Source: a virus. Taken from it: a stretch of 39,786 nt of DNA. The position numbers were made by a program, and so were the translations under genes. Location: IMG/VR virus record IMGVR_UViG_3300042485_000623, positions 1 through 39,786 of that record. One strand, given 5' to 3'. Positions 1 to 39,786 of the stretch are shown in pieces; positions within the stretch are counted from its first letter, which is position 1, and the number at the start of each line of letters is the position of its first letter. The notes beneath the pieces were generated by a model that saw only the letters and a program-made list of their open reading frames with translations, was not told the origin of the DNA and made no database searches.

Positions 1-237
1 GAAGCGCTTCGAATTCCTTTAACGATTTCGCGGTGACTTTCGGGCGCTGTTCGCTTTTCAAGTCGTCAATTAGTTTTCCATATGGACAGTAAACGACCCA
101 AGCGCGCTCGCGTCCGTCTACATCATCGAAGCCCGCCTTATTCGTTGTAAAAAATACAGCGCCGCGAGATTCCAACGGGTAGAAATGAGTTATTTTTGAA
201 CCGAAAAACCGCATTGTTTCAGGCGAGAAATAAAAGC
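1..237. repeat. Terminal overlap, left copy (pairs with 39550-39786)
   Basis: Bases 1-237 match bases 39550-39786 with seven substitutions, at 59, 68, 89, 92, 95, 101 and 110. Positions 1-58 and 111-237 are identical. All seven differences fall on third codon positions of the gene that crosses here, and all are synonymous. This is what overlapping ends of a circular or circularly permuted genome look like when the two ends come from slightly different members of a population. Confidence 0.95.
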
Positions 238-340
238 CCTCTAGATGACTAATTGCGCGCGCTGTTTGGTAACGCATGTCTTCGAATTGCACACGGTAAC
301 CGCGACAGCCTGAACATTCACAACTAAAGAATTTACGCAT
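1..340 (-). CDS. Cysteine-rich hypothetical protein, 5' part (continues across the join at 39549)
   Basis: The ATG at 340 overlaps the stop of the 333-911 gene by 8 bases and the frame runs off base 1. Continued at 39549 it stays open to the stop at 39416. The joined gene is 474 nt, 157 aa. It begins with a CxCxxC motif (MRKFFSCECSGC) and ends with CxCxxC and CxxCxxxC motifs, so it probably binds one or two zinc ions. I do not recognise the family. Its operon partners (333-911, 39317-39415, 39034-39216) are also small and cysteine-rich or membrane-bound. The function is unknown. Confidence 0.85.
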   Translation of the reverse strand, partial: MRKFFSCECSGCRGYRVQFEDMRYQTARAISHLEGFYFSPETMRFFGSKITHFYPLESRGAVFFTTNKAGFDDVDGRERAWVVYCPYGKLIDDLKSEQRPKVTAKSLKEFEAL

Positions 341-911
341 TGACCCAACCTGCACTTTCTGCGGATGAATTTATTGATGCAAGGAATTTTTCGGGGTCGT
401 AAAGTTCCCATCCGTTATTGCGCGACAATTCAATGATGAAATCTTTTTGCAAAAAAAGAGCGCCCGTTCTGTATGCAACCTCGAAACGCAAATCATCAAA
501 ATTACTTTCGGTTGGTGCATCATTTCGCAACCAATCGAGAATACTTAGCGCTAGTTCTTCTTCGCTGTTGTCATCCCAACACCATGCACCGCCACCGACA
601 GAAACAACGCGCGCACCGTCGCGGGTTTCCCATCGCCAAACCTCGACACATTCCGCGCAATCGCAAACACATTCCAAATATTTTTTTTCAAACTTTAAGC
701 AACAATTAATATCGGTATGAGTTCCGCGCACGCCCTCCGAAGCTAAAGCCCACGGCGCACCCGTGAATTCTTGTTCGTTCATGTACTTGATTAATTCGGG
801 CAAATCCTCTTCAGTGAAATATGGAACCGCCCAACCGTTCCACCTGTAGGAATCAACCTCAACGGGACGCGAGAAAAACGCGCCCCACATGTCGATATAT
901 TTCTTTTCCAT
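333..911 (-). CDS. Hypothetical protein, first gene of the operon that spans the join
   Basis: This 192-aa acidic, tryptophan-rich protein has a central cysteine cluster (C-C-L near residue 71, then ECVCDCAEC), which suggests metal binding. The ATG at 911 has a good ribosome site (AAGGGG, seven bases upstream). The leader closely resembles that of the 39034-39216 gene (AAAGGGGTA then GAAATG). It is followed by an 8-base overlap with the gene crossing the join, so the two are probably translationally coupled. No family is recognised. Its position after a long non-coding stretch suggests it opens an early operon. Confidence 0.8.
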   Translation of the reverse strand: MEKKYIDMWGAFFSRPVEVDSYRWNGWAVPYFTEEDLPELIKYMNEQEFTGAPWALASEGVRGTHTDINCCLKFEKKYLECVCDCAECVEVWRWETRDGARVVSVGGGAWCWDDNSEEELALSILDWLRNDAPTESNFDDLRFEVAYRTGALFLQKDFIIELSRNNGWELYDPEKFLASINSSAESAGWVNA

Positions 912-1299
912 TTCGTACCCCTTTTTTATGTGACAAGCCGAGCGCCCGTCACCCCTCTATTGTGCCATAAAACCTTGATAAATGGGGGAAAATGAGCGCC
1001 GCGAGAATTAAAAATTAAAAGGATCAACCGCAACAAACAACAACGGAAAACGGATCGGCGGAATTGTCGGGAAATATTGACCCGCTAAATCGAACGGAGC
1101 GCGACGAAATCGGAGAGCCTGACCAATTACCCCAAACCGATAAAGCCCCGCCCTGGATGCACCGGAAAGCCTCTAAAAAGAATTAGAACATTTGTTCGAT
1201 TGGATCCAATTTTAAGAAAAAATTACTCAAAAAAAGCATGCCCGCAACAAACATTCTAGCTATTGCCCACCTGTCGTCCGTCGCTATTGCCCACCTGCG
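912..1299. other. Non-coding hub, right flank of the join-spanning operon
   Basis: No convincing gene lies here. It contains: a 12-bp motif CCGCAACAAACA at 1028-1039 and 1242-1253 (also at 38219-38230); a perfect palindrome ATTGGATCCAAT at 1199-1210; an A7 tract at 1229-1235; and a 15-bp direct repeat GCTATTGCCCACCTG at 1259-1273 and 1283-1297. A plus-strand reading frame from 992 to 1186 is broken by one internal TAA at 1016. The leader and promoter of the 333-911 gene must lie at its left edge. GTGACAAGCC at 930-939 recurs at 1827-1836. Confidence 0.6.
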
Positions 1300-1569
1300 T
1301 TACGGTTTTTTACCTACGCGACGCTTGTTTTCTTTACCTATGTTCTTCTTGCGTGAAGTCACCTTTAAGTTCTTGGCGCTGTCGTTGCTCTTGTTGTTGT
1401 CCTTGTGATCTACATGCTGAGTCTTGGCTAGCTTCTTACCCATAGCCTTTTCTTTCTGGTGACGCGCTGCGTTTGTAGATGTAGTCGAGCCATCAGACTT
1501 GCGAACAACCATGATCTTGCGTCCACCGTTTTGCTTGGAACCCTTGTATGGGCCGTACATTTTAGCCAT
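1300..1569 (-). CDS. Small HNH-like DNA-binding protein
   Basis: This is an 89-aa, very basic protein. The C-terminal half carries an HNH-type pattern: HVDHKDNNKSNDSAKNL, that is H-x-D-H followed by spaced asparagines and N-L, as in short HNH endonucleases of phages. The rest is Lys/Arg-rich and likely contacts DNA. The start at 1569 overlaps the previous gene's stop by 8 bases. It is the last gene of the 3091-1300 operon. Nicking activity is inferred from the motif only; it could be a degenerate HNH domain used purely for binding. Confidence 0.75.
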   Translation of the reverse strand: MAKMYGPYKGSKQNGGRKIMVVRKSDGSTTSTNAARHQKEKAMGKKLAKTQHVDHKDNNKSNDSAKNLKVTSRKKNIGKENKRRVGKKP

Positions 1570-1765
1570 CGTATTCTTCCTCAGTGGATAGTTCGTCAGC
1601 GCTAGATTCCACCATAGGATTCCAACCGGACTCGAATGATTCTAAAACTAGATCGTGTATTAGTACGCGCGCTCGGTTTGTTAAGTCGTCAGCTATGTCT
1701 GGGTATGCGCCATCAGTCTTTACGGATACTCTGATCCAACCTATTTCAGCGGTGATTTCTAACAT
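1562..1765 (-). CDS. Hypothetical 67-aa acidic protein
   Basis: This is a short acidic protein with a likely beta-rich N-terminus (MLEITAEIGWIRVSV) and a Glu/Asp-rich tail. No family is recognised. There is no ribosome binding site before the ATG at 1765. Instead TACACT lies exactly six bases upstream, the geometry of a leaderless actinobacterial transcript. The inverted repeat at 1774-1807 overlaps that element. The gene overlaps the HNH-like gene downstream by 8 bases. Confidence 0.7.
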   Translation of the reverse strand: MLEITAEIGWIRVSVKTDGAYPDIADDLTNRARVLIHDLVLESFESGWNPMVESSADELSTEEEYDG

Positions 1766-1771
1766 GAAACA

Positions 1772-1777
1772 AGTGTA
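1772..1777 (-). promoter_or_regulatory. Predicted leaderless promoter -10 for 1562-1765
   Basis: TACACT (minus strand) is followed by six bases and then ATG, so transcription would begin at or next to the start codon. It fits the TAnnnT -10 consensus of actinobacteria. I see no -35 match. One arm of the 8-bp inverted repeat overlaps it. Confidence 0.4.
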
Positions 1778-1807
1778 CCCGCTCTAAGGGGTAAAAGAAC
1801 GGGTACA
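1774..1807. promoter_or_regulatory. Inverted repeat TGTACCCG / CGGGTACA
   Basis: Perfect 8-bp arms lie at 1774-1781 and 1800-1807 with an 18-base spacer, between whiB and the 1562-1765 gene. There is no T tract on the minus strand after it, so an operator or RNA hairpin is more likely than a terminator. It overlaps the predicted -10 element. Confidence 0.5.
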
Positions 1808-1870
1808 TTGCGCTGGGTTGAAAGGGGTGACAAGCCAGCAAGTATTAAGTTATAGAGGAATAGTAGCACA

Positions 1871-2146
1871 CTACCGAGTGAAAAGAAATCCTGCGGTAGG
1901 TCGCATTGGCTTTGCTTTTATTTTCAGCTTTCGGCGCGCCTCATTCCTAGTTGATTCTCGCATGCCGCCCCAGATTCCATCGAGCCGATTCTCAATTGCG
2001 TACTGCAGACAATCTACCTGTAACGGGCAGTGCTGGCAGATAGCGATAGCCTTCTGCTGGTCTGAGTACAAGTCTGAGAACCATAGTTCAGGGTCTGATT
2101 GGCTACAAAGCTGCGAGCCGTCTAGCCAGCGGTAGATTTCACTCAC
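1871..2146 (-). CDS. whiB: WhiB-family iron-sulfur transcription factor
   Basis: This 91-aa protein has the four family cysteines at residues 14, 37, 40 and 46 (C-x22-C-x2-C-x5-C), which ligate a [4Fe-4S] cluster. The turn motif GIWGG at 57-61 and a basic C-terminal tail (RRKLKIKAK) for DNA contact follow. WhiB proteins are known only from actinobacteria and their phages, so this gene points to the host phylum. They act through the primary sigma factor to alter promoter choice. The start is GTG at 2146, overlapping the previous stop by 8 bases. A role in redirecting host transcription or cell division is inferred. Confidence 0.95.
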   Translation of the reverse strand: MSEIYRWLDGSQLCSQSDPELWFSDLYSDQQKAIAICQHCPLQVDCLQYAIENRLDGIWGGMRESTRNEARRKLKIKAKPMRPTAGFLFTR

Positions 2147-2225
2147 TGTCGTGTCTATCCAACATTTCTAATCCTTCGCGGATCAAGTCGATTAGTTCGT
2201 CAAGTTCTACGCGCTGATCTCTCAT
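2139..2225 (-). CDS. Hypothetical 28-aa peptide
   Basis: This very short acidic helical peptide (begins MRDQRVELDELIDLIREG) sits between the lipoprotein and whiB. The ATG at 2225 overlaps the lipoprotein stop as ATGA, and its end overlaps the whiB GTG by 8 bases. That perfect tiling is the main reason to believe it is translated. It may serve to couple translation of whiB to the upstream gene. Confidence 0.55.
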   Translation of the reverse strand: MRDQRVELDELIDLIREGLEMLDRHDSE

Positions 2226-2581
2226 CCGATCTTGTACTCCTGATCTGGGCATAGATAAATGATTGCTCCAGCACCTAGCGCTGCCGTTGCATCAATACCA
2301 ATTGTTTCTTCTGCCATCGCACCAATTTCGTCAAGTGTTGTACCGGCTCGTAGTGAGTCACAGAATAGATAAGCGGTTTCAATGATCTGCGCATCGTCAA
2401 CGCTATAGAACATTGGTTCAGCTTTACGAATCATGTCAAGCATGCCCGCCGTATCATCTACTGCAGGCGCTGGTGCTGGTACTTGGACTTCTACGGTCTT
2501 GGTTACTTCTGGCGCTGGTGATGTACTTCCACACGCAGCCAATAGCCCAACACAAAGAATTGCTAGCGCTATTTTGCGCAT
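2222..2581 (-). CDS. DUF732-like secreted lipoprotein
   Basis: This is a 119-aa protein with a lipoprotein signal: MRK, a hydrophobic stretch, then the lipobox LLAAC with the acylated Cys near residue 17. A Pro/Ala linker follows. The C-terminal domain (about 55-112) has the pattern DDAQ...CDSLRAGTTLDEI...YLCPDQ with two cysteines, resembling the DUF732 domain common in mycobacterial secreted proteins. The start at 2581 is set by the signal peptide and the TAATG overlap with the gene before. A surface role such as superinfection exclusion is inference. A host-derived gene is plausible. Confidence 0.8.
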   Translation of the reverse strand: MRKIALAILCVGLLAACGSTSPAPEVTKTVEVQVPAPAPAVDDTAGMLDMIRKAEPMFYSVDDAQIIETAYLFCDSLRAGTTLDEIGAMAEETIGIDATAALGAGAIIYLCPDQEYKIG

Positions 2582-2712
2582 TACTGGCTCATCTCTTTGA
2601 TTCTGATTACCTTGCGGTAGTGATTTATTAAGTTGCGCTGGCGCTGAAAACCCCAAGCTAGTGCAATTGTGCTACCGATAAAGATTCCGGTTAGTGCTGC
2701 CAATGTAATCAT
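2581..2712 (-). CDS. Small single-pass membrane protein
   Basis: This 43-aa protein has one hydrophobic segment at about residues 3-21 (ITLAALTGIFIGSTIALAW) and a basic cytoplasmic tail. The ATG at 2712 overlaps the previous stop as ATGA, and the stop overlaps the lipoprotein start as TAATG. The position directly before a lipoprotein resembles spanin-like or accessory membrane gene pairs, but the sequence does not show which. Confidence 0.7.
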   Translation of the reverse strand: MITLAALTGIFIGSTIALAWGFQRQRNLINHYRKVIRIKEMSQ

Positions 2713-2936
2713 TGTGTTATCTCCTTTTCCATTTCTTTCATTAAGTGACGTATGCCTTCGCCGTAAGATTCTATGACTTGTTCCATGAAATTACCGTATT
2801 CATTTTGGTCAAGAATTATGCGAACATCTCCATTGATAGATTCAAATGCCAATGTGTGCTTGTGTGAATCTTTGTTGTAAAAAATACCCATAAGTTTGCT
2901 ATCAACGATGATGCTTTTAGTATTTATAGAAATCAT
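2709..2936 (-). CDS. Hypothetical 75-aa protein
   Basis: This small soluble protein begins MISINTKSIIVDSKLMG. It has predicted beta strands in the first half and an acidic helix at the end (YGEGIRHLMKEMEKEITQ). I do not recognise a family. The start at 2936 is chosen because it forms TGATG with the stop of the preceding gene. The longer open frame upstream of this ATG lies over the 2936-3091 gene and is not used. Confidence 0.65.
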   Translation of the reverse strand: MISINTKSIIVDSKLMGIFYNKDSHKHTLAFESINGDVRIILDQNEYGNFMEQVIESYGEGIRHLMKEMEKEITQ

Positions 2937-3091
2937 CAGACACCAGCCATTATGTCTATCCAGGCATCTCGCATGTCGTCTGGATCTACTTCTTCTTCGG
3001 ATTCGATGTGACCGCATTGGGCGCAGCGCTCGAACTCCTCGCCAAATTCCTCGACCACGATCATGTCGTGCCAAGCTGTACAAATTCCCAT
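2936..3091 (-). CDS. Small CxxC protein, first gene after promoter P1
   Basis: This is a 51-aa acidic protein with one CxxC motif (CAQCGH near residues 23-28) and a CTAWH sequence near the N-terminus, giving a possible Cys/His zinc site. The ATG at 3091 is preceded by a strong ribosome site (GAGGAG) and lies about 24 bases after the predicted start of transcription from P1. It is the first of the eight-gene accessory operon ending at 1300. The function is unknown. Confidence 0.75.
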   Translation of the reverse strand: MGICTAWHDMIVVEEFGEEFERCAQCGHIESEEEVDPDDMRDAWIDIMAGV

Positions 3092-3121
3092 TTCATCTCC
3101 TCAGTAGTGGGGTACAACACC

Positions 3122-3149
3122 AAAGTACACTAACGCGCTGACATGTCAA
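3122..3149 (-). promoter_or_regulatory. Predicted promoter P1 with palindromic operator
   Basis: On the minus strand TTGACA (3144-3149, perfect -35 consensus) is followed after 16 bases by TACTTT (3122-3127, fits TAnnnT). The -35 overlaps the perfect palindrome TGACATGTCA (3139-3148). The same arrangement, TTGACATGTCAG then eight bases then TGTA, occurs at P2 (12692-12719). It drives the 3091-1300 operon. Confidence 0.75.
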
Positions 3150-4180
3150 GCATTTCCGAGATTCTTTTTATAGAAGGCTAAATTGTCCAATACTCGCTGG
3201 TCTCTAGTGATCGACACGGCCTTGTTTGCATAAGTTATGGCTTCTGTTTTCTTGCCGAGTTCCCAAGCTGACAGGCTAGCAAAGTCATTCATCTGGAACA
3301 TGGCGCTAGGTTGGGCTAGGTAGTGCTTCTGGGGCAAGGTATCGAGTCCCTTTAGGGATGTGTCGTAACATTCTTGCCAGTTCTTTTGGAAGTAGTGGTA
3401 CTGCGCTAGCGCACACCAAGGTTCTGGCTCATTAGGTAGTACATCTACCCCACCTTGATACCAGGCAAGCGCTTCTTCTGTACGCCCCAAGTGTGTACAA
3501 GCATCACCGGCATTGCGACACGCGGCAGCTCTTTCTACATCCCAGCCAGTTTGGTCAAGTTCTTTGGCTACCCGTATAACGTCCTCATAGCGCTTGTGGA
3601 AGCCGTACTCTCTGATTAAGTACACCAACATGCGCTGGTCAGGCTCGCTCTGTACAGCCTGCTCAAGCATTGTTAGGTATTGGGCGCGAGACTTACTGTT
3701 ATCTGGTTGATGCCTGATAGTTGCGTCAATGGCGCAGGAGACCACTTCAGTTCCCATACTGGGCGCTGGTACTTCGTGGATTGGGTACTTCCAGTGGAAC
3801 CCGTGTCGCGTGTGTATTCGATCAGATACCCATACAGTTCCGGTATCCATGTAGATCCAGCCACGATTAGAGCCTTTCTTCCATTGCTTGCGCAGCTTGT
3901 TAAAGAATTGTGCTTCAGGTACTTCGTCCATGTCTACAGTTACACAAATGTCTACATCGCTTGGTACTAAATTTAGCGCTGTATTTCGTGCGCTATCAAA
4001 GCGCCAGGGTTGGATACTAATGTCGTGAACTTGGACACCGGCATCCCGTAACAAACTTTGAGTGCCATCGGTTGAGCCTGTATCGGCCACCACTAATACG
4101 TCAGCACCAGCGCAAGCCTTGACCCAGCGCTTTACGTGCTTTGCTTCATTAAGAGCTATTGAATAGACTGCGATCTTCAT
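3146..4180 (-). CDS. Family 2 glycosyltransferase with C-terminal TPR repeats
   Basis: This is a 344-aa protein. Residues 1-110 form a GT-A domain, with IALNEAKHVKRW near the start, DTGSTDGT at 33-40 (nucleotide-sugar binding) and DMD at 83-85 (metal-binding DxD). Residues about 180-340 contain TPR-like helical pairs (EEALAWYQGGVDVLPNEPEPWCALAQ and following). It should transfer a sugar to a protein or glycan. It lies directly after the tail-fibre genes and shares their direction, so it may modify the virion fibre or the host surface. Its stop codon lies inside the P1 -35 element. The acceptor is unknown. Confidence 0.9.
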   Translation of the reverse strand: MKIAVYSIALNEAKHVKRWVKACAGADVLVVADTGSTDGTQSLLRDAGVQVHDISIQPWRFDSARNTALNLVPSDVDICVTVDMDEVPEAQFFNKLRKQWKKGSNRGWIYMDTGTVWVSDRIHTRHGFHWKYPIHEVPAPSMGTEVVSCAIDATIRHQPDNSKSRAQYLTMLEQAVQSEPDQRMLVYLIREYGFHKRYEDVIRVAKELDQTGWDVERAAACRNAGDACTHLGRTEEALAWYQGGVDVLPNEPEPWCALAQYHYFQKNWQECYDTSLKGLDTLPQKHYLAQPSAMFQMNDFASLSAWELGKKTEAITYANKAVSITRDQRVLDNLAFYKKNLGNA

Positions 4181-4190
4181 GCGGTCTAGC

Positions 4191-4289
4191 CTACTTCAAG
4201 CTGGTCTTATCCACCGCTATAGCTGCATCTTGTAAGCAATCCCAGTAAGTTTCGTGGTCTTGGGTCTTGCAACCTGAACGACAAGCCAT
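4191..4289 (-). CDS. Small cysteine-rich peptide (32 aa)
   Basis: This peptide begins MACRSGCKTQDHETYWDC. Three cysteines and a histidine occupy a short span, so metal binding is plausible. The ATG at 4289 overlaps the preceding stop as TAATG, and the stop lies 10 bases before the glycosyltransferase start. I believe similar tiny proteins (Cys-x3-Cys-x-T-x2-H then W-x2-C) occur in other small phages near structural genes, but I cannot name a family. Confidence 0.65.
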   Translation of the reverse strand: MACRSGCKTQDHETYWDCLQDAAIAVDKTSLK

Positions 4290-4498
4290 TACTCAGTAAC
4301 CTCAACTAAGTCTTCAATAAGAGTTCCACATGGACCGCAGTAGCAAGTGTAAATAGCGTTGCCATTTTCATCAGGAATAATAATCTGCTCTTCAGTTTCA
4401 GGGTCAATGTAAGAGTAAGGGTCTAACGTCTGAGGAAGTGGAACATTCTCTCCTCTACAGCCAGGGGTCTTGCAAGTAACAATATAATTTTTAATCAT
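4289..4498 (-). CDS. Small zinc-ribbon protein
   Basis: This 69-aa acidic protein has two cysteine knuckles: C-x4-C (CKTPGC, residues 9-14) and CYCGPC near residue 52. Together they probably form a zinc ribbon. The ATG at 4498 has an AAGGA ribosome site eight bases upstream. It lies between the collagen-like fibre gene and a second Cys-rich peptide, so it may be a minor virion or fibre-assembly component. This is inferred from position only. Confidence 0.7.
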   Translation of the reverse strand: MIKNYIVTCKTPGCRGENVPLPQTLDPYSYIDPETEEQIIIPDENGNAIYTCYCGPCGTLIEDLVEVTE

Positions 4499-4506
4499 AA
4501 TTATCC

Positions 4507-7013
<2,507 letters not shown>

Positions 7014-7034
7014 TATTCCTCATTGTTACACGTG

Positions 7035-7574
7035 TTATTCAATGATAGCGGATTTCTTGGCTTTCAAGTCAGCCGCACAAGATCTACAAGGTCTTTCTAA
7101 CTTGTGTTGTGGACAAATCTCCCTGCGGTGGGTTTTGGGGGTTTGGGGGCTTTTATCTAGTTCTTTATCTAGGTCTTTTAATAGAGCGCTATTACCGGCG
7201 TTCGGTTTACCGACGTTCGGTAACCGCACTTCGGTGGCCTTTTTATCCACAGATTTGGATGAGTTATCCACAGACTTATCCACAGGCATGTCATACACGT
7301 AGGTAGCCGTAGACCACTTACCGCCCTCATCCTGCTTCTTAGAGCGAACAAGATACCCGTAGGTCTCCAACTCCGTCAGCGCTGTCAAAATGGCTCTACG
7401 TCCTTCTCTGCCCTCTGTAGCCAGATCCCACGCCGAGCATCTCCAGTTATCTGGACGGGACAAGATAGAAGCTAGAACTCCCCTGGCACGAAAAGAGAGG
7501 CGCTCATCTTGAAGCACCTCATTGCGAATAATTGCAAACTTACTGCTTGGGCGTTCCGCCCTGATAATTGTCAC
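7035..7574 (-). CDS. Helix-turn-helix replication initiator-like protein
   Basis: This is a 179-aa protein. The N-terminal 95 residues form a winged HTH domain (LSFRARGVLASILSRPDNW, then RAILTALTELETYGYLVR) of the type found in phage replisome organisers. The middle (about 96-135) has repeats VDKSVDNSSKSVDKK and KDLDKELDK. The C-terminus has a CPQH...RPCRSC zinc-like motif. The repeats are where the DNA carries DnaA boxes and iterons, so the gene contains an origin-like site as lambda O does. The start is GTG at 7574, with AGGAG ten bases upstream. It is the last gene of the replication operon. Confidence 0.8.
   Translation of the reverse strand: MTIIRAERPSSKFAIIRNEVLQDERLSFRARGVLASILSRPDNWRCSAWDLATEGREGRRAILTALTELETYGYLVRSKKQDEGGKWSTATYVYDMPVDKSVDNSSKSVDKKATEVRLPNVGKPNAGNSALLKDLDKELDKSPQTPKTHRREICPQHKLERPCRSCAADLKAKKSAIIE
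7108..7284. other. Origin-of-replication-like cluster inside the initiator gene
   Basis: In order on the plus strand: a DnaA box of the streptomycete/mycobacterial form TTGTCCACA, reversed, at 7108-7116; AT-rich direct repeats TTTATCTAG at 7152-7160 and 7164-7172 with a related T-rich unit after them; three 13-bp iterons, ACCGGCGTTCGGT (7194-7206), ACCGACGTTCGGT (7209-7221) and ACCGCACTTCGGT (7223-7235); and three perfect DnaA boxes TTATCCACA at 7243-7251, 7264-7272 and 7276-7284. The iterons are built on ACCG/CGGT inverted arms. The order resembles bacterial and lambdoid origins. Confidence 0.7.
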
Positions 7575-7650
7575 CTTTAGTCTCCTCTATTTCCAATGCT
7601 GACTCTAATGCTTTGATCCAAATCTGGACACTTCCACGATTGCTTTTCAT
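7540..7650 (-). CDS. Hypothetical 36-aa protein
   Basis: This short protein (begins MKSNRGSVQIWIKALESALE) overlaps the start of the initiator gene by 35 bases. The start at 7650 is chosen because the upstream part of this frame lies over the CxxC gene at 7664-7825. No clear ribosome site is visible. The family is unknown and it may not be expressed. Confidence 0.45.
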   Translation of the reverse strand: MKSNRGSVQIWIKALESALEIEETKGDNYQGGTPKQ

Positions 7651-7663
7651 CGCAGCTATGACT

Positions 7664-7825
7664 TCAATTACTGCGTGATACTGCTGATCTTCCACTGTCT
7701 TCCTGCCATTCTTCTTTATACCGAGACATGCAGTAGTAGCAAAGCACCTGCCATCCGTTGTATGCGAATACAGATTCACTTACCTTGCCACATAGGTCAC
7801 ACTTGATTGCAAAGTTATCTTCCAT
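7664..7825 (-). CDS. Small zinc-ribbon protein (53 aa)
   Basis: The sequence begins MEDNFAIKCDLCGKVSE and has a second knuckle CYYC near residue 29, giving a C-x2-C...C-x2-C zinc ribbon. The ATG at 7825 overlaps the previous stop as TAATG. This is preferred over a longer open frame on the same strand (GTG at 7779) because it has paired cysteine knuckles and exact start-stop coupling. It is one of a run of five tiny zinc proteins before the initiator gene. Confidence 0.7.
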   Translation of the reverse strand: MEDNFAIKCDLCGKVSESVFAYNGWQVLCYYCMSRYKEEWQEDSGRSAVSRSN

Positions 7826-8034
7826 TACAACCACTTACTCCTTACTGGGTTTGAATTACTGTTGCCATACTTGCGTTCAATCTTTACGCGCTTGGATCGC
7901 TTGGCCAACGCATCTGCTGTACGTTCAGGGTCCGGCACTGGCGGTAGGTTCGGGTTATGTTCGTCGCACAGACTTACATTGATGTAGCGCCGAGCCTTAC
8001 CGCCACAAACAAAACAGGCTACTTCGGAGTCCAT
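7825..8034 (-). CDS. Small zinc-finger protein (69 aa)
   Basis: CFVCGG (residues 8-13) and CDEH about 15 residues later form a likely C-x2-C...C-x2-H zinc site. A basic tail (AKRSKRVKIERKYG) suggests nucleic acid binding. The start is ATG at 8034, which overlaps the upstream gene by 16 bases. A TTG at 8055 would add seven residues but is less likely. The function is unknown. Confidence 0.7.
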   Translation of the reverse strand: MDSEVACFVCGGKARRYINVSLCDEHNPNLPPVPDPERTADALAKRSKRVKIERKYGNSNSNPVRSKWL

Positions 8035-8228
8035 ACATCTTCGAGTAGTTCCCAATTCATGCGAGTAGCAGGGATGCAGTTACCTTCTGAAATGTGCCAT
8101 GAAGTATAGGTAGTAAAAGTTTCGTGACAGTTCCGGCAGTGCCAGTTCTCAGCCCAATAGGACTTGTGGCAGCCACGACAGCGCAACCATGGAGCCTTAT
8201 CGGTTCCGTCTATGCGCTTCTCAATCAT
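8019..8228 (-). CDS. Small double-knuckle zinc protein (69 aa)
   Basis: CRGC (near residue 17) and CRNC (near 31) make a zinc ribbon, with histidines close by (CHKSYW, CHETF). The start ATG at 8228 overlaps the preceding stop by 8 bases. A GTG three codons upstream also exists. Its place in the replication operon suggests binding to DNA or to a host replication or transcription protein, but nothing in the sequence decides this. Confidence 0.75.
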   Translation of the reverse strand: MIEKRIDGTDKAPWLRCRGCHKSYWAENWHCRNCHETFTTYTSWHISEGNCIPATRMNWELLEDVWTPK

Positions 8229-8331
8229 TGTAACCACCAGCTGCCATGTAACAACTAATGCAAGCGCTGTCTTTGTATTGACAATCTTTACACTCTGGAT
8301 TTGGTGTGTGTGGACCAGTACCTTTAGCCAT
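8221..8331 (-). CDS. Small CxxC-CxxC peptide (36 aa)
   Basis: The sequence begins MAKGTGPHTPNPECKDC and carries CISC ten residues later, giving the four cysteines of a minimal zinc ribbon. The ATG at 8331 overlaps the stop of the nuclease gene by 8 bases. Both ends tile with neighbours, which supports translation despite the size. Confidence 0.6.
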   Translation of the reverse strand: MAKGTGPHTPNPECKDCQYKDSACISCYMAAGGYND

Positions 8332-8668
8332 TTTCAATCTCCTTTAACATGTTAATAAATTGAGCGCCAGACATGGTTACGTACCAATCTTCAGCGCTAG
8401 CCTTGCCTTTACGACGATGCCAAACAACACCGTAATCAGCTTTGGCGTTTAGGCGCTCGACTTCAGTTTCATCAACCCAGCCACCGATCTTGCCAGCGTA
8501 TGAATCGTGATACTTAACTTCGAACACCCAACCAGGAATACCGGTTATGTCACCTTTATCGTTAACACCATTAAGCGCACGACGTTCAGCGTACTTGAAT
8601 CCAGCGCGAATCAACGCATCTACAACAGCGTTTTCACCGCGAGTTCCTTTTACCCTTGCTTTAGACAT
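8324..8668 (-). CDS. PD-(D/E)XK nuclease, Holliday-junction-resolvase-like
   Basis: This 114-aa protein has the layout of a minimal PD-(D/E)XK nuclease of the archaeal Hjc / phage resolvase type. E12 sits in the first helix (TRGENAVVDAL), D40 in GDITGIP, and the E-x-K pair is E50/K52 (VFEVKYH). It likely cuts branched DNA made during recombination-dependent replication, or trims ends before packaging. It is encoded two genes after SSB with an 8-base overlap to the small membrane peptide before it. A VRR-Nuc or Mrr-like activity is the alternative. Confidence 0.8.
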   Translation of the reverse strand: MSKARVKGTRGENAVVDALIRAGFKYAERRALNGVNDKGDITGIPGWVFEVKYHDSYAGKIGGWVDETEVERLNAKADYGVVWHRRKGKASAEDWYVTMSGAQFINMLKEIENG

Positions 8669-8735
8669 CGCGATCCATCCATAGGAGCAGCGCTAATGTT
8701 CCCACCAGCGCCGCCCCGATTAGAAACTCAATCAT
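8661..8735 (-). CDS. 24-aa single-pass membrane peptide
   Basis: The sequence begins MIEFLIGAALVGTLALLLWM and is almost entirely one transmembrane helix with an acidic end. The ATG at 8735 overlaps the SSB stop as TAATG, and the stop overlaps the nuclease start by 8 bases. The exact tiling between two confident genes supports it. The function is unknown. Confidence 0.6.
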   Translation of the reverse strand: MIEFLIGAALVGTLALLLWMDRDV

Positions 8736-9181
8736 TAGAACGGAACTTCTTCGCTTTGCTTCCAAGGATCGCCCAAAACTTCTTCGATGGTAGCGCCAAG
8801 AGTAGCCATGCCACGTTCCATCTTGTTGGACTTAGTTGCCTTTGATAAGCGAGCAGCTTGGTTAACCAATGATGGTCCAATGTCAGTTGCTTCCAGTTCA
8901 ATGGCAGTACCGGTAGTTCCATCCTTCTTCTCGAAGGTACGAGGCTTCAAGTTGCCGGTAACGATTACTCGCGATCCCTTTGATAAGGATTCTGCTGCAT
9001 TTTCAGCAAGGTTATTCCAAGCGCTAACGTCCATCCAGAGAGTATCTCCATCAGTCCAAGTGCCATCGGCTTGCTTCTTGCGATCAGTCACAGCGACGCG
9101 CAGTTTTACAAACGCAGCGCCAGACTTGGTAAAACGTAGTTCTGGATCAGCGCCCAGATTTCCACTAATTGTTGTTGCCAT
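8735..9181 (-). CDS. ssb: Single-stranded DNA-binding protein
   Basis: This 148-aa protein has an OB fold: TISGNLGADPELRFTKSGAA at the start, then VTDRKK, LWMDVSAWNNLAENAAESL and KGSRVIVTGNLKPR. The C-terminus is acidic and ends EEVPF, as in SSBs whose tail recruits partners. It coats single-stranded DNA in replication and in Rad52-type annealing. The ATG at 9181 is preferred over 9190 because GGGAGG lies ten bases before it but only one base before the other. Confidence 0.95.
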   Translation of the reverse strand: MATTISGNLGADPELRFTKSGAAFVKLRVAVTDRKKQADGTWTDGDTLWMDVSAWNNLAENAAESLSKGSRVIVTGNLKPRTFEKKDGTTGTAIELEATDIGPSLVNQAARLSKATKSNKMERGMATLGATIEEVLGDPWKQSEEVPF

Positions 9182-9186
9182 TTCTT

Positions 9187-9450
9187 TCATCCCTCCCAGG
9201 AGTTGCGCATGAGACCTTCTGCATGCGCTTCTTTCGGATGTAGGGTGACCCAGCTATGGCACGAATGACATAACGGGACACAGTTATCTTTATCTAAAAT
9301 TGACCCACCTCTTGCGCGAGTCAAAACTTCATGTACTTCTGTTGCTTCTGCTGAATTACAACGAATACAAATTGCATCCTGCAGCACTTCGGCAACCAGC
9401 TTTCGACGCGCTATGTAAAGGCGAGCCATCTTCTTGGAACGTGGTCTCAT
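9187..9450 (-). CDS. HNH endonuclease
   Basis: This 87-aa protein has CIRC, then VHEVLTRARGGSILDKDNCV and PLCHSCHSWVTLHPKEA. This is a typical HNH core with two zinc knuckles (CxxC and CxxC) and the catalytic His in the VHE position. The usual D-H-I/V-x-P is replaced by VHEVL. The start at 9450 is chosen because it forms ATGA with the methyltransferase stop; an ATG at 9468 is also possible. The position next to a C5 methyltransferase suggests a self-protected restriction-like nuclease, or simply a packaging or free-standing HNH nuclease. Confidence 0.85.
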   Translation of the reverse strand: MRPRSKKMARLYIARRKLVAEVLQDAICIRCNSAEATEVHEVLTRARGGSILDKDNCVPLCHSCHSWVTLHPKEAHAEGLMRNSWEG

Positions 9451-9947
9451 AAACGAAATCCTATCCATTCAATTACGTTTACAGTGACAGCATTTCCCAT
9501 CTGCTTGTAGCGCTGAGTATCTGATTGTTCATCAGTCCAGCCGTCAGGGAATCCCTGTAGGCGCTCACACTCAGTTGGAGTTAAGCGACGAACGCGCATT
9601 GGTTCAGCGATGAATGTTTGCGCGTGATGTGATTGAACACTTGGTTGTAAAGATTGCAAAGCCCTAGCCTGTTCTATTTCAGTAGCCGAAAAGTTGTTAG
9701 CCTTAGCGTCCTCACGAATTGAGTAAGCCACAGCTTGAGCGCCAGTCTGGTCGAGAGTGTATGAAGGATCGTTCTCAGTTCCTAAGCCAAGACCGTTCTG
9801 TTTCTTTTCCATTTCTCTACCGTCCTGGATTGGATAAGCAAGAATCGGCATGTTGTTCCCACCAGTTCCCATTCTTGCTTGCAAAGTATTAATCACATCT
9901 CCTTGGATGCGTATGTCAGCTACGCGATTACCGTAAAAAATAATCAA
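9447..9947 (-). CDS. C5-cytosine methyltransferase, C-terminal part (frameshifted)
   Basis: This frame carries the C-terminal motifs of a C5 methyltransferase: TLQARMGTGGNNMP (target-recognition region), RVRRLTPTECERLQGFPDGW (motif IX) and QMGNAVTVNVIEWIG (motif X). It lies +1 relative to the N-terminal part and has only a TTG for a start at 9947, inside the upstream gene. Removing one T from the six-T run (9935-9940) would join the two into one protein of about 440 aa. The break is therefore a homopolymer indel, either a sequencing error, a real inactivating mutation, or a phase-variable switch. Confidence 0.8.
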   Translation of the reverse strand: MIIFYGNRVADIRIQGDVINTLQARMGTGGNNMPILAYPIQDGREMEKKQNGLGLGTENDPSYTLDQTGAQAVAYSIREDAKANNFSATEIEQARALQSLQPSVQSHHAQTFIAEPMRVRRLTPTECERLQGFPDGWTDEQSDTQRYKQMGNAVTVNVIEWIGFRL

Positions 9948-10782
9948 ATCTACCGACCTGCAGCACTACCGGAAATCTATTTTTTTCAGGCATCATCTGC
10001 TGTTTAGCAATCACTGTGTCCAGAGTTTGACTGATCTGACCGCCATCCCACCACATTCCATCATTAACAACAATCTTGTTTTCGTGTACCTGTTGCTGTT
10101 GTGGAAACTTATGGTCGCTAGCGCACAAAGCTCCAACTATTCCGGATCCGACGATGCTACCTGTTCTAGTGCTTCGTTTAGCATTTCCGGTAGTTTCTTG
10201 TCCCGCTTGGTCGCCCGTCTTAGGATTCCCCGCGCTGCTTTCCCACTCAGAGAGTATCGTTCGGAAGGGTTCTGTTCCAACACTTGCGACAATGAAGACT
10301 CGACGACGGCGCTGGGCGACTCCGAAGAATTGCGAATTAAGAATACGCCATTCGATGTTGCTATACCCTGCGTCGGCCAACTCAGTGAGGAGGACTCCGA
10401 AGTCGCGTCCTTGGTTGCTTGATAGAAGTCCTGGCACATTTTCCAAGAGAATTGTTTTGGCTTTAACAGCTTTCGCGAAAGCGAGTGCGTCGTAGAATAA
10501 TCCAGATCGCTTGCCATCCAATCCAGCGCGCTTACCTGCGACACTAAGGTCTTGGCAAGGGAATCCTCCTGCGACGAGATCAACGTTTCCTGTAAGTCCA
10601 ATTTCATCAGCCCAATCTATTGCTGTAGTTACATCATTATGCTTTGGCACATCTGGCCAATGACGAGCAAGCACACTCTGAGCATGCTTATCAATTTCAA
10701 CTTGACCGACGCAAGTGTGACCTGAGCGTTCTAAGCCCAGATCAAACCCACCTACACCGGCAAATAAACTAACGAACCGCAC
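9928..10782 (-). CDS. C5-cytosine DNA methyltransferase, N-terminal part
   Basis: This is 284 aa. It shows motif I (FVSLFAGVGGFDLGLE), the catalytic loop GGFPCQDLS with Cys76 (motif IV), LLENVPGL (motif VI) and QRRRRVFIVA (motif VIII). It transfers a methyl group from S-adenosylmethionine to C5 of cytosine. It ends early after VLQVGRFDYFLR because of the frameshift, so it lacks motifs IX and X. The start is GTG at 10782, overlapping a zinc peptide gene by 14 bases. In a phage it likely protects DNA from host restriction. Confidence 0.85.
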   Translation of the reverse strand: MRFVSLFAGVGGFDLGLERSGHTCVGQVEIDKHAQSVLARHWPDVPKHNDVTTAIDWADEIGLTGNVDLVAGGFPCQDLSVAGKRAGLDGKRSGLFYDALAFAKAVKAKTILLENVPGLLSSNQGRDFGVLLTELADAGYSNIEWRILNSQFFGVAQRRRRVFIVASVGTEPFRTILSEWESSAGNPKTGDQAGQETTGNAKRSTRTGSIVGSGIVGALCASDHKFPQQQQVHENKIVVNDGMWWDGGQISQTLDTVIAKQQMMPEKNRFPVVLQVGRFDYFLR

Positions 10783-10870
10783 TTAGCACCAACTTACAAG
10801 TGGAGCAGTCGTGCTTAGTGTGAACCCATCCACCGCATCCAGCGCAGCGAGTGATCTTGTCGTCAAACAT
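10769..10870 (-). CDS. Small zinc-ribbon peptide (33 aa)
   Basis: The sequence begins MFDDKITRCAGCGGWVH and has a second knuckle CSTC, a minimal C-x2-C...C-x2-C ribbon. The ATG at 10870 overlaps the nuclease stop as TAATG, and its end overlaps the methyltransferase start. The function is unknown. It resembles the other small zinc proteins in this operon in size and layout but not in sequence. Confidence 0.65.
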   Translation of the reverse strand: MFDDKITRCAGCGGWVHTKHDCSTCKLVLSAVR

Positions 10871-11775
10871 TATTTTTCCCATCCTGGTAACTTCCTTACC
10901 TCAATGCGGTCATAGGAACCTTCGTCTTTGTTAACGGTAATCCAGCGAACAGCGACACCTTCTTCGGTGAATCCGTTTACACCATCAAGGTGTACGCGAG
11001 CCTGCTCTTTGATCTTCTTGTTCTCAGATTCAGCCTTGTTAGCTTCAAAGTAAGTGTGCGCTGCCGTTGCCAGTTCCCCAAGGATTGCTTCACCAGTTAA
11101 TTCATCGGATCGGCAAGTTGAGTAGTAAGGGCAAAAGCGACGACACATCTCACGTGGCCAGTCTTTAGATGCTTCTTCCTTGTTGACTACGGCATAGATA
11201 ACATCGCTTACCCAGTCGTTACATCCAGCAATGATTTCCTCGTCGAAGCGCTGTTGGTAAACGAACGGCACATTGTTAGCACCGGAACGATCTACGTAAC
11301 AGATACGCACTATTGGATTAGGGCGCAGGATCTCTGCCTGTACTAATCCCAGCGCGTATAGATGAACCTGGCGCAAGTGTGCAATGTCTACACCGATGCG
11401 CCTACGATAGTTCAAGTCACCGACGGTCTTAAAGTCAGTTACAGAATTTTCGAGAGGATCAATTTCATCAGCATGACCTACCATTACTGCACCATTTGGA
11501 AGCTCAATCTCAATAGCAACTTCATGCAGAAGGTGTGGATGAATATCCCCACGCGACTTCTCAAGTCCCTTATGAATAAAAGTTCCCATAATTGCTGCTG
11601 CGCTGGCATTACGGTCAGTCATTGGTGTACCGATTGTGATATGGCGCGCACGTTCACGGCACACCATATCTGACGGTCCTATTAAACCTGATACGGATTG
11701 TTGGGAACGCTCAGACTTGCCATCAGCATCTGCTAAATCAAGCCAAAAACGTTCCGCGTACTCATTCGCTTCCAT
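10870..11775 (-). CDS. Cas4/RecB-like exonuclease with iron-sulfur cysteines
   Basis: This is a 301-aa PD-(D/E)XK exonuclease. Catalytic-region motifs are GTFIHKGLE (H68), GHADEID (D103/D106), DFKT (D114, K116) and RQVHLYALG (QxxxY). One cysteine near the N-terminus (C39) and three near the C-terminus (C211, C215, C221; MCRRFCPYYSTC) match the arrangement that ligates a [4Fe-4S] cluster in Cas4 and AddB-type nucleases. It should resect DNA ends to make single strands for the annealing protein encoded just upstream, which it overlaps by 14 bases. Confidence 0.9.
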   Translation of the reverse strand: MEANEYAERFWLDLADADGKSERSQQSVSGLIGPSDMVCRERARHITIGTPMTDRNASAAAIMGTFIHKGLEKSRGDIHPHLLHEVAIEIELPNGAVMVGHADEIDPLENSVTDFKTVGDLNYRRRIGVDIAHLRQVHLYALGLVQAEILRPNPIVRICYVDRSGANNVPFVYQQRFDEEIIAGCNDWVSDVIYAVVNKEEASKDWPREMCRRFCPYYSTCRSDELTGEAILGELATAAHTYFEANKAESENKKIKEQARVHLDGVNGFTEEGVAVRWITVNKDEGSYDRIEVRKLPGWEK

Positions 11776-12355
11776 CTGTTACCGGCTTGCCCAAAATGTT
11801 AACGCGCTTTAATTGTTGGGGTACTCCGCCTTGTGGCTTGGATGGTTCAGCTTTGACGACTTCAGGTTTGGATTCTTCTTCTCGACTCTCCTCAGCATCC
11901 AGCACCGCACGAACGACAGAACCCGTACCGCCGTTATTGTATAGAGATAAGCCAAATTGATCGCCCAAATTGATGGCACACCGTTTGAAAGCTTGGCTCT
12001 CAGCAGTTTTGATCGCCATGTCGTGAGCGTCAGCTCGGCTAGGATTATTCTGCGAATCACCGACAGCGGCTTCGGTATAAACTGCATCTTCCATTCCTCC
12101 AGTAAAAATTGTTAGACGCATAGTTGCGCGGTAGGCAACAGTCCATCTAGTCTTGCCATCTTTTTCAATGCTGGTTTCAAAGATTGGTTCCATGTCAACC
12201 AGTTCAGCGCTCCAGTTAGCAAATCCAAAAATACGGATTAAGTGAGCGCGTACATCCCAGGCTTCTAAGTGAGCAAACCCCTTACCATCTTTACCAACTC
12301 GACTAGGGTTAATCCCCTTTAGTAGTTGCTCTGTCTGGTTCTTTCTTAGACTCAT
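11762..12355 (-). CDS. Rad52-like single-strand annealing protein
   Basis: This 197-aa protein shows the N-terminal Rad52/Rad22 pattern: LLKGINPSRVGKDGKGFAHL, then IFGFANWSAELVDM, YRATMRLTI, and the core AVGDSQNNPSRADAHDMAIK followed by TAESQAFKRCAINLGDQFGL. These are the residues of the ring-forming annealing domain. A disordered, charged tail follows. Paired with a Cas4-like exonuclease and SSB it forms a Red-type recombination module for annealing, end repair and concatemer formation. The start overlaps the preceding stop as ATGA. Confidence 0.9.
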   Translation of the reverse strand: MSLRKNQTEQLLKGINPSRVGKDGKGFAHLEAWDVRAHLIRIFGFANWSAELVDMEPIFETSIEKDGKTRWTVAYRATMRLTIFTGGMEDAVYTEAAVGDSQNNPSRADAHDMAIKTAESQAFKRCAINLGDQFGLSLYNNGGTGSVVRAVLDAEESREEESKPEVVKAEPSKPQGGVPQQLKRVNILGKPVTDGSE

Positions 12356-12654
12356 GTAAGAATCTCCATCTCCTCGTTGATTGACCCGTAGGCCATGTTT
12401 AGCGCTGTTAACGCTGCTTGCCGGTCTATTGTTCCCAGCTCAAAGATCAACTGTTCTACAGTGACCCTTGGTAGCACGTAATCTCCGAACAACGTGCGAA
12501 TGAAGTTAAACAACAATTGCTGTTCGTCTAACTCGAAATAATGCCCTTCAGCCCTGTATTCACTGGACGAAACGCGGTCAGGATCTATCTCACCAAAGAG
12601 ACTAGATACCCTTAGTAATTGATTTACAGCGGTAGTAACTCTGTAGTTACCCAT
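12352..12654 (-). CDS. Hypothetical protein, first gene of the replication operon
   Basis: This 100-aa acidic, helical protein begins MGNYRVTTAVNQLLRVSSLF. No family is recognised. The ATG at 12654 has a strong ribosome site (GGAAGGAG), and just upstream a short hairpin CCCC-GAAA-GGGG (12668-12679) with a GNRA loop that may protect or tune the leader. It is transcribed from promoter P2. Its position suggests a very early protein. Confidence 0.8.
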   Translation of the reverse strand: MGNYRVTTAVNQLLRVSSLFGEIDPDRVSSSEYRAEGHYFELDEQQLLFNFIRTLFGDYVLPRVTVEQLIFELGTIDRQAALTALNMAYGSINEEMEILT

Positions 12655-12691
12655 AATCTACTCCTTCCCCTTTCGGGGTTCCATGGGTCTA

Positions 12692-12719
12692 ACATTACAC
12701 GCTGCCACTGACATGTCAA
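12692..12719 (-). promoter_or_regulatory. Predicted promoter P2 with palindromic operator
   Basis: TTGACA (12714-12719) and TAATGT (12692-12697) are separated by 16 bases on the minus strand. The perfect palindrome TGACATGTCA (12709-12718) overlaps the -35, exactly as in P1 (3122-3149). It should drive the recombination and replication operon. It faces away from the plus-strand regulator gene at 12757. Confidence 0.75.
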
Positions 12720-12744
12720 TTAGCGTAGTGGGGTGTGTCGCCAC

Positions 12745-12750
12745 TAAGAT
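12745..12750 (+). promoter_or_regulatory. Predicted leaderless promoter -10 for the plus-strand regulator
   Basis: TAAGAT is followed by six bases (AAGGCT) and ATG, so the transcript would begin at or beside the start codon. The P2 palindrome lies about 27 bases upstream of this element, where a bound protein could act on both promoters. Confidence 0.5.
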
Positions 12751-12756
12751 AAGGCT

Positions 12757-13044
12757 ATGAACGTTACAGAGTACCTCCTAATAGATGATCCCCTAGAGCG
12801 CCTAGCTGCGCTGAGTGAAGAAATCCGCATACGCCAAGAAGAAGTACGGGAACTTTCAAAGATCCGCGCTGCCGCTGTGTGCGAGGCATACGAACAGAAA
12901 CACCGCCCAGCAGTGATAGCCAAGGCAGGCGGATTCAATGAGTCACGCATGCGCCAGATCCTTGTCCAGGCTAAACACCAAAAGAGCTACGACTGGTCAG
13001 AGAACTCTAAGGCAACTCAGTTTAAGAAACCTACTGATTATTAA
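12757..13044 (+). CDS. Small HTH transcriptional regulator, the only clear plus-strand gene
   Basis: This is a 95-aa protein. Residues about 12-38 form a charged helix (LERLAALSEEIRIRQEEVRE). Residues about 38-72 form an HTH: RAAAVCEAYEQKHRPAVIAK, then GGFNESRMRQIL. This organisation is common in actinobacterial and phage HTH regulators. It is transcribed away from the replication operon, with the shared TGACATGTCA operator between them, and ends at a hairpin terminator (13041-13082). A role as repressor or switch protein for P1 and P2 is inferred. No integrase accompanies it. Confidence 0.85.
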   Translation: MNVTEYLLIDDPLERLAALSEEIRIRQEEVRELSKIRAAAVCEAYEQKHRPAVIAKAGGFNESRMRQILVQAKHQKSYDWSENSKATQFKKPTDY

Positions 13045-13082
13045 AAGAAAATCCCCACTTGTTTTGCAACAGAGGTGGGGAT
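13041..13082. terminator. Bidirectional terminator between regulator and lysis operon
   Basis: Eight-base arms ATCCCCAC (13051-13058) and GTGGGGAT (13075-13082) form a hairpin. On the minus strand it is followed by TTTCTTTTAATAAT, a good terminator for the lysis operon. On the plus strand the tail is a poorer T tract. Confidence 0.8.
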
Positions 13083-13103
13083 CGAGACTTTCTAATTATA
13101 GCG

Positions 13104-13283
13104 TTACTCGTCGTTGTCGCGTAGAGGAATCGTTAGTAGCCACACAACTAATCCGCCCACAATAATGTATCCAGTTATTAGCTGGGCTGATCCGGTTAAT
13201 GTTGCATACGCTATGAGTAAACCAACAAAAGTATAGGTTTCTCCTGTGATTTCACGTAGGTATTTTTTTATCCACTTAATCAT
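13104..13283 (-). CDS. Small two-helix membrane protein, second holin candidate
   Basis: This 59-aa protein has a basic N-terminus (MIKWIKKYLRE), hydrophobic segments at about 17-30 and 34-53, and a charged C-terminus (RDNDE). It is the last gene of the lysis operon, with a strong ribosome site (AGGAGG) and an ATGA overlap with the gene before. Size and topology fit a holin, antiholin or accessory membrane protein. Confidence 0.75.
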   Translation of the reverse strand: MIKWIKKYLREITGETYTFVGLLIAYATLTGSAQLITGYIIVGGLVVWLLTIPLRDNDE

Positions 13284-14632
13284 TTGATCCTCCTAACTTG
13301 CGCTAGTTGAGTCACAATTACTGCTGCGACTACGGTATTTTGGGAAGTTTCGCGTTCTTCTTCGGTCATGTCAGCGCCTACGTGCCTAAGAGCTTTAAGC
13401 GCTTTGCCTGGGTCGCTAAAGATTGTTGATATTAACTCTGCCGGTGTATCAAAGATTTCAATAGCGTCAGCAACTTCAGCGGTAAGAATGACTCCATTTT
13501 CTAAAGTGATCGGAGTATTTGGTGGCAGGTCTGCGTAGTCAAGGCCAGATGCTTGGAAGTCTTCAAAGCTGACTGCTTCGCCAGGCGCTAGATTTGCTAT
13601 AAGTTCTTCTGCAGTAGTTGGAACTTGTACAACTTCTTGTACAGGTTCTAATGTAGGTTCAGGCGTAACGCTAGGCGTTACTAATGGTTCAGGAGATGGT
13701 GATTCACTTTGAGTAGGTTCAGGTACTGGCGTTGGCTCTGGGTTCAGAGTTGGTTCAACGCTTTCGACTGGATTAGGGCTAAAACTTGGCACAGGTTCTA
13801 AGGTTGGCTCAGGAGGCGCTGTAAGCGATTCTGAGGGACTTGGGGTAGGAGTTGGCTCTGGAGTTGGCGTTGGTTCTAAAGTCGGCTCAGGAGTCGGTGT
13901 AGGGCTTGGAATTTCTGTGGGACTAGGCAAAATCGTTGGTTCTGGGGTTGGTTCTGGTGTTGGTGTTTCAGTTGGTGTAGGAGTTGGTTCTGGGGTAGGT
14001 GTTGGCTCTGGTGTAGGAGTTTCAGATGGGACTACTGGTGGCTCTGTGAAAGATGGGGGAGTTGGTGATGGTGATACTTCTATAGGTATACCGCCATCGC
14101 CTACATCAAAGGCAGCTTCAATGTTTACCACTGGCTCACCTTGAGTAAACCGAATACCACGACGCAAGTTATCTGGAGTCCATCCAAAGGTAACTATTTC
14201 TCCATGCCAAGTTCCGTTCGGGTACTTGTTAATAACTAATCGGATCTGAGTTAATTCACCAGTTGACTGTGGAAATGGGCGAACACTCCACTCGGCGCAG
14301 AATGTGTTTTCAGTAGACCCAAACGAAAGATAAGCGCCCTGTCCAAAAGTAACCCAGTCATAACCAGCAACAGATACCGATGGAGTCTGTGGGTAATCCC
14401 AATAAGTTCCGTCTGGTCTTCCAAAAGTAAGAGTTCCGTTAGTTGAAATGTAAACATTTTCGTACTCGGTTTCACCCAGCTTTAGAGTGAACGGAAGATT
14501 AGCGGCGTAGGAACTATCGTCGTCACCGGTATACGTGTAAGCATTGCAAATAACTTGCGCTGAGGCTGGGGAAGTCATAGCAAAGATTCCAACCATCAAG
14601 GCAACCATGCCGAGCCGGAACATTTTTCTCAC
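13280..14632 (-). CDS. Secreted protein with long Pro-Thr-rich stalk
   Basis: This is a 450-aa protein. The N-terminus is a Sec signal peptide (MRKMFRLGMVALMVG...ASA-Q). Residues about 27-190 form a globular beta domain with two cysteines. Residues about 195-340 are PTPEPT-type repeats, as in actinobacterial wall-spanning linkers. The C-terminal region has an acidic helix and ends QVRRIK. The start is GTG at 14632, forming TAGTG with the upstream stop and giving a good signal peptide. Export from the infected cell and attachment to or crossing of the wall are inferred. It could aid lysis or block other phages. Confidence 0.8.
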   Translation of the reverse strand: MRKMFRLGMVALMVGIFAMTSPASAQVICNAYTYTGDDDSSYAANLPFTLKLGETEYENVYISTNGTLTFGRPDGTYWDYPQTPSVSVAGYDWVTFGQGAYLSFGSTENTFCAEWSVRPFPQSTGELTQIRLVINKYPNGTWHGEIVTFGWTPDNLRRGIRFTQGEPVVNIEAAFDVGDGGIPIEVSPSPTPPSFTEPPVVPSETPTPEPTPTPEPTPTPTETPTPEPTPEPTILPSPTEIPSPTPTPEPTLEPTPTPEPTPTPSPSESLTAPPEPTLEPVPSFSPNPVESVEPTLNPEPTPVPEPTQSESPSPEPLVTPSVTPEPTLEPVQEVVQVPTTAEELIANLAPGEAVSFEDFQASGLDYADLPPNTPITLENGVILTAEVADAIEIFDTPAELISTIFSDPGKALKALRHVGADMTEEERETSQNTVVAAVIVTQLAQVRRIK

Positions 14633-15078
14633 TAAGGTTGCCACCACTTAAGTTGTCGTTGATTTGAGTAACATTTACCGCCAATTACTTTGTATTGAGC
14701 GATTATTGGGTATTTAGTTTTAGACTCCCACCAGAGAGAGCCTTGCCAATCTTTAGTTGTGTTCTTAGTGAACGTCCAAGTATTAGTTCCAGTAGTATCG
14801 TCTTTTCCTGACTTAACGCGCGCTAAACGAATCTTTACGTACTTCGGTCTTTTAGTGCAGTTAAGGTGCAACTGGGCAAAGAATAAAGTTCTCTTACCAT
14901 TTAACTTAAACGGCTTAACAGAACCAAAATTTTGCCACTTACCTGTAACCTTCTGGTGTTTCAAAGACTTTTGGATACCAGATTTTTTTGATTTTTGAAC
15001 CAAGTACGGATCACTAGCAACTGCCTGTGTGCTAAACGCCAATAACAAAGACATAGCACAGGTAATAACCCGTATCAA
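14632..15078 (-). CDS. Exported hypothetical protein in lysis cassette
   Basis: This 148-aa protein has an N-terminal signal peptide (MIRVITCAMSLLLAFSTQAVA, cleaved near ASD) followed by a basic, beta-rich mature domain with two cysteines (NCTKRP, GGKCYS). The start appears to be TTG at 15078 with AAAGG nine bases upstream. An ATG eight codons later would also keep the signal. It is unknown; its place in the lysis operon suggests action at the cell wall. Confidence 0.7.
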   Translation of the reverse strand: MIRVITCAMSLLLAFSTQAVASDPYLVQKSKKSGIQKSLKHQKVTGKWQNFGSVKPFKLNGKRTLFFAQLHLNCTKRPKYVKIRLARVKSGKDDTTGTNTWTFTKNTTKDWQGSLWWESKTKYPIIAQYKVIGGKCYSNQRQLKWWQP

Positions 15079-15081
15079 TGT

Positions 15082-15471
15082 TTAAGCCTTTTTAGCTTTT
15101 ATCTGCCGACCATCTAAAACTATTGGTGACTTTCCATCGTGCCATACCCAAAAGCCAATAGGCATTTTAGGATCGCAACTAATGGTGTGCGTCCAGTGTG
15201 AGTGATAAGTCTGTCCAGCCCAGCCAGATGTGTTCTTATCATCGTGACCAGTTTCATCTAACTTAGGAGTGTTAGGGAAACGGCATAAGCGACCACGCAA
15301 AACATTGCCAGCATCTTTTGGATACTCAACGCGCAGTACAACAGTCCATTCCCAGACACCTTTTTCGGGAACAGTGAAAACATCCTTGCCTGCAAACTTT
15401 ACGTAGGTCCAAGTCTTAGGTGGGATAGATTGCTTGGCTTTGCCTGAATCTACCTTCCAAAGCGTAGACAT
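15082..15471 (-). CDS. Hypothetical beta-sandwich protein in lysis cassette
   Basis: This is a 129-aa protein, rich in Trp, Lys and beta strands (GVWEWTVVLRVEYPKDAGN, then GFWVWHDGKSPIVLDGRQI). The layout recalls small virion decoration or carbohydrate-binding domains. It directly follows the M23 peptidase, with a one-base overlap of stop and start, so it may be a wall-binding partner. No family is recognised. Confidence 0.7.
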   Translation of the reverse strand: MSTLWKVDSGKAKQSIPPKTWTYVKFAGKDVFTVPEKGVWEWTVVLRVEYPKDAGNVLRGRLCRFPNTPKLDETGHDDKNTSGWAGQTYHSHWTHTISCDPKMPIGFWVWHDGKSPIVLDGRQIKAKKA

Positions 15472-15923
15472 TACTTCTTCTTTACGACAGGTGCAGCAAC
15501 CTTGGCAACTACCTTTTTAGTAACTGATGCCTTCTTGGTGCCAATAAATTTTGCTGGATCTAGATCCTTGCCAGCGCTCCAACGCAACGCAGAGCGATAT
15601 TCTGCGTGAAGATGGGGACCTGTGCTATTTCCGGTGTTCCCAGATTTTGCAATGACTTGTCCCTCAGAAACTTTGTCACCTGGCTTGACTAGAGCCTTTG
15701 AAAGATGCGCGTAAATGAACCAGCCACCATCTAATTTTTGTACCAACTGGGTGCCATATGCGGAACCCCAGGATGCGTTTTCAATTACGCCATCAGCAAC
15801 TGCAAGAACATCAGTGCCAACTGGAACAGCGTAGTCCACTCCTGTGTGGTAGCCACGGCTCCAATGACGGCCAACCTGCTTATATTTTGTACTTGGAGTC
15901 TTGCCTGCAATTGGTGAACCCAT
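15471..15923 (-). CDS. M23 family peptidase endolysin
   Basis: This 150-aa protein has the LytM/M23 zinc site: H26-x3-D30 (HTGVD), catalytic H73 (YAHL) and H104-x-H106 (HLHAEYR). It cleaves peptide cross-links in peptidoglycan. There is no signal peptide, so release depends on the holin encoded directly upstream. The Lys/Val/Ala-rich C-terminus (KKASVTKKVVAKVAAPVVKKK) could bind wall polymers. The gene is complete at the usual size for a single-domain M23 endolysin. Confidence 0.93.
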   Translation of the reverse strand: MGSPIAGKTPSTKYKQVGRHWSRGYHTGVDYAVPVGTDVLAVADGVIENASWGSAYGTQLVQKLDGGWFIYAHLSKALVKPGDKVSEGQVIAKSGNTGNSTGPHLHAEYRSALRWSAGKDLDPAKFIGTKKASVTKKVVAKVAAPVVKKK

Positions 15924-16171
15924 TAGTTCTTTTCCTTCTTCTTAGCAATTTCGGTAAATACGTTTTGGATTTCTTCATCGTCCAACTTGCCATCCTTAAT
16001 GAAGCCAAGGGCAAGTGCAGCAGAGACACTGAGGACGGCAGTACCAGCAGCTAGAAGCGCAGCCTTTAATGGCTCAATTCCGGCAATAGATCCAACGGCG
16101 ACAACAGCGCCAATTTCCACAATAATAAGGGCGACCATAAGTTTGGCGATTTTAATTACTTTAGAAGGCAT
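15923..16171 (-). CDS. Holin-like membrane protein
   Basis: This 82-aa protein has two transmembrane helices (about 9-31 and 35-57), a short basic N-terminus, and a charged C-terminus (DDEEIQNVFTEIAKKKEKN). It is directly before the M23 endolysin, so it most likely forms the membrane lesion that frees it. There is no ribosome site; an extended -10 (TGGTAAAAT) lies six bases before ATG, so the mRNA is probably leaderless. A strong terminator lies immediately upstream. Confidence 0.85.
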   Translation of the reverse strand: MPSKVIKIAKLMVALIIVEIGAVVAVGSIAGIEPLKAALLAAGTAVLSVSAALALGFIKDGKLDDEEIQNVFTEIAKKKEKN

Positions 16172-16177
16172 GTTCTA

Positions 16178-16183
16178 ATTTTA
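16178..16183 (-). promoter_or_regulatory. Predicted leaderless lysis promoter (extended -10)
   Basis: TAAAAT with a TGG extension is followed by six bases and the holin ATG at 16171. It lies directly after the terminator T tract, which makes a separate start of transcription for the lysis operon likely. No -35 is seen. Confidence 0.65.
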
Positions 16184-16193
16184 CCACGCAAAT

Positions 16194-16235
16194 AAAAAAG
16201 CCTCAGTTACCGTCTTCCCCTACGGCCTCTGAGGC
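16194..16235 (-). terminator. Strong intrinsic terminator of the structural operon
   Basis: GCCTCAG (16200-16206) pairs with CTGAGGC (16229-16235), extended by flanking A/T pairs, with an inner CCGT/ACGG stem. On the minus strand it is followed by six T. It ends the long operon from terL to the 16253 gene. Confidence 0.9.
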
Positions 16236-16252
16236 TTTCTATGGTACTGACC

Positions 16253-16528
16253 CTATAGGTGTACTGAATCATTTGCAAGCGCTGTATACGCCACCGCATC
16301 AATCCAAGAATCTTCATGCGATGGGTCGATACTTGCCCTTACTAATTTCAGTGCAGCCATCATAGCTTGTACCTGAAACGGCGGTATGGGTTCTCCAATC
16401 CCGATGATGGAAGCCCATGCCATCCCAATGCGGCGAGCGGTCTCAGTTGCATCGCCGTAAATCTCTTGTCTTGCTCCAGTAATAAGTTCGTTTGCTGTGT
16501 CTAAAGTGTTAGCAGCCTTCTCGTACAT
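16253..16528 (-). CDS. Conserved phage protein (DUF6378-like)
   Basis: This 91-aa helical protein has EITGARQEIYGDATETARRI near the start, then FQVQAMMAALKLVRA and HEDSWIDAVAYTALA. The pattern (YGD...W...MMALLK..R...H.D.WVD..GY) is widespread in phages as a short DUF6378-like protein of unknown function. The family name is recalled from pattern, not searched. A strong ribosome site (AGGAGATGG) precedes the ATG. It is the last gene of the structural operon. Confidence 0.75.
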   Translation of the reverse strand: MYEKAANTLDTANELITGARQEIYGDATETARRIGMAWASIIGIGEPIPPFQVQAMMAALKLVRASIDPSHEDSWIDAVAYTALANDSVHL

Positions 16529-16536
16529 TCCATCTC

Positions 16537-17709
16537 CTATACAACTTCCATGTCCGACCAGAAGCGCTTGTCATGCTGTCCGACCAGCATAGTCAAAGTT
16601 CCAGGAGTTGACCATACCCCAGCCATGTCGAGATACCACTTGGATCCGCCATCGAGTGACGGGCATTGCCAGCGCCACCAAGGTCCCATGTCTTCACCCT
16701 TAACGTGATGCTTGTGCGCTGTAAACCATAGGCGTGGTTCTACTCCGTAGTCCCGCAACAAACGAATTGACTGCCCACGCAACCAATCCACTTCCTTGCC
16801 CTTGATCGTATGACCATGAGTAAACGCGCAAGGCACACCAGAAATGTCATACTGCATACTCATTTCATCGTGAGGAATAACCCATCGATCTACGTGGTCT
16901 GTATCAGCAAAGATACGTTCCAAGGTATTTGCTAAGAATCCATCGGCGCTATCTGAGTCAGAAGTTACCTGCTTACCCCCACGACGCATCCATTCGCCGT
17001 GGTTTGATAGCACCGATAGAAATGTAGTGTGATCCGCTAACGGCGATAGTGTCTTAATACCGGTAGTCCACAGATCCAGCGCTAGAAGCAATTGTTCGCG
17101 CTGAGTTAGTTCAACTGTGAATAGCTGAGAAGAATAGTTGCCATCGCAACCTTCAGTTGGATCACCCATGTTCGAGATAACTAATCCCTCAATGTTGCGA
17201 CCCATTTTTTTAAGTTCTTTGATGCGCTTCTCGGTCTTCTCAAAAGACTCGTACACGCGGTCTACGGTTTCAGTGACACCGCTTTTGCCAAGTTGCCAGT
17301 CTGCCCAATGCACCACGAATGATGATGGTTCTCCAAGTCCAGTTCCTAGTGTCTTCCTGATTGGCTTCCAGCGCTCCACAGAAGCCCGTAGAGCGTCGAA
17401 CTCGTCCTTACTGATGCTCGCTTCGGTACGCCTCTTGAAGATTGCCTTGTAGCTGTACATCCATACTGTGTCGCGGTCACCATTTTCTAGGCGCTTGGAC
17501 TGTTGCCACTTGGACATGCGTACTTTGTCGCCTTCTACCTCAAATACGTCAGGATCTAATCCAAAGGATTTAAGGATTGGCGACCAGTCTTCACCGATAG
17601 GTTCGGTCAACGGTCCGGTAGTAAACTCACCGCCATCTAGTCCGATCTCAGCGCGTGGTTTTTCCTGCTTTTCTAGGTCAAGGTTATTTAACTTATCTTC
17701 AAGGCTCAT
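16537..17709 (-). CDS. Calcineurin-like metallophosphoesterase
   Basis: This is a 390-aa protein. Metal-site motifs are in order: HWADWQLG (D137), NMGD (G182-D183), SNHGE (N236, H237), HGH (298-300) and AHKHH (331-335, in place of GHxH). The first motif has DWQ instead of DxH, so one metal ligand may differ. About 120 N-terminal residues precede the enzyme domain. Such enzymes act as phosphodiesterases or nucleases. It follows an HTH protein with an ATGA overlap, a pairing I recall from other actinophages. A nuclease function on DNA or RNA is plausible but not shown. Confidence 0.85.
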   Translation of the reverse strand: MSLEDKLNNLDLEKQEKPRAEIGLDGGEFTTGPLTEPIGEDWSPILKSFGLDPDVFEVEGDKVRMSKWQQSKRLENGDRDTVWMYSYKAIFKRRTEASISKDEFDALRASVERWKPIRKTLGTGLGEPSSFVVHWADWQLGKSGVTETVDRVYESFEKTEKRIKELKKMGRNIEGLVISNMGDPTEGCDGNYSSQLFTVELTQREQLLLALDLWTTGIKTLSPLADHTTFLSVLSNHGEWMRRGGKQVTSDSDSADGFLANTLERIFADTDHVDRWVIPHDEMSMQYDISGVPCAFTHGHTIKGKEVDWLRGQSIRLLRDYGVEPRLWFTAHKHHVKGEDMGPWWRWQCPSLDGGSKWYLDMAGVWSTPGTLTMLVGQHDKRFWSDMEVV

Positions 17710-17954
17710 TTAATATCCATATGATTTCTGCGGTGACGATACACCGAATTGGGGGAAACTTCGTATCCTTCGCTTTGAAGAATGTCGGCAATCTGTCTAT
17801 CTGTAATGCGCTGTGGATCAGTGACGGGAATAGATAGGGTCTGAATAATTGCTTCTCTATCTTCTTCGCTCAATTGTTCTAGCACCGCACACAGGCCACA
17901 ACCTTTGCCAAATTTATTAGGTATAGCGTCGTCTAACTTATCTGCAATTGACAT
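17706..17954 (-). CDS. Small HTH protein with CxxC motif
   Basis: This 82-aa protein has CGLC at residues 19-22, an acidic helix (LEQLSEEDREAIIQTL), and a C-terminal HTH: TDRQIADILQSEGYEVSPNS then VYRHRRNH. It has a strong ribosome site (GGAGGTGATG). An inverted repeat TATTAGG/CCTAATA (17968-17974, 17989-17995) lies just upstream. It may regulate its operon or act as a DNA-binding partner of the metallophosphoesterase. A terminase small subunit cannot be excluded, since none is seen next to terL. Confidence 0.75.
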   Translation of the reverse strand: MSIADKLDDAIPNKFGKGCGLCAVLEQLSEEDREAIIQTLSIPVTDPQRITDRQIADILQSEGYEVSPNSVYRHRRNHMDIK

Positions 17955-18004
17955 TCATCACCTCCAGTATTAGGAATGTCTTAAACACCCTAATACAGAA
18001 AGCG

Positions 18005-18268
18005 CTATTTACGCAGTAATGAAATAACTAAATCTAGTTGCGAATCAGTGTGATCTTGTCGAGCTTCCAATTTATCCAGTTTCCGCGCTACATCTGGGAG
18101 GGATAGTCCACCATTACTAGAGGGGTGAATTGGGCGTGTCGCTTCTTTAATTTCTCTACGCAACGGGTTAAAAATAAAGAATCTCCCTAATCCAGCGAGA
18201 GCAGTTACAAGTAAAAGTATAAACCCGATTACCTGAGAAGCCTGCCCAGCTATATTTAGAAAGTTCAT
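18005..18268 (-). CDS. Membrane-anchored coiled-coil protein
   Basis: This 87-aa protein has one transmembrane helix (about 12-33, VIGFILLLVTALAGLGRFFIF), a linker, and a C-terminal coiled coil (DVARKLDKLEARQDHTDSQL). This layout is common in small actinophage proteins next to fibre or lysis genes and is sometimes called holin-like. It follows the fibre gene with one base between stop and start. The role is unknown. Confidence 0.7.
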   Translation of the reverse strand: MNFLNIAGQASQVIGFILLLVTALAGLGRFFIFNPLRREIKEATRPIHPSSNGGLSLPDVARKLDKLEARQDHTDSQLDLVISLLRK

Positions 18269-18269
18269 T

Positions 18270-19499
18270 TTACCGTACGTAAGTTGCGGTTATGCGGATT
18301 GAATCCCCACTTGCTATTTCAGAATCTTCATCAAAGAATGAACGGATTTCTACTTCCCCGTTGGTGTTTATTACCGCAGCGCCGCCACTTTCTCCGTTAA
18401 CGTCAAACATGACAGTAAAGTCATGCGTCGGTCTAAAATCTGAATCAAGAGTGTACACAACTGTATTGGTAATATTTCCGTCAGGACCTGTTGTAATTGT
18501 GCTTCCCGTTTTTATGAAATACAAGTTAACGGTAACTACGCCCATACTTCTTTTAGCATAAACCTCCGAGCCACTTCCAATAAATCCACTAACCGATGTT
18601 CCTGGGTCAGAATCCCAAGCAATGTTTGATGGGAGTCCATCAAGTAAAGCAAGTTCAGTAGATGTCACAGAAGATATAGCAACATTTCCACTACTATCAG
18701 ATATTAAAGCACGTAAAGCGGTAAGTTTTTCTGTATCAATAGTTACTGCAGCACCAGTAATAGTTGCTTCCTTGCCATCTAACTGGTCTTGAATTTTTGA
18801 AGTTACTCCATCAAGGTAACCAATTTCAGTAGCAAGAACTGCAGATACTGCAACTTTACCCGAAGCATCGGAGACCAAGGCACGTGATACTGTTAAGTTT
18901 TCAGTGTCAATAGTTGTTGCAGCCCCAGTAATAGTTGCTTGCTTACCAGCCAAGTCAGTAGTTAAGTTAGCAATTTTAGATTGAGCAATGGCAGCACTAG
19001 CGTTAATGTCAGCATTAACAATAGTTCCATCAACAATGTTTGCACTAGTTACTACAGCACCGTTAATTATTGGACTTGTTAGAGTTTTGTTGGTTAGAGT
19101 CTGTTGAGCGCTAGTTCCGACTACAGATCCACCAGAAGAAGAGGAAGGACCAGCAGTAGCGAGACCGTGAACATCTGTAGAAGCATTTACGTGAGCGTTA
19201 GCTTCGTCGGCATCAGTAGCTGACCAAGACGGCCAGATGTTAGCGCCAGATGCGTGGTTACTTTCGCTAGTGCCATCTGCTCCACGACCACCACTTGCTA
19301 CGGTTACAGTCTTACTTGATTGGGTTAAACATAAGACACGTTCTTCTTGCGCTGTACCGGCATCAATTGTTACCCAGAAAGGATTATCTGCTCCAGTAGG
19401 CCAGTTAGTATCGTCAAGAATAGTAAAAGTTGTATCGCCAATGTTAAAAGCGCCGTCCAGTTTAGTAGGACGACCAGCAGTATACTCGCGACGAGCCAT
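18270..19499 (-). CDS. Tail fibre protein with internal repeats
   Basis: This is a 409-aa protein. The N-terminal domain (1-110) is shared by fibres that attach to a tail (TAGRPTKLDGAF, ANAHVNASTDVHGL). LTNKTLTSPIINGAVV is a typical fibre-shaft signature. Residues about 185-290 contain two copies of a 60-residue unit (ATITGAATTIDTENLTVSRA, then EIGYLDGVTSKI), a trimeric shaft. The C-terminal 110 residues form a beta domain that likely binds the receptor or caps the fibre. GAGG lies eight bases before the ATG. Confidence 0.85.
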   Translation of the reverse strand: MARREYTAGRPTKLDGAFNIGDTTFTILDDTNWPTGADNPFWVTIDAGTAQEERVLCLTQSSKTVTVASGGRGADGTSESNHASGANIWPSWSATDADEANAHVNASTDVHGLATAGPSSSSGGSVVGTSAQQTLTNKTLTSPIINGAVVTSANIVDGTIVNADINASAAIAQSKIANLTTDLAGKQATITGAATTIDTENLTVSRALVSDASGKVAVSAVLATEIGYLDGVTSKIQDQLDGKEATITGAAVTIDTEKLTALRALISDSSGNVAISSVTSTELALLDGLPSNIAWDSDPGTSVSGFIGSGSEVYAKRSMGVVTVNLYFIKTGSTITTGPDGNITNTVVYTLDSDFRPTHDFTVMFDVNGESGGAAVINTNGEVEIRSFFDEDSEIASGDSIRITATYVR

Positions 19500-19507
19500 T
19501 TAGAACC

Positions 19508-21679
19508 TCACAGAATCTCTCGAAGGACGGCAACAAAAGTACCCTGCCAACCACTTACATTTGAGCGTTTTTCAGGAAGCCATTGATAATCGTCCATTAC
19601 AACTGTATACGAAACTTCGCCTTCTTGGTAGGTGAAAGGCAGTTGGCGCTTGTGTAAGTTGTTCAAAAACTCAAAATCAGCGCCAGGATTTCCAGCCCAG
19701 TCTCGGTCTGCAACATTTACAGAGTCAAAAAGCATTACTGGAACAGTGATTTTACTTACTCTTTTTGGCGCTGGGTATGAACGAAGCATAAATCCAGTAC
19801 AAGTAATGTCAGCGCCCACTAAAGTTGCAGGAGCAACGTCACCAAAACTAACCCTAACTTCAAAGTTTCTTCCTGTATCTCCAAGGAAAAATTCTCCAGT
19901 ATAGGTAGAGCCAGATGTTGACATAGCGCCTGATGTTACAAATTCTTCAGAATCAGAAGAATGAGCAAGCTTTAATACGTTCCCAGAAGCCAATGGTTCT
20001 AAGCGAGCATCCAAGAAGGCTGCGTACTTGTTGTCAATAATTCCATGCGAAATAAGACCAGTCTCTAAAGATGCTTCATAAACCTTGGTGCTTAGTTCTG
20101 CAAATACTCCCTTGGAGGCAACAGCAAAAACGCGCTTGCCATCATAAGTAACTACTGATTTAACATCCCCCAAAATAGGATTGGCGGCTATTGGAGAAGT
20201 TGCGTTGGTATTTAAGCTTGGCCATCCTGCCATTAAATCTGATGCGTAAGCAGGCGTTAGAGTCGATGTAAATTCAGCAAGATCCATGCGACCAAGACCA
20301 CTGGAAATGTTGTCGTAGTTGCCCCAACCAAACCACACAAAGCGATCTTGACCTTCAGAGCAATAGACAGGTTGATTAGTTTGGATAAGGCCACCAATAG
20401 TTATGTAGCCATTTGCGTCAGTATTAGCAAAGCGAACGCCTTTATTGGTTCCAATAATTAAATAACCAAGGTAAGAATCTAAGTGAAGTACAAGTTCTCC
20501 ATCTGGAAGTTCTCCAGCAACTACTCCAGCGCCAAGAGCGGTTCCCTCATTTGTTAAAGTTACCTTGAAGATTATGGATTTATCGCCACTGTAACCAGCA
20601 AAATAATGGTATCCCCCAGCGCCAGTAGAAGCCTTCCATTCAAATCCTAGAGTGCTTCTATCAATAACGTTAGTTACAGTTCCAGCGCCAGAAATGGTAT
20701 GAATCTTGCCATCGCTAGTAGATCCGAATAGTTTTCCCTTGTTAAACCAAATGCCAGTCCAATTTCCTGCAGGAGGATTAGCAAACGTGGTAGCGGCAGT
20801 TGAAGCCGTATCTGTTTTCCAAATAGCAGTAGTGTGCGCTATCCACACATTCTTACCATCTGATGCAATGCCAGCAGGAGCGTTAGCAGGAGTTCCAGTA
20901 ACTGTAGTCCAGACCCAAGCTCCAGAGTTAGACGCAGTCGTGTATCGAGTTGTGTTTCCGTTGTACCAATACAATCTAGTACCGGCAACCACTAATCCAA
21001 TGTTTGCATCTCCAGCCGCATTGTTATTAGCAGAAGTAGCAAGGCCACCAGAAGTGTAAGTGTCTGACAAAGCATTAGTTACAGTAAATTGCGTTGAAGT
21101 TGCTGTAGCAACAGTGGCGCTGGTTAAGTTAAATCCAGAACCAGCAGTTCCGCTAGGATTTCCAGTGGAAATTACTCCAGTAACAGTTACAAGTTGGCCA
21201 GCATAGAAATTGTTTCTTGCCGTGTAAGTAACTGTTGTACCGTTTCGTGTAGCGGTTGTAATGGTCGCAGTGGAAATGTTCTTTGTCTCAACGTTACCAA
21301 GGGCTTTAAGTTCACCCTTATCCCAAACATCCATTCCTTTAGAAGAACGGAAGCGGTATGGGTTAGAAGTTTCGCGGTCTGCGTGAGTCTGACCAGCACC
21401 TGCATGCCAAGAGTCAAAAGATCTACGCCAAAAAATCTCAGGAGATACCGAAGATTCGCCAGCAGTTCTAGCGCTGTCAGCCTGAGTACGAAGCAAGGCA
21501 ACTGAATCGCGACGATAAAAGTTTCCGCCTGAAGGATTATTTAGATCTAGGTTGTAAGGCTTTCCGTCAATAGCGATAGGAAAGATGGAAGGAACAAGAT
21601 TAGTTTCCGAAGATGTAGAAGTGTTAAGGGCTGCACCAAAGTAAGCGCCTAACCCTAAACCGTAGATTGCGTTAACCAC
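19508..21679 (-). CDS. Large tail structural protein
   Basis: This 723-aa protein has an N-terminal region (1-140) with RRDSVALLRTQADSARTAGE, an Ig-like or IPT-type insert (about 140-215, rich in Thr/Ala) and a long repetitive beta region that reads like a propeller (repeated YYW, GKNVWIAHTTAIWKTD, NKGKLFGSTSDGKIH blocks). The C-terminus carries SWQGTFVAVLREIL. It fits a tail nozzle or hub subunit of a short-tailed phage. The start is GTG at 21679 in a TAGTG overlap. The assignment is from position and repeats, not from a named family. Confidence 0.75.
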   Translation of the reverse strand: MVNAIYGLGLGAYFGAALNTSTSSETNLVPSIFPIAIDGKPYNLDLNNPSGGNFYRRDSVALLRTQADSARTAGESSVSPEIFWRRSFDSWHAGAGQTHADRETSNPYRFRSSKGMDVWDKGELKALGNVETKNISTATITTATRNGTTVTYTARNNFYAGQLVTVTGVISTGNPSGTAGSGFNLTSATVATATSTQFTVTNALSDTYTSGGLATSANNNAAGDANIGLVVAGTRLYWYNGNTTRYTTASNSGAWVWTTVTGTPANAPAGIASDGKNVWIAHTTAIWKTDTASTAATTFANPPAGNWTGIWFNKGKLFGSTSDGKIHTISGAGTVTNVIDRSTLGFEWKASTGAGGYHYFAGYSGDKSIIFKVTLTNEGTALGAGVVAGELPDGELVLHLDSYLGYLIIGTNKGVRFANTDANGYITIGGLIQTNQPVYCSEGQDRFVWFGWGNYDNISSGLGRMDLAEFTSTLTPAYASDLMAGWPSLNTNATSPIAANPILGDVKSVVTYDGKRVFAVASKGVFAELSTKVYEASLETGLISHGIIDNKYAAFLDARLEPLASGNVLKLAHSSDSEEFVTSGAMSTSGSTYTGEFFLGDTGRNFEVRVSFGDVAPATLVGADITCTGFMLRSYPAPKRVSKITVPVMLFDSVNVADRDWAGNPGADFEFLNNLHKRQLPFTYQEGEVSYTVVMDDYQWLPEKRSNVSGWQGTFVAVLREIL

Positions 21680-22587
21680 TACGCATCCTTAATGATCGGG
21701 TAGAAACCGTCCAACCTTTGTGCTTCAGCGGTAATGCGCTGTTGACGTAACAAGCGCAAGGCGTTTACGGAACTTGTAGATGCGCCAGAGCCAACTTCTG
21801 TAGCGCGACGAGAATCACCCTGAGATTCAACAAAGGAACGTTTGATTTCGCGACCAGCCATCAAAGAGATTGCAGCTCCCAGCGGTGGAATGTCCCAAGC
21901 GCTAGCAGGGATGCCGGTAGAAATCTTTGTAGAGTAAGAGTTAGATAGTTGGTTAAATCCCTTGCGGTAAGTTAAGTGCAAGCGATCACCAGTAGCACCA
22001 GCCCAAGTATCGTATAAGAACAAAGCCATTCCTGACTCAAAACCTTCATCTCCAGTCGGAGCGCCCTTAACAATGCGGAACTTAAAACTTGGAATACGAG
22101 TCCATTCCTTGAAACTTCCTGGGTTCTCTACGCGAAGTTCAATAGGAGAGATCATGTTTGGCGCTAGAGATAAGTCGTAGCCAACCAAAGCTGAGTCATA
22201 AGTAAGTTCAGTTGTACCAATTTGGAATAATCCACTGGCAGGAGAAGATAGGTCGCTAATGTCTTCGTTGATAGCGCGCAAGATTTGAGCATCTGTAAAG
22301 CGCGGAGCCACACGAACAATAGTTCCTGCTGGCCAATCTTGATCTATGGTGCTATCCCATGAACCCTGAATCGTGGCAGTTTTAATATTTGTATTCACTT
22401 CCCATACGTAGAAAGTAGAAGTTCCTACGCTGATTACAGTTCCTTGACGAATACCAGAAATGTCAAAGTCAAAGGACATAGTTCCAGATCCAGCTACGTA
22501 TCCAGTAGCCAGACGGTTTAATTGCTCTTGATGCCCAGACATGAGCCGGAATCGAGTGGCCTCAATCCAGTCTTGTGCGTTGGTCAT
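21679..22587 (-). CDS. Head-tail connector or tail protein
   Basis: This is a 302-aa protein starting MTNAQDWIEATRFRLMSGHQ. An N-terminal beta domain with GTVISVGTSTFYVWEVN is followed by a helical part (RFTDAQILRAINEDISDLSS). That signature recalls phage connector/adaptor proteins that carry a DxxIxxxINEAL-type helix and bind the portal ring. A C-terminal helical region (GREIKRSFVESQGDSRRATE) follows. It comes after the small head proteins and before the tail genes, so it likely joins head and tail. Confidence 0.7.
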   Translation of the reverse strand: MTNAQDWIEATRFRLMSGHQEQLNRLATGYVAGSGTMSFDFDISGIRQGTVISVGTSTFYVWEVNTNIKTATIQGSWDSTIDQDWPAGTIVRVAPRFTDAQILRAINEDISDLSSPASGLFQIGTTELTYDSALVGYDLSLAPNMISPIELRVENPGSFKEWTRIPSFKFRIVKGAPTGDEGFESGMALFLYDTWAGATGDRLHLTYRKGFNQLSNSYSTKISTGIPASAWDIPPLGAAISLMAGREIKRSFVESQGDSRRATEVGSGASTSSVNALRLLRQQRITAEAQRLDGFYPIIKDA

Positions 22588-22961
22588 GCGTTAGCCTCCT
22601 GAGCCTTGGGAGCGGTTACAGGCGCAAGCGCTGATCTTCCCGTTATGTCCTCTACAAAGTTTACCGCTTCTTGAACCTTTTTGCCTTGACCCCTGTATGC
22701 AGTACCGCTCTCGATCTCAAATTGGGTCGTAGCGTCCCGTTCTAGGGCAGCAGCACCGTCGATACCCTTTGGCTGGTAACCCTGGTCTCTGAGGCGCTTA
22801 TAGGCTGGCATGTCCCTATCCCAGCGCTTCTCGCGAGCCTCTACCTCTTGGAACTTAGGGTTGCTATTAACAGCTCCAGCATTAAGTTGAACTGAGGAAA
22901 CCTTGCACATAAAGCAGTCCGCAACAAACTCTGGATGGACTTGTTGTTGATGAATTGTCAT
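22584..22961 (-). CDS. Conserved virion-module protein with Cys/His site
   Basis: This 125-aa protein has an N-terminal H...CFMCKVSSVQ site, then a charged region (DRDMPAYKRLRDQGYQPKGI) ending in a helical, Ala-rich tail. I recall the RD-PAYKRLRD-G-QP-GIDG pattern from small proteins in head modules of other phages, but not a name. ATGA overlaps occur at both ends. It is probably a minor head component. Confidence 0.7.
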   Translation of the reverse strand: MTIHQQQVHPEFVADCFMCKVSSVQLNAGAVNSNPKFQEVEAREKRWDRDMPAYKRLRDQGYQPKGIDGAAALERDATTQFEIESGTAYRGQGKKVQEAVNFVEDITGRSALAPVTAPKAQEANA

Positions 22962-23212
22962 ACATCTACCGTATAACCAGCTGACTGTAAAATGGAAACT
23001 TCCTCAGCGCTAAGATCGCTATAAACGTGTCCACCAAGGTAGATGTAAATAGCGTTGCCTGGATCATGGTTCTCAACCACGGTGCCGTCTGGCTTTACAA
23101 AAATGTTCTTACCCTTGGGAGTACCGCGGTAATAACGAAATGGCGCTTCTTCTTTAGCCCATGGGTAGACCGGTGGGTTGTAAGCACCAATAGGCGGTAC
23201 GAATGTAGCCAC
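22958..23212 (-). CDS. Minor structural protein (84 aa)
   Basis: The sequence begins MATFVPPIGAYNPPVYPWAK and contains FRYYRGTPKGKNIFVKPDG and AIYIYLGGHVY, a small beta-rich protein. The start is GTG at 23212 in a TAGTG overlap with the preceding gene. A similar Pro/Tyr-rich short protein occurs after the small basic head genes in other short-tailed phages, as far as I recall. It is a minor head or connector protein by position. Confidence 0.7.
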   Translation of the reverse strand: MATFVPPIGAYNPPVYPWAKEEAPFRYYRGTPKGKNIFVKPDGTVVENHDPGNAIYIYLGGHVYSDLSAEEVSILQSAGYTVDV

Positions 23213-23373
23213 TACTTCTTCTTCTTTCGTGCTGCTGCCATGTTGTCAATTAGATTTGGGTATGGTCGTCCAGCCTTCTTAGCCCGCGCCTTAGCGCTAG
23301 ACTTCTGCTTCGGCGTTAGCGCCTTGGACTTCTTTTTAGGATTTGGCTTATCCCATACTTGCTTCTTCACCAT
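23212..23373 (-). CDS. Small basic head-module protein (53 aa)
   Basis: The sequence begins MVKKQVWDKPNPKKKSKALT and continues with KARAKKAGRPYPNLIDN, ending in four lysines. It is extremely basic, so it may neutralise packaged DNA. The ATG at 23373 has AGGAG directly upstream and overlaps the previous stop by 7 bases. Confidence 0.75.
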   Translation of the reverse strand: MVKKQVWDKPNPKKKSKALTPKQKSSAKARAKKAGRPYPNLIDNMAAARKKKK

Positions 23374-23633
23374 TTCTCCTTATTAGCCCAGTACGCTGCG
23401 CTCATCTTGCCTTTAGCAATGTTCTTAGCGTGGCGAGCCTTGAATGACTTTTGACGCGCTGTTGGCTTTTTATCGCCAGTAACGCCTTGCTGACCAAAAC
23501 GAATAGTCTTCACCTTGCCACCCTCTTTAGCCACAACGACGTGCGACTTCTTAGGGTGACTCGGTGTACGCTTTGGCTTGTTGTAGCCAGAAACACCGGC
23601 ACGTGTTAAACGTGAGTCTTTCTTGACTGCCAT
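23367..23633 (-). CDS. Conserved basic phage protein (88 aa)
   Basis: Signature segments are SRLTRAGVSGYNKPKRTPSH, KSHVVVAKEGGKVKTIRFGQ and FKARHAKNIAKGKMSAAYWA, ending NKEKW. I recognise this as a family common in phage head modules, annotated only as a domain of unknown function. It is highly basic and probably associated with the capsid interior or DNA. Confidence 0.85.
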   Translation of the reverse strand: MAVKKDSRLTRAGVSGYNKPKRTPSHPKKSHVVVAKEGGKVKTIRFGQQGVTGDKKPTARQKSFKARHAKNIAKGKMSAAYWANKEKW

Positions 23634-23635
23634 AA

Positions 23636-23902
23636 CTACTTCTTACCTTGAACCAATTTCTTGTATTGGTCGAATGAAAGACCAGCGGCTTCAGCAGCAG
23701 ATCCCTTGAAGTCATTAAGCATCTTCTGTTCAGCTTCTCGCGCTGGAGCAGTGCTACCAATGTTTCCAATTTTCTTGCCAATCTTCTGCACTTCCTTGAC
23801 AATTTTCTGCCCTGGAGTTTTAGGCTTTGGGCGAGCCATGTCTTTAGGAGCCTTGGTACGTGGAGCAACCATAGGCGGTGGAGTCTTCTTTTTGGCAGCC
23901 AT
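23636..23902 (-). CDS. Lysine/proline-rich head-module protein (88 aa)
   Basis: The first half is Lys/Pro-rich and disordered (MAAKKKTPPPMVAPRTKAP). The second is helical (AEQKMLNDFKGSAAEAAGLS). It sits between two other basic genes, with a two-base gap before the next start. A histone-like or capsid-interior role is possible. No family is recognised. Confidence 0.7.
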   Translation of the reverse strand: MAAKKKTPPPMVAPRTKAPKDMARPKPKTPGQKIVKEVQKIGKKIGNIGSTAPAREAEQKMLNDFKGSAAEAAGLSFDQYKKLVQGKK

Positions 23903-23904
23903 GA

Positions 23905-24021
23905 TTACTTTTTCTTTGCTTTCTTTGTAACCATTTTTTTGCCAGACTTCTTTGCAGCAGTCTTAGCCATGGCCATACCTTTAGCGGTATAAGGAAATTC
24001 TTTTTTTCCTACTTTTGGCAT
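23905..24021 (-). CDS. Very small basic head-module protein (38 aa)
   Basis: The sequence begins MPKVGKKEFPYTAKGMAMAK and is otherwise Lys/Ala-rich. The 'MPxVGxKxFPYTxxGxxxA' start is a pattern I know from many small phage genes next to the capsid gene. AGAGAAG gives a ribosome site. It is the first gene after the capsid terminator-like hairpin. Confidence 0.7.
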   Translation of the reverse strand: MPKVGKKEFPYTAKGMAMAKTAAKKSGKKMVTKKAKKK

Positions 24022-24057
24022 TAACTTCTCTTTTCTAAAACTTGTGGATAAGAGTGT

Positions 24058-24083
24058 GGGGGGAGAGCCGAAACCCTCCCCCC
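24058..24083 (-). terminator. GC-rich hairpin after the capsid gene
   Basis: GGGGGGAG (24058-24065) pairs with CTCCCCCC (24076-24083) around a 10-base loop. The minus strand has no T tract after it, so it probably only partly stops transcription and lowers expression of the genes after the capsid. A DnaA-box-like TGTGGATAA lies close by. Confidence 0.65.
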
Positions 24084-24091
24084 GTTCTCAA

Positions 24092-25051
24092 CTAGGCGTT
24101 TACGCCGATTGAGGATGCAGATTCGATGCGACGAAGTGCGGCTTGGCGGAATACGCTGTAGCCAACTAGGTGCTTCCAACCCATGCCTTCGAAACGACGA
24201 AGTGCGTCAGTTACAGGAACATCAACCATTGCTGGGTTAGCTGAGTAGCCACCACCAGTTGAGTATGCCTTAGCAAGTGCCTGACGGCCCATGATAAGTG
24301 TTCCGTAAACGTCGATAGTTCCGGTTCCGTTTAGGCCGTCTCCAGCGTTAGCGAACAATGGTGCGCGTGGTGATTCCATGAACTGAACGCCCTGGAATGA
24401 ACCAATAACACCGTTGTAGATACCGGATGGATCGCTGTAAACAGCAGGATCTGACCAGTTTGTACCACCGGTAGCGCCACGGAAGTCGTAGCTTACGTCT
24501 GGGTGGATGATGCCCTTGTATAGGCCGTTGTATGTTGCAACGTTAGCGGAACGAAGTTCTGCAACTGCGCGACGTACATCGTTACCAACTAAGGTATCTG
24601 CTACGTCTACATCGTTACGGTCTCCGTCGCCACCTGAGTAGCGAACGTTACTACCAGCCTGAGCAGCGTTGCGAGCAATGCTGTCGATTGAGATACCAGC
24701 GTTGAAGCCAAGTACGTTAGCAACTACTGGGTTTACAGCCATGAAAGCTGTAGCGCGCAACTTGGCAGAAGTCTGAACGGCGTTACCGTATTCAGCCAAA
24801 GTTACAGTTACCTGTGAATCATCGATTGTTACTGGAGTAACGTCGGTTGTTTCACCTAGAGCGGAGGTAGCAGCAGCAAGTTCGTTGAAGATTGTGAACT
24901 TAACGTCTACACCTGGGGATGTTAGATCGGTTGTGCCAACTTCACATACGCTGTCGAAGAATAGTTCTGGGCGTAGCGAGAAGTAGGCTAGCTTTTCGTA
25001 ACCAGCAATGACGATGTCAAGACTGGCGGTATTGGTGGCTGTAATAGTCAC
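24092..25051 (-). CDS. Major capsid protein, N4-gp56-like
   Basis: This is a 319-aa protein. The N-terminal part reads YFSLRPELFFDSVCEVGTTD, then KFTIFNELAAATSALGETTD, then VTVTLAEYGNAVQTS, the pattern of the N4 gp56 major capsid family (HK97 fold). NGLYKGIIHPDVSYDFRG and GSFQGVQFMESPRAPLF follow, and the protein ends SSIGVNA. Many copies form the shell. The start is GTG at 25051 with a strong AAGGAGGA ribosome site. It follows the scaffold gene with a 25-base gap. Confidence 0.93.
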   Translation of the reverse strand: MTITATNTASLDIVIAGYEKLAYFSLRPELFFDSVCEVGTTDLTSPGVDVKFTIFNELAAATSALGETTDVTPVTIDDSQVTVTLAEYGNAVQTSAKLRATAFMAVNPVVANVLGFNAGISIDSIARNAAQAGSNVRYSGGDGDRNDVDVADTLVGNDVRRAVAELRSANVATYNGLYKGIIHPDVSYDFRGATGGTNWSDPAVYSDPSGIYNGVIGSFQGVQFMESPRAPLFANAGDGLNGTGTIDVYGTLIMGRQALAKAYSTGGGYSANPAMVDVPVTDALRRFEGMGWKHLVGYSVFRQAALRRIESASSIGVNA

Positions 25052-25076
25052 TTTGAAGTCCTCCTTGGACTGTTAG

Positions 25077-25568
25077 TTAGACTAAGGACTTCCACTGACC
25101 TGGTTGCTCGTTGTCGATGGTCACGCCACTCTTTTTAAGAAGTTGAATGATTTCATCTGGCGTTTCGGCGTTATTCAGCGCTGTGAACGGATCATCCATT
25201 GGGGTAGAAGCAGGTACAGATCCAGCGCGTGATACGCGGTCAATTGCATCTAGTTCTTCCGCAGGAATAGCGTTCATTGCTTGTATAACTCCATATTCTT
25301 CAGCAGCAGCCTTAACCGCATCCAGTGTTGACTCGCCATCGTATGCTTTCGCAAACAGCTTGCCTTGTGGGGTATCTAGGTCGATTCCAGCCTTAAGCAT
25401 TGCTAATTCGCGTCTAGCTGCTTCGGCTTCTGCCTTAGCGCTGTCAGCACCCTTAGCGCGCTTCTCTAGGTCTCTAACCCATTTACGGTCATTGCGCTCA
25501 TCAGAACCTTCAGCCTGAGCATCTTGTTCGTCAGAAAAGTCTTCGTCTGTGTAGTTTTCGGTTGTCAT
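25077..25568 (-). CDS. Capsid scaffold protein
   Basis: This 163-aa protein is acidic at the N-terminus, with a long central coiled coil (RKWVRDLEKRAKGADSAKAE, then AEAARRELAMLKAG) and a short C-terminal helical domain (ETPDEIIQLLKKSGVTIDNE). Length, composition and place directly before the capsid gene are those of a phage scaffold. The ATG at 25568 lies after a 270-base structured leader with no strong ribosome site in view. Confidence 0.85.
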   Translation of the reverse strand: MTTENYTDEDFSDEQDAQAEGSDERNDRKWVRDLEKRAKGADSAKAEAEAARRELAMLKAGIDLDTPQGKLFAKAYDGESTLDAVKAAAEEYGVIQAMNAIPAEELDAIDRVSRAGSVPASTPMDDPFTALNNAETPDEIIQLLKKSGVTIDNEQPGQWKSLV

Positions 25569-25839
25569 TGTGTATCCATTTCCGTTTCGCGTAATAGCGG
25601 ATAACCATTACGGCGGGGCCAATAATTTCAGTTTGCAGCTTGGCTGCGTGGACGACACCAACCGGCCAGTTGGGGCTAAACCACCTACACACGTTTGAAG
25701 GTCTAACTAAGCGGTGTGGTCGCTACCGTACGTCTCTACGGACCTTCATTAAAAGCCTAGCACAAGAAGAAGGGGACACAAGCGCTCGGATGCCTGTGTC
25801 CCCATTTATCAACGAAGGAGATGATGAGTTAATTATGGA
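25569..25839. other. Non-coding, structured leader of the capsid operon
   Basis: This is the longest non-coding gap inside the structural operon. It holds the stem at 25772-25803, a near-palindrome CCAACCGGCCAGTTGG, a stem GCAGC/GCTGC around TTG, and a CCGTA/TACGG stem. I find no tRNA and no convincing ORF. A promoter and a structured 5' leader for scaffold and capsid are the likeliest content. Confidence 0.55.
25772..25803 (-). terminator. Hairpin after the 303-aa virion protein gene
   Basis: Nine-base perfect arms GGGGACACA (25772-25780) and TGTGTCCCC (25795-25803). The minus strand continues with TTCTTCTTG, a weak T-rich tail. It separates the internal virion protein genes from the scaffold-capsid genes and may act as terminator or processing site. 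Confidence 0.7.
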
Positions 25840-26751
25840 TTAGAGATTAGCCCGTTGCAAGCCAACCACACCCTTCTGCGTTTCGGCCATACCTGATGCA
25901 GATTGGTATTCTGCTGAACGCTTTAGCCGTTCTTTTTCTAATTTAGCTTGTGCTTCAGCATTGCCAGTAGATGCCAAAATAACGTCTTCAGCGTTGACAC
26001 TGGCCATTTCTCCAGACACGCTAGCCTGCGCTAACCCTGCGGTTTTTGAAGTTTCTCCAAATACAACATCGGCAACTATAGCCTGTTCATTAGTTGGGGC
26101 TACCTGTTGCGCTAGAGCCTCTGCCTGAGCCTTGCTTAGAGTTAATCCACTTCTAGCAGCAGAAGCAGCCAAGATTGCAGCATTACCAGCAGCCACAGTA
26201 TCAATGGTTTCCTTGCCTAATTCTGGGTCTAGGAAGAAAGCGGCAATTTGGTTTTCTCTGACTCCGTACAAAGACCGTAATTGCTGTTTAACTTCTGGAT
26301 TAGCCTGGCTAGCGGCTTGTTTGGCCAATGATGCGCGAGCCGCCACTTCTCCAGTGCTTAGATCGTTACCAATTATTTTGGCCAGATACGTGGTACTACT
26401 GTAAAACTGTGCTGGAACATTGGCTTTTTTAAGAACTTCTCTATAGGAATCTTCTAATTCGATGTATTTTCCTTCAGACAATTCAGACATAGTTGGCATT
26501 TCGCCACGCGCCATAGATTCTTGAATCGCCTTTTTACGCATTTCGTTTCCAGCAAATCTAACTTTGTAAACATCAGTTTGACGGATTTGAGCAGCAGCCG
26601 TGGCTTGCGCTACATTTCCGTCTTTGTCAGTGTTGTCCAAAATTGCTTTTTGAATGGCATCAATAAATTCTTTACTACTCAGCCCAAAAGCAGCAAATCT
26701 ATCTGCTAGTAGTTGTTTAGCATTTTTTTGGGTAATGCTTAAATTAGCCAT
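25840..26751 (-). CDS. Internal virion protein candidate (303 aa)
   Basis: This alpha-helical, Ala/Gln-rich protein begins MANLSITQKNAKQLLADRFA and contains AAFFLDPELGKETIDTVAAG and AILAASAARSGLTLSKAQAE. This resembles the long helical ejected proteins of short-tailed phages. A ribosome site AGGAGA precedes the ATG. It follows the 379-aa and 1829-aa proteins, with which it probably forms an ejection complex. The role is inferred. Confidence 0.7.
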   Translation of the reverse strand: MANLSITQKNAKQLLADRFAAFGLSSKEFIDAIQKAILDNTDKDGNVAQATAAAQIRQTDVYKVRFAGNEMRKKAIQESMARGEMPTMSELSEGKYIELEDSYREVLKKANVPAQFYSSTTYLAKIIGNDLSTGEVAARASLAKQAASQANPEVKQQLRSLYGVRENQIAAFFLDPELGKETIDTVAAGNAAILAASAARSGLTLSKAQAEALAQQVAPTNEQAIVADVVFGETSKTAGLAQASVSGEMASVNAEDVILASTGNAEAQAKLEKERLKRSAEYQSASGMAETQKGVVGLQRANL

Positions 26752-26753
26752 AA

Positions 26754-27893
26754 CTATCTCCTAAATCCAAATTGCTGCAAAATTCCATCGGCAGCACTAA
26801 GCATAGTTTCTTTTGCATTTCTTGTGTTTAGCCATTCATCAGTAGAACGAATTTGGCGAGCAAAACTATCCTCATCCATTATCTGATACTCGCCTTTTTC
26901 GTTTTTGTTAGATAGCGCTGATCTTACGAACTTGTTATCTAAACCTACGTTTAAGTCGTTTTCTTCCATCAACTTTGAGTAGGTAGAAATAAATGGATCA
27001 GCAATGGCACGAACGCTTAGACCGGCATCTATCTTTTCTCTTAAAGCTGGATAAAGAATCTGAGACTGTTCCTTCAACTGTTGCTCTAGATTAGCCTTTT
27101 CTGAGGCGGGATCTTCTGCAGCAATAATCCTTTTAATTGAGTTTGAAATAAAGGATTGAGTCGGGTTTACCCCGTATTGTTCACGGTATCCATCAATTAA
27201 ATCTTGAACCTGACCTGCTACACCGTCTAAGTCTTCAGAAGGATCTGGAATCTTGTCAGACATGTACCCAGCAATAAAGGCTCTTTCGTCGAACCCTTGT
27301 TGGCTCTGTGTTGTCTTTCCACTTTTGGAATACTTTGTTATTTGAGGCGCAGCTTTAGCCCCAGCGCGCAAAGCTTTTATAAATGCCTTTTGTTCTTTTT
27401 CAGTAGGTTTTCTACCGAGTATCGCGTTGTAAGCAGAAATGGCTCGCTCTTTTGCCTGAGAGTCGCTGTAAGTAGCAAAACTTTTAGAAGTTCCACCTTG
27501 GCTTCCAGTAGTAGTTCCAGTAGTAGTTCCCTTGCCCATTAAAGACATAGCATCAAATACAGTAGCATCTTGATTCCCGCCAGCATTGATTTTAGCCGTC
27601 ATGTTAAGGGCGCTACTGTAAGCGCTAGATAACTGGGAAAGAGTAGCATTTGGCTTTGCTAAACCAGACGAAATAAGAGCGTTGGCAATTACTGTGGCAT
27701 CTGATCTGCCCATTGAGTACGCACCAGCAAAATTTTCTACAGCAGCTTTAACCGTTGACTGACCCCAGGTAACTCCTCCACTTTCTTGTCTTCCTCCAGG
27801 CGCTCTATAGATAGAAACAACTGGAACTTTCACAGATGTTTCATCATAAGTATCTTCTTGTGCGTACGGGTTGTCGGATCTAATGAATACCAT
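26754..27893 (-). CDS. Internal virion protein candidate (379 aa)
   Basis: The N-terminal 130 residues are disordered and Gly/Thr/Ser-rich near 120-135 (GKGTTTGTTTGSQGG). The rest is helical (AISAYNAILGRKPTEKEQKA, then IAGYMSDKIPDPSEDL). The middle resembles a short fold seen in phage virion transglycosylase-adjacent proteins, but no catalytic motif is visible. It sits between the 1829-aa and 303-aa genes with two-base gaps, so the three probably assemble together. Confidence 0.65.
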   Translation of the reverse strand: MVFIRSDNPYAQEDTYDETSVKVPVVSIYRAPGGRQESGGVTWGQSTVKAAVENFAGAYSMGRSDATVIANALISSGLAKPNATLSQLSSAYSSALNMTAKINAGGNQDATVFDAMSLMGKGTTTGTTTGSQGGTSKSFATYSDSQAKERAISAYNAILGRKPTEKEQKAFIKALRAGAKAAPQITKYSKSGKTTQSQQGFDERAFIAGYMSDKIPDPSEDLDGVAGQVQDLIDGYREQYGVNPTQSFISNSIKRIIAAEDPASEKANLEQQLKEQSQILYPALREKIDAGLSVRAIADPFISTYSKLMEENDLNVGLDNKFVRSALSNKNEKGEYQIMDEDSFARQIRSTDEWLNTRNAKETMLSAADGILQQFGFRR

Positions 27894-27901
27894 GATTTAC
27901 C

Positions 27902-30900
27902 TTACTCTGGTTGGTCTACAGCGAACGTGTCGCTTTCGAGGAATTTGTAGAAATAGTATTTTGCAGTTTCGTTCTGAAGGTAAGGCATAATTCTTTCACC
28001 GTACTTTTCTTTCATTTCGGCGCTAGGAGTGGACTTACCCATGCTTCTAGTTGCTTCAACTAGCAAATCTCGCTCATTCATAATTCCTTCTATGTCGAAC
28101 CAGTAGGAATCTTCAGGAAGACTGCTTACAAATTTTTCGTTATCTAAGGCTACCTTCATAGCGCGAACAAAACCAACGGTGGAATTGGCTCCAGAAAGAG
28201 CGGTGTATTCTTGCCACCATTCAGGGTTTTGCTTTCCTATGTCTTCAAGGCGCTTGCGCTTTAGTTCGTTTAATCCTTGCGCCGCGTTTGAATAACGCGA
28301 AATTTTACGAGCCTTCAATTCAGAGTCGTAGTTTTCGTTTTCTGTAAAGAATTTAGCCCATCCATCGCGTACTTGCTGATTTGAAAAACCTTCTTCGGCA
28401 GTAAGAGTTACGCGGTCTCCGGTCTTTTTCTGCCAGTAACTTGCGTAAGGATCCCTAAGAACTGGAGCGCCAACGTTTTTATTAGTAACCATTTGAACAA
28501 ATGCTAATGCTTCTTCGCGTGGTAATCCTGAATCGGCAATAGCCTTTTCAATCATTTCGCTATGTTCCATGCGTAGCGCTACTGCATCAGTAGAAGCTGA
28601 AGAACCTGCTAAGTTTTTACTTCTAGAAATAGCAATGTATCCCATGTCTGGATAATCTTCTAGCCACTTATCGTAAGCTGTTACACCGTACTTGGTTTGG
28701 TATCCACGGTACAACTCTACATAAGGTGTCATTGGGCCTTCATAACTTGGAATAAAACCAAAAGTTAAATTTACAGATAGGCGTAGCGCTAGCATCGCAG
28801 ACGCTTCTTCAGCAGCCATTTCCCATAACATTTCATTGTTTTTCAATGGGCTATCACTTAAAGGTTGTTCTTCTCCAGTGCGGATGCGATCTAAATGGTT
28901 CTGGAACATTACAACCTGTGTGCGCTCGAAGTCATTATTACTTGGTCCGTTAATTTCTGACTTAACATCACCTGTAGCCAAACTTGCAAGTCTGCGGTTC
29001 CAAGCAGACTGAAATGGTGCATACCATTTGTCCGATGGGTAAGGTGAAGCAAAAAGTTCTAGTATTTCTCGTTTAGGAATTGGAATACCAAAAACTTCTG
29101 TCGCTTCGGCATCTAGGGCAGGATTGTTTTTAATAATTTCATTAGCAGCAACTTGAACCGCTGGTCCTACACCAATAATGCTCTGTCCAGCTTTAGCCCA
29201 GCGAGCAATTTTTTCTACCGTTCCTTCGTCTTGTCCTGGTAGAACTTCTGGTGCTTCTAGACGAAGTCCTGCCATAAGTAAGTTAAATGAATTTACACTC
29301 CAGCGCCACTCGTTTTGACTCTTTAGTGCATTGCGTAGAGCTAGAGGCATCGACCTGCTAAATCCATTTTCGTCGTAAAACCCTGGAGGTATCTTAAACA
29401 TTAAGAAGCGATTTCCCTTTGAGTCTTCAGTAGCATTGGTATTGATTTGATTCCATGCGTAAATCAATCGCGCTGACTTATCTGGATTACGGTAAGACAA
29501 TTTTCCAGTGCGCTTAAATGTCGAATACTGTGCTTGGAAGAATGGCGCTAGTACCGGTATCGAGTCACCAATAGAGTTCTTGCGAATTACTCGGTACAAG
29601 TATTCTCTGGACTGCTTAACTGCCCACTTACGGGCAATCGTCTGAGCCTGAGCCATGTCTAGATCGCTTGGCTCGGTTATTCCATTGGCTTCCCAGGTCT
29701 TCCAAATTTCATCTAACTTATTGGTGTAAACCGCTTGAGCAAATGGAGTTGAAACAAAAGCATCTTCTGGGTATTCCCCGATTACTCTAAACACCCTACG
29801 GAATAAAACATTAGTAATCCAAGCATTTGTTTTTTCAGCCAAACTTGTGTCTGGGTTTCTCCAGATACTTGAAGATTCAAATGTTTCTCCATGAATAGGC
29901 TTTAACTCTGCGTTTCTAGCAGCTATCCGCAAGTCTGCGGTAGTGACAATTCCCTCACCTCTACCCAGAGTGTCGGTAGCCAAGCGCTCACGAACAAGAG
30001 TTTTCATCTGTTCATTTGGTAAGTAATTATCGATCATGCTTTTTACAAAGTCTAAATAGTTTGCTTCAATAGATTGAGACTTGTCAACAATTAAACTTTC
30101 TTGAACTGCATCTCTTGATGGGTAGTAAGCATAAACTGGTCTTCCAAGTTCAGTTTCTCCTACTTTAACCCTGACAGCTTCCCCACCCATAACAACTTTT
30201 TGAGGTAAAGGTTTTCCAGCTTTACGATCTTTAGGTGCGTCAACGCCTTCTTTTTGAGCCTTAGTTAAATCTTGAGTCCAATTTAATTTTTCAAGTTCTT
30301 GCTTACCTGCTGGAGTTTGTAGGTATTCTAAAATTTCATCATCAGTTTTTCCAGAGATTACTTGCATAGCTGTACGGGAACCACGGAATTGTTGGTTTAC
30401 AGCCGTGGCTAGGGAGGCAAAGTAAGAATCATCTGTCGGGTGTACGCCAGTAAAGTCACCAGTTCTAGCCAATCCCATTTCTTCAAGCATTGAGAAAATA
30501 GGGCTTGAATCGAAGTTTAATCTTCCACCAGAACTAACAAGCGCTCTAGTGGCTTTTCCTTGAGGACCTTCGTAAACTCCAGCAAACTCTAGTGGACCAA
30601 TTCTTACTGTTGTTTTCGCTATAGACCTTTGGGTTCCAAAGCGCTCTCCCTTGGCCGCAACGCGCTTTGCTATCTCTGCCAACTTTCGGTACTCAAGATT
30701 TATTTGTTCATCTATTCTTGCTATCGCTGCTTCAGGGTAAACGAATCCACTGCCAGCAAACTCTGGATTACCTAAAAGTTCTTCAGCGGTATCTATCATT
30801 CCCTGCTTTTGATCTTCAAGTAACTTGATGCTGTCTGTAGCAAACTTCTCGTAGTCTCCCCATACGAATTGCTTAGGGGTTAAAGACCTCAAAAGAGAGG

Positions 30901-33391
30901 AAGCCATTTCTCCGGTTGAACTAGATAGGTCAAGACCGGCTTGGTATCTAGCAGCAACATCTTGGAAATACGAGTATCTGTTTAATGCAAAGTTCTTAGA
31001 GGCTTCAGTCATTTTGCCAACGCTGAACATGTTGGACAGACCTTTATCGTATTGAGATAAAACCATCCACTCAGATAGTACGTTGCGCTGTGGATAACCT
31101 AGGCGTACAAGAACGTCAGCCCGCCACAAACGATCTACTGTAGCCCATGTAGGCATAATCCATTCATCTTTAACCATACGGCTATTGAAAGCAATGGTTT
31201 CCCAAGTTCCCTTGTCGCTAGCAAATGCGCTCATGTACTTATCAAAGGCATCAGTGTCAATCATTGGAACTGCGTAATCTAGTTGCGACTCTAGAACTGG
31301 GTTAGAAATAAAAGTCTGGTTTGAGTCAACTGCAAAAACTTTATCTTGCTTAAACTGTTTTACGGCTAGAGCGCGATCTTGCAAAAACTTGTTGTAAACA
31401 AATTCCCACATTGGAATTTCTGAACCATCTTCCATTTTTTTCATGGTGTCAGCGATGCCATACTTTTCGGCGGTAGCTTTGATTACTTCTTTTTCGACTA
31501 CCTCTTCTAGGACCCTTTTGCGAGCCAAACCATCTTTAGCTGCTACGTAAGAATCCATCATTGAATTTTTTAGTTCAACATTTCCATCGAATACTGGGGT
31601 GTTGTCTAGAAATACCCTTAGTTCCTTAACGCCATCGTAGTAATCAAGACCGTCAACAGTTACAAGACCTGAAGGTTTTTCTAGGTTTAATCTATGTCCT
31701 ATCCACTGCGCTACGTAAACGGGCTTGTGTAAAGGAGACTTTTGTATTCTTTCCCACTTGAACTCAACATTTGGCTTTCTGCGTACAGCCAATGGTTTTA
31801 ATGTTCCGTCTTGAAGCCCAGCGCGCGTAATCGCTTTATTGGCGCGGTAGGACTCAATGATTGGGGATAGTTTTCCAGCATTAGATACAGGAACTCCAGT
31901 TAGAGATCCTACTAAACTGTTATCTGTTCTAAGCAACCGGTCTAAGTAAGTATCTTCATTACGTAGATCTAAAACGTATTCTGACAACTTAGCCTTTTGT
32001 GCGTTTAATCTTTTAGTTGTTAAAGGGTCATTCTCATTGATAGCACGCTGGATTATTACTTCTACGTCGTCCATCTTTGTCTGAGCAGCGTCAATCAATC
32101 TAACTAGGCTTTGCTGTTGATTGTAGAGACGGAAGTAAGCGGAAGCGTCAGATCCTTGTGCAATTAAAAGAACGTCAGTTACTGCGCCTTCTCCTTTTTT
32201 TGCAGCAGAGGCAAGGGCAACAGACAGGAACTCGCTATCTACACCAAAGTCTCGGATTGTTCGGTGAGCGTTAATTTCCTGCCAAGTCATTTGGCGATCA
32301 ACGATTTGCTTGACAAACTCTGCAACACCAGTAGCCAGCGTAGGCTTTGGTGCTTCTAAGCTATTTAATTCATCAATCTTTGTTTGGCGCTCTAGAACCT
32401 TGTCTTCAAGAGTTTTGACATAAGACCGGTAATCATCTACGAAAACTCCTACTGCCAGGTTTTCATCTAATAACTTTTTGCCGTCTAGTTCGCGAACGTA
32501 ATTAACTTCAGCTTTAATGCTGTCGTCAAACATTCTTTGATTATCTATTTCTTCTAAAACAGTTTTAGCGCGACTTAATTCTGGTGCTTCGTTTATTAAA
32601 GCAAGTTTTTCTTCTGCTACTGTCTGGCTAGCTTTTGCGTGAGTAGCCTGGTGTACGTTCCAATCACTTGTTTTAACTATTGACTCTGAACGGAAATTGT
32701 CTAAGTAGCGTAAACGACCTGCTTTAGCGACCTTTCCTACTCCTACCAGTGGATCAAATACAAGTTGCTTACCAACATCTAGCCCACCCGAAACGTTGCG
32801 GAAAACATTTTCAGCCCATGATGCTTCTGAAACTTTATTTCCAGCGGAATCTACTCTTTCCCCTGCTTCGTTGTATAAACGAGAGTAAATTCTTTCTCGC
32901 ATTTGATCGTTGTAAATGTTAATGTCAACGTTGTTAAGTTCAGCCAATGCGCCATAGTCAGGAAGCATGTTGTAGGTATTAGCAAAATTGTCGGCTATTG
33001 CCTGACCAAAAGAAATCTCTTTACGGCCATCCCAAGCGCGGGCAATAGCGTTGGTGTATTCATCTTCTTGGGAGTAAGTATCTGGGTTAGCCATAAGCGC
33101 TGCGAATCCAGCCGCTTCGTAAGTTGGTTGGTAGACGTACTTATCCAAAGTTGTAATAACTTCGGTTCCGGCAGTTTCTTGGTCGCCAATTACTAAGTTA
33201 TCGAACGTTTGTTCGGTTACCTTTTGGGCAGTGTCAGGAGACATACCTGCTTGTACTGCTTGTTTAGCAACTAGCCCTTGGGCTAAAGGAATTGTTGCAG
33301 TTGACTGCGCTCCAAAGGCTCTAAGTACATTTCGTCCAACGCTACCTAGCGCATTAGATCCAGATTCTAAAAAATCATCCCATAAACTCAA
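27902..33391 (-). CDS. Giant virion protein (1829 aa)
   Basis: By far the largest gene, 14% of the genome. The start is TTG at 33391 overlapping a stop as TTGA. The N-terminal 70 residues (SGSNALGSVGRNVLRAFGAQ) and an Ala-rich helix look like a membrane-active or DNA-exit segment. Long helical and coiled-coil parts follow (about 250-450). Around 755-790 is WRADVLVRLGYPQRNVLSEW, and near 1345 SIPVLAPFFQAQYSTFKRTG. Both recall conserved blocks of large phage 'polyvalent' or ejected proteins. I see no transglycosylase, polymerase or protease signature. It is probably packed in the head and ejected with the DNA. Confidence 0.8.
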   Translation of the reverse strand: MSLWDDFLESGSNALGSVGRNVLRAFGAQSTATIPLAQGLVAKQAVQAGMSPDTAQKVTEQTFDNLVIGDQETAGTEVITTLDKYVYQPTYEAAGFAALMANPDTYSQEDEYTNAIARAWDGRKEISFGQAIADNFANTYNMLPDYGALAELNNVDINIYNDQMRERIYSRLYNEAGERVDSAGNKVSEASWAENVFRNVSGGLDVGKQLVFDPLVGVGKVAKAGRLRYLDNFRSESIVKTSDWNVHQATHAKASQTVAEEKLALINEAPELSRAKTVLEEIDNQRMFDDSIKAEVNYVRELDGKKLLDENLAVGVFVDDYRSYVKTLEDKVLERQTKIDELNSLEAPKPTLATGVAEFVKQIVDRQMTWQEINAHRTIRDFGVDSEFLSVALASAAKKGEGAVTDVLLIAQGSDASAYFRLYNQQQSLVRLIDAAQTKMDDVEVIIQRAINENDPLTTKRLNAQKAKLSEYVLDLRNEDTYLDRLLRTDNSLVGSLTGVPVSNAGKLSPIIESYRANKAITRAGLQDGTLKPLAVRRKPNVEFKWERIQKSPLHKPVYVAQWIGHRLNLEKPSGLVTVDGLDYYDGVKELRVFLDNTPVFDGNVELKNSMMDSYVAAKDGLARKRVLEEVVEKEVIKATAEKYGIADTMKKMEDGSEIPMWEFVYNKFLQDRALAVKQFKQDKVFAVDSNQTFISNPVLESQLDYAVPMIDTDAFDKYMSAFASDKGTWETIAFNSRMVKDEWIMPTWATVDRLWRADVLVRLGYPQRNVLSEWMVLSQYDKGLSNMFSVGKMTEASKNFALNRYSYFQDVAARYQAGLDLSSSTGEMASSLLRSLTPKQFVWGDYEKFATDSIKLLEDQKQGMIDTAEELLGNPEFAGSGFVYPEAAIARIDEQINLEYRKLAEIAKRVAAKGERFGTQRSIAKTTVRIGPLEFAGVYEGPQGKATRALVSSGGRLNFDSSPIFSMLEEMGLARTGDFTGVHPTDDSYFASLATAVNQQFRGSRTAMQVISGKTDDEILEYLQTPAGKQELEKLNWTQDLTKAQKEGVDAPKDRKAGKPLPQKVVMGGEAVRVKVGETELGRPVYAYYPSRDAVQESLIVDKSQSIEANYLDFVKSMIDNYLPNEQMKTLVRERLATDTLGRGEGIVTTADLRIAARNAELKPIHGETFESSSIWRNPDTSLAEKTNAWITNVLFRRVFRVIGEYPEDAFVSTPFAQAVYTNKLDEIWKTWEANGITEPSDLDMAQAQTIARKWAVKQSREYLYRVIRKNSIGDSIPVLAPFFQAQYSTFKRTGKLSYRNPDKSARLIYAWNQINTNATEDSKGNRFLMFKIPPGFYDENGFSRSMPLALRNALKSQNEWRWSVNSFNLLMAGLRLEAPEVLPGQDEGTVEKIARWAKAGQSIIGVGPAVQVAANEIIKNNPALDAEATEVFGIPIPKREILELFASPYPSDKWYAPFQSAWNRRLASLATGDVKSEINGPSNNDFERTQVVMFQNHLDRIRTGEEQPLSDSPLKNNEMLWEMAAEEASAMLALRLSVNLTFGFIPSYEGPMTPYVELYRGYQTKYGVTAYDKWLEDYPDMGYIAISRSKNLAGSSASTDAVALRMEHSEMIEKAIADSGLPREEALAFVQMVTNKNVGAPVLRDPYASYWQKKTGDRVTLTAEEGFSNQQVRDGWAKFFTENENYDSELKARKISRYSNAAQGLNELKRKRLEDIGKQNPEWWQEYTALSGANSTVGFVRAMKVALDNEKFVSSLPEDSYWFDIEGIMNERDLLVEATRSMGKSTPSAEMKEKYGERIMPYLQNETAKYYFYKFLESDTFAVDQPE

Positions 33392-33525
33392 CTTTGAGTA
33401 CCTCTCAATGCGTCAACGATAACGTTATGATCTGGAACGTCAACGCCTGACAAATGCCACGCAAAGGGAGCATTTTCAAAACCAACAACTTCTAGGAAAT
33501 CTGAAAATTTACTGATACGTCTCAT
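33388..33525 (-). CDS. Hypothetical 45-aa protein
   Basis: This small protein begins MRRISKFSDFLEVVGFENAP. ATGA overlaps the preceding stop, and TTGA joins it to the giant gene. The tight tiling supports translation. It may serve to couple translation to the giant protein. No family is recognised. Confidence 0.65.
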   Translation of the reverse strand: MRRISKFSDFLEVVGFENAPFAWHLSGVDVPDHNVIVDALRGTQS

Positions 33526-33914
33526 TGAACTCTCAACCAACTAACAAATTCGCGGAACATTTCTGGAGCATCATCAGCCAACGCTTCTGCTTCAAATAAA
33601 GGCTGTAAGGATTTTAGTTTCTGTAGGTCAGTATTTTGTGATCTGCTCTGACTCATTCCTGCCAAAATGTCTTCGCTGGGACGTTGCGTTGGAGCAGTTA
33701 AAGGTATTGGGGTTACCTGCGGTTGCATAGGTGCTTGCGCTGGCATTGCCTGTGCTGGAGCCGCTTCAGGAACGGAAGTTGCAGCATTAGCCATAGGAAC
33801 ATCTTTTTGCCCAGCCATCAGCTTTGCTTTTTCTCCGTAAGCCATTTCTCCGCCAACTTTGTTGGCTAGATCTGTGCGGTTTCCGTAACCTTGCTTTGAT
33901 CTACCTCTAGGCAT
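33522..33914 (-). CDS. Small head protein downstream of portal (130 aa)
   Basis: The N-terminus is basic (MPRGRSKQGYGNRTDLANKV), the middle Ala/Pro/Gln-rich and disordered, and the C-terminus helical (LKSLQPLFEAEALADDAPEM). It shares its one-base junction with the portal gene. A flexible partner of the portal or the giant virion protein is likely. I recall similar MPRGRS-type proteins in this position in other small phages, but cannot name a family. Confidence 0.65.
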   Translation of the reverse strand: MPRGRSKQGYGNRTDLANKVGGEMAYGEKAKLMAGQKDVPMANAATSVPEAAPAQAMPAQAPMQPQVTPIPLTAPTQRPSEDILAGMSQSRSQNTDLQKLKSLQPLFEAEALADDAPEMFREFVSWLRVQ

Positions 33915-35704
33915 TATGCCCCCAGTGATGCTAGTAGTGCCTGCAAGTCAGGTGCAGGAGCGCCACCAGCGCCTTCAGGACCAGCTGTTGCACCTTCAGT
34001 AGCAGGAGGCAATGAGCCAGGTTGCTCCATACCCATGCCAGGAGCGCCCAAACCAGGTTGGGTTTCAGGACTACCAATTGGTGCTGCTGTAGCCTGACGT
34101 TCCTGAGCCATTTTATTAACCTTCTCTATTGCCTCCGCTAAAGGTAACTTATCACTAACTACGATGCTCATAATCTTGGCTAGGTCAGATGGAGGAATTG
34201 TTCCTGCCTGAGCCTGCTGTTGAACGGAAGCTAGTAGCGCCTGCTCTAGTGCTTCTTGCACAACACGATCATGTTCGCGCTCTGGATCAGCGATTAGTGG
34301 ATCGACTTCTTGGGCGGAGCGCTTGGACATGGTTCCAAGACCGATTCTCTGTCCGAGTCCGACAACAAGGGCGTTAGCATCCGCGCCAGCATACGAGTAC
34401 GTAACGGAGTTTTCGTCTGTTTCAAAATCCTTATTCGGGACATAATCGGCATGTTTGGCGTTGCGCGTGACATAGAACGAACGCCTTTGCTCGCCGAAAT
34501 AAGTTTTAGCAATTGCGATGGCACGTTTGTTCTCCTCTTGCATCGAAGCGGCTAGAATTTCTTGTGCTTCCTGTACAGGGAAGTCAACTACTGCGCTAAG
34601 AATGGCATCGCCACGCTTACCGGTACGAATGTTAGTTGTGGATTCTCCACCAAACTCGGCAGGAGTTCCAGAAGTAATACGCATAGAACGCTCAAGACGA
34701 TCAATCAATTGTCCAGAAGCAGTGCCTTGGGCTTGTCCAGCCTCGCGTAAATCTCCACCAGCAACCACGTTAACCATGCCAGTACGTCCATCGAACGGTC
34801 CAGAGATGAACTTAGCGGATTCGCCTGGGCGAGAGATCAAGTAAGTATCTGGGAAGATGCCACGCTCAACAGCGATAACTTCTAGAGCCATCAACTTAGC
34901 CTGCATTTGGTACATGCCAACAAGACCATCGAACTGACCCATTGGGCGATCAAGTGTGATGCGACCTGGGACTACGGCAGGGCAGATACCGGTTCGGTTA
35001 GGTACGCGCTCTAGTTCTACGTAAGCAGATCCTTGCATGTGTGTGGAGAATGGATCAGATTTCTGACCAATTACAGCCATTACAGTTACTTCTCCATCAA
35101 CGTACTCGACAACTTCAAAGATTTCGTGTGGAGCAGGAGTTTTACCATTGGTGTTCAACTGAGCAATGCGATCAGGATAATTTGACTGTAACCATTTGTA
35201 CGAACGACCAAAGGTAAAAATACAGTCCAGAGGAGTAATGTCGTCTGGATCTTCAGTAGGCGCTGCGTAGGTAGACAAAGGTGAGCGTAGTTCCCAACGG
35301 GCAATACCGCGTTTGCGATCTGGTCGCAGAACTACAGGGGATGATGCGTAGCCAATCATGTGGCGGGCGCGACGACGAAGTTTAAGTGGCATCTTGTTGG
35401 CTTCCCACCAACCAAGGGTTGCATCACGGCGAGTCGAAGCGCGCTTTTCGGAAGCACGATCTCCAGGCTTAATTGCTGGGAAGTACAAGTTAGGCATCAC
35501 TGAAGAAATACGCATAGCTGATTGGTCAAGACCGGTAGAGATAAGATTTGCTACAGCAGCTTGCTCCGAGCGATCCATTTCAGGAAGTGGCACAATAATG
35601 TCGCCGTTATAGGCATCGCGCAAACGAGCCATGTTACTTAGTAATGGAGATTGAGCCTGCTTGCGTTCTTGCAGCATCCCAACAATGTCTTCAACGCTTG
35701 GCAC
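33914..35704 (-). CDS. Portal protein
   Basis: This is a 596-aa protein. An N-terminal helix-rich domain includes DAYNGDIIVPLPEMDRSEQA and SAMRISSVMPNLYFPAI. A beta-rich wing follows, then the stem/crown region with AEFGGESTTNIRTGKRGDAI and a long helix (LSAVVDFPVQEAQEILAASM). The C-terminus is Pro/Gly/Ala-rich and disordered. It forms the dodecameric ring through which DNA is packaged and ejected. The order terL, small gene, portal supports the call. The start is GTG at 35704 (TAGTG). Confidence 0.85.
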   Translation of the reverse strand: MPSVEDIVGMLQERKQAQSPLLSNMARLRDAYNGDIIVPLPEMDRSEQAAVANLISTGLDQSAMRISSVMPNLYFPAIKPGDRASEKRASTRRDATLGWWEANKMPLKLRRRARHMIGYASSPVVLRPDRKRGIARWELRSPLSTYAAPTEDPDDITPLDCIFTFGRSYKWLQSNYPDRIAQLNTNGKTPAPHEIFEVVEYVDGEVTVMAVIGQKSDPFSTHMQGSAYVELERVPNRTGICPAVVPGRITLDRPMGQFDGLVGMYQMQAKLMALEVIAVERGIFPDTYLISRPGESAKFISGPFDGRTGMVNVVAGGDLREAGQAQGTASGQLIDRLERSMRITSGTPAEFGGESTTNIRTGKRGDAILSAVVDFPVQEAQEILAASMQEENKRAIAIAKTYFGEQRRSFYVTRNAKHADYVPNKDFETDENSVTYSYAGADANALVVGLGQRIGLGTMSKRSAQEVDPLIADPEREHDRVVQEALEQALLASVQQQAQAGTIPPSDLAKIMSIVVSDKLPLAEAIEKVNKMAQERQATAAPIGSPETQPGLGAPGMGMEQPGSLPPATEGATAGPEGAGGAPAPDLQALLASLGA

Positions 35705-35910
35705 TAAGCCTCCAGTAGTTTAACTTTCAAAGTTTCCAGTAACCCGATAAGAGTAATACCTTCAATACTACCAACATGATTACTACAAAGTGTAAAATCG
35801 CCGTCAGAATCAATCCCCCACAGAACACGAAGACCATAAGAAGGAATTTGTATGTCAGATGCTTCAGCGAGGTCAGCAAAGTCAAGAAAGGCATCCTTTA
35901 TCTGACCCAT
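35704..35910 (-). CDS. Hypothetical 68-aa protein between terL and portal
   Basis: This acidic protein begins MGQIKDAFLDFADLAEASDI, then a beta strand block (GLRVLWGIDSDGDFTLCSNH) and an acidic C-terminal helix. I chose ATG 35910, which overlaps the terL stop by 13 bases and has a GGTGGA site upstream; an ATG at 35928 is also open. The family is unknown. Confidence 0.65.
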   Translation of the reverse strand: MGQIKDAFLDFADLAEASDIQIPSYGLRVLWGIDSDGDFTLCSNHVGSIEGITLIGLLETLKVKLLEA

Positions 35911-37745
35911 CGGGATCCACCCATCCAAGAAGGACGTTTGAATGACACATTATTTTGACCCACATGGAAAAGTCTAGGGGCGTTCCATTGCAAGAACCAA
36001 TGAGACATTACGCAGTCGTCGGTTTTTCCCTCTGGCCAAGTGCTTAATTCAGTGATCATTGGCTCTATTTTCTTGCGCGAGCCATCCATTACAGCACCAG
36101 GTAAACGCACACGACCATAGCGATAATGCGGAGCAAGCGTCTGGACACCGTAATCTTCATCTGACTTATTCCTGTGAGTTGAGTGGGGAACGATGTTAAT
36201 GCCATTGATAGATTGCCAGCGCTTTACATGATCGTACTGCAAAAGGAAGCGCTGTGCAGCGTTTTGTTCAACGATTATGTAGGTAACTGGTTTACCCATG
36301 TCCCTAGCTCGGTCTACCCATTCATCCAAAAGCCCAGAGAACTTACCGTCAGCCTGATTCCAGTCTAAAAAGTCAGGAGCATCCATTGGACCGCGGTATA
36401 AATCAAGCAAATACTGGATTTCTGTCTCTGGGTTGTAAAGCCACCACTGGACAGCCCAGTTTTTAGTAGGGGATGGGTCAGCGGTGATAACGCTAAACCA
36501 GTCTCCACCTAGATTCTTAGGGATTTGTCCGATACCTCGGTTTTCATCCCAGCACCCTGGATGGGTTATCCCGTCAGAGTCAGTGCCGCCTTCAATCCAG
36601 ATTCTAGGAACTAGCTGGTTGTCAGCATCGTGGTCTTCTTGCTGGTACATAACCAGATAACGTTCTTCGCGGTTAGCCTTTACCCGCTGGAGTTCGCGCC
36701 AAGATAGTCGGATTGGATCCAATAAACAGCCATCAGGCCACGGCTTAGGGTTATCGTGCTTACCGGTACACAATTCGTCGTAGTGGGACTTGTAAACGAT
36801 GTGCTTGTACTTCTTAGGAGCATCATCAACAATCTCCCCTTCGTCGTCTACGTCAGTTAAATCAAGGACATAACGGTAAAGATCATCGGAGGCTAGTCGC
36901 TGTCCCTGTAGAATCAATAGTCCACCTGGTTCTAATCGAGACTCAGCTTCGTTCTCCCACCAAGTAGTTAAAGCGTCAAAATCGCCACGCATGGTCTTTT
37001 TATCCACAAGGTCGTCCCAGATGATGAAGTCGAAACGTCCACCAAGGAAACCAGAGTCCATACCGTAGGCAGTTACAGTGGATTCTTTATCATCAACAGC
37101 AACACCAGAGGATTGCTGGACTACAAATTCGGCCTTTGTCCACAGGTCGTTGTTGGCAGGTTTGAATAACCCGTAGTCCTTGGCCATAGTTGCAGTGGCA
37201 TCGGTAGCCAGACCCAGTTCAACTAGTTTGGGATCAGCTCGTACGGCTAGTTCACGTTCCAGAGTCCTACGAAGGCGGTTAGAGTACATTCTTGCTTGTT
37301 GCTCGGTACGGGAAGCTACCATTATTCGGATAGACCGGTCTCTGGCTATAAGCCATGCTGGGAGGTCGTGGGTGAACATGGTGGATTTACCCACACCAGG
37401 AGCGATGTTGATAACTAGGAACTCTTTTTGGGGAGATGCCAGTAGTTCAGTGATCTTGTTAGCAGCTTCTACCGACCATGGGGTGCTGGCTCTAGCCATG
37501 TACCGTTGACGGAAATAACCAAAATCCTCTAAAGCCCGTAAACCCTCCGGTGATGATCCAAGATCAATACTTAAACCCCTAGAAGCCATCAATCTGCTAA
37601 GGCGAGAGTCACGATTAGCCATCTGCCGTGTTACCGTAGAAACAGCAACTCCCACATCCTTAGCTGCTCGCTCTACTGAGTAGCCCTTCTCCCTAAGATC
37701 AAGGAACTTACCCCATACATCATCGTCTACTTGTCTGCCTGCCAT
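35898..37745 (-). CDS. terL: Terminase large subunit with N-terminal HTH domain
   Basis: This is a 615-aa protein. Residues 10-50 form an HTH (FLDLREKGYSVERAAKDVGV, then AVSTVTRQM), unusual for TerL. The ATPase follows: Walker A APGVGKST (115-122), Walker B FIIWDD (240-245), then SRTEQQ and the coupling region. The nuclease domain has TADPSPTKNW (D423), YIIVEQNAAQ (E493) and KTDDCVMSHW near residue 590. It pumps DNA into the capsid and cuts the concatemer. TAGGCT lies exactly six bases before ATG, suggesting a leaderless mRNA. Confidence 0.93.
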   Translation of the reverse strand: MAGRQVDDDVWGKFLDLREKGYSVERAAKDVGVAVSTVTRQMANRDSRLSRLMASRGLSIDLGSSPEGLRALEDFGYFRQRYMARASTPWSVEAANKITELLASPQKEFLVINIAPGVGKSTMFTHDLPAWLIARDRSIRIMVASRTEQQARMYSNRLRRTLERELAVRADPKLVELGLATDATATMAKDYGLFKPANNDLWTKAEFVVQQSSGVAVDDKESTVTAYGMDSGFLGGRFDFIIWDDLVDKKTMRGDFDALTTWWENEAESRLEPGGLLILQGQRLASDDLYRYVLDLTDVDDEGEIVDDAPKKYKHIVYKSHYDELCTGKHDNPKPWPDGCLLDPIRLSWRELQRVKANREERYLVMYQQEDHDADNQLVPRIWIEGGTDSDGITHPGCWDENRGIGQIPKNLGGDWFSVITADPSPTKNWAVQWWLYNPETEIQYLLDLYRGPMDAPDFLDWNQADGKFSGLLDEWVDRARDMGKPVTYIIVEQNAAQRFLLQYDHVKRWQSINGINIVPHSTHRNKSDEDYGVQTLAPHYRYGRVRLPGAVMDGSRKKIEPMITELSTWPEGKTDDCVMSHWFLQWNAPRLFHVGQNNVSFKRPSWMGGSRWVR

Positions 37746-37751
37746 GGTTGA

Positions 37752-37757
37752 AGCCTA
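37752..37757 (-). promoter_or_regulatory. Predicted leaderless promoter -10 for terL
   Basis: TAGGCT lies exactly six bases upstream of the terL ATG on the minus strand, with no clear ribosome site. The match to TAnnnT is weaker than at the holin and the regulator. Confidence 0.35.
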
Positions 37758-38282
37758 GCATTTGCAATAGATCTGGGGGGGTTCTAATAGACATACTCCC
37801 CCTATGGTGCTGTAGGCAGACCCCCAGTTAGTACCTACAGTAATCTAATCTGTAACTAACAATCCAAGTGTTAGGTAGGTGGGGGGGGATATAAAAGGAG
37901 TTACACCCCCCCTATTCATTAGGTGCGCCCCCCTCTTATAGCCATTGCAGGGCTTAGGAGCGCTATAGACGGGCGTAATCCAGGGGAATCAGGGAGAATC
38001 TAGGGAAATAGTTAACTATCGTTAGGCTTGCGCTATTGCTTAGGAATCCCCATCACCTGACCCAAAGCATGCTGCGGATGTATCAACCCGCGCACAATTA
38101 ACCCGCGCAACAATGACCCGAAAGAGAGTTCGGTTAGTTGCCCTTAGTTATCCGCCTACTTGATGAGAGCAAAGAGGCGCTAGAGACGAGCGACTTATGG
38201 GCGCTAGAAAAGACAAGCCCGCAACAAACAAACCACGCACCGAACCTGAACTTATTGCGCATTGCGCCACCGGAGCTTCGGG

Positions 38283-38317
38283 AAAAGAAAAACGCCCCAA
38301 CCAATCAAGGCGGGGCG
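38283..38317 (-). terminator. Strong intrinsic terminator of the join-spanning operon
   Basis: CGCCCC (38293-38298) pairs with GGGGCG (38312-38317), and on the minus strand it runs into TTTTTCTTTT. It lies 15 bases after the stop of the 38332-38553 gene and separates that operon from terL. Confidence 0.9.
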
Positions 38318-38331
38318 CGTTCCTTATTTAG

Positions 38332-38553
38332 TTATGAGGCAACTACATCCAAAAACAATAGAGCCTCCTCGAATCTTTCTTCGCGCTGGCAATCAGGGAA
38401 TTCGAAAGAGCAATCCCAATTCCAACAGTGAGTAACGAAGCAACCATCAGGACATAATGAACACATCGAATATTTAACGGGTGCGCCACAATGGAACCAT
38501 TCGCCCGAATCATTCTTAGTGAGAACCCCTTGGAAAATCTTAGGCGGAAACAT
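38332..38553 (-). CDS. Cysteine-rich zinc-binding-like protein (73 aa)
   Basis: It begins MFPPKIFQGVLTKNDSGEWF and has seven cysteines and several histidines in the middle (FHCGAPVKYSMCSLCPDGC, then THCWNWDCSFEFPDC), consistent with two zinc sites. A GAGG ribosome site precedes the ATG at 38553, which overlaps the previous stop by 14 bases. Last gene before the terminator. The function is unknown. Confidence 0.7.
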   Translation of the reverse strand: MFPPKIFQGVLTKNDSGEWFHCGAPVKYSMCSLCPDGCFVTHCWNWDCSFEFPDCQREERFEEALLFLDVVAS

Positions 38554-38890
38554 TTTGACCTCTTTCACATTCCCATTCGTCCAAATCTTCGTCATGTTCT
38601 GGACACGTTGCAAAATAGCCAAGAGTTACATCATCGAACGTAACAGGCGTTAGACATCTACTACATACCCACGGCTTATTTGAATTGGTTAAATCTTTAA
38701 GCGCATAAACAAACCCGCGCCAAGATCCCGCCATCGAATCGAAAGAAACCGTAAGCAAATCTTCGGTGACATCTTCGCCCACCTGTTCATATACCAAATT
38801 AAAGTTTTCATCCCACAATTCGGAGAGCGCTGTCATGGATTCCGCGACCAATTCCACCGCTGCGATTTGTTCCAGTGTTGGTTTATTCAT
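38540..38890 (-). CDS. Acidic hypothetical protein with a C-terminal zinc ribbon
   Basis: This 116-aa protein is mostly acidic helix (LEQIAAVELVAESMTALSEL, then VGEDVTEDLLTVSFDSMAGS). The C-terminal CSRC...CPEH forms a C-x2-C...C-x2-H zinc ribbon. The ATG at 38890 is chosen for its spacing of nine bases to GGAG; another ATG at 38896 is too close. It overlaps the preceding stop by 8 bases. No family is recognised. Confidence 0.75.
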   Translation of the reverse strand: MNKPTLEQIAAVELVAESMTALSELWDENFNLVYEQVGEDVTEDLLTVSFDSMAGSWRGFVYALKDLTNSNKPWVCSRCLTPVTFDDVTLGYFATCPEHDEDLDEWECERGQNVSA

Positions 38891-39041
38891 TTTCATTTTC
38901 TCCAAATTCTTTCTTAAATAGGTTCATTGCTTCTGTTATGCCGTAGCCGTAGTAGGTTTTCGCTACGCGGTGACCGTCGATAATGTCGGACACAATTACC
39001 GCGCCTGAGTGTTCAACAAGTGTGAAGATCGGATCAAGCAT
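38883..39041 (-). CDS. Small conserved-looking phage protein (52 aa)
   Basis: The sequence begins MLDPIFTLVEHSGAVIVSDI and continues KTYYGYGITEAMNLFKKEFG. The YYGY-x3-EA-x-LF-K-EF ending resembles a small domain found in many phages (a short beta-beta-alpha unit). The ATG at 39041 overlaps the previous stop by 8 bases. The function is unknown. Confidence 0.7.
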   Translation of the reverse strand: MLDPIFTLVEHSGAVIVSDIIDGHRVAKTYYGYGITEAMNLFKKEFGENENE

Positions 39042-39216
39042 TGGAACCGCCTAAGCAATCGGAACACATAACAACGTCAACGGAAGCTAAAGAGCGGGAA
39101 CAGTTAAAGCAAACCCGCGCAGAATCTGGCGCGCTAACGATTGACCAAATCCAATAGGCGATAAGCGCCCAACCACCCGCGAGAATTACGCGGGCAACGA
39201 TATCCAAATAGTTCAT
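39034..39216 (-). CDS. Membrane-anchored zinc ribbon protein (60 aa)
   Basis: One N-terminal transmembrane helix (about 7-28, VARVILAGGWALIAYWIWSI) is followed by CFNC...CSDC, a zinc ribbon facing one side of the membrane. The ribosome site AAAGGGG and the leader match those of the 333-911 gene. It could tether a host factor to the membrane. This is inferred from layout only. Confidence 0.75.
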   Translation of the reverse strand: MNYLDIVARVILAGGWALIAYWIWSIVSAPDSARVCFNCSRSLASVDVVMCSDCLGGSNA

Positions 39217-39316
39217 TTCTTACCCCTTTTAATAATTCGCCGAAATTGTTTTCGACTTGCAACCCATAAGAGCCACCGAGAACGCGCTAGAGATCCGAAC
39301 CCCTAGCGCGAACCCG
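39217..39316. other. Short non-coding stretch inside the join-spanning operon
   Basis: About 100 bases with repeated GCGC-rich segments (CGCGCTAGAGA, AACCCGCTAACG). The leader of the 39034-39216 gene is at the left edge. No terminator or ORF is seen, so an internal promoter is possible. Confidence 0.45.
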
Positions 39317-39415
39317 CTAACGCTTAGAGCGAGAGCGCCACCCACTAACCCAACCCGCCGACCAGATAGAGAGAATCACCCAAGCACCCACAACAAACAA
39401 AACAAAAGCGCGCAT
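39317..39415 (-). CDS. 32-aa single-pass membrane peptide
   Basis: The sequence begins MRAFVLFVVGAWVILSIWSA and ends in a basic tail (WRSRSKR), a type II-like membrane topology. The ATG at 39415 directly follows the stop of the join-spanning gene (TAA then ATG). The function is unknown. It carries a variant of the dispersed motif (CCACAACAAACA, 39388-39399). Confidence 0.6.
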   Translation of the reverse strand: MRAFVLFVVGAWVILSIWSAGWVSGWRSRSKR

Positions 39416-39786
39416 TTATTCGCCCCCGCAATGTGTCGGGCATCCGATACATATTTCAACATCGTGAACGCCTCGCCAATTTGCTTGATCGATTCGGCAA
39501 CCGTGGCAAATACATTGATTCACAATGTAATCGAAGCCACCGGAGCTTCGAAGCGCTTCGAATTCCTTTAACGATTTCGCGGTGACTTTCGGGCGCTGTT
39601 CGCTTTTTAAGTCGTCGATTAGTTTTCCATATGGACAATAGACAACCCACGCGCGCTCTCGTCCGTCTACATCATCGAAGCCCGCCTTATTCGTTGTAAA
39701 AAATACAGCGCCGCGAGATTCCAACGGGTAGAAATGAGTTATTTTTGAACCGAAAAACCGCATTGTTTCAGGCGAGAAATAAAAGC
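39416..39786 (-). CDS. Cysteine-rich hypothetical protein, 3' part (continues from base 340)
   Basis: This is the other end of the 157-aa gene that starts at 340. The start ATG is not in this copy, because the frame is open through base 39786; the ATG at 39763 is internal. The C-terminal end has NQCICHGC and EICIGCPTHC, two zinc knuckles. The 237 overlapping bases encode exactly the same residues as bases 1-237 despite seven substitutions. The stop at 39416 is directly followed by the ATG of a membrane peptide. Confidence 0.85.
   Translation of the reverse strand, partial: FYFSPETMRFFGSKITHFYPLESRGAVFFTTNKAGFDDVDGRERAWVVYCPYGKLIDDLKSEQRPKVTAKSLKEFEALRSSGGFDYIVNQCICHGCRIDQANWRGVHDVEICIGCPTHCGGE
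39550..39786. repeat. Terminal overlap, right copy
   Basis: Matches bases 1-237 with seven substitutions (39608, 39617, 39638, 39641, 39644, 39650, 39659), all synonymous. Removing one copy leaves a genome of 39549 bases. Confidence 0.95.

Follow-up and report, generated by a model that had tools for sequence, protein, structure and literature searches.

Near-identical ends of a tailed-phage contig suggest a complete, circularly mapping genome preceded by a short second-strain tip

The two ends of an uncultivated phage contig carry nearly the same 237 bases, which raises the question of what genome structure, or what course of assembly, leaves ends that are so similar without being identical. 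The window analyzed here is the whole 39,786-nucleotide stretch of IMG/VR record IMGVR_UViG_3300042485_000623. Direct end-to-end comparison aligned positions 1 to 237 with 39550 to 39786 without gaps and with seven mismatches (97% identity), confirming the end homology described in an earlier note on this DNA. The 237-bp overlap is no dispersed repeat, as the interior of the contig contains none of its 15-mers. Features discussed below are listed in Table 1.

Table 1. Coordinates of window features that bear on the overlapping ends
Feature	Position	Strand	Basis or remark
End-overlap copy 1, variant a	1..237	.	Ungapped alignment to 39550-39786
End-overlap copy 2, variant b, reaching the last contig base	39550..39786	.	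Same alignment
Block with all seven silent differences	59..110 (other copy 39608-39659)	.	Alignment and codon check
Exact 127-base repeat, putative merge vertex of the assembly graph	111..237 = 39660-39786	.	Alignment; metaSPAdes k list; toy graph
Putative strain-variant tip before the closed 111-39786 loop	1..110	.	Alignment and toy graph
Junction gene, 5' part (157 aa when joined)	1..340	-	Frame; weak DUF7447-like match; continuous homologue in G008
Junction gene, 3' part	39416..39786	-	Frame; matched in G008
Major head protein	24092..25051	-	phrog_1357, E 2.6e-61
Terminase large subunit, breakpoint reference in relatives	35898..37745	-	phrog_38, E 2.4e-46
16-bp perfect palindrome TTCGAAGCGCTTCGAA, longest in the window	39547..39562	.	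Contig base 1 equals its fourth base

Genes for a terminase large subunit and a major head protein identify the contig as that of a tailed phage (Caudoviricetes); further genes in the window include those for a tail fibre, exonucleases, and a methyltransferase. Its best named terminase matches are remote (22 to 25% identity, in phages of Streptomyces and Microbacterium), its head protein is ∼37% identical to those of Streptomyces phages, and we found no DNA-level likeness of its first 20 kb to any named phage. A terminase profile search returned 80 loci from IMG/VR and no match among bacterial and archaeal genomes. Uncultivated tailed phages with the same terminase (G003 to G022, along with L003 and L004 at 85% identity) resemble the window in that their terminases are 45 to 85% identical, their genomes are of similar size, and several have circular end overlaps. 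One related contig (G016; L168-L171, G016:C1:1-64966) is 64,966 bp long and carries two terminase genes ∼39.4 kb apart, with stretches 68 to 91% identical at offsets of 39.4 to 42.7 kb. It apparently makes ∼1.65 turns, crossing between two related phage genomes on the way, as an assembly chimera or as tandem elements. Within the window itself, a 1829-aa frame (27902-33391) that separates the head-gene region from the genes on the terminase side has only a partial match to phrog_10618 (a PHROG family of unknown function) and no clear Pfam domain, while positions 3146-4180 strongly match a phage beta-1,4-glycosyltransferase family (phrog_13126, E 8.4e-83). Upstream of the terminase (37700-39786) we counted nine terminator-like sites where shuffled sequence would give 2.6; the minus strand, which is the coding one, carries most of the nine.

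The mismatches between the ends follow a coding pattern. They lie at window positions 59, 68, 89, 92, 95, 101, and 110 (39608-39659 in copy b), all seven in one codon phase corresponding to the third positions of one minus-strand frame, and codon-by-codon comparison confirmed that every change is silent: CGC/CGA (R), GCT/GCG (A), GTC/GTT and GTT/GTC (V), TAC/TAT (Y), ATT/ATC (I), and TTG/TTA (L). The earlier note had put the chance of this pattern at about 1 in 2000; the pattern is indeed nonrandom, but that figure counted third positions alone. Silent outcomes make up 22% of random single changes in the overlap frame, and seven silent changes out of seven then give p ∼2e-5, so that, on the sequence, the differences are natural variants and not errors, as had been proposed. 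The layout of the overlap, 58 identical bases followed by a 52-bp block with all seven differences and then exactly 127 identical bases to the contig end, had not been described; neither the bunching nor the tail appears in the earlier note. Given the position of the last difference, the differences are patchy (p ∼0.006), which hints at mosaic ancestry, and we give this little weight because the identical tail would be partly imposed by the assembly graph. One further reading, which seems to us rather unlikely, is that co-occurring strains of the phage recently recombined here, in a gene subject to strong purifying selection, and so left the 52-bp block with its identical flanks. A degenerate-pattern search of IMG/VR, with the pattern verified against the window, found no third contig with either haplotype.

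Joining the ends restores a single gene. One 157-aa frame runs from position 340 through the join to 39416 and encodes the same protein from either copy of the overlap. The gene upstream of it ends at 333, overlapping its start, an arrangement that is usual for adjacent genes in phages. The junction protein alone as query retrieved no relative from IMG/VR; among 20 large contigs with the same terminase that were searched, only G008 carries the gene, and the others differ from the window in this respect. The G008 homologue (L192:6089-6448) is a single open frame that aligns to junction residues 5 to 136 with 42 to 44% identity, and the left-end and right-end fragments of the window both match this same continuous gene. 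In the window, residues 5 to 34 come from the left end alone and those past ∼113 from the right end alone. A homologue that aligns to both sets therefore crosses the join, which is thereby independently supported at the level of protein sequence. The homologue lies 2.7 kb upstream of the G008 terminase, a side that it shares with the junction gene of the window, but on the opposite strand relative to the terminase compared with the window, and it therefore backs gene continuity and not local gene order; its orientation suggests a local inversion or independent placement of an accessory gene. L003 and L004 were uninformative as tests of the join, as neither aligns to the window beyond the 5' end of the terminase.

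We consider it highly likely that the whole picture reflects one copy of a tailed-phage genome that is complete, maps as a circle of ∼39,549 bp, and was opened by the assembler, with a 110-bp tip from a second strain set in front of it. In such an assembly, a de Bruijn assembler opening a circle would leave an exact repeat one k-mer (127 bp) long, as between 111-237 and 39660-39786. A low-support branch of the second strain (bases 1 to 110) would be prefixed to the closed 111-39786 loop, merging with the main path at a 127-mer common to both strains, and the seven differences would be natural silent polymorphisms between two strains of the same phage under purifying selection. Without its 127-bp overlap the loop measures 39,549 bp, which would be the genome length. 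We modeled the neighborhood of the join as a toy de Bruijn graph (k = 127), with the end copy placed in a circle and the start copy entered as a short dead-end variant. The graph resolved into two edges only, a 237-bp tip and the loop, and on merging they gave a contig with all seven mismatches in place and an exact tail of 127 bases; the model is sufficient and is not proof of the actual course of assembly.

Published accounts of metagenome assembly describe outcomes of this kind. JGI metagenomes have been assembled with metaSPAdes at k values from 33 to 127 (PMC11584781), and a second account of the JGI metaSPAdes k list is likewise topped by 127, with 123 the top k for MEGAHIT (PMC10604447). 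The agreement of the 127-base tail with the largest k of the JGI metaSPAdes pipeline is suggestive only, since by rough estimate, with all common k values allowed, the chance of the tail matching some common k is perhaps 1 in 20. Circular templates apparently open at random positions, and the contigs that result carry a k-long repeat at their ends (CheckV, PMC8116208). The window is like these cases in that its last 127 bases exactly repeat an early stretch and its opening place would be arbitrary, and unlike them in that a 110-bp variant tip separates the repeat from the contig start, so that the window would escape an exact end-to-end repeat test. Similarly, metaSPAdes contigs share maxK-long end sequences at break points, with branches arising from a few strain-variant reads (COBRA, PMC10914622). 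The window shares this maxK-long common end sequence at a point where a few variant reads would branch, but its two ends belong to the same contig. For the present record we infer the assembler, k = 127, the physical form of the packaged DNA, and the derivation of bases 1 to 110 from a branch of a minor strain. We looked at, and then dropped, a possible tie of the contig start to the longest palindrome in the window: the 46 control contigs include no example with a long palindrome at either end, and the chance estimate was post hoc. The presence of the palindrome at the point equivalent to contig base 1 is probably coincidence, or else a coverage dip in the minor strain.

Gokushoviruses are circular single-stranded DNA phages without terminal repeats, and they served as a control. 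Among 80 IMG/VR gokushovirus contigs, 27 have exact end overlaps, 24 have imperfect ones, and 29 have none; in some of the imperfect overlaps, the only differences are one or two bases right at the contig ends. Two contigs (L061 and L068) have the anatomy of the window: in each, a lead (53 and 52 bases, respectively) and a single mismatch precede exactly 127 identical bases. In two others (L020 and L026) the overlaps differ at 19 and 23 positions, with 15 of 19 and 18 of 23 in one codon phase of an open frame, four amino-acid changes each, and no stops; L039, with 18 of 25 differences in one phase, is less certain, since stops interrupt part of its overlap frame. These five contigs are thus like the window in being circular phages with imperfect overlaps, some dominated by third codon positions and two with a 127-base tail, and unlike it in that they are small single-stranded DNA phages whereas the window is a 39.5-kb double-stranded DNA tailed phage. 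From these control cases we conclude that imperfect, protein-conserving end overlaps are ordinary in genomes known to be circular. We had expected the exact control overlaps to cluster at 127, and they did not (123 in five contigs, 121 in three, 99 in three, and 127 in two), which weakens the argument from k = 127. The most frequent length, 123, equals the largest MEGAHIT k in PMC10604447.

An identical-looking contig could also come from linear virion DNA whose direct terminal repeats are fixed, identical, and at least 127 bp long, if the left end of one strain were combined with the right end of another, because the graph collapses a terminal repeat that exceeds k into just such a loop. The break also lies ∼2 kb upstream of the terminase, a region where fixed phage ends are often found. 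The earlier note had argued against identical direct terminal repeats of a single virion; ends drawn from two virions of a mixed population would, however, give the same contig. What counts against a terminal repeat is that the overlap lies inside a coding gene, which would be cut at both ends, and that related contigs overlap by lengths typical of k, not by one conserved repeat. Overlapping ends occur in 5 of the 10 relative contigs of 38 to 44 kb that we examined (those five being 39.8 to 44.3 kb); four are exact (G009, 123 bp; G013, 99 bp; G018, 111 bp; G019, 127 bp), and the 143-bp overlap of G021 is near-exact, with two mismatches near its start. Relative to the terminase gene, the breakpoints of six contigs (these five and the window) are scattered (Rayleigh p ∼0.8). 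Scattered breaks would fit a circular map opened at arbitrary places and equally permuted, cohesive-ended, or terminally repeated virion DNA; scatter alone is not decisive against a terminal repeat, because a collapsed repeat also opens at an arbitrary place. Overall, we regard a fixed terminal repeat as improbable, with a small chance of being correct.

Slightly less probable still is that bases 1 to 110 derive from a different, related phage species that has a conserved stretch in common with the main genome, rather than from a strain of the same species. The difference at 7 of 52 bases between identical flanks is patchy in the way this would predict, and the G016 contig seems to pass between related genomes. 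The overall difference of 3% with no amino-acid change is nevertheless within the usual strain range, and no such second genome was found in IMG/VR. The literal content of the contig, one molecule with two diverged copies (nonidentical terminal repeats, or a gene segment duplicated at both ends), is highly implausible: the repeat extends to the very last base at each end of the contig, as expected of a wrap-around and not of an internal duplication, neither end carries a complete gene while joining restores one, and replication normally keeps the terminal repeats of a virion the same. Errors are frequent at contig tips, and yet sequencing or assembly error has next to no chance of explaining seven differences that are all silent and are followed by 127 error-free bases.

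A single opened circle with a second-strain tip remains our preferred reading, and the circular or permuted map proposed in the earlier note draws support from gene continuity over the join, from the single gene in a relative, from a tail the length of an assembler k-mer, and from similar overlaps in phages known to be circular. That note is right in substance, and the phenomenon is routine: assembly often yields such end overlaps, which are well understood and useful mainly as a sign of genome completeness. The first 110 bases of the record should be treated as the sequence of a second strain. With imperfect end overlaps in 24 of the 80 gokushovirus controls, tests that rely on exact repeats undercount complete genomes, and the present record is very probably one such case, a complete genome (∼39.5 kb) that would go unrecognized by a test of that kind.

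Follow-up and report, generated by a model that had tools for sequence, protein, structure and literature searches.

Can a short stretch of an initiator gene encode protein and at the same time serve as the origin of replication? The question is raised by a metagenomic virus contig, IMG/VR record IMGVR_UViG_3300042485_000623, whose full 39,786 nucleotides we refer to as the window. Positions 7108-7284, within a putative replication initiator gene on the minus strand, hold DnaA boxes, iterons and AT-rich repeats. We put at roughly 85% the probability that this module is the replication origin of the phage, set inside the linker-encoding part of its own initiator gene and provided with a docking site for DnaA. 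That an origin can be embedded in a gene is already known: lambda O and SPP1 gene 38 are examples, and 80alpha ORF20 is a probable one.

The initiator gene and the DNA elements within it

The 179-aa product matched PHROG profiles 37920 (E=5e-23) and 4707 (E=1e-21), as well as 270 and 428 ("replication initiation protein"), and it gave a weak match to Pfam HTH_36 (E=7e-4), under the curated cut-off. By profile, the protein is a member of the HTH_36/PHROG 37920-4707-270 family of phage replication initiators, and its relatives are annotated as "RepA-like replication initiator" in Arthrobacter and Gordonia phages and as "replication initiation protein" in staphylococcal phages. Residues 1-97 make up a winged-helix domain, followed by a linker (residues ~98-160) and a short C-terminal tail bearing Cys and His. 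The linker is predicted to be disordered: AlphaFold pLDDT was 85-94 over most of residues 1-100 and below 50 for residues 101-125 and 127-152. The top single fold match was a putative transcription regulator, RctB domain 1 was a weak fold neighbor, and a PDB sequence search using the family profile returned no match.

The features of the locus are as follows; L007 and L008 are two relatives of the window phage.

7035-7574, minus strand: replication initiator gene, GTG start, 179 aa; winged helix, linker and tail
7276-7284, plus strand: DnaA box TTATCCACA, first in gene order, exact match; retained in L007 and L008
7264-7272, plus strand: DnaA box TTATCCACA, second, exact match; 12 bp from the first box, a spacing that recurs in many relatives
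7243-7251, plus strand: DnaA box TTATCCACA, third, exact match; differs by one base in L007
7223-7235, unstranded: iteron ACCGCACTTCGGT, dyad-symmetric, predicted initiator-binding site; identical in L007 and L008
7209-7221, unstranded: iteron ACCGACGTTCGGT, ACCG-n5-CGGT pattern
7194-7206, unstranded: iteron ACCGGCGTTCGGT, ACCG-n5-CGGT pattern
7150-7184, unstranded: AT-rich repeats TTTATCTAG at 7152 and 7164; predicted DNA-unwinding element, from duplex instability
7108-7116, minus strand: outlying DnaA-type box TTGTCCACA; conserved in L007 and L008

Read along the coding (minus) strand, the winged-helix codons are followed by the DnaA boxes (7284-7243), the three iterons (7235-7194), the AT-rich repeats (7184-7150) and the lone TTGTCCACA (7116-7108). 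All the elements that a preliminary description of this DNA had listed within 7108-7284 were found where it had placed them. Boxes, iterons and AT-rich repeats overlie the codons of the disordered linker, whose protein repeats read VDKSVDN and KDLDKELDK in the window phage and xPNxG in relatives. The iterons are spaced 15 and 14 bases apart, and the ACCG-n5-CGGT pattern occurs nowhere else in the window (three in total). Duplex stability is low next to them, with the 35-bp segment from 7150 falling at the 99.93rd percentile of instability within the whole window, which is consistent with an AT-rich unwinding element that adjoins the iterons and is predicted to melt.

To assess how readily such boxes arise, we compared observed with expected counts. 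The preliminary description had expected a single DnaA 9-mer less than once in 40 kb, and we obtained an expectation of 0.26 copies of TTATCCACA per window over both strands, but the boxes are not unique to the module: the window has six, of which three are scattered at 24043, 31089 and 37000. The probability of finding three TTATCCACA within 42 bp was ~6e-9 under a Markov model and ~7e-5 at the observed density of six. One scattered copy belongs to a pair of DnaA-type 9-mers, TTATCCACA and TTGTCCACA, at 37000 and 37136 (37000-37144) in the terminase ORF, where there are no iterons.

Conservation of the module among relatives

Relatives came from two protein-profile scans of viral contigs, a scan with a single protein and a genome scan; once duplicates were removed, ~170 distinct sequences remained. 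Among near relatives grouped into nine clusters, 63 of 389 codon columns within the module showed any synonymous change, compared with 801 of 1482 elsewhere. The 30-codon window with the least synonymous change began at codon 90-112 in eight of the nine clusters, the ninth consisting of two distinct members only. In addition, 21 of 66 dereplicated loci have their stop codon within the module; in 7 of these, iterons lie beyond the stop, and in 5, boxes do. In the truncated initiators, boxes, CCGAn3TCGG-like iterons and AT-rich repeats run on past the stop in unchanged order, as noncoding DNA. Since the stop codons move and the elements lie beyond them, the DNA is kept where protein is lost. As DNA, the module is conserved to a degree that its coding content does not account for, and it outlasts truncation of the protein. 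Within box-bearing classes, DnaA boxes reach 6.4-7.9 per kb in the module vs. 0.02-0.03 per kb outside it, at nearly fixed positions; the L058 and L246 groups also carry TTGTCCACA near the gene end, in opposite orientation.

The preliminary description had noticed that the DNA repeats coincide with low-complexity protein, had taken the DNA requirement to come first, and had expected iterons and boxes to persist in related phages. The relatives bear this out: synonymous sites are conserved, with synonymous change collapsing over the module, and iterons and boxes survive the coding sequence as noncoding DNA.

Two other explanations for the repeats and their conservation bear on these data. Repeated amino acids or chance could by themselves have given rise to the DNA repeats, and low-complexity repeats are truly encoded in the linker (VDKSVDN and KDLDKELDK here, xPNxG in relatives). 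When codons were resampled synonymously with the protein held fixed, however, 100,000 trials reached four boxes once, three iterons never and two AT-rich repeats 324 times, so that boxes plus iterons are not regenerated. Relatives, moreover, keep the elements beyond their stop codons. On these two grounds chance and low-complexity protein are ruled out as the source of the repeats, and we give that explanation practically no weight. An overlapping gene or RNA, instead of protein-binding DNA, could in turn account for the low synonymous change; one antisense frame is open in the window phage and two close relatives, and the plus strand of the window has ORFs at 7042-7302 and 7109-7306. Across the clusters, however, alternative frames are not consistently open, the antisense frame being closed in most members of most clusters, so an overlapping gene does not explain the synonymous collapse. 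Rfam gave no match, and neither a gene nor an RNA would explain the sequence repeats and DnaA boxes. This alternative is therefore largely refuted and, in our judgment, very improbable.

Core layout, accessory DnaA boxes and genome context

We then compared the makeup of the module across the family. Iterons followed by AT-rich direct repeats occur in the same linker in box-free relatives as well, Arthrobacter phage SilentRX and Gordonia phage Aleemily among them, and these two elements are the family-wide core, which extends to Firmicutes phages and a plasmid. DnaA boxes are accessory and present in at least two lineages: on an initiator tree of fewer than 100 columns, with the window phage on a long branch, they fall in one well-supported clade and in separate entries that include the window phage, corresponding to four changes; the boxes of the window phage may be ancestral, exchanged or convergent. 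They are missing from most other branches (0 of 27 initiators of the "YPRK" type, 0 of 34 genome loci), and for this reason DnaA is not generally needed by such origins. The origin composition first proposed for this locus is thus retained for the iterons and AT-rich repeats, whereas the DnaA boxes are confined to some lineages.

Several observations accompany this comparison. In Staphylococcus and Lactobacillus phages, Gordonia phage Aleemily and a Brevibacillus plasmid (L431-L434), iterons of ~15 nt and then AT-rich repeats follow the winged helix, in linkers with low-complexity Asn/Thr-rich or xGKPx-type protein repeats. Longer relatives (L054, L052 and L020) share a FWxxYPRK C-terminal domain that has no Pfam match; it also occurs in the initiator of Gordonia phage Aleemily, whose gene precedes that of a helicase loader, and is a candidate helicase-loader contact domain. 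Many IMG/VR contigs of ~10-16 kb (L219-L256 and similar) encode initiators of 100-120 aa near a contig end, with DnaA boxes; such contigs may comprise almost the whole genome of a very small actinophage. A scan of phages for triple DnaA boxes gave, among the matches listed, 80 loci without an initiator-family member at E<=1e-3.

Two possible correlates of box presence were considered. Raw counts set boxes against the "YPRK" C-terminal domain, with 0 of 27 loci bearing boxes when the domain is present vs. 66 of 82 when it is absent; the association is unsupported, as it comprises only three phylogenetically independent pairs, and we keep it as a hypothesis. A tie between boxes and a missing phage helicase was rejected, because box-free relatives likewise lack a DnaB_C match.

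The surroundings of the gene were also examined. RusA, SSB, exonuclease and Rad52-like genes lie near the initiator in the window, a replication-module context. In Staphylococcus phage CNPH82 and Gordonia phage Aleemily, the genes directly following the homolog encode a helicase loader and a DnaB-like helicase, and in SilentRX, Tank and Odyssey395 the homolog is directly followed by a primase or primase/helicase gene. A profile search of the window returned no DnaB_C, IstB/DnaC-like, AAA_25 or DNA_pol_A match. The preliminary statement that the genome has no replicative helicase or polymerase thus agrees with the profiles, by which helicase, loader and PolA are absent from a possibly fragmentary record; as a metagenomic contig without end repeats, it may lack genes of the complete genome. 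A WhiB gene and the actinobacterial relatives point to a host among the Actinobacteria. GC skew, over the whole window and at third codon positions, drifted one way without a switch; with almost every gene on the same strand, it is uninformative about the position of the origin. The only stretch with strongly positive skew (+0.2) contains 13280-14647 on the minus strand, a 455-aa ORF without Pfam or PHROG match. Elsewhere on that strand, a C5 cytosine methyltransferase extends over two overlapping ORFs at 9447-10782 (PF00145 positions 1-164 and 221-319), which may be due to a frameshift or a sequencing error or may mean that the enzyme is genuinely split, and a 720-aa ORF near the contig end (4507-6669) reads at ~5800-6530 as collagen-like Gly-X-Y coding repeats.

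A proposed mechanism, known systems and implications

In our reading, the locus is an intragenic origin resembling that of lambda O, to which a DnaA docking site has been added; origin activity and DnaA binding are predicted from the arrangement of the elements. The winged-helix domain of the initiator would bind the dyad iterons, and host DnaA would bind the adjacent TTATCCACA boxes. Together, the two proteins would melt the neighboring AT-rich repeats, and host helicase might then be loaded at the opened repeats, so that the host replisome is taken over. Recruitment of the host helicase is proposed because no phage helicase or loader was found. Against this reading, DnaA boxes are missing from most other branches of the family, one box is mutated in L007, and the box-free relatives are also without a DnaB-type helicase match, so an absent helicase alone does not predict boxes. 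A more specific proposal, which we hold only tentatively and consider somewhat doubtful, is that the window phage and its smallest actinophage relatives (~10-16 kb, with nearly bare winged-helix initiators of 100-120 aa) depend on iteron-adjacent DnaA to obtain host helicase, the boxes taking the place of the loader, or of the C-terminal domain that recruits helicase, in larger relatives. DnaA as a stand-in for a lost helicase-recruiting domain fits the raw counts and is without phylogenetically independent support.

The module might also be an origin in which the DnaA boxes are regulatory, acting on initiator transcription or on the timing of initiation, including by DnaA titration, and not on helicase loading. 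Box-free relatives retain iterons and AT-rich repeats and presumably replicate, and in lambda host DnaA stimulates transcription from pR (PMC7466680). The boxes nevertheless keep a fixed spacing between the winged-helix codons and the iterons, downstream of the start codon, and a scan of 6900-7800 found no sigma-70-like promoter; we regard a purely regulatory role as unlikely, while giving it real weight. A further step away, the stretch would be no origin at all and its repeats would be operators through which the winged-helix protein autoregulates its own gene. Repressors are common among winged-helix proteins that have dyad sites, and the best fold match here is a putative transcription regulator. 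Such operators, however, would lie deep in the coding region with no promoter-like site and beside an unstable AT-rich repeat, and the family is annotated as replication initiator, with homologs adjoining helicase loader and helicase genes. We therefore consider autoregulation improbable, and retain an intragenic origin with DnaA docking as the preferred reading.

In iteron plasmid origins of the P1, F and pSC101 type, and in Vibrio oriCII/RctB, DnaA boxes, iterons and an AT-rich region lie side by side; the likeness to the present locus is one of layout, and these origins are located outside the initiator coding region. In lambda O, iterons and an adjacent AT-rich tract are found mid-gene, and the protein has an N-terminal DNA-binding domain, a linker and a C-terminal part (PMC7466680). 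The preliminary description had assigned lambda O the same arrangement. This holds for orilambda, and for Stx phages, in that iterons and an AT-rich tract lie midway along the initiator gene; the iterons differ in sequence, number and spacing, and the available text describes no DnaA boxes at orilambda. Lambda also has a helicase loader, P, whereas none was found in the window. SPP1 likewise has an origin, oriL, inside its own initiator gene, with direct repeats and an AT-rich unwinding element in gene 38, which encodes the origin-binding protein (PMC6316719); it differs in having its own loader gp39, helicase gp40 and a second origin, oriR, and DnaA is unmentioned in that paper. For 80alpha, an origin embedded in ORF20 was deduced from a mutant that could not be complemented in trans (PMC5499656). 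Initiators of the 80alpha ORF20 and CNPH82 cn45 type are represented among the tblastn homologs in Staphylococcus phages, and CNPH82 shares iterons and AT-rich repeats in the same linker but has an adjacent helicase loader gene and no DnaA boxes at the locus. The RepA-like, HTH-bearing initiators of actinobacteriophages (Wetzel et al. 2020; SEA-PHAGES annotations) are similar by description only. For mycobacterial prophages, Wetzel et al. suggested an origin upstream of or within repA and, unlike here, found no repeated motifs, with DnaA unmentioned in the text (PMC7157519). In the open-licence literature we found no phage origin described that is embedded in a gene and combined with clustered DnaA boxes, and no use of moving stops and synonymous collapse as evidence across an initiator family.

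Together, these results predict an origin at near base-pair resolution for a large, mostly uncharacterized and mainly actinobacterial family of phage initiators, and they provide a clean case in which codons obey a function of the DNA that even survives loss of the coding sequence. Should DnaA indeed act at the module, replication of these phages would be tied to the initiation protein of their host, and a DNA-binding protein of 105 residues plus ~150 bp could rank among the smallest known phage replication starts. Were the window phage and the smallest actinophages truly dependent on it, a phage origin would be licensed by the host's chromosomal initiator. The layout also yields a search rule, by which 14-15-bp iterons and then AT-rich repeats are sought in the linker after the winged helix, applicable to many phages and plasmids whose initiators are annotated merely as "RepA-like" or "HTH protein."
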